This document shows positions 1-37,616 of a DNA stretch of 37,616 nucleotides, one piece after another. The notes under the pieces were generated by a model. The model was not told the origin of the DNA. It saw only the letters and a list, made by a program, of their open reading frames with translations, and did not search any database. The position numbers were made by a program, and so were the translations under genes. Every line of letters begins with the position of its first letter. Positions within the stretch are counted from its first letter, which is position 1. The stretch is from Gammaproteobacteria bacterium (lineage in GTDB: Bacteria > Pseudomonadota > Gammaproteobacteria > Arenicellales > Poriferihabitantaceae). The stretch is from the NCBI GenBank assembly GCA_009841725.1, contig VYGS01000120.1, positions 1 through 37,616 on the forward strand. Direction: 5' to 3'.

Positions 1-1
1 G

Positions 2-190
2 GTCTGGCAGCGGCTCGAGAAGATTCGCGACACGGGAATTTCCATCCTGCTGATCGACAAGAACATCAGCGATCTGTGCCGGATCGCCGACCATCACTAT
101 GTCATCGAGAAGGGAGCCGTGGTCTGGGAGGGCGACTCCCGGTCATTGCTGAATTCCGCCGATATCCAGGCACGCTATCTCGGCCTGTGA
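2..190 (+). CDS. livF: Branched-chain amino acid ABC transporter ATP-binding protein, C-terminal part (LivF-like)
   Basis: Only the last 62 codons are present; the gene begins outside the window. The translation reads VWQRLEKIRDTGISILLIDK, then NISDLCRIADHHYVIEKGAV and ends ...ARYLGL before TGA. This matches the end of LivF-type ATPases: a helix after the D-loop, the H-loop region (here K-N rather than the common E-Q/H), and the 'hyvlekG.vvweG' strand pair. Such ATPases power uptake of branched-chain amino acids and related solutes (amides, betaines, urea) at the inner membrane. The permease and binding-protein genes would lie upstream, outside the window. The substrate cannot be told from this piece. 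Confidence 0.8.
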   Translation, partial: VWQRLEKIRDTGISILLIDKNISDLCRIADHHYVIEKGAVVWEGDSRSLLNSADIQARYLGL

Positions 191-476
191 TGTGGCCGGC
201 ATCAGCCCACCACTCACATCACAGGCCATCTTCTGGACATCCCCGCATATCTCGCTCCTGTTTCTGCCTGATCCTTCGGATCCGGCAATCGGGGCCTTCA
301 GCCTGATGTCGAGCGAGGCAGGCTTGCCTTTTCGATTTTTTCATCACTCCGCTTCGGGATGAAAGCGAGATAACGAAAAATCAGGGGAAACTTCCGTCTG
401 GGCCATTTGCCGGGCTTTCACCTCGGAAGCATTTGCCATTGTGCTTCTGCAGGCAAGGGTCAAAGTAATTTTTATG

Positions 477-503
477 CTAATTGTTAATAGGATTGACAAT
501 TAG
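477..503. repeat. Inverted repeat over the -35 box (candidate operator)
   Basis: Perfect 8-bp arms CTAATTGT (477-484) and ACAATTAG (496-503) are separated by 11 bp. The right arm overlaps the -35 hexamer, so a bound dimeric regulator would block RNA polymerase. The regulator is unknown; the ATPase itself has no obvious DNA-binding domain. Confidence 0.55.
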
Positions 504-520
504 CCAATATCTTGCATAAT
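493..520 (+). promoter_or_regulatory. Sigma70-like promoter of the AAA/DUF4143 gene
   Basis: A perfect -35 box TTGACA (493-498) is followed after 16 bp by CATAAT (515-520), a 5/6 match to the -10 consensus. Transcription would start near 527. This matters for the gene start: the upstream ATG at 519 lies inside the -10 box, so translation more likely begins at 549. Confidence 0.6.
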
Positions 521-531
521 GCAAGTATTGG
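504..531. repeat. Near-perfect palindrome over the -10 box (candidate operator)
   Basis: CCAATA (504-509) pairs with TATTGG (526-531), and CTTGCA (511-516) with TGCAAG (520-525). One extra T at 510 breaks perfect symmetry. The palindrome directly abuts the one at 477-503 and covers the -10 element and the likely transcription start. The two together cover the whole promoter. Confidence 0.55.
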
Positions 532-548
532 AACAGCCGGAAACCGCC

Positions 549-1748
549 ATGGCCTACATGCCCCGAAACGCAGAGTCCAGACTTCAACACCTGGCCAGCG
601 GCTATCCGGTGGTTGTGGTCACCGGACCTCGCCAGTCCGGCAAGTCCACTCTGGTGAAGCATGCCTTTCCAGACCACCATTATGTATCGCTTGAAGACCT
701 CGATCAAAGGGAATTTGCCGAAATGGACCCTCGCGGTTTTTTGAATCAGCTCAGTGGAAGCGCCATTCTGGACGAAGCGCAGCGTTGCCCTGCCCTGTTT
801 TCCTATATCCAAACACGCGTCGATGAAAGGCAGCAACCCGGAGAATTTGTCTTGGCAGGATCCCGGCAGTTCGGACTGTTGTCAGGCATTACACAGAGCC
901 TGGCAGGCAGAGCCGCATTGCTGACACTGTTGCCGATGACCTACGGCGAGCTGCAGCGCGCGGAAAAAATTGGCCGGGACCTCGACAAAATACTCTTTGA
1001 TGGTGCCTTTCCCCCCATTTTCGATCGCGAACTCGATCCGCATCCCTGGCATGAAAACTATGTGCGAACCTATCTGGAGCGAGACGTCCGGCAATTGATC
1101 AATGTCCAGGATCTGGGCACATTTCAACGCTTTACAAGAATGTGTGCAGGCCGGACGGGGCAACTCCTCAATCTTTCCTCTCTGGCCAATGACTGCGGCA
1201 TTACGCACAACACGGCAAAAGCCTGGATATCCGTACTGGAAGCCAGTTACATCGTGCATCTGTTGCCGCCGCATCACCAGAACTTCAACAAGCGTATGGT
1301 CAAAACGCCCAAACTCTATTTCCTGGATACCGGTCTTGCGATCTGGTTGCTCGGCATCCAGAGTTGCGAACAACTGATTACCCATGTTCAAAGGGGTGCC
1401 TTGTTCGAAACGTGGGTCATAAGCGAATTGCTTAAAACCCGTTTCAATGCGGGTAAAGCCTCGAATCTCTATTTCTGGCGTGATCGTTCAGGACACGAAG
1501 TGGATCTGCTGATCGATCACGGGACCGCTCTGTCACCTCTGGAAATCAAATCCGGCCAAACCATCAACAAGGATTACTTCAAGGGGCTCGAGTTCTGGCA
1601 AAAGCTGGCAGGTGAAATGGCCGGACAGTCGTGGCTGGTCTATGGCGGCGACACCCGACAGATGCGTTCGGATGTCACTGCCCTGCCTTGGCATGAAATC
1701 GACTCCGAGCGGATCGTGAATGGAAACAACGTTCATGGATCGGAATAA
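549..1748 (+). CDS. AAA ATPase with DUF4143 domain
   Basis: A 399-residue ATP-binding protein of the AAA_14/DUF4143 family. Residues 20-34 carry the Walker A segment (VVVVTGPRQSGKST), and a Walker B-like ILDEAQ follows near residue 80. The middle includes the typical Y.RTYLERDVRQL..V segment. The C-terminal DUF4143 part ends with E-V-D-L-L-I-D ... E-I-K-S-G, a PD-(D/E)XK-like core. Family members are common single genes in proteobacteria and archaea, often multicopy; their role is not established. The start is set at 549 (MAYMPRN) because the in-frame ATG at 519 lies within the -10 box. The gene stands alone and converges with chrA. Confidence 0.85.
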   Translation: MAYMPRNAESRLQHLASGYPVVVVTGPRQSGKSTLVKHAFPDHHYVSLEDLDQREFAEMDPRGFLNQLSGSAILDEAQRCPALFSYIQTRVDERQQPGEFVLAGSRQFGLLSGITQSLAGRAALLTLLPMTYGELQRAEKIGRDLDKILFDGAFPPIFDRELDPHPWHENYVRTYLERDVRQLINVQDLGTFQRFTRMCAGRTGQLLNLSSLANDCGITHNTAKAWISVLEASYIVHLLPPHHQNFNKRMVKTPKLYFLDTGLAIWLLGIQSCEQLITHVQRGALFETWVISELLKTRFNAGKASNLYFWRDRSGHEVDLLIDHGTALSPLEIKSGQTINKDYFKGLEFWQKLAGEMAGQSWLVYGGDTRQMRSDVTALPWHEIDSERIVNGNNVHGSE

Positions 1749-1777
1749 TTCCCACCCTCGTGACGGCGAAGGGCGTT

Positions 1778-1793
1778 CAGGCACTGCTGCCTG
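1778..1793. terminator. Small hairpin between convergent genes
   Basis: CAGGCA (1778-1783) and TGCCTG (1788-1793) form a 6-bp stem with a 4-base loop in the 76-bp gap between the convergent AAA and chrA genes. It could act in both directions, but there is no clear T-tract on either side. Confidence 0.3.
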
Positions 1794-1824
1794 GGCAAGG
1801 TGAACGGTACAGCATCCGGCCCAT

Positions 1825-3156
1825 TCAGGACAGCCCGGCAAGCGGATAGAGGGCCGTCCCGCCTGTTCCGGCAAGAAGAATGATGCGCCCCGTGCCCCAC
1901 TTGAAGCAAAGGGCTGCCAGCGCACACAAGAGGGCGAGCAGGATCGATTCCGTATTGAGGGTGGAGAGTTCCGGCCGCCACAGGACGAACGGTCCGACGG
2001 ACACCGCCTCGACCGCTCCGAAGAAGACATGAAGGGCGAACCAGATCGAGAGGTTGAGAATCACGCCCACAACGGCGGCGGCGATGGCCGACAGCGCCCG
2101 GTTCAGCCGTTGTCGGCTGCACAGCCAGTGGATATAGGGCGCTCCGGCCAGGATCCACAGGAAACAGGGCGCGAAGGTGGTCCACAGGGCCGTGGCCGCG
2201 CCCGCAATGCCGTACCCGAGTCCCCCCTGTCTGAACGCCGCGAGGAATCCAACCAGTTCGGTGACCAGGATCAGCGGTCCCGGCGTGGTTTCGGCAAGGC
2301 CCAGCCCGGCCATCATTTCATCGGTCGTCAGCCATCCGTATTGCAGGACCACGTCCTGTCCGAGGTACGCCAGGACGGCATAGGCCCCTCCGAACGTCAC
2401 GACCGCCAGTTTCGAGAAGAATATCCCGATCTCGACCAGCAGATCGTGTCCCGCGACCCAGAGCCCGAAAACCGGCAGCCACCAGATGCCGAGCCAGAGC
2501 AATACGATGGCGAGGGTCTTCGACAGGGCCTCGCCATCCACTCCGGGGGCGGCTGTTGTCCGGGTGCCCCGACCGGTCTCGCCGCCCATGACGAAGCCGG
2601 CGAGTGCGGCCGACAGGATGATCAGGGGGAAAGGAACCGCCAGAAAGAAAATCCCGGCAAACGCCGATGCGGCGATCAGGCGATTGGACAGGCTGACCAG
2701 AGCGCGTGCGGAGATTTTCAGCATCGCCATGAACACGATCACGATGACCGCCGCCTTGATGCCGACGAACAGCGCGCTGACAAGACCGACATCGCCCCAG
2801 AGCGCGTATCCGGCGGAAAGGGCGAGCATGACCGCAGCGCCCGGAAGGACGAAGAGCATTCCGGCGAGAAGGCCGCCCACGGTACCGTTCAGCTTCCATC
2901 CGACATACGTGGCAAGCTGCATGGCCTCGGGTCCGGGCAGCATCATGCAAAAACTCAGGGCATCCATGAATTCCCGCTCGCTCAGCCACTCCCGGCTGTC
3001 GACGAGTTCGTCGTGCATCAGCGCGATCTGCCCTGCCGGGCCCCCGAATGAGAGAATCCCGATGCGCAGCCACACCCGAAAGGCCAGGGCCAGACGGGGT
3101 CGCGGCGCGGACGGTTCCGGCCGGGCGTCGGCTTCACAAGAGCCGGGGTTGCTCAT
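1825..3156 (-). CDS. chrA: Chromate transporter, long (two-CHR-domain) form
   Basis: A 443-residue polytopic membrane protein of the CHR family, which exports chromate (or related oxyanions) across the inner membrane. The N-terminal CHR domain shows FGGPAGQ at residues 37-43 and LPGPEAMQ near 73-80. The C-terminal domain repeats the pattern with VTFGGAYAVLAYLGQ and ETTPGPLILVTE. Length and two-domain layout fit the long ChrA form. I chose the ATG at 3156 (MSNPG...); an in-frame TTG at 3213 would add 19 poorly conserved residues. The gene is divergent from pdxH and convergent with the AAA gene. No chrB regulator is nearby, so chromate as the physiological substrate is inferred from family only. 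Confidence 0.85.
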   Translation of the reverse strand: MSNPGSCEADARPEPSAPRPRLALAFRVWLRIGILSFGGPAGQIALMHDELVDSREWLSEREFMDALSFCMMLPGPEAMQLATYVGWKLNGTVGGLLAGMLFVLPGAAVMLALSAGYALWGDVGLVSALFVGIKAAVIVIVFMAMLKISARALVSLSNRLIAASAFAGIFFLAVPFPLIILSAALAGFVMGGETGRGTRTTAAPGVDGEALSKTLAIVLLWLGIWWLPVFGLWVAGHDLLVEIGIFFSKLAVVTFGGAYAVLAYLGQDVVLQYGWLTTDEMMAGLGLAETTPGPLILVTELVGFLAAFRQGGLGYGIAGAATALWTTFAPCFLWILAGAPYIHWLCSRQRLNRALSAIAAAVVGVILNLSIWFALHVFFGAVEAVSVGPFVLWRPELSTLNTESILLALLCALAALCFKWGTGRIILLAGTGGTALYPLAGLS

Positions 3157-3342
3157 GGCCAGCGTCGATAGGGAGTGATCGGGCGCATCGCCCCGTGGGC
3201 GGAAAACCTGCAACCGGTTTCATGTCCGCGTCCATTGATTCGGGAAAGGCTGTGCAGGTATTGCAAAGAGGGCGAAGATGGAACATTCTATCACCTCGGT
3301 CTTTACTGTTTTTTGAGTCCACCGGAATTTACGAGGCGACCC

Positions 3343-3978
3343 ATGGATCTGGAATCATTCAGAAGGGAATACATCCTGGGCGGATTGAGGCGCAGGGATC
3401 TTTCAGACAATCCGCTTCGACAGTTCGAGTCATGGTTTGTCCAGGCTGCGGAGGCGGGGATAAAGGATCCCAATGCGATGACCTTGGCCACGGTGGACCC
3501 GGATGGCCGGCCGAGCCAGCGCATGGTTCTGCTGAAGTACTTTGACAGCGAGGGATTCGTCTTTTTCACCAACTACGGAAGCAGGAAGGCGATGGACATC
3601 TCCCGACAGCCCGAAGTCGGTCTGCACTTTCCCTGGCACGTGCTTGACCGCCAGGTCAGGATTTCCGGCCGGGCGGAAAGGATGGGCAGGACGGAATCGG
3701 TGCAATATTTTGTTCGACGGCCCCGGGACAGCCAGCTGGCGGCGTGGGCTTCCGAGCAGAGCAGCCGGATTCCGTCCCGACAGATGCTGATGCAGCAGTT
3801 TGCCCGGATGAAGGAAAAATTTCGCCAGGGCGATGTCCCGCTTCCGGATTTCTGGGGAGGGTTCCGAATCCGTCCGGACTCGTTTGAATTCTGGCAGGGC
3901 GGAACCGACCGGCTGCATGACCGGTTTCTGTATACCAGAACCGGGTCGGAATGGAAGATCGATCGCCTCGCTCCCTAG
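3343..3978 (+). CDS. pdxH: Pyridoxamine/pyridoxine 5'-phosphate oxidase
   Basis: A 211-residue FMN enzyme that oxidises pyridoxamine or pyridoxine 5'-phosphate to pyridoxal 5'-phosphate in the cytoplasm. Family blocks are intact: R60-MVLLK and FFTNYGSRKA (74-83) for FMN and phosphate binding, RQVRISGR (103-110), RPRDSQLAAWASEQS (126-140), and the C-terminal FWGGFRIRP ... FEFWQG ... RLHDRF ... RLAP. The start ATG at 3343 follows GAGG at 3333-3336. Reading further upstream gives unrelated sequence. The length is normal for PdxH. PLP is the cofactor of the CysK-like enzyme downstream at 9972, but the gene is probably housekeeping. Confidence 0.95.
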   Translation: MDLESFRREYILGGLRRRDLSDNPLRQFESWFVQAAEAGIKDPNAMTLATVDPDGRPSQRMVLLKYFDSEGFVFFTNYGSRKAMDISRQPEVGLHFPWHVLDRQVRISGRAERMGRTESVQYFVRRPRDSQLAAWASEQSSRIPSRQMLMQQFARMKEKFRQGDVPLPDFWGGFRIRPDSFEFWQGGTDRLHDRFLYTRTGSEWKIDRLAP

Positions 3979-4029
3979 AACGGGAATGCGGGCCGGGGAA
4001 AATAGATACCGTTTGTTCATGATCAGGTA

Positions 4030-4035
4030 TATAAT
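4030..4035 (+). promoter_or_regulatory. -10-like TATAAT upstream of the Rieske operon
   Basis: A perfect TATAAT lies 93 bp before the Rieske start. The hexamer 17 bp upstream (TACCGT) is a poor -35, which would suit an activator-dependent promoter, but the evidence is only the -10. Confidence 0.35.
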
Positions 4036-4127
4036 CCATTTCGGTTTGCCGTTCGGAAACATCCGTTGCGCTGGCCGCGGTGTCTCGAAGCGGACGAAGC
4101 AGTACGTTTTATTCACATAGCCATGCC

Positions 4128-5270
4128 ATGGGAACCAGTCTGAATCCTCGCGAATTCGATCGGATCAGTAGCGGATACGATCCCGATCCGCTTCGTTCGT
4201 GGTCGCTCAACGCCACCTGCTACAGCGACGAGAAATTTCTCCGGATCGAGAGAGAGCAGATTTTTCATCGGAGCTGGCAGTTTCTTTGCCATGAGGGCAA
4301 GCTGAAGGAGCCGGGCAGCTATGTTGCGGCGGAAATTCAGGGACAGAGCATTTTCGCGGCCCGGGACACGGACGGCCAGCTGAGAGCGTTCTACAATGTC
4401 TGCAAGCATCGCGGGCATGAACTGCTCAAGGGGGAAGGCAGCAGGAAGCTGATCGTCTGCCCCTATCATGCCTGGAGCTACCGGCTTGACGGCACCCTGC
4501 AATCGGCCCGCCGGTCGGAGTACATCAGCAATTTCGATCCGGAGGGAGTCTGCCTCGACCCGGTCCGCATCGAGACATTCTGTCATCTGGTATTCGTCAA
4601 TCTTGACCCGGATGCCGAACCGCTGTCGAGGCAGACGGGAAACCTGGCCAGGGAAATCATGGCCTACGCGCCGGATCTTTTTTTTATTTATTTGGCGAAC
4701 AGCGTGATCTACACCCTCAAGGCCAACTGGAAGGCCGTGGTGGACAACTTTCTCGAATGCTATCACTGCCCGGTTGCCCACAAGGATTTCTGCACGCTGG
4801 TCGACATGGACACCTACAAGGTCCGGACGCATGGCATCTATTCCAGCCACATGGCCAGGGCGGGCCTGTCGAGCAACAACGCATACGATGTCGCGGATGC
4901 GACCGTGACGGATCATGCGGTCTGGTACCTGTGGCCGAACACCGCGTTGCTGCGTTATCCGGGAAAGGGCAACTTCATGGTATGGAAGTTCATCCCGTCG
5001 GGACCCGAGGAGACCTACGAAGAGTTCGATTTCTACTATGAGACCGATCAGCCTGTCGAGTCCGAGATCGAATCGATACGGTTCATTGACGAAGTGCTCC
5101 AGCCGGAGGATATCGGGCTGGTGGAAAGCGTCCAGCGGGGGATGCGGACACCCGGGTTCAGGCAGGGCCGGTATCTTGTCGATCCGGAACAAAGCGGAAT
5201 GAGCGAACATGCCGTGCATCATTTTCACGGCCTTGTTCTGGACGCCTATCGAAGGACCTGCTCCGCATGA
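4128..5270 (+). CDS. Rieske non-haem iron oxygenase, CntA/GbcA-like alpha subunit
   Basis: A 380-residue oxygenase alpha subunit. The Rieske [2Fe-2S] site is C92-K-H94 and C111-P-Y-H114. The mononuclear iron site is N-F-L-E210-C-Y-H213-C-P-V-A-H218, with D328 as likely third ligand. The bridging acid between the two metal sites is Glu210, where ring-hydroxylating dioxygenases use Asp. A Glu here is known for carnitine monooxygenase CntA, and the overall sequence fits the family acting on quaternary amines (carnitine, glycine betaine, stachydrine). Such enzymes demethylate or cleave C-N bonds using O2 and electrons from a reductase. No reductase gene is present in the window. The start is ATG 4128 rather than an in-frame GTG at 4080. 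It overlaps the next gene by ATGA. The substrate is not settled. Confidence 0.85.
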   Translation: MGTSLNPREFDRISSGYDPDPLRSWSLNATCYSDEKFLRIEREQIFHRSWQFLCHEGKLKEPGSYVAAEIQGQSIFAARDTDGQLRAFYNVCKHRGHELLKGEGSRKLIVCPYHAWSYRLDGTLQSARRSEYISNFDPEGVCLDPVRIETFCHLVFVNLDPDAEPLSRQTGNLAREIMAYAPDLFFIYLANSVIYTLKANWKAVVDNFLECYHCPVAHKDFCTLVDMDTYKVRTHGIYSSHMARAGLSSNNAYDVADATVTDHAVWYLWPNTALLRYPGKGNFMVWKFIPSGPEETYEEFDFYYETDQPVESEIESIRFIDEVLQPEDIGLVESVQRGMRTPGFRQGRYLVDPEQSGMSEHAVHHFHGLVLDAYRRTCSA

Positions 5271-6031
5271 ATGCGGCTGCGGACCTTCCCCTGGCTGGCC
5301 GGGTCGCGATAGTGACCGGAGGCTGCGGCGGCATCGGCCGGGCGATTTGCGACCGGCTTGTCCGGGAAGGCGCCCACGTGTTCGCGGCAGACCTCGTCGG
5401 GCATTGCGGCGCCGGGGTCAACTTTCACGAACATGACGTCACCAGCGAACAGAGCACGACCGATCTGATGGAGCGGGTGCGGACCGAGCATGGCCGGCTT
5501 GACATACTGGTCAACGTAGCCGGAATCGAAATCGAGCTCACGATCGAGGACACCACCCTGGATGACTGGAACCGCATCTTTTCGGTGAATGTCACCGGCA
5601 CGTTCCTGGCCTGCAAGCACGCCCTGCCCCTGATGCGCGAGGCCGGCCGCGGCTCGATCATCAATTTCGGATCCTACGACGGATTTATCGCCGACCCCCA
5701 GCTGGCCGCCTATTGCGCGACCAAGGGTGCGGTGCATGCCCTGACCCGGGCCATGGCCTGCGATCACGGGCCGGAGAACATCCGGGTCAACGCCGTCTGC
5801 CCCGGCTTTATCGACACGCCCATGCTGCAGAGCTTCTTCGGGGAGGCGGGCGACAGCGACAGGCTTTGGCAGGAGGCCCGGAACGTGCACCCGATCCGTC
5901 GCTACGGCACCCCTGAAGATGTCGCGAACCTGGTCAACTGGCTGGCCGGTGACGAGGCCGGATACGCGTCGGGACAGCTTTGGGTTCTGGACGGGGGACT
6001 GACCGCCCAGGTTCAGCAGATGCGACTGTAA
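5267..6031 (+). CDS. Short-chain dehydrogenase/reductase (SDR), first copy
   Basis: A 254-residue classical SDR, presumably an NAD(P)-dependent alcohol dehydrogenase. Cofactor motif T17-G-G-C-G-G-I-G24; N-V-A-G at 83-86 (usually NNAG); N108; catalytic S136, Y149 and K153 (Y-C-A-T-K); PG motif in NAVCPGFIDTPM. D42 after the second strand (AADL) suggests NAD preference. The start overlaps the Rieske stop by 4 bp, so the genes are translationally coupled. In this context it may oxidise a hydroxyl of the pathway intermediate, for example as a D-carnitine-type dehydrogenase, but that is inference. Confidence 0.9.
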   Translation: MNAAADLPLAGRVAIVTGGCGGIGRAICDRLVREGAHVFAADLVGHCGAGVNFHEHDVTSEQSTTDLMERVRTEHGRLDILVNVAGIEIELTIEDTTLDDWNRIFSVNVTGTFLACKHALPLMREAGRGSIINFGSYDGFIADPQLAAYCATKGAVHALTRAMACDHGPENIRVNAVCPGFIDTPMLQSFFGEAGDSDRLWQEARNVHPIRRYGTPEDVANLVNWLAGDEAGYASGQLWVLDGGLTAQVQQMRL

Positions 6032-6053
6032 TCCGGCCACATCGGCGACCGCC

Positions 6054-6983
6054 ATGCCAAAGCCCGTAATCATCACCTGCGCCGTCACCGGCGGCATTCA
6101 CACGCCGACCATGTCGCCCTATCTGCCGATCACCCCCGCAGAGATCGAAGACGCCGCTGTCGGGGCCAGCGAGGCGGGAGCCGCGATCATTCATCTTCAT
6201 GCCCGCAATCCCGATGACGGGCGTCCGGACTATCGCCCGGAAACCTTCATGCAGTTTCTTCCGGGTATCCGGGATCGCTGCAATGCCGTGGTCAACGTGT
6301 CGACCGGAGGGGGGCTCGGCATGAGTATCGAGCAGCGGCTGGCGGCCGCCCTGAGAGCGAGCCCCGAGATGGCGTCCCTGAACATGGGCTCGCTCAACTT
6401 CGGAATCTTTCCGATGGCGGAAAAATACGACACGTGGAAGCACGAGTGGGAACGCCCCTTTCTGGAAATGACCCGGGACTTCATTTTTCCCAACACCTTC
6501 AAGACGATCGAGTATGCCCTGAAGGAACTCGGCGAAAAGCACGGAACGCGTTTCGAATTCGAATGCTACGATCTGGGCCATCTCTACAATCTGGCGTACT
6601 TCGTAGACCGGAAAATGATCGAGCCGCCGTTCTTCATCCAGCTGATTTTCGGCATCCTGGGTGGAGCGGGAGCGGACATCGACAACCTTCTGCACCTGCA
6701 CCGGATGGCCTGCAGACTGTTCGGGGACGATCACGAATGGTCGGTCCTGGCCGCCGGACGCCACCAGATGCCGTTTGCGATCAGGGCCTCTGAAATGGGC
6801 GGCAACCTGCGTGTCGGTCTGGAAGACAGCCTCTGGATCGGAAAGGGTGAACTGGCTGTCAGCAACGCCCAGCAGGTCCGCAAGATCAGGGCAAGCATCG
6901 AGGCGTCCGGACTCGAGGTGGCGACGCCGGATCAGGCGCGTGCGCGGCTGGCGTTGAAAGGCGCCGATCAGGTCGATTTCTGA
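6054..6983 (+). CDS. Beta-keto acid cleavage enzyme (BKACE, DUF849)
   Basis: A 309-residue TIM-barrel enzyme of the BKACE (formerly DUF849) family. These enzymes condense a beta-keto acid with acetyl-CoA and cleave it to acetoacetyl-CoA plus a new CoA thioester or free product; known members act on 3-keto-5-aminohexanoate or dehydrocarnitine. Zinc ligands are visible as H47-L-H49-A-R and E257 in R-V-G-L-E-D. Start-proximal IITCAVTGGIHTP and the GGLGM and MASLNMGSLNFG segments are family-typical. It lies 22 bp after the first SDR and 3 bp before the second. Placement beside a carnitine-dehydrogenase-like gene supports a role on a dehydrocarnitine-like beta-keto acid. Exact specificity cannot be read from the sequence here. 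Confidence 0.9.
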   Translation: MPKPVIITCAVTGGIHTPTMSPYLPITPAEIEDAAVGASEAGAAIIHLHARNPDDGRPDYRPETFMQFLPGIRDRCNAVVNVSTGGGLGMSIEQRLAAALRASPEMASLNMGSLNFGIFPMAEKYDTWKHEWERPFLEMTRDFIFPNTFKTIEYALKELGEKHGTRFEFECYDLGHLYNLAYFVDRKMIEPPFFIQLIFGILGGAGADIDNLLHLHRMACRLFGDDHEWSVLAAGRHQMPFAIRASEMGGNLRVGLEDSLWIGKGELAVSNAQQVRKIRASIEASGLEVATPDQARARLALKGADQVDF

Positions 6984-6986
6984 AAT

Positions 6987-7760
6987 ATGGGAGACGGACA
7001 ATACTCCAAGCGCCTTGCCGGCAAGACGGCGGTGGTGACCGGTGGTGGCCGCGGGATTGGCAGGGCGATCGTGGAACGGTTCATGGGGGAAGGCGCCGCG
7101 GTTCTTTCCTGCGGCAGGAGTGAGCGGCCGGACAATTTCCCCCGCGAGGCTCACTGGATCAGGGCGGACGTATCGGATACCGGCGATGTCCGTGCCTTGG
7201 GCAGTGCGGTGGAGAGGATTTTCGGGCGGCTGTCGATCCTGGTCAACAATGCCGGGATCCAGATCGAAAAAACCGTTCTCGAGACCACTGACGAGGATTG
7301 GGAAACCCTCATGGGAGTGAATGCCCGGGGGGTGTTTGCATGTTCACGGGAAATGATACCGCTCATGGACGAGGGAGGCTCCATCATCAACATCGGCTCG
7401 ATTTCGGGCAGCACGGCCGATCCGGGACTGGCACTGTACAATGCTTCGAAGGCATTCGTTCACGGCCTGACACGATCGATCGCCGTGGATCATGGCCCGA
7501 AGATCCGGTGCAATGCCATCTCCCCCGGCTGGATCATGACGGAAATGGCCGATGCCGCGTTTGCGGTGGCCGACGACCCGGAAAAAGCGAAACGGGATGC
7601 GTTGGCGAGACATCCGGCCGGTCGATTCGGAGACCCTTCGGACATCGCCGCATTGGCGAGCTGGCTCGCGTCGGATGATGCGTTGTTCGCGACCGGGCAG
7701 TGCTATACGCTCGATGGAGGACTGACGGCTGCCTCGCCACTCAACCCGTGCCTGTTCTGA
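6987..7760 (+). CDS. Short-chain dehydrogenase/reductase (SDR), second copy
   Basis: A 257-residue classical SDR. T18-G-G-G-R-G-I-G25 cofactor loop, N-N-A-G at 87-90, catalytic S138, Y151 and K155 (Y-N-A-S-K), and ISPGWIMTEM. The segment after strand 2 (SCGRSE) has Arg where NAD-type SDRs carry Asp, hinting at NADP or relaxed use. It begins 3 bp after the BKACE stop and has no clear ribosome site of its own, so it probably depends on coupling. It is only distantly similar to the SDR at 5267, so this is not a recent duplication. Two SDRs in one operon could handle opposite stereoisomers or different steps. Confidence 0.88.
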   Translation: MGDGQYSKRLAGKTAVVTGGGRGIGRAIVERFMGEGAAVLSCGRSERPDNFPREAHWIRADVSDTGDVRALGSAVERIFGRLSILVNNAGIQIEKTVLETTDEDWETLMGVNARGVFACSREMIPLMDEGGSIINIGSISGSTADPGLALYNASKAFVHGLTRSIAVDHGPKIRCNAISPGWIMTEMADAAFAVADDPEKAKRDALARHPAGRFGDPSDIAALASWLASDDALFATGQCYTLDGGLTAASPLNPCLF

Positions 7761-7779
7761 TCAAGGGGTTGGAGGCATC

Positions 7780-8715
7780 ATGAATATCGAGCGTGTCGCG
7801 GTGTTGGGCGCCGGAGTGATCGGATCGAGCTGGGCCGCATTGTTCCTGTCTGCAGGCATCAGGGTCGATGTGTACGATCCTGCCCCGGGAAGCGAGCAGA
7901 GGTTGCGGGACTATGTGGCGACGGCCTGGCCGACGCTTGAGGCGCTGAAGATGACCGCCAACGGCGACCCCGATGCATTGCGTTTTCACGCGAGCGCCTC
8001 CGGGGCCGTCGAGAATGCGCATTTCGTGCAGGAATGCGTCCCGGAACGTCTCGAGTTGAAACATGCCCTGTTCCGGGAGGTAGAGCCCCGCCTGTTGCCC
8101 GAGGCGGTCGTCGCTTCGTCGGCTTCGGGGTTGATGCTGAGCGAAATGCAGCGGGGCTGGACCGATCCGTCCCGCTTCATTCTGGGCCATCCTTTCAATC
8201 CGCCCCACCTGATTCCGCTGGTCGAGTTGCTGGCGAACGGGAAGACGGCAGGCGGAGTGCTTGAAACCGCAGAGAAATTCTACGGACGAGTCGGCAAGAC
8301 CACGATACGGGTCAGGAAGGAGGTTCCCGCCCATGTTGCCAACCGGCTGCAGGCGGCGCTCTGGCGGGAGGCGATCAGCCTTGTCGAGAACGGCGTGGCG
8401 TCGGTCGAGGATGTCGACAAGGCCGTGTGGGCCGGTCCGGGTTTGCGCTGGGCGGCGATGGGTCCTCACATGCTGTTCCATCTGGGAGCCGGCCCCGGCG
8501 GGCTCAGGGAGTTTTGCAACCGGTATCGTGACAGCTTTGACAGGTGGTGGGACGATCTTGGGGAAGTCGAGCTGACGGAAAATCTGGCAGACACCCTGTT
8601 TGGCGGCGTTGTCGAGGAAGGCAAAGGCGAGAGCACGGCCGAATTGTGCCGGAAGCGGGATGAAATGATCGTCGGGTTTCTACAAAGCCGATACCGCAAG
8701 AAGCAGACTGCCTGA
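7780..8715 (+). CDS. 3-hydroxyacyl-CoA dehydrogenase family protein, L-carnitine dehydrogenase-like
   Basis: A 311-residue NAD-dependent dehydrogenase. The N-terminal Rossmann domain has G10-A-G-V-I-G15, with D33 fixing NAD preference. Catalytic His137 lies in GHPFNPPHLIPLVE. The C-terminal helical domain is of the 3HCDH type. Length and the H-P-F-N-P-P block fit the L-carnitine dehydrogenase / lambda-crystallin (gulonate dehydrogenase) subgroup, not fatty-acid FadB. L-carnitine dehydrogenase makes 3-dehydrocarnitine, the classic substrate of a neighbouring BKACE. A strong GGAGG at 7771-7775 precedes the ATG. A hotdog thioesterase, often fused to or next to LCDH in carnitine loci, is absent here. 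Confidence 0.85.
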   Translation: MNIERVAVLGAGVIGSSWAALFLSAGIRVDVYDPAPGSEQRLRDYVATAWPTLEALKMTANGDPDALRFHASASGAVENAHFVQECVPERLELKHALFREVEPRLLPEAVVASSASGLMLSEMQRGWTDPSRFILGHPFNPPHLIPLVELLANGKTAGGVLETAEKFYGRVGKTTIRVRKEVPAHVANRLQAALWREAISLVENGVASVEDVDKAVWAGPGLRWAAMGPHMLFHLGAGPGGLREFCNRYRDSFDRWWDDLGEVELTENLADTLFGGVVEEGKGESTAELCRKRDEMIVGFLQSRYRKKQTA

Positions 8716-8779
8716 CAGGATCAGGCCGAAACGCCTTGTTCGTTGAGTGGATAACCTGAAATGACCTGGGGAATGAAAG

Positions 8780-9556
8780 ATGGAAAACGGAAAAATTCTT
8801 GCATTGTGGAGCACGCCGCGTTCGACGTCGACGGCGTTCGAGTGGGCCATGTCCAATCGCGGAGACATGCTGTGCTTTCACGAACCGTACAATGAGGCCT
8901 ATTACCACGGCGAGGATCGCCGGAATGACCGTTACTTCGCCGATGATCCGGCACCCGTCGGGAAGTCCGGACTGTCCATGTCCTCGGTTCACCGGAAACT
9001 CCAGGATCTGTCGGCGTCCCGGGTCGTGTTCATCAAGGACTTCGCCTATTCCGTCATGCACATGGCTGATGACAGGTTTCTGGACGCGTTCGTCCATACC
9101 TTCCTGATCCGGGATCCCGAGAAGGTGATCACGTCCATGTATTCGAAATGGCCGGATATCGAACTGGATGAATTGGGATTCGAGGACATGCACACCCTGT
9201 TTCGACGTGTCGCCGATCGCCAGGGACATCCTCCTCCGGTTATCGATTCCGATGAGTTGCTGGACAATCCGCAGATCGGCATGGAAGCCTATTGCAGGGC
9301 GGTGGGCATTCCCTTTCGCCCAGAGTCCCTGAACTGGAATTCGGACCGGGAGGAGAGTACGGGAAACAATCCGACCTGGAATCCCGACGCAGAAGGATTT
9401 CACGATCGGCTGAAGACCAGTTCCGGCCTGTCAAAACAGCCGAGAAACTATCCGTCCATGGAATCCAGCGAGGAAATGCTCCGCCTGTACAGGGCGTCGA
9501 TTCCCCACTACCGGGCCCTGTTCTCGAATCGGCTTCATTTCGGTTCCGGGGCCTGA
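8780..9556 (+). CDS. Sulfotransferase-like P-loop protein
   Basis: A 258-residue protein resembling PAPS-dependent sulfotransferases. The N-terminal LWSTPRSTSTAFEWAM (residues 9-24) is the 5'-phosphosulfate-binding loop type. FLIRDPEKVITSMYS in the middle matches the 3'-phosphate-binding region with Arg and Ser. Family members move sulfate from PAPS to hydroxyl or amine acceptors, though some bacterial relatives have no proven activity. It begins 64 bp after the LCDH-like gene, with GGGGAATGAAAG upstream of the ATG. It ends just before a hairpin, so it may be the last gene of the operon. Its purpose in a catabolic operon is unclear; the acceptor cannot be predicted. Confidence 0.7.
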   Translation: MENGKILALWSTPRSTSTAFEWAMSNRGDMLCFHEPYNEAYYHGEDRRNDRYFADDPAPVGKSGLSMSSVHRKLQDLSASRVVFIKDFAYSVMHMADDRFLDAFVHTFLIRDPEKVITSMYSKWPDIELDELGFEDMHTLFRRVADRQGHPPPVIDSDELLDNPQIGMEAYCRAVGIPFRPESLNWNSDREESTGNNPTWNPDAEGFHDRLKTSSGLSKQPRNYPSMESSEEMLRLYRASIPHYRALFSNRLHFGSGA

Positions 9557-9971
9557 CAGGCGTGTACGGCCGACCCATCGGTCGGATGCCGGCATCGCTG
9601 ATGATAGAATAGGGAGCCAGCATCCTCTTTTGCCCAAACGTACAGACAGCCGGATGATCCGCACGATAGCACAAGCCGTTTTCCTGACGTCTGCTGTCCA
9701 TACACGGTCGGAAGCGTTTTTCGAGTGTCCGAAGAGGGAGGGAGTACCGGACTTTCACCGATCAGAATCTGCCCACCGCCCGGTCCCTTCTTTTGGCGTA
9801 CCGGCTCGCGTCCCCAATATCCGTTCCCCTGGGCGTCCACGCAAACAGGTTCCATAGAGCATTGTTCATGAGAAAATTTGCAAAGGCGGGACGAGCGGTT
9901 TGCCGTTACGGGTTCCTGTCGCCGTTAATCCGTCTTTCCGGATCCGAGTCCGTGCACCGGGCGAATACGGC
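9557..9971. other. 415-bp spacer between sulfotransferase-like gene and cysK-like gene
   Basis: No gene is supported; the short open frames here show no recognisable motif. A hairpin lies at 9570-9585. A TAGAAT at 9605-9610 could be a -10 element, but no matching -35 is seen. Confidence 0.4.
9570..9585 (+). terminator. Hairpin after the sulfotransferase-like gene
   Basis: CCGACC (9570-9575) and GGTCGG (9580-9585) form a perfect 6-bp GC-rich stem with a 4-base loop, starting 13 bp after the stop codon. There is no U-tract, so it may be a transcript-stabilising hairpin rather than an intrinsic terminator. Confidence 0.35.
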
Positions 9972-10883
9972 ATGAAATACGACAGTGTACTTGAGTGCAT
10001 CGGGAGAACCCCGGTCGTGAGACTGAATCATCTGGGGCGCGATACCGGGGCCAACCTCTGGGTCAAGCTCGAGAGTTTCAATCCCGGAGGATCCGTCAAG
10101 GATCGTCCCGCGCTCAGGATGATCGAGGATGCCGAAGCCGACGGCAGGCTGAAGCCCGGTGACACCATCATCGAGCCGACTTCCGGAAATACGGGCATTG
10201 GACTCGCCATGGTTGCAGCAGTCAAGGGCTACCGGTCGGTTTTTGTCATGTCCGAGGACATGAGCGAGGAACGCAAGCTGATCCTCAAGATCTACGGGGC
10301 GGAAGTCATCCTGACGGCAGCCGAGAAGGGAACGGTGGGGGCGATCAAGGAGGCGCGGCGGCTTGAGCGGGAGAAGGGTTACTTTTTCGTGGGCCAGCAC
10401 TACAATCCGTCGAATCCGGAATCGCACCGTCAGACCGCCATGGAAATCCAGGCGGATTTCGGTTCCGGCCTCGATGCCCTGATCCTCACCACCGGAACCG
10501 GGGGGACGGTCAGCGGCCTGTGCAAGTATCTGCGGCCCGACAATCCGGATCTCGAGATCATCGCGACCGAGCCTGCCGACTCGCCGATTCTCAGCCAGGG
10601 GATTGCGCGAAAGCACAAGATCATGGGAACGGCGCCCGGTTTCATTCCCGATACGCTCGACATGAACGCGTTTGACAGGGTCGTGCAGGTCACCACCGAG
10701 CAGGCGTACAGCACCGCCCGCGACCTTGCGAAACGGGAAGGGATATTTTCCGGCATTTCGTGCGGGGCCGCGACCTGGGGCATGCTGGAATTGGCCCGGG
10801 GCGGAAATTATGCCGGCAAGAACCTGCTGGCCATCCTGCCGGATACCGGAGAGCGATACCTGAGCACCGACGTCTGGGAATAG
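9972..10883 (+). CDS. Cysteine synthase family protein (O-acetylserine sulfhydrylase-like)
   Basis: A 303-residue PLP enzyme of the beta-replacement group. The PLP lysine is K43 in N-P-G-G-S-V-K-D-R. PTSGNTGIGLA (69-79) is the substrate/PLP-ring loop, and TTGTGGTVSG binds the PLP phosphate. SGISCGAA and LPDTGERYLST near the end are typical of CysK/CysM. The family makes L-cysteine from O-acetylserine (or phosphoserine or sulfocysteine) and sulfide; some members are cystathionine beta-synthases or have special roles. The ATG at 9972 is chosen because upstream codons show no conservation. It is separated from the upstream operon by 415 bp and converges with the autotransporter gene. CysK versus CysM is not decidable by eye. 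Confidence 0.9.
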   Translation: MKYDSVLECIGRTPVVRLNHLGRDTGANLWVKLESFNPGGSVKDRPALRMIEDAEADGRLKPGDTIIEPTSGNTGIGLAMVAAVKGYRSVFVMSEDMSEERKLILKIYGAEVILTAAEKGTVGAIKEARRLEREKGYFFVGQHYNPSNPESHRQTAMEIQADFGSGLDALILTTGTGGTVSGLCKYLRPDNPDLEIIATEPADSPILSQGIARKHKIMGTAPGFIPDTLDMNAFDRVVQVTTEQAYSTARDLAKREGIFSGISCGAATWGMLELARGGNYAGKNLLAILPDTGERYLSTDVWE

Positions 10884-10918
10884 GGCGGCCCCGGCTTGCG
10901 GAGAATCCGCCTTGCCGG

Positions 10919-11041
10919 TCAGAACACCCGCCGCCAGCCTATCATGAACTGGGTGTAGGGTTCGGCGGTTGCCGAATGTCCCGGGTGACGTGTCAGGACC
11001 GCACCCAGCCGCAATTCTTCATCGGCTCCCAGTGCCCGGCG
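10919..11041 (-). pseudogene. Detached C-terminal barrel segment of the autotransporter (after in-frame TGA)
   Basis: Reading on in the same frame past the TGA at 11042-11044 gives 40 further codons and then TGA at 10919-10921. They include EELRLGAVLTRHPGH and end YTQFMIGWRRVF. The alternating hydrophobic pattern with a terminal Phe is the signature of the last strand of an outer-membrane beta-barrel. This is therefore the natural end of the upstream protein. It is separated either by a nonsense mutation, by stop-codon readthrough, or by a sequencing error. Confidence 0.75.
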
Positions 11042-13330
11042 TCAGTGAGCGGCCAGTTCGATTTGCCGGCCGGTCGGCTCAAGCGGCGCGCCCAAGTCCC
11101 GGTGCAGCAGCCCTCCGCTCCGGCCGAGGTCGACCGGGATCGAGAACCGGGCGTGCCCGCTCTCGACCCGAAGCGGCTGGGCCAGGGACAGTGTGAAGGA
11201 GGTCTTGTCATCCAGGTTGCGCAATGCCCTGATGGCAAAGGCGCTGGTGCTGAGCGGAGAGATTCCGACAATCATTCCGCCGTGTACAGACGGCGTCGCC
11301 CGGCCGATTTCGGCTCCGGCGCTGATTCGCCATGCGCCGATGCGTGCGGTGCCCTCGATGCCGGCGAACATTGAATCGGATTGCATGCGACCGAAGGCGC
11401 CGCTTGTCCGGCTGCGGAGCAGCGCCTTGCGCTCGCCCATCCAGCCGAGCCGTACCCTGATCGGCATGCCTGCGGGTTTCCACGACACCACGGCTCCCGA
11501 AACCGGGGCCTTCTGCTCCAGTCCTTCGTTTGAGAAAGCCGTGACAGTCCAGCCCTCGGGCTTCGTCCCGTTGAAGCCGATCGCCCTCCCGGCCAGCGAG
11601 AGATGTCCGCCGAGCGCATCCTCTACGGGTACGTCCAGTATCCCTATTCCCGGATGGGCCCAGCCATTGCCGGCTGCGGCACCGGTGTCGAAGCCGCCCA
11701 GCACCGGCCGCCACAAGGCGGTGTCGAGCCCGGTTCGCTCGGGCACCATGAACTGGCGCAGCCGGGCACCCGGCGAAAACCCCGGGGAGGCCGGGACAAG
11801 CCCAGACAGCGAATACCAGAACGGTGAGCCCAGATCGTCGAGCGCCACGATCTCCTGCTCTGCAAATGTGCGTGTCAGTCCGTCTCCGACAGCCTCGCCG
11901 GCGACAAGTCGTGTTTGGCCGATGTCGAACCCCGCGCCGTTGATCGAAACCCGGGTTGTACGCTGGGGCGAGACTGCCGCGGCGAGATCGAGCAGGCCGT
12001 GGCCGTAAATGCTGCTGTCGGCGTAGATGCCCCGATCGTTGGCTGTGCTCAGAAGCCGCGAGACCAGTTGGGTATTGGAAAGCCGGTCTCGAAAAAACTG
12101 TTTCATCACGAGCAGCGATCCGGTCACCATCGGGGCGGCGAAGGATGTGCCTGAGGGGTTGTAGGCACCCCTCGCGCCCGGGCTGTTGTCATTGGGATCG
12201 GGCCCGAAGTAGGCGGTCTGTATGCTCTGGCCCGGGGCCGCGATGCACGAGCTAGCGGCGAGGCCGCAGCGATTGCTGAAGTCCGCGATCGGGCCGCTGG
12301 AAGTGGTCGCCACAACCGCGAGCACGATCCCGCGCAACTCCGAAATCCGTGCGGGCAGCCCGGCAAGAAGCTCGGGAGATCTGGCATTCAGCTTGTAGGC
12401 TGTGCCCGGATCATTCGGGTCATCCGCTACGCACGGGCTGGCAGTCCCCGTGAAATCTGTCGGATCACAGGTATCCCCGTGGGAGTTGCCCGCTGAAAAT
12501 ACAAAGATCGTTTTTTTGTTTCGCCCCGATTGTGCCAGTGCGGGAATCAGACTGTCGAGCCCGTTTCGCAAGTCGGTCTCGCTGTACAGATCGATCATTC
12601 CCGGTATTGACAGGCTCAAATTCACGAAATCAAGCGTGCCTCGTGACCAGCTGATGAGACGGTTCACCCGATTCGTCCACGGGGTGTCTATGGCGGAAAA
12701 CAAAGTTGTCGAAATGGGATTGTAGTTGCCGCTCCCGGATCCCAAAGGCAACGCGAACATCGCGACATTGGCGCCCCAGGCGACGCCTCGGGCAGCATGC
12801 ACTTTCTCGATGAAATCGTTGTCGGTGGGGTTGCCTATGATTACGCCCGCAACCGCCGTGCCATGGGAAGAAACGTCGCCGGTCTCGTCGCTTGCGCCCC
12901 AGAATTCCTCGTGAATCGACTTGCCGGAGAATGCCGGATGGTGCCGATCAATTCCGGTATCGACCACGCCCACCGTCTGGCCGCTGCCGGGCCGGGTTCC
13001 GGCGCCAAGCGCCAGTTCAAGTTGCGCCCACGCCCGGTCCGCCCGGATCGCCTCCAGGCCCCACTGGTTGCTGAACGTCTCCTGCGCACTGTACCGTTCC
13101 TCGATCGACCTTCTGCGCGCAGTGTATTCATCCGATGCCAGACATCCGAAGGCGGTTCGATAGCAGACCGGTTCCCCGCCACCTCCCGCGGTGCCTCCGC
13201 CTCCGCCTCCGCAACCCGAAAAGAGTGGAGCCGTGCAAACAAGGAGAACCGCCGACCACAACCGGAACCGGCCACACGGATTACGGCAGGATTGCCGGAA
13301 TTCAGTATGATCTGGGCATTCCCAGGACAT
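11042..13330 (-). CDS. Subtilisin-family (S8) autotransporter serine protease, lipoprotein type, C-terminally interrupted
   Basis: A 762-residue secreted protease. The N-terminus has an Arg-containing stretch and a hydrophobic segment ending L-F-S-G-C, then a run of Gly: a lipoprotein signal followed by a flexible linker, as in surface-anchored subtilase autotransporters. The S8 triad is visible: Asp in VGVVDTGIDRHHPAF, His in DVSSHGTAVAGVI, Ser in NPSGTSFAAPMVTG. Oxyanion Asn lies in FVFSAGNSHGD. After about residue 450 comes a linker and a barrel-like autotransporter region. The frame is stopped by TGA 40 codons before the barrel's final strand, so barrel insertion should fail unless the stop is read through. 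The start overlaps the acyl-CoA dehydrogenase 3' end by 29 bp. Targets are unknown. Confidence 0.85.
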   Translation of the reverse strand: MSWECPDHTEFRQSCRNPCGRFRLWSAVLLVCTAPLFSGCGGGGGGTAGGGGEPVCYRTAFGCLASDEYTARRRSIEERYSAQETFSNQWGLEAIRADRAWAQLELALGAGTRPGSGQTVGVVDTGIDRHHPAFSGKSIHEEFWGASDETGDVSSHGTAVAGVIIGNPTDNDFIEKVHAARGVAWGANVAMFALPLGSGSGNYNPISTTLFSAIDTPWTNRVNRLISWSRGTLDFVNLSLSIPGMIDLYSETDLRNGLDSLIPALAQSGRNKKTIFVFSAGNSHGDTCDPTDFTGTASPCVADDPNDPGTAYKLNARSPELLAGLPARISELRGIVLAVVATTSSGPIADFSNRCGLAASSCIAAPGQSIQTAYFGPDPNDNSPGARGAYNPSGTSFAAPMVTGSLLVMKQFFRDRLSNTQLVSRLLSTANDRGIYADSSIYGHGLLDLAAAVSPQRTTRVSINGAGFDIGQTRLVAGEAVGDGLTRTFAEQEIVALDDLGSPFWYSLSGLVPASPGFSPGARLRQFMVPERTGLDTALWRPVLGGFDTGAAAGNGWAHPGIGILDVPVEDALGGHLSLAGRAIGFNGTKPEGWTVTAFSNEGLEQKAPVSGAVVSWKPAGMPIRVRLGWMGERKALLRSRTSGAFGRMQSDSMFAGIEGTARIGAWRISAGAEIGRATPSVHGGMIVGISPLSTSAFAIRALRNLDDKTSFTLSLAQPLRVESGHARFSIPVDLGRSGGLLHRDLGAPLEPTGRQIELAAH

Positions 13331-14459
13331 GTTCCGACAGGTAGCTCAGGATCAGGTTGGTGGAAATCGGCGCAACCTGGTAAAGCCGGGTTTCCCTGAA
13401 TTTCCGTTCCACGTCGAATTCTTCTGCGAACCCGAATCCTCCGTGTGTCTGCAGGCAGGCTTCCGCGGCTTCCCAGGAGGCGTCCGCCGCGAGCAGTTTC
13501 GCCATGTTCGCCTCCTCGCCGGGGTTGTGACCGTCGTCGTATCGTCGCGCCGCTTCCCTGAGCATCAACTCGGCAGCACGCATCCGGGCGTATGCCTTCG
13601 CGATCGGGAACTGTATTCCCTGGTTTTTTCCGATCGGCCTGTCGAATACCACGCGATCATTGGCATACGACACCGCCTTGTCGATGAACCATTTTGCATC
13701 CCCGATGCATTCGGCCGCGATCAGGATGCGCTCGGCATTCATTCCGGACAGGATGTATTGGAATCCCTTCCCCTCCTCTCCAATCAGGGCATCGGCAGGC
13801 ACCGGCATGTCCTCGAAGAATATCTCGGTGGTGGAATGGTTCATCATGGTTCGCAGGGGGCGAATCGCGAGATGCGCTGGCGGAATTTCGCGCATGTCCA
13901 CGAGCAGTACCGACAGGCCTTCCGATCTTTTTCTGCCCTGATCGATTGGCGTGGTGCGGCACAACAGCAGCATCAGATCGGAATGTTCGGCGCGCGAAAT
14001 CCAGATTTTCTGTCCGTTGACGATATAACGGTCGCCCTTTCGAACAGCCGTGGTGTGCAGGGAGGACGTGTCGGTGCCGCTGGTCGGTTCGGTCACACCG
14101 AACGCCTGGAGTCGAATCGAGCCGTCCGCGATCCCGGGCAGGTACCTTGCTTTCTGCTCGGCCGAGCCGTGGCGCAGTATGGTTCCCATGGTATACATTT
14201 GGGCATGGCAGGCCGCGGCGTTTCCGCCCGACCGGTGAATCTCTTCAAGAATCACCGCCGCGGCGCCTATCGGCAATTCGACTCCGCCGTATTGTTCGGG
14301 AATAAGTGCCCCGAGATAGCCGGAACGGGTCAGGGCCTCGACGAATTCGACCGGATAGGCGCGGTCGCGATCGCAACGCTGCCAGTATCCGGATCCGAAA
14401 TCGAGACAGAGCTTTCTCACTCCCTCGCGAATGTCTTCGTGATTGTTTTGGTCGCTCAT
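13302..14459 (-). CDS. Acyl-CoA dehydrogenase family protein
   Basis: A 385-residue flavoprotein that would introduce an alpha-beta double bond into a CoA thioester and pass electrons to ETF. The FAD-binding FGVTEPTSGTD (120-130) and GQKIWIS (149-155) are present. The C-terminal loop that carries the catalytic Glu in medium- and short-chain enzymes (Y-E-G) reads Y-Q-V. Instead, E243 in G-M-N-A-E-R-I sits where isovaleryl-CoA and long-chain dehydrogenases carry their base. The ATG at 14459 (MSDQNN) is preferred over a GTG at 14504. The gene runs in the same direction as acnX, with a 230-bp gap. Branched or short acyl-CoA is the likely substrate class; this is inference. Confidence 0.88.
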   Translation of the reverse strand: MSDQNNHEDIREGVRKLCLDFGSGYWQRCDRDRAYPVEFVEALTRSGYLGALIPEQYGGVELPIGAAAVILEEIHRSGGNAAACHAQMYTMGTILRHGSAEQKARYLPGIADGSIRLQAFGVTEPTSGTDTSSLHTTAVRKGDRYIVNGQKIWISRAEHSDLMLLLCRTTPIDQGRKRSEGLSVLLVDMREIPPAHLAIRPLRTMMNHSTTEIFFEDMPVPADALIGEEGKGFQYILSGMNAERILIAAECIGDAKWFIDKAVSYANDRVVFDRPIGKNQGIQFPIAKAYARMRAAELMLREAARRYDDGHNPGEEANMAKLLAADASWEAAEACLQTHGGFGFAEEFDVERKFRETRLYQVAPISTNLILSYLSEHVLGMPRSY

Positions 14460-14689
14460 GCAAGAGTGCCGGGAAATGATCAGGGTCGGGGCGAAAATCT
14501 CCACGAATTCGGGAGGATGGAACGACCCGAGTCGAAATGGAGGAGAGCCCCTTCACAAGGCGGTCCAAGATTACTGGATTCGGTTGACAAGTTCAAATTG
14601 CCGTCCGTGGTACTGTCCCGGCCCGGAATTTTCGGGACATCATTGCCCGGATTCCCGTCCGATTTCGAAGCGGGGAGGCGTTTTCTCGA

Positions 14690-15097
14690 TCAGTCCAGAA
14701 TGAGAACACGCCCGGCTTCCGGATCGACTTCGAGAGTCTGACCGGTTTGAATGAGCCGGGTTACATCACCGTCCTCAAACCGGTCGCACAGAGCCATGTC
14801 GGCCAGAGCCGCACCCTGGGCGAGGATGGGATTGGCCCGATTGAACAGGATCGCCGCGGGTGCGAGTCCGGATGCCTTCATCTCGTAGAGCATCCAGGCG
14901 GAGGCGACACCGCCTTTGGCGGTGTTGAGGACCAGAACCCGGTCGACATAGGATTGGCCGAACAGCCGGTGTTGCGCGCGTGAGAACACCCCCCGGAGGC
15001 GATCGAGGTCGTAACGGGCGGAAAAATTGTCGTCCGCGACCAGCGCCTCGCCAACCGCCCTGGAACCGACACCCCGGTGACACTTCAGCAGTTTCAC
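14690..15097 (-). CDS. Aconitase X swivel-domain subunit (AcnX small subunit, DUF126)
   Basis: A 135-residue protein matching the swivel domain of aconitase X, including ADDNFSARYDLDR, NTAKGGVASAWMLYEM, APAAILFNRANPILAQGA and the C-terminal EVDPEAGRVLILD. In two-gene AcnX enzymes this subunit closes the active site over the large subunit. A GTG start at 15097 overlaps the large-subunit stop as GTGA, a translational coupling that supports a heterodimer. An upstream in-frame start would duplicate the large-subunit end, so it is rejected. Confidence 0.88.
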   Translation of the reverse strand: MKLLKCHRGVGSRAVGEALVADDNFSARYDLDRLRGVFSRAQHRLFGQSYVDRVLVLNTAKGGVASAWMLYEMKASGLAPAAILFNRANPILAQGAALADMALCDRFEDGDVTRLIQTGQTLEVDPEAGRVLILD

Positions 15098-16323
15098 GCC
15101 ACGATCTCTCCGGCCACCGCAGAGAAGACGCACGCCTCCATGCTGGCCAGTGCCGGCTTGTAGCCGTAGCCGCCGAGGATATTCACGATCTTGCTGGAAT
15201 TGCTGAGCAGCCGTGTCCAGCCGTTTGCCTCGCCAATCTCGCGTGCATACTGGTTATAGAAGCAGGTGCCCTGAAGCACCTTGCCTCCGGCGTTTTCGAT
15301 GGTCTGCACGAAATTCATGCGCAGGGCGTCCGGATAGACCTGGGGCGATGTGCACACGATCACCGGCACCCTGAATGCCTTTCCGGCCGACAGCTCGGCG
15401 AGCCGCCGCATCTCCACGATCGAGAGCTGCGGGGCGGCGAAGACCACCACGTCGATCCTGTCCCCCTTCTCGCCAAAGCCGGAACGCATCGAACGCAGGT
15501 CTTCCCGGGTGATGATAACGCGCCGAAGACGGTCGCCGCCCACGTCCGAAAGCGTAGGAGCTTCAGGCGTGATTCCGGCCAGGTGAAACAGGGGCGTCGA
15601 GCCATAGCTGGCCATGGCCGCGCCGAAATGCTTGATCTCGTCCGAGGTTGGAATGCAATCCAGTCCTTCAATCACCGGCACCTCCCAGTAGGACCCCGAT
15701 TTCCTGCCGATCACGGCACCGAGCACTCCCCAGTCTGTCAGTTCCCGGGGCTGTTCGGCGATCACGAATCGACGGGTTGCACGACGTTTTTCATCCCGGT
15801 GCAGACCGTATCTTGGTGTTCTGCCGGTCAGGCCGGCAGCAAGTGCCGAAGGGCCGCCCTCAAAGTTCGATCTGGCTCCGCACACGCTGTTGGTGTAGAT
15901 GACCACGCCGGTGTCCCCGAAGGCCACGTGATCGCCTTTCACCGGCGACATGACGGTCTGGTAGTTGATGCAGGTGTTGGTCATCAGGATGCCCATCCGT
16001 TCGCAGGCTGCGATCGTGCGGCGTTCAAGTTCCGCCATCTCTTCGGACTGTCCGAGAGGGCGGTAGTGATCGAGGTCGACACCCCGCGGGTCGGTGATCA
16101 TCGAAATGGCAACATGCCCGCCCTGCCCGGCCAGATGTTCGAGAAACGAGACGCCGGCCTCACCGAGGCTTTCCGGATCCGCCATCATGTGAGCTTGGCT
16201 GACCGCGACCGTATCTTCGGCATCGAGCATCCGGCCGACCTGTATCTGGTGTCGGATTGCCCATCGCATTGCCTCGCCCAGCTCGCCGGCCAGCATCGCC
16301 GTTTCCTTTTCAGTCAATTTCAT
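15094..16323 (-). CDS. Aconitase X catalytic subunit (AcnX large subunit, DUF521)
   Basis: A 409-residue Fe-S dehydratase of the aconitase superfamily. Conserved features include TNTCINYQ, the NSVCGARSNFEGG block with cluster Cys and substrate Arg/Ser, and IVCTSPQVY with another Cys. Known AcnX enzymes dehydrate cis-3-hydroxy-L-proline (bacteria) or mevalonate 5-phosphate (archaea). The separate small subunit (14690-15097) is directly downstream. The start ATG 16323 (MKLTEKE) agrees with the family; the open frame upstream is spurious. An enoyl-CoA hydratase gene is divergent and an acyl-CoA dehydrogenase follows. No proline racemase or pyrroline reductase is near, so the hydroxyproline assignment is only the most likely one. 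Confidence 0.88.
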   Translation of the reverse strand: MKLTEKETAMLAGELGEAMRWAIRHQIQVGRMLDAEDTVAVSQAHMMADPESLGEAGVSFLEHLAGQGGHVAISMITDPRGVDLDHYRPLGQSEEMAELERRTIAACERMGILMTNTCINYQTVMSPVKGDHVAFGDTGVVIYTNSVCGARSNFEGGPSALAAGLTGRTPRYGLHRDEKRRATRRFVIAEQPRELTDWGVLGAVIGRKSGSYWEVPVIEGLDCIPTSDEIKHFGAAMASYGSTPLFHLAGITPEAPTLSDVGGDRLRRVIITREDLRSMRSGFGEKGDRIDVVVFAAPQLSIVEMRRLAELSAGKAFRVPVIVCTSPQVYPDALRMNFVQTIENAGGKVLQGTCFYNQYAREIGEANGWTRLLSNSSKIVNILGGYGYKPALASMEACVFSAVAGEIVA

Positions 16324-16384
16324 CAAGCCACCGCAAGCGCAGTTCCATACGGAATCGGCCCGGCTCGTGCCGGGCTTTACGGAA

Positions 16385-16390
16385 ATTATA
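16385..16390 (-). promoter_or_regulatory. -10-like TATAAT upstream of acnX
   Basis: On the minus strand TATAAT lies 62 bp before the acnX start. No good -35 is found at 16-18 bp. It faces a similar TATAAT (16450-16455) on the plus strand. Confidence 0.3.
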
Positions 16391-16449
16391 CAGAAACGCA
16401 ATTCCGGAACGATCGATCCCTTTGGAGATATCCGCTCATCGATACGGTT

Positions 16450-16455
16450 TATAAT
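16450..16455 (+). promoter_or_regulatory. -10-like TATAAT upstream of the enoyl-CoA hydratase gene
   Basis: A perfect TATAAT lies 68 bp before the ATG at 16523; the hexamer 17 bp upstream (GATATC) is not a -35 match. An activator may be needed, or a different site is used. Confidence 0.3.
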
Positions 16456-16493
16456 GTGCTTCGTCTGATCTCTTATTCGACACCAAGCACAGA

Positions 16494-16513
16494 CGGGATG
16501 CCAGAACATCCCG
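16494..16513 (+). promoter_or_regulatory. Hairpin in the leader of the enoyl-CoA hydratase gene
   Basis: CGGGATG (16494-16500) and CATCCCG (16507-16513) are perfect 7-bp arms around 6 bases. The structure ends just before the AAGGA ribosome site and 9 bp before the ATG. It could be an operator or could limit ribosome access. Confidence 0.4.
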
Positions 16514-16522
16514 ATTAAGGAC

Positions 16523-17320
16523 ATGAGTCCCGAGCAATACGACACCCTGCTTGTCCGGTCGGTCAATGCCCACGTGATGGCCGTCACCCTGAACCGTCCG
16601 GAAGCGGCCAACGCGTTCAACAGCCGCATGGCCCGCGATCTCTACGACCTGTTCGAGGATGTCGCCATGAATGGCGAGAGCCTTCGGTGCATCGTGATGA
16701 CCGGTGCCGGCGAGCGGGCGTTTTGTGCGGGAGGGGATCTCAAGGAGCGTAACGGAATGACCGATGCGCAATGGGCCCGTCAGCATCTCGTGTATGAAAG
16801 AATGGTCAGGGCGATCAAGGACTGCCCTGTACCCGTGATCGGGGCGATCAATGGCGCCGCCTACGGCGGGGGTTGTGAAATCGCCTGCCTGCTGGATTTC
16901 CTGTATGCAGCGGAAACGGCGCGCTTTGCGCTGCCTGAAACCGGACTCGGCATTATCCCCGGGGCAGGCGGGACGCAGACACTGCCCCGGGCGGTCGGAG
17001 AGCGCCGGGCAAAGGAAATTATCCTGTCGGGACAGTCTTTCACGGCAAGGGAGGCGTTCGAGTGGGGGCTGGTCAACAGGGTTTTGCCGCTGGAGCAGTT
17101 GTTGCCGTCAGCGATCGGGACCGCGGAGAAGGTCGCCGCCAACGCCCCGGTGGCGGTCCGGCAGGCCAAGCAGTCCGTGCACCGGGGATTGCAGATGTCG
17201 CTGTCCGACGGACTGGCATTTGAAATCGAGGCCTACCATCGCACCGTGCCGACCCGGGACCGCCGGGAAGGGGTTCTGGCTTTCAACGAAAAGAGAAAAC
17301 CGGAATTCGAAGGCCGATAG
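16523..17320 (+). CDS. Enoyl-CoA hydratase/isomerase (crotonase) family protein
   Basis: A 265-residue crotonase-fold enzyme. The oxyanion-hole segment FCAGGDL (67-73) and the second loop G-A-A-Y-G-G-G-C-E119 are intact. Both acid residues of true hydratases are present: E119 and E139 (L-P-E-T-G-L-G-I-I-P-G). These support hydration of an enoyl-CoA. AAGGAC precedes the ATG. It is divergent from acnX and, with the acyl-CoA dehydrogenase, could complete a beta-oxidation-like step for the product of the AcnX pathway. The substrate is not known. Confidence 0.9.
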   Translation: MSPEQYDTLLVRSVNAHVMAVTLNRPEAANAFNSRMARDLYDLFEDVAMNGESLRCIVMTGAGERAFCAGGDLKERNGMTDAQWARQHLVYERMVRAIKDCPVPVIGAINGAAYGGGCEIACLLDFLYAAETARFALPETGLGIIPGAGGTQTLPRAVGERRAKEIILSGQSFTAREAFEWGLVNRVLPLEQLLPSAIGTAEKVAANAPVAVRQAKQSVHRGLQMSLSDGLAFEIEAYHRTVPTRDRREGVLAFNEKRKPEFEGR

Positions 17321-17393
17321 GCGAATCGAATCCGCATGCGCTTGGTCTGCGGGACCCGGTGCATGGCCAGGACAAGGACGCGGTTCGGGTCGA

Positions 17394-17666
17394 TCAGCGC
17401 AGAGTGCCGGCCTCGTCCCATCGAGATGGCGGAATGGGCCACCGGATCGGCCGATCTACGCCGCTGGCTGGTCGTCGGTTTCGTCCAGAGAGACGATGGA
17501 AGGTCGGCGCAGCTATCGTCGATGCGTCTCCTGCACTCAGCAACAGATTCCGCAACTCGTGCCAGAATATTCCCGGTACTTTTGCCGTCTCCTCGCTCAG
17601 CCGGTCCAGCGCAACATCCGCAACCGAGGCATAGAACCCATGCCGCCGCGCGGGAACGAACGCCAT
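17394..17666 (-). pseudogene. Decayed PIN-domain (VapC-like) toxin gene
   Basis: The frame starts at the ATG sharing one base with the antitoxin stop (TGATG). MAFVP matches a VapC start, and ALDRLSEETAKVPGIFWHEL followed by RNLLLSA is a recognisable PIN helix region. The first catalytic segment (L-D-A/T-S) is replaced by ARRHGFYAS. After LLLSA the frame runs into unrelated sequence; pieces resembling PIN sequence (ECRRRID, and LDETDDQPA before a stop) appear in the other two frames. No second acidic cluster or C-terminal T-R-D is found. The toxin is almost surely inactive. Confidence 0.7.
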
Positions 17667-17908
17667 CAGCGCACGTGTCCTTTGTGACGCCAGGACAGGA
17701 TCTCTTCCGTTGTCACCGCCTTTTGCTTCGCCCGTTCGCGGCGAAGCACGGTGCTGAGTGTGATGTGCTCGCCCTCGCTGGCGATCCTCGTCACATGTGC
17801 GATCGGTGTCGCGCCCTGGCAGATCACCAGATCCTCGCCCGCTTCCACCGCCGCCAGCAACTCCGATAGATGGGTCTTGGCTTCAGCAATCTTGACCTGT
17901 CGTGTCAT
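17666..17908 (-). CDS. Phd/YefM-family antitoxin
   Basis: An 80-residue antitoxin. The N-terminal KIAEAKTHLSELLAAVEAGE, then DLVICQGATPIAHVTRI, is the Phd/YefM DNA-binding and dimerisation fold. The C-terminal tail (VLRRERAKQKAVTTEEILSW) is the toxin-wrapping part, ending in basic residues. The ATG at 17908 has AGGGA just upstream. Normally it would repress its own promoter and neutralise a VapC RNase. Its partner at 17394-17666 is wrecked, so this gene is an orphan that may still act as a repressor or neutralise a related toxin elsewhere. Confidence 0.85.
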   Translation of the reverse strand: MTRQVKIAEAKTHLSELLAAVEAGEDLVICQGATPIAHVTRIASEGEHITLSTVLRRERAKQKAVTTEEILSWRHKGHVR

Positions 17909-18107
17909 TGTTCCCTGCTTTTTCAACTTTCGTTTTCAGCCGCATACAGCTCAGCAACAGACCTTTCCGCATTGTCCCGCCCTAGAAAAAACGCCATGTG
18001 AGAAATTCAGTCATCCAGGATTTAACATGCAAAACGTCTTTCTGAGGGGGTTGCATTTTGTAGGATTTTGGATTGTCAAGAAACGAAACCAAGAACCATC
18101 TCAGCGG

Positions 18108-18557
18108 TTATTCCACCGTGATCGTGATGACCCCGGACATCACGGGCGGCGTGTGCGGAACATGGATGTAGTCGCCCAGAACCAGTTGAAGCGTGTGAGT
18201 GCCGCCTGGTAGTTCAACCACGGTCTCGGTCTGTCCTGCGCCGAAATGCCGATTGTTTTCGTCGGACAGGATGGGTTGCTTCAATTCACCGGCGCCCATT
18301 TCGCCCTCGCCCATCGGCGGACGATCAACCAGCAGATGGTGGTGGCCCGTGCCCTCCTTGTCGATGCCGGCCGGCGCAATGCCCATCCCGGACAGGCCAA
18401 AGATCACCTTGAATGGACTCGTCACCGTGTCGCCGTCGGCGAGATTGACGAAATACACCTCGGCTCCGGGTGTGGACGGTTTTCCCTCTATGCCCTGTGC
18501 GAGCGCCGCACCGGCCAGGGGCAGGGCAAGCAGGACGGAAAAAAGCAGATTTTTCAT
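18108..18557 (-). CDS. DUF4399 periplasmic protein
   Basis: A 149-residue exported protein. Residues 1-20 form a signal peptide (MKNLL..., cleavage after A-L-A). The mature part carries the DUF4399 blocks: VYFVNLADGDTVTSPFKVIF, then GLSGMG; GTGHHHLLVD with a His triplet; and ETVVELPGGTHTLQLVLGD. It has an immunoglobulin-like, all-beta look, and the His run could bind metal. The function of the family is not established. It lies 135 bp downstream of the FAD/Fe-S dehydrogenase on the same strand; a functional link is not evident. Confidence 0.85.
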   Translation of the reverse strand: MKNLLFSVLLALPLAGAALAQGIEGKPSTPGAEVYFVNLADGDTVTSPFKVIFGLSGMGIAPAGIDKEGTGHHHLLVDRPPMGEGEMGAGELKQPILSDENNRHFGAGQTETVVELPGGTHTLQLVLGDYIHVPHTPPVMSGVITITVE

Positions 18558-18692
18558 GATGGTTCCCTCGTACTAAAAGATTTCATTCTACCACCAAAAT
18601 CGGATCCGGGATATTCGGGGATCGCATAAAGGGTACGGTCATTCTGCCCGAGCCTTCGAAAATTGCCAGGCTTCGGCCCGGGCCCGGCGGGG

Positions 18693-21596
18693 TCATGGAT
18701 GTTGCGGGCCAAGCGCCGACTGCATGAGTCGGGCAACATGCATCGCCTGTTTTCCGGCGCCCAGTTCAATCTGGTGCCTGCAGGACGTCCCGTCCGCGAT
18801 GATGAGCGTGTCCCGGCTTGCGCTGCGGACAGCCGGAAGGAGGTCGAGTTCGGCCATCGTTTCCGACACGTCGCAGGTGTCCCGCCCATAGCCGAAGGCG
18901 CCGGCCATTCCGCAACACCCGGCATTCACGGTATCGACCTCAAGGCCCGGAATGCGTGCCAGAGTCCGTTCCACATGGCCCATTTGATCGAACGATTTCT
19001 GGTGACAGTGCCCGTGCACGAGTGCAAGGCGCTTGAGCGGCCGGAGATCCAGCTCGGGATTTTCCAGTTCAAGAAATTCCTCGAAGAGGTAGGACATTCC
19101 GGCAAGGCGCTCCGTTTGGCGATTTGGCATCAGAAGAGGAATCTCGTCGCGCATACCCAGAATGCAGCTTGGTTCCAGACCCACGACCGGAATTCCCTGT
19201 TCAAGGAAAGGCTCCAGCACCTCGAGCATGCGCTTGATCTCCCGTTTCGCTTCCCCGGTCATACCGCTCGTCAGGTAGGTGCGTCCGCAGCAAAGCGGTC
19301 GTCGGTCACGGGGTGCAGCCGCGGCATGGACACGGTATCCGGCCGCTGCCAGAACCGTTCTGGCTGCATGCAGGTTGTCCGGTTCGAACCAGGTGTTGAA
19401 CGTGTCGGCGAACAGCACGACCGGTTTGCCGTCTACAGGACCATCCGTCGGGGAATGGAGATAGGGGGCCGGAGCCCATCTGGGCAGGGGCCGGCGGCGG
19501 CTCATGCCGGTCAGGGGCTCCAGAAATGCGCGAAGGAGCTCGGATCGGGAAGGAAGATTGCTGAGATGGCGAAACCGTGCGGCATGGGGAGCATACCTTG
19601 GCAGGTGGGCGATCAGTTTCTGGTAGATGTCGGCACCGAGGGCCTCGTGGCGCGCGGCGGCCACTTCGATCTTCATCCTGGCCATGTCCACACCGGTTGG
19701 GCATTCCCGTCGGCATGCCTTGCAGCTCACGCAAAGGCGCATGGCGTCGTGCATCGAATCGGAAGTCATGGCGTCCTTGCCGAGCTGGCCTGAAATGGCA
19801 AGGCGCAGGACGTTCGCCCTGCCGCGCGTCACATGGCGCTCGTCCCGTGTTGCGCGATAGGATGGGCACATGACGCCTCCGGCAAGCTTGCGGCAGGCGC
19901 CGTTGTTGTTGCACATCTCGACGGCGCCCTGAAATCCGCCTCCCTCGCCCGGCCAGCCGCTCCAGTCGAGCGCCGTGCCGATTTTTGGCACGGAATAGCC
20001 GGGCGGGAACCGGAACAGGCGCGCGTCGTCCATTTTGGTCGGATTGACGATTTTGCCGGGATTCATGAGGCCGCCCGGGTCGAACAGGTTCTTGATCCGG
20101 CCAAACGTCTCGACCATCCTCCCGCCGAACATTTTTTCATGGAACTCCGAGCGGCACAGCCCGTCTCCATGCTCGCCGGAGTGGGACCCCCTGTATTCCA
20201 GAACCATGTCGAAGCATTCCTCGGCGATGGCCCGCATGGCCCGGATATCCCCACTCTGGCGCAGGTCGAGGACCGGCCGGACATGCAGGCATCCCACCGA
20301 GGCGTGCGCATACCAGGTTCCCCGGGTTCCGTGCTTGCGGAATATGCCGTTCAGCCGGTCCGTGTATTCGGCAAGGTCCTTCAATTCCACGGCACAGTCT
20401 TCGACAAAAGACACCGGCTTTCTGTCGTCCCGCATGGACATCATGATGTTCAGTCCGGCCTTTCTGACCTCGAACACCGAATTCTGGAAAGCCGGATCGA
20501 TCGCCTCGACCACGCCGCCCCGGGTCTTTCGGGGGTTGGTGAACCGGTAGCCCAGATCGGACATCAGCTCACCCAGGGCCTTGAGCCTTTCCCTGTTTTC
20601 GATCGGGTCGTCCTCGGCGAACTCGACCAGCAGCAGGGCCTCCGGCTCGCCGCTCAGCATGCTCTCGACGGTGTCGCGGAACAGGGGGATGTTCCGAGAC
20701 AGGTCGATCATGGTCCGGTCGATGAGTTCGACGGCAACCGGTCCGAGCTTGACAAGATGCTGCGCGGAGTCCATGGCGGCGTGAAAGGTCGGGAAATGGC
20801 AGATTCCGAGCAGCCTGTGCTTGGGAAGCGGGGAAAGCTTCAGATCGATGCTCCGGAAACAGGCCAGCGTACCCTCCGAGCCGACCAGAAGATGCGCGAG
20901 ATTGGATGATCCGTTTTCCGCAACCAGTGCGTCGATGTTGTATCCGCCGACACGTCTCATCACCTTGGGGAACCGGCGTTCGATTTCATTCCGTTCGCGA
21001 ATTCCGATCTCCAGCAAGGCTCCGAACAGCGGGTGGGCGCTCCCGGAATCGACGCCCGTCTGGCCGAAGCCGAGGGCCTCCCCGTTGGCCAGCAGGGCAT
21101 CGATGCCGACGACATTGTCGCGCATGAGGCCATACCGGATTGATCGGCTGCCGCAGGAATTGTTTCCGGCCATGCCGCCGATGGTGGCGCGGCTTGCGGT
21201 GGAGACGTCCACCGGAAACCAGAGGCCGTGTGGCCGGACTGCCCGATTCAGCTCGTCGAGAACCATGCCGCCCTCGACCCGGCAGCAACGGTTCTCGGGG
21301 TCCAGCTCGATCAGCCTGTTCATGTACTTGCTGTAGTCAAGTACTATGCCGTGATTGACGGTCTGGCCGCATTGGGAAGTGCCGCCTCCGCGGGGCAGGA
21401 CAGGGATGCTCTGCTCCCTGGCATAGCGCAAGGTCTCCGAGACATCCGTGTCGTCTCTTGCGATCACGACGGCCAATGGCATCATCTGGTAGGCGGACGC
21501 ATCGGTAGCGTATCGGCCCCGGTCAAAAATGCCGGTCAGCACCTCGCCCCGAATCCGTCCGGCAAGGTCTTTCCGTATGGCATGGGATCGCGGCAT
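18693..21596 (-). CDS. FAD-linked oxidase with 4Fe-4S and CCG domains (YdiJ / D-2-hydroxyacid dehydrogenase type)
   Basis: A 967-residue fusion enzyme. Residues 38-255 form the FAD-binding type 4 (PCMH) domain, with PRGGGTSQCGQTVN (68-81) and NNSCGSRSIRYG (145-156). A FAD-oxidase C-terminal domain follows to about 520, with HASVGCLHVRP and HSGEHGDGL. Next come MCNNNGACRKLAGG (561-574) and the cluster motif CVSCKACRRECPTG (622-635). Two CCG-type segments close the protein: EPSCILGMRDE and HGHCHQKSF...NAGCCGMAGAFGY. This is the layout of YdiJ-like 2-hydroxyacid dehydrogenases, which oxidise D-lactate or D-2-hydroxyglutarate and pass electrons to quinone or a carrier. The substrate is not fixed by motifs. 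It is divergent from azlC. Confidence 0.9.
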   Translation of the reverse strand: MPRSHAIRKDLAGRIRGEVLTGIFDRGRYATDASAYQMMPLAVVIARDDTDVSETLRYAREQSIPVLPRGGGTSQCGQTVNHGIVLDYSKYMNRLIELDPENRCCRVEGGMVLDELNRAVRPHGLWFPVDVSTASRATIGGMAGNNSCGSRSIRYGLMRDNVVGIDALLANGEALGFGQTGVDSGSAHPLFGALLEIGIRERNEIERRFPKVMRRVGGYNIDALVAENGSSNLAHLLVGSEGTLACFRSIDLKLSPLPKHRLLGICHFPTFHAAMDSAQHLVKLGPVAVELIDRTMIDLSRNIPLFRDTVESMLSGEPEALLLVEFAEDDPIENRERLKALGELMSDLGYRFTNPRKTRGGVVEAIDPAFQNSVFEVRKAGLNIMMSMRDDRKPVSFVEDCAVELKDLAEYTDRLNGIFRKHGTRGTWYAHASVGCLHVRPVLDLRQSGDIRAMRAIAEECFDMVLEYRGSHSGEHGDGLCRSEFHEKMFGGRMVETFGRIKNLFDPGGLMNPGKIVNPTKMDDARLFRFPPGYSVPKIGTALDWSGWPGEGGGFQGAVEMCNNNGACRKLAGGVMCPSYRATRDERHVTRGRANVLRLAISGQLGKDAMTSDSMHDAMRLCVSCKACRRECPTGVDMARMKIEVAAARHEALGADIYQKLIAHLPRYAPHAARFRHLSNLPSRSELLRAFLEPLTGMSRRRPLPRWAPAPYLHSPTDGPVDGKPVVLFADTFNTWFEPDNLHAARTVLAAAGYRVHAAAAPRDRRPLCCGRTYLTSGMTGEAKREIKRMLEVLEPFLEQGIPVVGLEPSCILGMRDEIPLLMPNRQTERLAGMSYLFEEFLELENPELDLRPLKRLALVHGHCHQKSFDQMGHVERTLARIPGLEVDTVNAGCCGMAGAFGYGRDTCDVSETMAELDLLPAVRSASRDTLIIADGTSCRHQIELGAGKQAMHVARLMQSALGPQHP

Positions 21597-21761
21597 GGAT
21601 CGAAGAGCGGGAATGGCGAAAGGGGAATTGCGGACTATTCTACTTGATCGACTCGATCGAAATCATTCCGGCGGATTGCGTCAAGGCCGGTGCCCCGTTT
21701 TCCGAATGCGGCACGGGAGCGGGAAGCCGGGAGAATTTCGGGAGTGTCGGGGAGGCGGGGT

Positions 21762-21767
21762 TATAAT
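21762..21767 (+). promoter_or_regulatory. -10-like TATAAT before azlC
   Basis: TATAAT lies 22 bp before the azlC ATG, set between GGGG and CCCCC and followed by six T. The region 17 bp upstream is G-rich and not a -35 match. Confidence 0.3.
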
Positions 21768-21788
21768 CCCCCTTTTTTCTGTATCGAG

Positions 21789-22496
21789 ATGATTGATCGC
21801 CCGGGACCGGCATACCGCAGGGCAGTCCGGGACGCTCTGGGGTTCCCTTCCATCATGCTGTGCGCAAGCATGATGGCGTTCGGCTCATTGGCCCAGCAAA
21901 GCGGCTTCAGCCTTGGCATGTCGCTCAGCCTCACTGCGGGAATATGGGGACTGCCCGGGCAGGTCGCCATGGTTGAGTTCCATGCGGCCGGCGCGACCGC
22001 CCTGTTCGCGATCCTCGCCTCATCGCTCGCGAATGCGCGATTCATGCCGATGGCCGTCTCCTTTTTGCCCCTGATCAGGGATGGGATCAGGCACCATGGC
22101 TGGATGTTCGTTCTTGTCCAGATGCTGTCGCTCAATTCCTGGGCGGCAGGACAGCGCGCCTTTCCCGAGATCGCCGCATCCGTGCGGGCCCACTATTACG
22201 TGGTGTTCGGAATCCTGTGCATGCTGGCGGGCCTCGTCGGAACCGCTGTCGGCTATTTCGGGGTCGGCAATATCGGCCGGCCGGCCGCCCTGGGCCTGCT
22301 TTTCCTCAATCCCCTGTTTTTTGCGGTGATGATTGCCGGCACCCGGGTCAGGCCGGCCATGATTGCCATCATTCTCGGCGTGCCTCTGGGCCCGGTCTTT
22401 CATTTCGTGTCCGCGGACTGGGGCTTGCTGGCGGCCGGAGTGACGGGCGGCACCCTCGCGTTCTGGATGCATCGCAAGTCCGGAGAAAATGCCTGA
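21789..22496 (+). CDS. azlC: AzlC-family branched-chain amino acid exporter, large subunit
   Basis: A 235-residue membrane protein of the AzlC family. SIMLCASMMAFGSLAQQSGF begins the first membrane segment; LTAGIWGLPGQVAMVEF and ASSLANARFMPMAVSFLP are family blocks. Hydrophobic stretches continue to LLAAGVTGGTLAFWMH, compatible with about seven membrane helices. AzlC/AzlD pairs (YgaZ/YgaH) export valine and related amino acids. The ATG at 21789 replaces an in-frame start at 21690 that would add an unconserved, GC-rich leader. Its stop and the azlD start share one base (TGATG). Confidence 0.88.
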   Translation: MIDRPGPAYRRAVRDALGFPSIMLCASMMAFGSLAQQSGFSLGMSLSLTAGIWGLPGQVAMVEFHAAGATALFAILASSLANARFMPMAVSFLPLIRDGIRHHGWMFVLVQMLSLNSWAAGQRAFPEIAASVRAHYYVVFGILCMLAGLVGTAVGYFGVGNIGRPAALGLLFLNPLFFAVMIAGTRVRPAMIAIILGVPLGPVFHFVSADWGLLAAGVTGGTLAFWMHRKSGENA

Positions 22497-22831
22497 TGGA
22501 CCAGTCGGCAATGCTCTGGGGTCTGGTGATCGCCTCGATTCTGGCGACCTATCTATGGCGTTTTTTGGGCACCTTGTTCGCCAGGCGGATTGATCCCGAC
22601 GGCGCGGTTTTCCAGTGGGTGACGTGTGTCTCGTACTGCATGCTGGCCGGACTGATTTCGCGCATGGTGCTGGTTCCGGTCGGAAACCTTGTGGAAGTTC
22701 CTCTCTGGATCCGGCTGGCGGGAGTGCTGGTGGGTCTGGCGGTGTTTTTCGCCGCCGGACGGATCATGCTTGTCTCGGTTGCGTCTGGCCTGGCGGTATT
22801 TGTCGGACTCGCGGCGGCTCTGAACGTCTGA
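22496..22831 (+). CDS. azlD: AzlD-family branched-chain amino acid exporter, small subunit
   Basis: A 111-residue protein with four hydrophobic segments. It has the AzlD hallmark A-T-Y-L-W-R-F-L-G near the start, corresponding to the T-Y..R segment of the family. Translational coupling to azlC through TGATG supports a two-subunit exporter in the inner membrane. The gene converges with the M24 gene, leaving 64 bp. Confidence 0.85.
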   Translation: MDQSAMLWGLVIASILATYLWRFLGTLFARRIDPDGAVFQWVTCVSYCMLAGLISRMVLVPVGNLVEVPLWIRLAGVLVGLAVFFAAGRIMLVSVASGLAVFVGLAAALNV

Positions 22832-22895
22832 GGCGTGCTTGGGCCGCGCTCCGGCGAGAAAACGCAGCCGGGGTGAATGGACTCGGCCGGAATGA

Positions 22896-24098
22896 TCAGC
22901 CGAGGTTGTCTTCAAGCGGAAATTCGGACAACACCACCGGTCCGCTGGAACTGATCCAGACCGGCTGTTCCAGCTTGACGCCCTCCCGTCCTCCCACGGC
23001 CCCTACATAACTTTCGATGCAGACCACCATGTTTTCCTCGAACATGCCGTCGTAGGCGCCGTATTTTTCATCTTCGCGATACCACAGAAACGGATACTCG
23101 ACACCGAGGCCGCAGCCGTGACCGACATCGGCGTAACGATTCGCAAGGTATTCGTCGGGCAGCCTGTAGGCCTTGGACGCGTATTCCAGAAATGACAGTC
23201 CCGGAGCCAGAATCGAAATATTGGTTTCCAGTTGCGCCCGAGAGACCGCATACAGCCTGTTCTGCTCGTCCGTGGGCTTGGCGTCACCCACGATCCAGCT
23301 TCGGGAAATATCGTTGTAGAATCCCATCGGGCCGATCAGATCGGTGTCGAAGGAAAGAAAATCGCCGTCTTCCATGACACGGTCCCCGGTCTCCTGGAAC
23401 CAGGGGTTGGTGCGCGGTCCCGAGGTCATCAGGCGGGTTTCCGGATACTCCCCTCCCCGGCGAATGCTGCCAGCAAGCAGAACGGACAGCGCCTCCCGTT
23501 CCGTCATGCCGGGCCGGGCCTGTTCCTTCAGCTCCCGCATCGCCGCTTCACAGGTCGACAGGGAGAGCCTGAAGGCGCGGATTTCCTCCGGCGACTTGAT
23601 CGCCCTGGCGTGTTCCATCACCTTCTTGCCGTCAGTCAGCGTCAATCCGGCTTCATCCAGAGCCAGGGCGGTTTCCACATCCAGCCGGTCCACGGCAAGC
23701 CGGCGATTGTCGCCGCCATGCTGATTCACGAGATCCGAGATCTCCCGTGCCCAGGCCGAGGCGATTTCCGCAGTCCGATATCCCGTCACGAAATAGTCGG
23801 TGGACCAGGCCGTGCGGACCTCGTCGATGGTTTCGCAATTTTTCAGCAGGTGCGTGCCCGTGGCCAACTCGAACATCACGGACGGGCCCGATGTCAGAAT
23901 CAGCGCATAACGGCAGAAGTTGTGCATGGTCCAGACCTGCATGTTGCGTGAGCCGTTGGCGTAACGGATATTGATCGGATCGAACAGAAGAACCGCCGCT
24001 ACATCGTCCTGTGCCGCCAGGGTCCGCACCCGGTTTATGCGATAGTGCTGTATCGCGGACTCGTTGACGGGCTGGACAGTATCGAGAGGGTCACTCAT
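22896..24098 (-). CDS. M24-family metallohydrolase, DddP-like metal site
   Basis: A 400-residue pita-bread-fold protein. Metal ligands are complete: D251-T-D253, D263, H327, E362, E377. Ordinary Xaa-Pro peptidases have one Asp eleven residues before the second; this protein has D-x-D with spacings 12 and 10. The spacings D263-H327 (64), H327-E362 (35) and E362-E377 (15) equal those I recall for the DMSP lyase DddP (D295, D297, D307, H371, E406, E421). Y322 matches DddP Y366, but DddP D377 (proposed base) corresponds to V333. It is therefore an M24 enzyme of a DddP-related type with unknown reaction. It lies 137 bp downstream of tctA on the same strand, perhaps processing the imported compound. 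Confidence 0.8.
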   Translation of the reverse strand: MSDPLDTVQPVNESAIQHYRINRVRTLAAQDDVAAVLLFDPINIRYANGSRNMQVWTMHNFCRYALILTSGPSVMFELATGTHLLKNCETIDEVRTAWSTDYFVTGYRTAEIASAWAREISDLVNQHGGDNRRLAVDRLDVETALALDEAGLTLTDGKKVMEHARAIKSPEEIRAFRLSLSTCEAAMRELKEQARPGMTEREALSVLLAGSIRRGGEYPETRLMTSGPRTNPWFQETGDRVMEDGDFLSFDTDLIGPMGFYNDISRSWIVGDAKPTDEQNRLYAVSRAQLETNISILAPGLSFLEYASKAYRLPDEYLANRYADVGHGCGLGVEYPFLWYREDEKYGAYDGMFEENMVVCIESYVGAVGGREGVKLEQPVWISSSGPVVLSEFPLEDNLG

Positions 24099-24235
24099 CA
24101 GTTTCTGACCGGCCGACCGGATCGGCCTTCGAGAAGATGTGCAGACAATGCGCCAAAAGAGGCAAGCCAGTCATCGTTCTCTGTCGGGAGACGGGAAACG
24201 CCGGTTGGCCGAGTCCTGGGCAGGGCCGGATTTCC

Positions 24236-25726
24236 TCACTCCGATTTCTTGAAGAAAGACGAGTAGATGCTGCCGAGCAGAGTGAGTACGCCTGCCACGA
24301 TCAGGGTGATCGCGATCGGCCGGAAAAAGAATCCGGTCCATTCAAAGTGAAGCATCTGCATGGCCTGTGCGAATGTCTGCTCGCCGATTCTGCCGAGGAT
24401 AAGGCCGAGAACAATGCCGGCTACCGAATAGCCGGACCGGCGCAGGAAAAAGCCGATAATGCCGGCGGCAAACATGACCGCGACGTCAATCGCCAGCCCC
24501 CTGACTGCATAGGCCCCGACCGTGGCGAGCAGCAGAATCAGCGGCGCCAGGAACTGGAAGGGTATGCGCAGCAGATTGATGATTGTCTTGGTTTCCAGGT
24601 ATCCGATCAGCAGGATCGAGAGATTGGCGAAAAACATGGCGGAGAAAACGACCCACACGAGATCGCCGCTGTTCAGAAACACCAGCGGTCCCGGCTCCAT
24701 GTCGTGCATCTGGAAGACACCGACCATCATTGCGGTCAGGGCGCCTCCGGGAAGCCCCAGAGCGAGAAGCGGGATCATGGCGGCGCCGGTGGCCGCATTG
24801 TTCGCGGTTTCAGAAGAGATCACCCCTTCCATTTTTCCGGTGCCGAATTCCTTGCGGTCCTTGGACCAGCGGACCGCCTCGTTGTAGCCCATGAACGCCG
24901 CCAGAGTTGCGCCGATCCCCGGGAGAATGCCGCAGAAAAAACCGATCACGATGGACCGCACGACAGCGATTTTCTGGGCGAAAAGTTCGGTCAGGCTCGG
25001 GAAGTCCACGCTCAGCTTGGGAGCGTGATACGAGCCCTTGGCCTTCTTTTCGACCTGAACGAAAACTTCCGACACGGCAAAAAATCCGAGAATCATCGGA
25101 ATGAAGTGAATGCCGGCAAGAAGATAGGGCATGCCGAAATCCCAACGCTCGATTCCCCCGACGGGGTCAAGGCCGACCACCGCGATCAGCAGTCCGAGCA
25201 GGATCGACAGCCAACCTTTCCAGAACGTGCTTGCCCCGACCGAGGAGGCCACTGCAAGGCCGAAGAAAACCAGAGCGAAAATCTCCGGTGGACCAAACGC
25301 CGAGATGGCCCAGTTGGCGATCGGCGCCGTTGCGACCATCATGAGAACGGCGGAAATCGTGCCGCCGATTGCGGAGCAGGTCACGGCGGCTCCGACGGCC
25401 TTTCCCGCCTGTCCTTTCTGGGTCATCGGGTAGCCGTCGAATGCGGTTGGGGCGTTTTCCGGTGCGCCCGGGATGTTGAACAGGATCGCCGTGATCGCTC
25501 CGCCGTAAACGCCCGTGCAATAAATCACCGAGAACAGCATGATGCCGTGTTCCGGCGACAGGTGGGCCGTGAACGGCAGCAGGATGGCCGCCAGGGTCAG
25601 CATGCTGACTCCGGGAATCGCTCCGAACAGCATTCCGCCGATCACTCCGCCAAAGAAGATGAAGATGCCGACCGGATCGCTGAAAAGCGCCACGGTTCCG
25701 TTCATGAAATTGGTCAGGGTGTCCAT
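24236..25726 (-). CDS. tctA: Tripartite tricarboxylate transporter, large membrane subunit (TctA)
   Basis: A 496-residue membrane protein with about a dozen helices. The N-terminal GGMLFGAIPGVSMLTLAAI and the signature FNIPGAPENAPTAFDGYPMT, then QKGQAGKA, are diagnostic of TctA. The second half repeats the pattern at GFFCGILPGIGATLAAFMGY. With TctB it forms the sodium- or proton-driven channel that receives carboxylate-type substrates from periplasmic TctC. It starts 7 bp after the tctB stop. The substrate is not readable; neighbouring sulfonate-like genes make a small sulfonate or carboxylate possible. Confidence 0.92.
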   Translation of the reverse strand: MDTLTNFMNGTVALFSDPVGIFIFFGGVIGGMLFGAIPGVSMLTLAAILLPFTAHLSPEHGIMLFSVIYCTGVYGGAITAILFNIPGAPENAPTAFDGYPMTQKGQAGKAVGAAVTCSAIGGTISAVLMMVATAPIANWAISAFGPPEIFALVFFGLAVASSVGASTFWKGWLSILLGLLIAVVGLDPVGGIERWDFGMPYLLAGIHFIPMILGFFAVSEVFVQVEKKAKGSYHAPKLSVDFPSLTELFAQKIAVVRSIVIGFFCGILPGIGATLAAFMGYNEAVRWSKDRKEFGTGKMEGVISSETANNAATGAAMIPLLALGLPGGALTAMMVGVFQMHDMEPGPLVFLNSGDLVWVVFSAMFFANLSILLIGYLETKTIINLLRIPFQFLAPLILLLATVGAYAVRGLAIDVAVMFAAGIIGFFLRRSGYSVAGIVLGLILGRIGEQTFAQAMQMLHFEWTGFFFRPIAITLIVAGVLTLLGSIYSSFFKKSE

Positions 25727-25733
25727 CGGACTG

Positions 25734-26447
25734 TCACTGCAGCAGGTTCACGACGGCGGTGCCGAACTCATAGAACGGGCTGATGTTTCCCGTCGGCAGG
25801 CCGACATAGAGCAGGCTTACGAAGAGGGCCAGCAGGATGCCGATGATCAGCGCCCCGATCATGATCATGCTCTTCCAGCGCCGCTCTCCCATCAGATACA
25901 TGGTGCCCAATACGAACAGCGGGGCGGTGAAGTAGAAACCGAAATCCTGGAGAAAGGCTCCGAACAGCAGCGGGAGCGTCAGCATCCCGCCGACCGGATT
26001 TCCACGAATGGCAAGGATGAAAACGATGAGCAGAGCCGCCGCGCACAGCAGCTTCGCGGTATGCAGACCCGGTTTTTCCAGAGACAGCGCTGTGGCCAGG
26101 ATCTCTGGAAGATTCATGTAGATGAAAGGAATTGCCAGCAGCAGGAACGTCCACGCATACCACTTCGGATTGTTGTGATCGGATAGCCGGGCCGCCGCTT
26201 CCGCACCGTCGTCGGAGGCCTTGTCGAGCATGCCCAGACTCCGGTTTTCTCCCCGCAGCCAGTGTCCCGCGAACTGTCCGACGGCGGCCACCGCGATCAG
26301 CAGCAGTATCGCCCTCGGCCAGGCGGACGCCCCGTACTTGTAGATCTCGATTTCCTGGTCGAAATCAAAGGAATTGAGATACAGAAACAGCACCAGGCCG
26401 AGCCAGAACACTGCCTCGACGATATGGCCTGCACGAAGATTTCTCAC
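25734..26447 (-). CDS. tctB: Tripartite tricarboxylate transporter, small membrane subunit (TctB)
   Basis: A 237-residue membrane protein with about four to five hydrophobic segments: VFWLGLVLFLYLNSF, AILLLIAVAAVGQFAGHW, WTFLLLAIPFIYM, LLCAAALLIVFILAI and IMIGALIIGILLALFVSLLY. Position between tctC and tctA identifies it as TctB, a poorly conserved family. The start is GTG at 26447. The 69-bp gap to tctC holds a strong hairpin. Confidence 0.85.
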   Translation of the reverse strand: MRNLRAGHIVEAVFWLGLVLFLYLNSFDFDQEIEIYKYGASAWPRAILLLIAVAAVGQFAGHWLRGENRSLGMLDKASDDGAEAAARLSDHNNPKWYAWTFLLLAIPFIYMNLPEILATALSLEKPGLHTAKLLCAAALLIVFILAIRGNPVGGMLTLPLLFGAFLQDFGFYFTAPLFVLGTMYLMGERRWKSMIMIGALIIGILLALFVSLLYVGLPTGNISPFYEFGTAVVNLLQ

Positions 26448-26465
26448 GGTCGTGCTGATTGTGCG

Positions 26466-26499
26466 ATCCGCCCCGGCGCCGCGAGACGCCGGGGCGGAT
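26466..26499 (-). terminator. Strong intercistronic hairpin between tctC and tctB
   Basis: Perfect 13-bp arms, ATCCGCCCCGGCG (26466-26478) and CGCCGGGGCGGAT (26487-26499), surround an 8-base loop, starting 17 bp after the tctC stop. There is no U-tract in the transcript. It is best read as a 3'-stabilising or partly terminating element that lets the binding-protein gene be expressed more than the membrane subunits. Confidence 0.6.
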
Positions 26500-26516
26500 T
26501 CATAAAGACGATGCGA

Positions 26517-27545
26517 CTATTTGACGTCGAGCCCCATCTCCTTGTAGACATCGCGGTACTGGCCGATGGTTGCGGTGATGAGTTCACGTGCGCCTTCGGT
26601 ATCGCGGAAGCTTTCAATCAGGTGCATGAATTTGCTCTTGTTGAAATCCTGATAGCTCTGCTGGCAAAACGCTTTCTGAAATGCCCATTGTAGCCATTCG
26701 ACCCGGTCGGCGGGCGCATCCTTGTGGACGTAGAATCCGCGGAACCGATAGAGCGGCTCGATATCGAGCCCGGCTTCGGTGAGGGACGGGACATCGGGGA
26801 AGGCCGACGGCGCTTCCTTGAGAATGGTGAGAATCGGCTTGAACGTGTCGGAATCCAGGAATTTCCTGACATCTCCGGGCTGTTCGAATAGCGCATCGAC
26901 CTGACCCCCGGCCAGCGCCCCGTATCTGGGTGCCCCCTTGTCAAATGAAATCTGCTGGATGGTCATGCCGGTCGCATCCGATATGGCCTTCATCGTTACC
27001 CGTTCCATGGAACCCTCTTTCGAGACGTTCGCGATGGTGGCCTTTCCGTCCTGGGCCTTGACCCACTCGACAAATGAATCCCAGTCCGTGAAGCGGTCTT
27101 CGTTGGACCGGATGAAGATCTGGGAAAATGTGATCTGGGAGATAACCAGGGGAATCAGGTCGGTTGCCGGATTGGGCTTGCTCGAGTCCAGGGCATGTGC
27201 GCTGGACGCATCGTCGATATGCTCGAGTACGGCATAACCGTCCGCAGGCACGGCCATGTACGCGGTCATGCCGACCGTTCCGGAGCCTCCGGGCTTGTGA
27301 TCGCGGTTGATATTGACACCGGTCAATTCAGTCACGGCCTGGGCCATGGCCTGAGCGACCTGTCCCGAACCTCCGGCCGGCCCATAGGGCACGATCATGG
27401 TCAGGGCGCGCTCCGAAAAACCGCCCGGTCCGTCCATGCTGGCTGGCAGGGAATCGGTGGCGCATTCTGCGTAAGAAGCCGTCGAAACCAGCGTCATCAC
27501 GGACGCGATTAGTCCCGAGGCGAGAATTTTCATTGGTGATTTCAT
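26517..27545 (-). CDS. tctC: Tripartite tricarboxylate transporter substrate-binding protein (TctC)
   Basis: A 342-residue periplasmic binding protein. A signal peptide covers about residues 1-26 (MKSPMKILASGLIASVMTLV, cleavage near SYA). The mature start has the family blocks ALTMIVPYGPAGGSGQVAQA and VNINRDHKPGGSGTVG, in which the first loop contacts the substrate carboxylate. Later VPSLTEAGLDIEP is the family PTL-EqG region. The ATG at 27545 is chosen because AGAGGA lies 9 bp upstream; the longer frame has no signal peptide. A palindrome at 27574-27596 precedes it. It heads the tctCBA operon. Confidence 0.9.
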   Translation of the reverse strand: MKSPMKILASGLIASVMTLVSTASYAECATDSLPASMDGPGGFSERALTMIVPYGPAGGSGQVAQAMAQAVTELTGVNINRDHKPGGSGTVGMTAYMAVPADGYAVLEHIDDASSAHALDSSKPNPATDLIPLVISQITFSQIFIRSNEDRFTDWDSFVEWVKAQDGKATIANVSKEGSMERVTMKAISDATGMTIQQISFDKGAPRYGALAGGQVDALFEQPGDVRKFLDSDTFKPILTILKEAPSAFPDVPSLTEAGLDIEPLYRFRGFYVHKDAPADRVEWLQWAFQKAFCQQSYQDFNKSKFMHLIESFRDTEGARELITATIGQYRDVYKEMGLDVK

Positions 27546-28202
27546 TTGGATAATTCCTCTAAGGTTGCAATGAAATGATCGTGGATCCAGATCATTAAAC
27601 GAAACGATGAACGGCCTGGAATGACCGCCTCTGCTCCGGAACAACGAAAGCCATGTCCGATACCCCGGATTCTCCTTTATGTCACATCCGTGAACGGAAA
27701 ATCGTCATTTCAGCCTGTTATTTTCGCTCGCAGTATATCAGAAATATTTTCTGTGCAAGCGGCTTGGAGGATGAAAACGCATGACGCTCATCGTATCGGC
27801 GGCATGCCCTTTGGCTCGTGCTTCCTTCGCAAGAACGATTGAAATCAATACGCAAACGGAGGTCAGCCGAGCAGCCGCCTGTCATGACCGAAAGCGTTCG
27901 TATCTCCTGTATCGGTTGGAGTCTTCGCAATCCTTAGGCCGTTCCAGCACATATCCATTCGGAGGCAAACCCTTAAATGAGCAACAAATTGTTTTATAAA
28001 AATTTTATAGGTTATTTCTGCTTTTGAAGGGTTGTCTCTTAAATAAACCCAAGTAATTCAAAGTGTGTCTGGGTATCCAGATTGGCAATATTGATTCGAG
28101 ACGCTTTCAACCTGAATCGGGTCCGGGCGGCTACGGTTTTTGTCTTGTCAGAATGATCATGCAGCCGGAGAGAGTGAACAACAATCAAGCGGTCAAAGCG
28201 GG
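27546..28202. other. 657-bp spacer between tctC and the TauE-type gene
   Basis: No gene is supported. The half next to tctC holds a palindromic candidate operator. Around 27992-28015 the DNA is strongly AT-rich, with a palindrome (TATAAAA 27995-28001, TTTTATA 28003-28009). The piece 28030-28200 has open frames on both strands, but none shows a motif I recognise; a decayed mobile-element end is possible but unproven. Confidence 0.4.
27574..27596. promoter_or_regulatory. Palindromic candidate operator upstream of tctC
   Basis: AATGATC (27574-27580) and GATCATT (27590-27596) are perfect 7-bp arms around TGGATCCA (27582-27589), itself self-complementary. The 23-bp element is symmetric except for one inserted base. 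It lies 29 bp before the tctC ATG, just upstream of the ribosome site, where a repressor would block transcription. Confidence 0.5.
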
Positions 28203-28985
28203 TCACCCGCCTATCGTGGCGGTTGCGCCATGCTGCCAGGCTCTCCAGATCATGCTGGCGCCGGAGAGTATCAGCACCCCCAGAACAAGACGGTAGAAGA
28301 CGGTTTCCTCGACATGTTTGCGGATCGCCCGTCCAAGTACCAGCCCGACGAAAAGCGGAATGACCGACAATCCCGACATCAGGGCGAGCCGGGCGTCCAG
28401 CACCCCGACAGCAACCAGCATGACAGTCCATGGCACGACCGCCCCGACATAAAGAAAGCTGATGGTGTTGACGAAGCGATTCTTGTCGAGGGACGGCAGG
28501 GACACGAGATACAGGATCATCATCGGGCCGAACATGGACGACAGGCCGCCGATCAGCCCGGCGCTGCCGCAGAATGCGGCGCCAGCGGGCTTCTCGAGGC
28601 GCGGGGGGATCGTGATCTTGAACGGCGATCCCTGGATGAGGGTGAAGCAGATGACCAGGACTCCAACCACAATCAGCAGGGCCTGCTCGTCAATCCCTGA
28701 CAGAATCCGGACGCCGATCCATGTTCCCACGAGAAGGGCGACGAAAGCCGGCCAGAAGCGCTTTGTCGTTTCCACGGGCCGTTCGGCGTCAAAGGCCTGC
28801 CACAAGTTGGCGACCACCACCGGGATCGCCATGATCACGACGGCATGATGCACGGGCAGTACCAGCGCGATCATGGGCACGGTGAGAAGCGGGGTTCCGA
28901 CTCCCAGAACGCCCTTGATCAATCCCCCGCATGCCATGGCGGTGGCACACCATGCCAGAACCCACGGCGACAACTCCAGGCTCAT
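28203..28985 (-). CDS. TauE/SafE-family anion exporter
   Basis: A 260-residue membrane protein with about eight helices in two repeats. CGGLIKGVLGVGTPLLTVPM at the start and GLIGGLSSMFGPMMILYLVS in the middle are the paired TauE/SafE (DUF81) motifs. The family includes exporters of sulfite, sulfoacetate and related anions. The ATG at 28985 is used; the longer frame runs back across the divergent promoter and the start of the neighbouring gene. It is divergent from the SauS-like dehydrogenase with 102 bp between starts, so joint regulation and a role in sulfite removal are likely but inferred. Confidence 0.85.
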   Translation of the reverse strand: MSLELSPWVLAWCATAMACGGLIKGVLGVGTPLLTVPMIALVLPVHHAVVIMAIPVVVANLWQAFDAERPVETTKRFWPAFVALLVGTWIGVRILSGIDEQALLIVVGVLVICFTLIQGSPFKITIPPRLEKPAGAAFCGSAGLIGGLSSMFGPMMILYLVSLPSLDKNRFVNTISFLYVGAVVPWTVMLVAVGVLDARLALMSGLSVIPLFVGLVLGRAIRKHVEETVFYRLVLGVLILSGASMIWRAWQHGATATIGG

Positions 28986-29000
28986 TGCGGACACGGTCTG

Positions 29001-29029
29001 TTGAGGCGGTTGGCAGGACCCGATACAAT
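29001..29029 (+). promoter_or_regulatory. Sigma70-like promoter of the aldehyde dehydrogenase/ligase operon
   Basis: TTGAGG (29001-29006) and TACAAT (29024-29029) are separated by an ideal 17 bp; matches are 4/6 and 5/6. Transcription would start near 29036, giving a leader of about 50 bases before the ATG at 29088. Confidence 0.55.
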
Positions 29030-29087
29030 CCGGTTCATTTGCAGTGTCTGTCTTGTCAGAAAAATTCCGTCGGGGAAACGTCCAGCC

Positions 29088-30506
29088 ATGTCGCGACAAA
29101 CCGAAAACAGCCGGGAAGAAGAGATTATAAGAGCATTGATCGCCAAAGGCAGGTCGGCGATGCGTGCAATTTCCGGGTGCGACCAAGAGCGTATCGATGA
29201 ACTGGTCACGGCAGTGGCCTGGTCGCTGTACAAGCCCGAGAACGCAAGAAGGCTCGCCGAACTGGCGGTCAGGGACACCGGAATCGGCAATGTCGAGGAC
29301 AAGGTGACCAAGAACCGGAGAAAGACATTCGGCACGCTGAGGGATCTGATGCGGGCCAGAACCGTGGGAATCATCGAGAATTCACCGGATCGGGGACTGG
29401 TCAGGTATGCCAAGCCGGTCGGAGTGGTCGGCGCCATCACGCCCTCGACCAACCCGAGCGCGACCCCGGTGAACAAATCCATGATGGCGCTGAAGGGAGC
29501 CAACGCGATCATCCTCGCACCCTCTCCGGCCGGGTGGAACACCACGGCGGCCGCGGTTGACTTGATGCGCGCTGCACTCGACAGGGCGGGCGCTCCCGCC
29601 GACCTTGTCCAGATCCTGCCCGCGCCGGTTTCCCGGAACATGACCCGACTGCTGCTCGAGCAGGCCGACCTCGCCGTGGCCACGGGTTCTGCCACGAATG
29701 TGCGAAACGCCTACACGAGCGGAACGCCCGCCGTTGGCGTGGGGTCCGGCAACGTGCCCGTGATCATCGACGAGACTGCGGACCTCGGCAGTGCGGCGGA
29801 AAAGATTTGTGCGTCCAAGACCTTCGACAACGCCACATCCTGCTCGTCGGAAAACGCCCTGATCGTTCTCGACAGCATATACGAACCCGCCATCGACGCT
29901 CTCGTCCGGGCAGGCGCCTACCGGGTGCCGTTGGATCAAAAGCCGAAGATTCGGGCCGAACTGTGGCATGACGGCAAATTGAACCGGGGCCTGATCGCGC
30001 GGAATCCGGATGTCTTCGCGCACGGGCTCGGACTGGGCGACGAGGCCGGGCGATCGCGGTTTTTCCTGGTCGAGGAGGAGTCGTTCGATCCGGACTCTCC
30101 GTTTGCCGACGAGAAGCTGTCCCTGTTGCTGACCGTGTACAGGGCGAACGACTACGACCACGCGGTGGAACTGGTCAAGAGGGTGCTGGATGTCTGCGGT
30201 CGGGGCCATTCATGCGGAATCCACACATCGGACAGGACGCGGGCCACCCGTTTGGCGGAAGAGGTGGATGTCGTCCGGGTGCTGGTCAACCAGGCCCATA
30301 CGTTCGGCAACGGCGGCAGTTTCGACAACGCCATGCCGTTCACCCTGTCCATGGGATGCGGCACATGGGGAGGCAACAGCATTTCCGAAAATCTCAACTA
30401 CCGGCACTTTATCAATATTACCCATCTGGTCACGACCATTGGCGAAGACAGGCCGGATGAGCGCGATCTGTTCGGCGCATACCTGGACAAGTACGGCACG
30501 GACTGA
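29088..30506 (+). CDS. CoA-acylating aldehyde dehydrogenase, SauS-like (sulfoacetaldehyde dehydrogenase candidate)
   Basis: A 472-residue enzyme of the acylating branch of the aldehyde dehydrogenase superfamily (EutE, PduP, AdhE N-terminus, SauS). VGVVGAITPSTNPSATP (111-127) is typical of this branch. The catalytic Cys is C252 in FDNATSCSSENA, and the VGSGNVPVIID segment is intact. The enzymes interconvert an aldehyde plus CoA with an acyl-CoA using NAD(P). Coupling to an acyl-CoA ligase by TGATG, and the divergent TauE-type gene, recall the sulfoacetate pathway, in which SauT makes sulfoacetyl-CoA and SauS reduces it to sulfoacetaldehyde. Malonate- or succinate-type semialdehydes are alternatives. 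No sulfoacetaldehyde acetyltransferase (Xsc) is in the window. Confidence 0.8.
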   Translation: MSRQTENSREEEIIRALIAKGRSAMRAISGCDQERIDELVTAVAWSLYKPENARRLAELAVRDTGIGNVEDKVTKNRRKTFGTLRDLMRARTVGIIENSPDRGLVRYAKPVGVVGAITPSTNPSATPVNKSMMALKGANAIILAPSPAGWNTTAAAVDLMRAALDRAGAPADLVQILPAPVSRNMTRLLLEQADLAVATGSATNVRNAYTSGTPAVGVGSGNVPVIIDETADLGSAAEKICASKTFDNATSCSSENALIVLDSIYEPAIDALVRAGAYRVPLDQKPKIRAELWHDGKLNRGLIARNPDVFAHGLGLGDEAGRSRFFLVEEESFDPDSPFADEKLSLLLTVYRANDYDHAVELVKRVLDVCGRGHSCGIHTSDRTRATRLAEEVDVVRVLVNQAHTFGNGGSFDNAMPFTLSMGCGTWGGNSISENLNYRHFINITHLVTTIGEDRPDERDLFGAYLDKYGTD

Positions 30507-32041
30507 TGCCCGAAGAGAACATGACAACCGTTGGCTCGATCATCGGACGGCACGCCGCTGAACGGCCGGACGAGACATTCCTGATCGGGCCCGAGACGGG
30601 AAGTACGATCTCCTTCGCCGATCTCAAGCGCAATGCCGACGAGATCGGCCGATATCTCGATCTCATGCGGATTGCGCCGGGATCGAAGGCGGCGTTCATG
30701 CTGGACAACGGAATCTGGTCGGCCCAGCTCTTCCTGGGGATCATGGCGAGCGGCCGGATCGTCGTGCCGCTGAATGTCGTGGCGGGAACGACCCATCTTG
30801 AACATGTGCTCGGGCATTCGGATTCGGAAGTGGTGTTTATCGCGCCCCGATACCGGGAGCTTCTCGACGAATTGCTCGAGAGGATGAATCGCGAGATCGC
30901 GGTCGTGACGGTGGACCCGGTTACGGGGCCGGCCTGGCCGATGCGGCCTGGCAAGACAGCCGCCACCGATCCGCCCTCGGCAGGGGATTCCGCCCTGCTT
31001 CTGTATACGTCCGGCTCGACCGGATTGCCGAAGGGAGCGCTGCTGTCGCAGCGCGCGATCGTCAGCGGTGGCCGGAACGTGGTGACCGGACACGGGCTAG
31101 CGGAAACGGACAGGGTCCTGTGCGTGCTGCCGGTCTATCACATCAATGGAGCCATGGTGACCGTCGTCGCGCCCCTGACCAGCGGCGGCAGCGTGGTCAT
31201 GCCGGACCGGTTCAGCGCCCGGGCGTTCTGGTCCCAGGTCGCAGAATTCCGGTGCACGTGGTCGAGCGTCGTGCCGACGATCATCAAGTATCTTCTCGAC
31301 CGTTCGGACGAGGAGGAGTTCGAATTCGGCAGCGACGGGAGGCTTTCACGATTCCGTTTCGCACGATCGGCTTCGGCGCCCTTGCCGGCCGTGGTCATGC
31401 AGCAGTGGGAGAGCACTTTTCGTGTGCCCATGATCGAGACGCTCGGCCTGACGGAAACCGCTGGAACCGTAGCCTCGAACCCGATGCCCCCGGCACCTCG
31501 AAAAGCCGGATCGGTGGGGATTTCGTACGGCAACGACATTCGCATCGTGGACGACGACGGTCGGGAACGCCCGGACGGAACATCCGGCGAGATGGTCGTT
31601 CGCGGCAGCAATGTCCTGGACGGCTACTACAAGAATCCCGAGGCAACCGCCGCCGGATTTTTCGGCGACTGGTTCAGAACGGGCGACATTGCCTACCGGG
31701 ATGCCGACGGGTACCTGTTCATCACCGGACGGATCAAGGAACTGATCATACGGGGCGGGGAGAACATCGCTCCCCGGGAAATCGACGACGTGCTCTACAG
31801 GCATGAGGCGATTCTGGAAGCGGCGGCGGTCGGCGTGGACGACGACAGCTACGGCCAGGAGGTGGTTGCCTGCGTGGTGGTGCGTGACGGACACTCGTGT
31901 ACCGAGGAGGAACTCAAGGCTTTCTGCGAGCAGGCGGTCGGGCGGGTCAAGGCGCCAAAGAGGATCTATTTCATGGACGACCTCCCGAAAGGCCCTTCGG
32001 GCAAGATATTCCGGCTCCGGCTTCCCGCCTTGATTCCGTAA
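30506..32041 (+). CDS. AMP-forming acyl-CoA ligase, SauT-like candidate
   Basis: A 511-residue adenylate-forming enzyme. P-loop LLLYTSGSTGLPKG at 164-177; adenine/acyl pocket segment ETLGLTETAGTV; the hinge region WFRTGDIAYRDADGYLFITG then RIKELIIRGGENIAPREIDD; and catalytic Lys500 in K-G-P-S-G-K-I-F. All core motifs of the class are present. It would activate a carboxylic acid with ATP and CoA. The ATG overlaps the dehydrogenase stop by one base, so the two enzymes are made together: ligase then reductase. Sulfoacetate is the suggested substrate by gene pairing only; motifs do not fix it. Confidence 0.85.
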   Translation: MPEENMTTVGSIIGRHAAERPDETFLIGPETGSTISFADLKRNADEIGRYLDLMRIAPGSKAAFMLDNGIWSAQLFLGIMASGRIVVPLNVVAGTTHLEHVLGHSDSEVVFIAPRYRELLDELLERMNREIAVVTVDPVTGPAWPMRPGKTAATDPPSAGDSALLLYTSGSTGLPKGALLSQRAIVSGGRNVVTGHGLAETDRVLCVLPVYHINGAMVTVVAPLTSGGSVVMPDRFSARAFWSQVAEFRCTWSSVVPTIIKYLLDRSDEEEFEFGSDGRLSRFRFARSASAPLPAVVMQQWESTFRVPMIETLGLTETAGTVASNPMPPAPRKAGSVGISYGNDIRIVDDDGRERPDGTSGEMVVRGSNVLDGYYKNPEATAAGFFGDWFRTGDIAYRDADGYLFITGRIKELIIRGGENIAPREIDDVLYRHEAILEAAAVGVDDDSYGQEVVACVVVRDGHSCTEEELKAFCEQAVGRVKAPKRIYFMDDLPKGPSGKIFRLRLPALIP

Positions 32042-32092
32042 CGGACCCGGCGGGCCCGCATCCGGCTCCTGATGCCCGGAGTCGCCGGAGAG

Positions 32093-33088
32093 TCAAAGTG
32101 GCCGGGATATCCGGCTGCTCGTTCTGCGGGGTTTCATGGCGGCGGAAATGCCGCGGACATGCTCTCGCCAGGCGGTGACTGCGCCGGCACCGGCAATCAG
32201 GGCCATCCCGGCAAGATCCAGTCCGGTCGGCCACTGGTCGAAGACGATCTTGCTCCAGATGGCGGCAAACACCAGATAGCTGAAATCGACGGGGGCCAGC
32301 CAGCTGCTCTCCGCGGTCTGGTACGCCCGGCTCAGGCAGATGTTTCCGGCGAGGTTCAGAACCGAAGCCAGGACGATCAGCCCCAGTATTCCGAGTGTCA
32401 ACTCCGGCCACCCTATGGCGACGAACGGCATCGCCGCCTGAGCGGCGGACGGCAACGGAAACAGGGTCAGAACCGCGATTCCGAGAAGCCCGGAGATCGT
32501 GAACCCGACGGCAACGAAAAACGCCAGCGCCAGGGGGCTTTCCTGTCGGCAGGCCTGCCGGATCGTGAGGATGTTGGCGGCATAGAACAGGCCGGCGGCG
32601 ACCGGCAGAAGCTGGATCGGAGAGAAATCCTCGTGCCACGGCTCGAATACCAGCAGTCCCCCGGCGGTTCCGACCCCCAGGGCGCCGAGACGCCACAACC
32701 CGACCTTCTCTCCAAGCACGGGACCGGCGAACAGCGTGACGAACAGCGGGTAGGTGTAAAGCCCGGCTCCCATCTGGGGCAATGACAGGAACGGCGCGCC
32801 GGCGAAAAAACAGAACATGCAGCAGACCAGAAGCACGGATCGCAGACACACCGCTTTCCAGTTCTTGGGGAGCAGCAGCGCGATTCCGCCTCCTACCGTT
32901 GCAAGGACCACGGTGAAGGTGATGTTGCCGATCGAACGCAATGCCTGCAGTTGCCACAACGAGGTCTCGGAAGACATCAGCTTCACCAGCGAATCCTGAA
33001 ATCCGAGCGTCACGACTCCAACGAGCAGAAGTCCCAGTGCCAGGATTGGCTGGTCTCCCTTGGAACCTTCGAACAGGGAAATTCTCAT
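32093..33088 (-). CDS. EamA/DMT-superfamily permease
   Basis: A 331-residue protein with ten predicted helices in two EamA repeats. The first repeat begins ILALGLLLVGVVTLGFQDSL, contains WQLQALRSIGNI, and ends GAGLYTYPLFVTLFAGPVLG with EKV. The second has the matching ESSWLAPVDFSYLVFAAIWS. The C-terminal tail is short and basic. Members export metabolites, amino acids or other small solutes; no substrate can be given. It starts 7 bp after the recQ stop, so it is probably cotranscribed, though not necessarily functionally linked. Confidence 0.85.
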   Translation of the reverse strand: MRISLFEGSKGDQPILALGLLLVGVVTLGFQDSLVKLMSSETSLWQLQALRSIGNITFTVVLATVGGGIALLLPKNWKAVCLRSVLLVCCMFCFFAGAPFLSLPQMGAGLYTYPLFVTLFAGPVLGEKVGLWRLGALGVGTAGGLLVFEPWHEDFSPIQLLPVAAGLFYAANILTIRQACRQESPLALAFFVAVGFTISGLLGIAVLTLFPLPSAAQAAMPFVAIGWPELTLGILGLIVLASVLNLAGNICLSRAYQTAESSWLAPVDFSYLVFAAIWSKIVFDQWPTGLDLAGMALIAGAGAVTAWREHVRGISAAMKPRRTSSRISRPL

Positions 33089-33095
33089 TGGCGGA

Positions 33096-34967
33096 TTACG
33101 GTATCCCGGCCTGCGTTTCCCCGTCCGCAGCGCATTGGGAGCGCATCGAGTCGATGGCGGAGAGAAACGGGTCTGCGAACTCCTTGAGTTTCACCGCGCC
33201 CACGCCGCTCACCTGGGCAAACTCTGCCGCATTGCGCGGCTTGCGGCGCACCATGTCGAGCAGCGCGCGATCCGGAAACACCACGTATGCCGGAACCCCT
33301 CGCTCGCGCGCAAGATTCAGCCGCAATGTATTCAGGGTGGCAAGCAGCACCGCATCGTCGCCATCCGGCTCCTGCTCCATGTTGCCCGGATGCCCTTTAC
33401 GGGGCTTCCGCGCCGAGGGGGGTCCGGGGGCGATCGCTGCGTCCTCGCGGTACAGGAATTCACCTTGTCCCCGCAACAGTTCACGGCCCTTGCCCGTGAT
33501 ACCCAGCCCTCCGTAGCCGGCGATGTCGATGCGCATGTATCCGGCCGCCACCATCTGGCGAACCACCGAACGCCATGCGTTTGCGCTGCGGTCGGTCCCG
33601 ACCCCAAATGTCGGCAGCCGGTCGTGGCCGAGACGCACGGCCCTGTCAGTGCGCACGCCCCGGACGATGTCAACGAGATGCGCCGCGCCGAACCGCTCCC
33701 CTGTCCGGTAGGCTGCGGACAGAATTTTCTGCGCATCATGCGTCGCATCGATGCGCTCGGAAGGGTCGAGACACACGTCGCAGTTTCCACACGGCTTGAT
33801 GGACTCCCCGAAATAACCGAGCAACGCCACTCGCCGACAGGTCGGCGCCTCGCAGTAACCGAGCAGTGCGTCGAGACGCTTGTGCTCGCGGCGCAGCCGT
33901 TCCTCTCCCGCATCCTCGTCCTCGATGAACTGGCGACGCATCCTGATATCCGCCAGCCCGTAGAGCATGTGCGCCTCGGCCGGGGCGCCGTCGCGGCCGG
34001 CTCGCCCGATCTCCTGATAGTACGCTTCGATGCTCCCCGGCAGGTCGGCGTGGAAGACATAGCGCACGTCCGCCTTGTCGATTCCCATCCCGAACGCGAT
34101 GGTGGCGACGATGACCACTCCGTCCCGGGTCATGAATTCGTTCTGGTGCGCCTCCCGGCTGGCGATGTCCATGCCCGCATGATAGGGCAGGGCCCGCACA
34201 CCCGACTCCGTAAGCAGGTCTGCCGTGTCTTCGGCCTTTCGCCGGGACAGGCAGTAGACGATGCCGCTGTGGCCTGCATGGCGGGCGACAAAACCGGCAA
34301 GCTGTCGCTTCCAGTCGCGCTTGGCCTCCACCGTAAGGCGGATGTTCGGCCGGTCGAAGCCGAGCACGAACTGTTCGACCGCGCCACCGAAGAGCTTGTC
34401 CGCGATATCGTTCCGGGTCACTTCGTCGGCGGTGGCCGTCAATGCCGCAACGGGTGCCTGCGGAAACTGTTCCCGGAGCCGACACAGTTCGGCGTACTCC
34501 GGTCGGAACGCCGGGCCCCACTGCGAGATGCAGTGGGCCTCGTCGATGGCGAAGAGTCGAACCCGAAGCCGTGCGAGGGCCGACAGCATCTGCTCTGTCA
34601 TCAGTCGCTCGGGAGCTATGTAGAGCAAGCGTGTCTCGCCACTTGCCACCCGGCGCCAGGCGGCCACGTTCTCTTCGCGTTCGTTGCCGGAATGGATGCC
34701 GTCGGCGGCGACACCGGCGATCCTGAGAGCCGAGACCTGATCCTTCATCAGTGCCACGAGCGGCGAAACGACCACCGTAAGCCCGTCCATGACCAGTGCC
34801 GGAATCTGGAAGCACAGCGATTTGCCGGAGCCGGTCGGCATCACGGTAAGGACGTTGCGGCCATTCAGGAGCGCTTCGATAACCGCTTCCTGGCCGGGTC
34901 GGAATGCTTTGAACCCGAACACCGAACCGAGCACCCGCTTCGCATCGATCATTGACGACGCCTTCAC
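33096..34967 (-). CDS. recQ: ATP-dependent DNA helicase RecQ
   Basis: A 623-residue 3'-5' DNA helicase. Motif 0 FRPGQ (22-26), Walker A PTGSGKS (44-50), motif II IDEAHCISQWG with LTATA as motif III, and the QEIGRAGRDG motif VI are intact. The RecQ-C-terminal zinc site has Cys in Y-C-E-A-P-T-C and C-G-N-C-D-V-C. An HRDC domain closes the protein (VFPDRALLDMVRRKPRNAAE). The start is GTG at 34967, supported by GGAGGA three bases upstream; an ATG at 34952 is too far from it. The length and domains are normal. It acts in recombination repair in the cytoplasm. Confidence 0.96.
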   Translation of the reverse strand: MKASSMIDAKRVLGSVFGFKAFRPGQEAVIEALLNGRNVLTVMPTGSGKSLCFQIPALVMDGLTVVVSPLVALMKDQVSALRIAGVAADGIHSGNEREENVAAWRRVASGETRLLYIAPERLMTEQMLSALARLRVRLFAIDEAHCISQWGPAFRPEYAELCRLREQFPQAPVAALTATADEVTRNDIADKLFGGAVEQFVLGFDRPNIRLTVEAKRDWKRQLAGFVARHAGHSGIVYCLSRRKAEDTADLLTESGVRALPYHAGMDIASREAHQNEFMTRDGVVIVATIAFGMGIDKADVRYVFHADLPGSIEAYYQEIGRAGRDGAPAEAHMLYGLADIRMRRQFIEDEDAGEERLRREHKRLDALLGYCEAPTCRRVALLGYFGESIKPCGNCDVCLDPSERIDATHDAQKILSAAYRTGERFGAAHLVDIVRGVRTDRAVRLGHDRLPTFGVGTDRSANAWRSVVRQMVAAGYMRIDIAGYGGLGITGKGRELLRGQGEFLYREDAAIAPGPPSARKPRKGHPGNMEQEPDGDDAVLLATLNTLRLNLARERGVPAYVVFPDRALLDMVRRKPRNAAEFAQVSGVGAVKLKEFADPFLSAIDSMRSQCAADGETQAGIP

Positions 34968-35288
34968 TTTTCCTCCGTCCTGATGCCGTCGGCGAAGAGG
35001 CCGGGAAGGGAAAGCGGGGTTCCGGCCGCGCTGGCGGTTGACCCGAATCCCGAAAATTCCCTGCCGATTCCCAATCGAATGCTCCCCGCCATGTTGTTCA
35101 TTCCCGCCGCCGTTTCATCATGGCCATCATCCGGAATGCGTCATTGCCTGGATGAAAAACCTCCATCAGGCTGGAAAAAGACCAAACACCCGATACAGGA
35201 CAATTGCCTCTCCCCGCGACAGGATGTTACTCCAAGGTGGCTCGACTTTCATCAGCAGGCGCCGCCCGCGGACGCCGTTCTGTCGGCC
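34968..35288. other. 321-bp spacer between kef-like gene and recQ
   Basis: No gene is supported. Besides the recQ ribosome site (about 34971-34976), a GC-rich inverted pair GGCCGG/CCGGCC lies about 35000-35030. I see no clear promoter or terminator. Confidence 0.35.
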
Positions 35289-36458
35289 TCAGTCCCGTCG
35301 AAGCGCATCGTCGAGGGCGATCGGGGTCGGATAGCGGGCCACGATATAGAAGGCCGAGACGATGAACGTGATGATCGTTGCCAACTGGACAATATAGTAA
35401 GTCTGGAGGGTGATCAACTGATTTTCCCATGCGACGAACACGACCAGCAGGGAGAATTCGCTCAGCTGGCCAAGCCGTACCCCGATTTCAAGGGACAGAT
35501 TCTTGCGGTCGGTCTGGTTCGCAAGGAGATAGGAGAAAACGATCGGTTTGACCAGCATCAGGGTCGCGGCGATGATGAGTGCCGGAAGTATCACATCGGC
35601 GTCTATGGAGAGATCGAATCCGGCGCCCAGGCCGAAGAAAAACATGACCAGAAAGAAATCCCGGATTGGCTTGAAACTTTCCGAGATATACATTGCTATG
35701 GGGCTGGTGGCGATGATCACGCCCGCTGCGAATGCCCCGATTTCGTAGGAAAGCCCCATGCTTTCGGCCAGTTGGGCGAGGCCCAGGCACCAGGCAATCG
35801 TCAGCAGGAACAGGTATTCCTGTATCCGGTCAAACTTGATCAGCAGCTTGAAGACAACGAAGCGGTAGGCGAACCAGGCAACCAGGCCGAGGGCCGGCAA
35901 TGCGACGATCAGCCTGATCATTTCGAACATGGGGAGGTCCCCCCGTCCGAATCCGTTCATCGCGAGCATGGCGGCAATGGCGATCAGATCCTGAAGCAGC
36001 AGGATGCTGATGATGATCTCGCCGGAGCGGCGATGGTGCAGGACCGTTGTCGGCAGCAGCTTCAGGCCGATTATCGTGCTTGAAAAGGAGGCGCAGATTC
36101 CGATGACCAGCGCATCCGGCATGTCAGAGCCGAACAGCAGGCCGATACCTCCGGCGAGAGTCCCGAACAGGACGGTGCAGACCAGCGTGACCACGGTGGT
36201 TTCCTGAAACAGCTTGAGGAGTTTCTGGGGCGACAGATTGAGCCCGAGTAGGAACAGCAGGAACATGATCCCGATATTCGAGATGTCCCGGACCAGTTCC
36301 GGGTCCGCGACAATGCCGAAGCCGTGGGGGCCGAGAAGGGCCCCCACCACCAGATAGGCGACGATCATCGCCTGACGGAGATACAGTGCAACCGTCGCGA
36401 ACAGTGCCGCTCCGCCGAAAATCAGAAAAACCGAGAGCAGTATGGAATTGTCATGCAC
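35289..36458 (-). CDS. CPA2-family cation/proton antiporter (Kef-like, membrane domain only)
   Basis: A 389-residue membrane protein with about 12 helices of the Na+/H+ exchanger fold. VGALLGPHGFGIV near residues 37-49 and LLFLLGLNLSPQKLLKLF are Kef family blocks. LLLQDLIAIAAM carries the Q-D transport motif, and SYEIGAFAAGVIIA the second core helix. The usual cytoplasmic TrkA-N/RCK regulatory domain of KefB/KefC is absent, so the protein is a membrane-only antiporter. The start is GTG at 36458; no ATG precedes the first helix. K+ or Na+ specificity is unknown. Confidence 0.88.
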   Translation of the reverse strand: MHDNSILLSVFLIFGGAALFATVALYLRQAMIVAYLVVGALLGPHGFGIVADPELVRDISNIGIMFLLFLLGLNLSPQKLLKLFQETTVVTLVCTVLFGTLAGGIGLLFGSDMPDALVIGICASFSSTIIGLKLLPTTVLHHRRSGEIIISILLLQDLIAIAAMLAMNGFGRGDLPMFEMIRLIVALPALGLVAWFAYRFVVFKLLIKFDRIQEYLFLLTIAWCLGLAQLAESMGLSYEIGAFAAGVIIATSPIAMYISESFKPIRDFFLVMFFFGLGAGFDLSIDADVILPALIIAATLMLVKPIVFSYLLANQTDRKNLSLEIGVRLGQLSEFSLLVVFVAWENQLITLQTYYIVQLATIITFIVSAFYIVARYPTPIALDDALRRD

Positions 36459-37042
36459 GGGCAGGATTTACGGGGATCGGGTTGCCCCGTCAATGAGGTT
36501 TGTCCGGGTTTCCGGACAACGGGCGATGAAAGCCGCCGGGAGTCACCCGGGGCACCAAGGTTGGCCCTCCACCGGATTCTTGAGAGCCGGGTACCTGATA
36601 CCGTTTCGGGTTGGTCGGATCATGCATCTCGCCAGCCAGATTGACCTGTCCACTATAGGCCAGTTTCTCCTGTTCTGCAAGAAATTGTGCGGATTCGAGG
36701 GTTCCAGTCAGGACTATTCCGAGACTGTTCAAACAGTCCGATCTCATGCTGTCGGATATCGTTTCCGGCGTGGTTCAGATGGTTTTTGCTCACGGAGAAC
36801 TGGTGCCGGATCGGTTTTGAGGCCTTGTCTGTCTTCCGATTGCCGGAAGGCCTGGAACGCTGCCAGAACGGTGTTGTCCGGGATTGCAGGAGAAGGCATG
36901 CGAATCAGACCGGTGAATCCATCTGCTTTCACAATGAGGTTTCGATTCGTCCCAAGAGCGGTTTCCATATTCGGACTTGGCCGGTCACCGCCGCTGCCAT
37001 GTCCAGTCATATAATATATCCACATGATTCATGAGAAGGGAA
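36459..37042. other. 584-bp spacer before the second antitoxin gene
   Basis: Apart from the possible kef promoter I can assign nothing. Two adjacent minus-strand open frames (36490-36747 and 36744-37025) overlap by 4 bases, but show no domain, and their composition does not resemble neighbouring genes. They could be remnants of an older gene. Confidence 0.35.
36465..36493 (-). promoter_or_regulatory. Possible promoter of the Kef-like gene, near-leaderless
   Basis: On the minus strand TTGACG (36488-36493) and TAAATC (36465-36470) are separated by 17 bp; the -35 match is 5/6 but the -10 only 3/6. Transcription would start almost at the GTG (36458), implying a leaderless message. No ribosome site is seen before the GTG, which agrees. 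Confidence 0.3.
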
Positions 37043-37267
37043 ATGAAGACGATCGGTGCGGCAAAGTTCAAGGAGCAGTGCCTGGCGTTGCTTGACAGCC
37101 TCGACGAGGACGGCCTTGTTATCACCAGGCGCGGCAAGCCCGTGGCTCGACTGCTCCCTTTCGACTACCAGCACAGTGAACTTATTGGCAGTCTGCGCCA
37201 CAAGGTGAAAATCGAGGGCAACGTCCTGTCAACGGATATTGACTCGAATGCTGATGCTGAATCTTGA
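37043..37267 (+). CDS. Phd/YefM-family antitoxin, second locus
   Basis: A 74-residue antitoxin. MKTIGAAKFKEQCLALLDSL is the dimerisation and DNA-binding half, and VITRRGKPVARLLPF the family strand pair. The C-terminal tail (LSTDIDSNADAES) is the type that wraps a PIN toxin. The ATG at 37043 has AGAAGGG immediately upstream; an ATG at 37031 is less well placed. The toxin start lies inside its 3' end. As at 17666, the toxin partner is broken, leaving the antitoxin alone. Confidence 0.85.
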   Translation: MKTIGAAKFKEQCLALLDSLDEDGLVITRRGKPVARLLPFDYQHSELIGSLRHKVKIEGNVLSTDIDSNADAES

Positions 37268-37404
37268 TACCCATATCCTGATCTTTGCCGTTGATCGCGC
37301 ACTGCGTCCGGCGGACAGGATCATCACACGATATCCCTCTGCTTACCCGCGATAGCGCAATTCGCCGGTCACGTCTTGTCCCGCTGGCGGCTACAGTCAA
37401 GTGA
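37248..37404 (+). pseudogene. Internally deleted PIN-domain (VapC-like) toxin
   Basis: The frame opens at ATG 37248, inside the antitoxin gene, and reads MLMLNLDTHILIFAVDRALR, a true VapC N-terminus with the first catalytic Asp. It then jumps to PADRII, which belongs near the C-terminal end of such proteins. About 70 middle residues are gone. A frameshift follows: HDIPLLTRDSAIRRSRLVPL, the family's C-terminus, continues in the next frame to TGA at 37402. The N-terminal frame itself ends at a TAG within this stretch. The RNase cannot be active. Confidence 0.78.
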
Positions 37405-37503
37405 CACGTATCAGCGGGAATGGCTGGGCCGGCACCACAAGGGTTGCCTTTGGACCGAATCCCCGCGACAATACATTTCCCTCATGCGCGACGAACCGGT
37501 AAG

Positions 37504-37616
37504 ATGCCCCATACGAACCTGACCCACCTGAACCGGGATGGCGAGGCCCGCATGGTTGATGTCGGGAGCAAGGAGGTGACGGAACGGATCGCGGTGGCCG
37601 AAGGGAGGATCACGAT
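37504..37616 (+). CDS. moaC: Cyclic pyranopterin monophosphate synthase MoaC, N-terminal part
   Basis: The window ends inside this gene after 37 codons. [20 protein letters not shown] then [18 protein letters not shown] is the MoaC N-terminus, with the T-H-L-N...A-x-M-V-D-V-x-x-K-x-x-T-x-R block. MoaC converts the MoaA product to cyclic pyranopterin monophosphate in molybdenum cofactor synthesis. The ATG at 37504 fits family starts; no strong ribosome site is visible. It lies 99 bp after the decayed toxin. Confidence 0.9.

Follow-up and report, generated by a model that had tools for sequence, protein, structure and literature searches.

Subtilase autotransporters of type Va, such as Ssp of Serratia and NalP of Neisseria, combine a peptidase S8 passenger with a C-terminal outer membrane β-barrel that has an aromatic end, and for NalP a lipoprotein-like N-terminus is described. 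In Brucella, autotransporter genes are reportedly found with nonsense mutations or as pseudogenes. A review describes the C-terminal β-signal strand of EspP and refers to work on an outer membrane protein whose C-terminal Phe is essential (PMC13067283). With respect to decoding, UGA with a following C has been documented to terminate translation inefficiently (PMC5289835), and particular forms of tRNA-Trp, with a 4-bp stem or G24A, have been linked to UGA readthrough (PMC13092985).

The gene considered here shares with the type Va subtilase autotransporters the S8 passenger, the C-terminal barrel and the aromatic end, and its lipoprotein-like N-terminus resembles that of NalP, but the copy is truncated. 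It also differs from the classical autotransporters in its barrel, which porins match about as well as EspP or NalP do. The Pfam family PF03797 (Autotransporter) has no match in any of 30 family members, and we therefore call the protein autotransporter-like by architecture and fold only. As in the pseudogenised autotransporters of Brucella, a surface gene has been interrupted but can otherwise still be recognised; here, however, the lesion is one stop close to the 3′ end of the gene in the assembly of one uncultured genome. The bacterial systems of UGA readthrough or UGA-to-Trp reassignment (PMC13092985) likewise present UGA where relatives have Trp, but in our case a single gene is concerned, in a genome in which TGA is the main terminator, RF2 is present and the tRNA-Trp is ordinary.

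A subtilase gene with an in-frame TGA

The window analysed is an entire contig of 37,616 nt from a draft genome (168 contigs, 93.8% complete), and the features discussed are collected in Table 1. An earlier note on this DNA had placed a TGA followed by C within the frame of a subtilase autotransporter, exactly 40 codons before a second TGA. These positions are right, with the gene lying on the minus strand. The extension that follows the first TGA (11044-11042) translates as RRALGADEELRLGAVLTRHPGHSATAEPYTQFMIGWRRVF and ends in ...YTQFMIGWRRVF before the second TGA (10921-10919); through the early stop, this surface-protease gene of an uncultured bacterium loses its final 41 amino acids. Open runs of this kind are common: in a sample of this genome that comprised 744 kb in 58 contigs or contig starts, an in-frame extension of at least 40 codons follows 182 of the 403 long ORFs, and it is therefore homology that carries the case for an interruption. 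Codon-usage scoring of the 3′ extensions had little power at 40 codons (5.5 bits), and its high scorers were mostly apparent same-frame downstream genes or shadow frames.

Table 1. Features of the subtilase locus and its neighbours, in positions of the window
Feature	Position	Strand	Basis or remark
Subtilase ORF up to the in-frame TGA, 762 aa	13330..11042	minus	
In-frame TGA, followed by C; Trp in homologues	11042..11044	minus	sequence and alignment
40 further in-frame codons: last two barrel strands, final Phe	10922..11041	minus	
Second TGA, where 34/39 homologous copies stop	10919..10921	minus	
C-terminal outer membrane β-barrel, about residues 558-803, split by the TGA	10922..11659	minus	model
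Peptidase S8 domain, residues 115-445	11996..12988	minus	
N-terminal lipoprotein-signal-like region, residues 1-40	13211..13330	minus	inferred by eye
Cysteine synthase-like gene, convergent neighbour	9972..10883	plus	in 7/7 genus genomes searched
Acyl-CoA dehydrogenase-like gene, upstream neighbour	13302..14504	minus	present in genus

Relatives of the subtilase were detected in 51 of 100 related genomes, mostly as distant ones, and an alignment query placed them in 79 loci of named genomes; a single-sequence query against the genome contigs had returned nothing. The nearest are only 46-54% identical. The column of the TGA holds Trp (TGG) in 29 of the 30 distinct copies that share at least 40% identity. 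Over some 59 distinct copies, counted after removal of four duplicate loci, Trp and other residues of hydrophobic or aromatic character predominate (8 Tyr and 5 Leu among them), and none has a stop. The second TGA coincides with the end of 34 of the 39 copies checked, all of these with a final Phe, and the C-termini of dozens of relatives can be aligned with the extension over its whole length. The earlier note had left it to the homologues to say whether the codon is normally a sense codon or the natural end of the gene; they speak for Trp, and none that we found ends at the first TGA. The stop thus lies upstream of the end common to the homologues, as is expected of a nonsense allele or pseudogene. 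Viral contigs did not contain an exact 30-mer taken from the tail.

Apart from the TGA the gene appears whole, as the note had supposed. D124, H156, N282 and S396 occupy the catalytic and oxyanion positions of subtilases and are invariant in the alignment, and the N-terminal region runs from basic to hydrophobic residues, then LFSGC and a run of Gly, a pattern repeated in the close relatives L031 and L068. Beyond the stop, the tail agrees with 13 of 17 conserved columns (mismatch rank 9 of 30), a larger deviation is found in 8 of the 29 relatives whose frame is intact, and block identity to the relatives is alike just upstream and just downstream of the TGA. Neither conserved columns nor block identity gave any sign that the 40 codons have decayed beyond the family norm, and it follows that the change, if real, either arose recently or coexists with other alleles in a mixed population.

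The barrel and what the truncation removes

An AlphaFold2 model of the read-through product, built with 30 homologues (mean pLDDT 85, pTM 0.82), predicts a subtilase domain, a linker and an outer membrane β-barrel. The subtilase with a C-terminal outer membrane barrel that the note had recognised is accordingly upheld, with the S8 triad intact and the barrel identified by fold only, for the read-through reading. In a whole-protein fold search as well as in a profile search the autotransporter Ssp of Serratia (8e7f) came first, through its protease part. Modelled alone, the barrel matches outer membrane barrels in the PDB, namely porins and OmpG, and it superimposes on EspP in BAM complexes (8bnz; Z 12.6, rmsd 4.3, 230 residues) and on the NalP translocator (1uyn; Z 10.9, rmsd 5.3, 196 residues). 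For this C-terminal barrel (residues 558-803) none of the 30 members gave a Pfam match, and on the evidence of the model it may represent an undescribed barrel family.

In the model the TGA, at residue 763, falls inside the third-last strand (757-766), with strands 771-781 and 792-801 beyond it, so that the truncated product would lack half of that strand together with the last two. The view that the extension holds the final strand ending in Phe is therefore correct, but more than the last strand is predicted to be lost. By analogy with the published work cited in PMC13067283, a barrel deprived of its last strand and terminal Phe should fail to assemble.

Explanations for the stop

We consider it probable that the sequence records a nonsense allele, either recent or polymorphic among strains, of an otherwise intact gene. 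Its product would be a surface-directed subtilase with a C-terminal outer membrane barrel (autotransporter-like), and in the gene TGA stands where nearly all close relatives have a Trp codon. RF2 would terminate there, the released chain would lack the C-terminal Phe and both final strands, BAM should not assemble the truncated barrel, the protease would not be displayed, and the truncated chain would probably be degraded in the periplasm. If the TGA is real, this lineage no longer displays a surface protease that is kept by many related bacteria.

The chief alternative, to which we assign a smaller but appreciable share, is that the TGA is a consensus base error, or a chimeric consensus of mixed strains, and that the living cells carry a sense codon and an intact gene. 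The draft state of this fragmented, incomplete genome is in keeping with it, as is the TGA being the sole lesion with nothing decayed downstream, since a single change would be equally expected from a consensus error; nothing direct speaks against it. In short-read assemblies, should this be one, consensus base errors are usually rare. It is homology that shows the interruption. An ordinary broken copy or an assembly base error, rather than a new reading of the code, is the most likely explanation, because a stop at this column was seen in none of the relatives found.

Functional readthrough, in which a few ribosomes would insert Trp at the UGA and produce some full-length, surface-exposed protease, seems improbable to us. 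It would agree with the inefficiency of UGA followed by C (PMC5289835), with the ability of tRNA-Trp to misread UGA, and with the conservation of the 40 codons and the intact catalytic domain. However, programmed readthrough would go with a stop, and an extension beyond it, that are conserved among homologues, and none of the roughly 59 distinct copies has such a stop. The earlier note had called TGAC the leakiest context; its inefficiency is documented, but TGA followed by C ends more of the sampled genes in this genome than any other stop context does (84 of 403), and the context therefore singles out nothing. Since the supposedly leaky context and the open frame past the stop are both common in the genome, both call for caution. 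The decoding apparatus likewise argues against a special reading: the single tRNA-Trp found (CCA anticodon) pairs all five bases of its anticodon stem and carries G24, unlike the prone forms in PMC13092985, the gene for RF2 (prfB) scored above cut-off, and in this genome of about 94% completeness, in which one could be missed, we saw no tRNA with a UCA anticodon or other suppressor tRNA, and no tRNA-Sec reached the cut-off. Leakage at a basal level is to be expected at any such stop.

The suggestion of phase variation by decoding is not supported on these same grounds, namely the absence of a stop in any relative, the common stop context, the ordinary tRNA set and the presence of RF2, and no repeat tract is seen at the site. 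Phase variation through such a tract was rejected by eye, as neither a homopolymer nor a short repeat occurs at the stop, and reassignment of UGA to Trp (codes 4 and 25) finds no support, as TGA terminates 263 of the 403 sampled genes (65%) in a genome with prfB over cut-off. Programmed readthrough and a code change are thus not supported, while background leakage at this TGA is possible, as at any such codon. A more speculative variant, to which we attach still less probability than to functional readthrough, takes the stop as a recent adaptive change in the lineage and Trp misreading of the UGA as a low-level expression valve; if true, most chains would be truncated and degraded, and a few per cent completed and displayed. 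We give least credence to a functional 762-aa product, for example a periplasmic or lipid-anchored protease needing no barrel closure, which would suit the intact S8 domain and lipoprotein-like N-terminus but is opposed by the full barrel and terminal Phe kept in 34 of 39 copies and by a cut inside the third-last strand of the model, where no sensible domain boundary lies.

Genomic context and distribution

The subtilase converges on the cysteine synthase-like gene, and the first 29 bases of its ORF lie within the end of the acyl-CoA dehydrogenase ORF. No terminator-like or promoter-like site was found at the locus between the two genes. A match to the subtilase occurs in only two of the seven genus genomes. 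In the sister genome G004 (L219, 467-2492), two other ORFs and no subtilase lie between the same two neighbours; named by eye, they read like prephenate dehydrogenase and prephenate dehydratase. Given the match in two of seven genomes and the other ORFs in the G004 interval, the subtilase is accessory or dispensable in the genus.

Reading frames broken by frameshift are seen in homologues as well (L067 at about 5730-5810, the second copy of L047 at about 4480, and L069 at about 1780-2000), and interrupted copies are therefore not rare in the draft genomes of the family. Tandem or multiple subtilase copies within one locus are present in L031, L039, L047 and L048. The full-length subtilase-barrel family (L031-L071) is found in draft genomes labelled with many phyla, including Alpha- and Gammaproteobacteria, Nitrospirales, Acidobacteria, Nitrospinota and cyanobacteria, among the last Candidatus Synechococcus spongiarum. 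This spread over phylum labels suggests exchange within shared, perhaps sponge-associated, communities.
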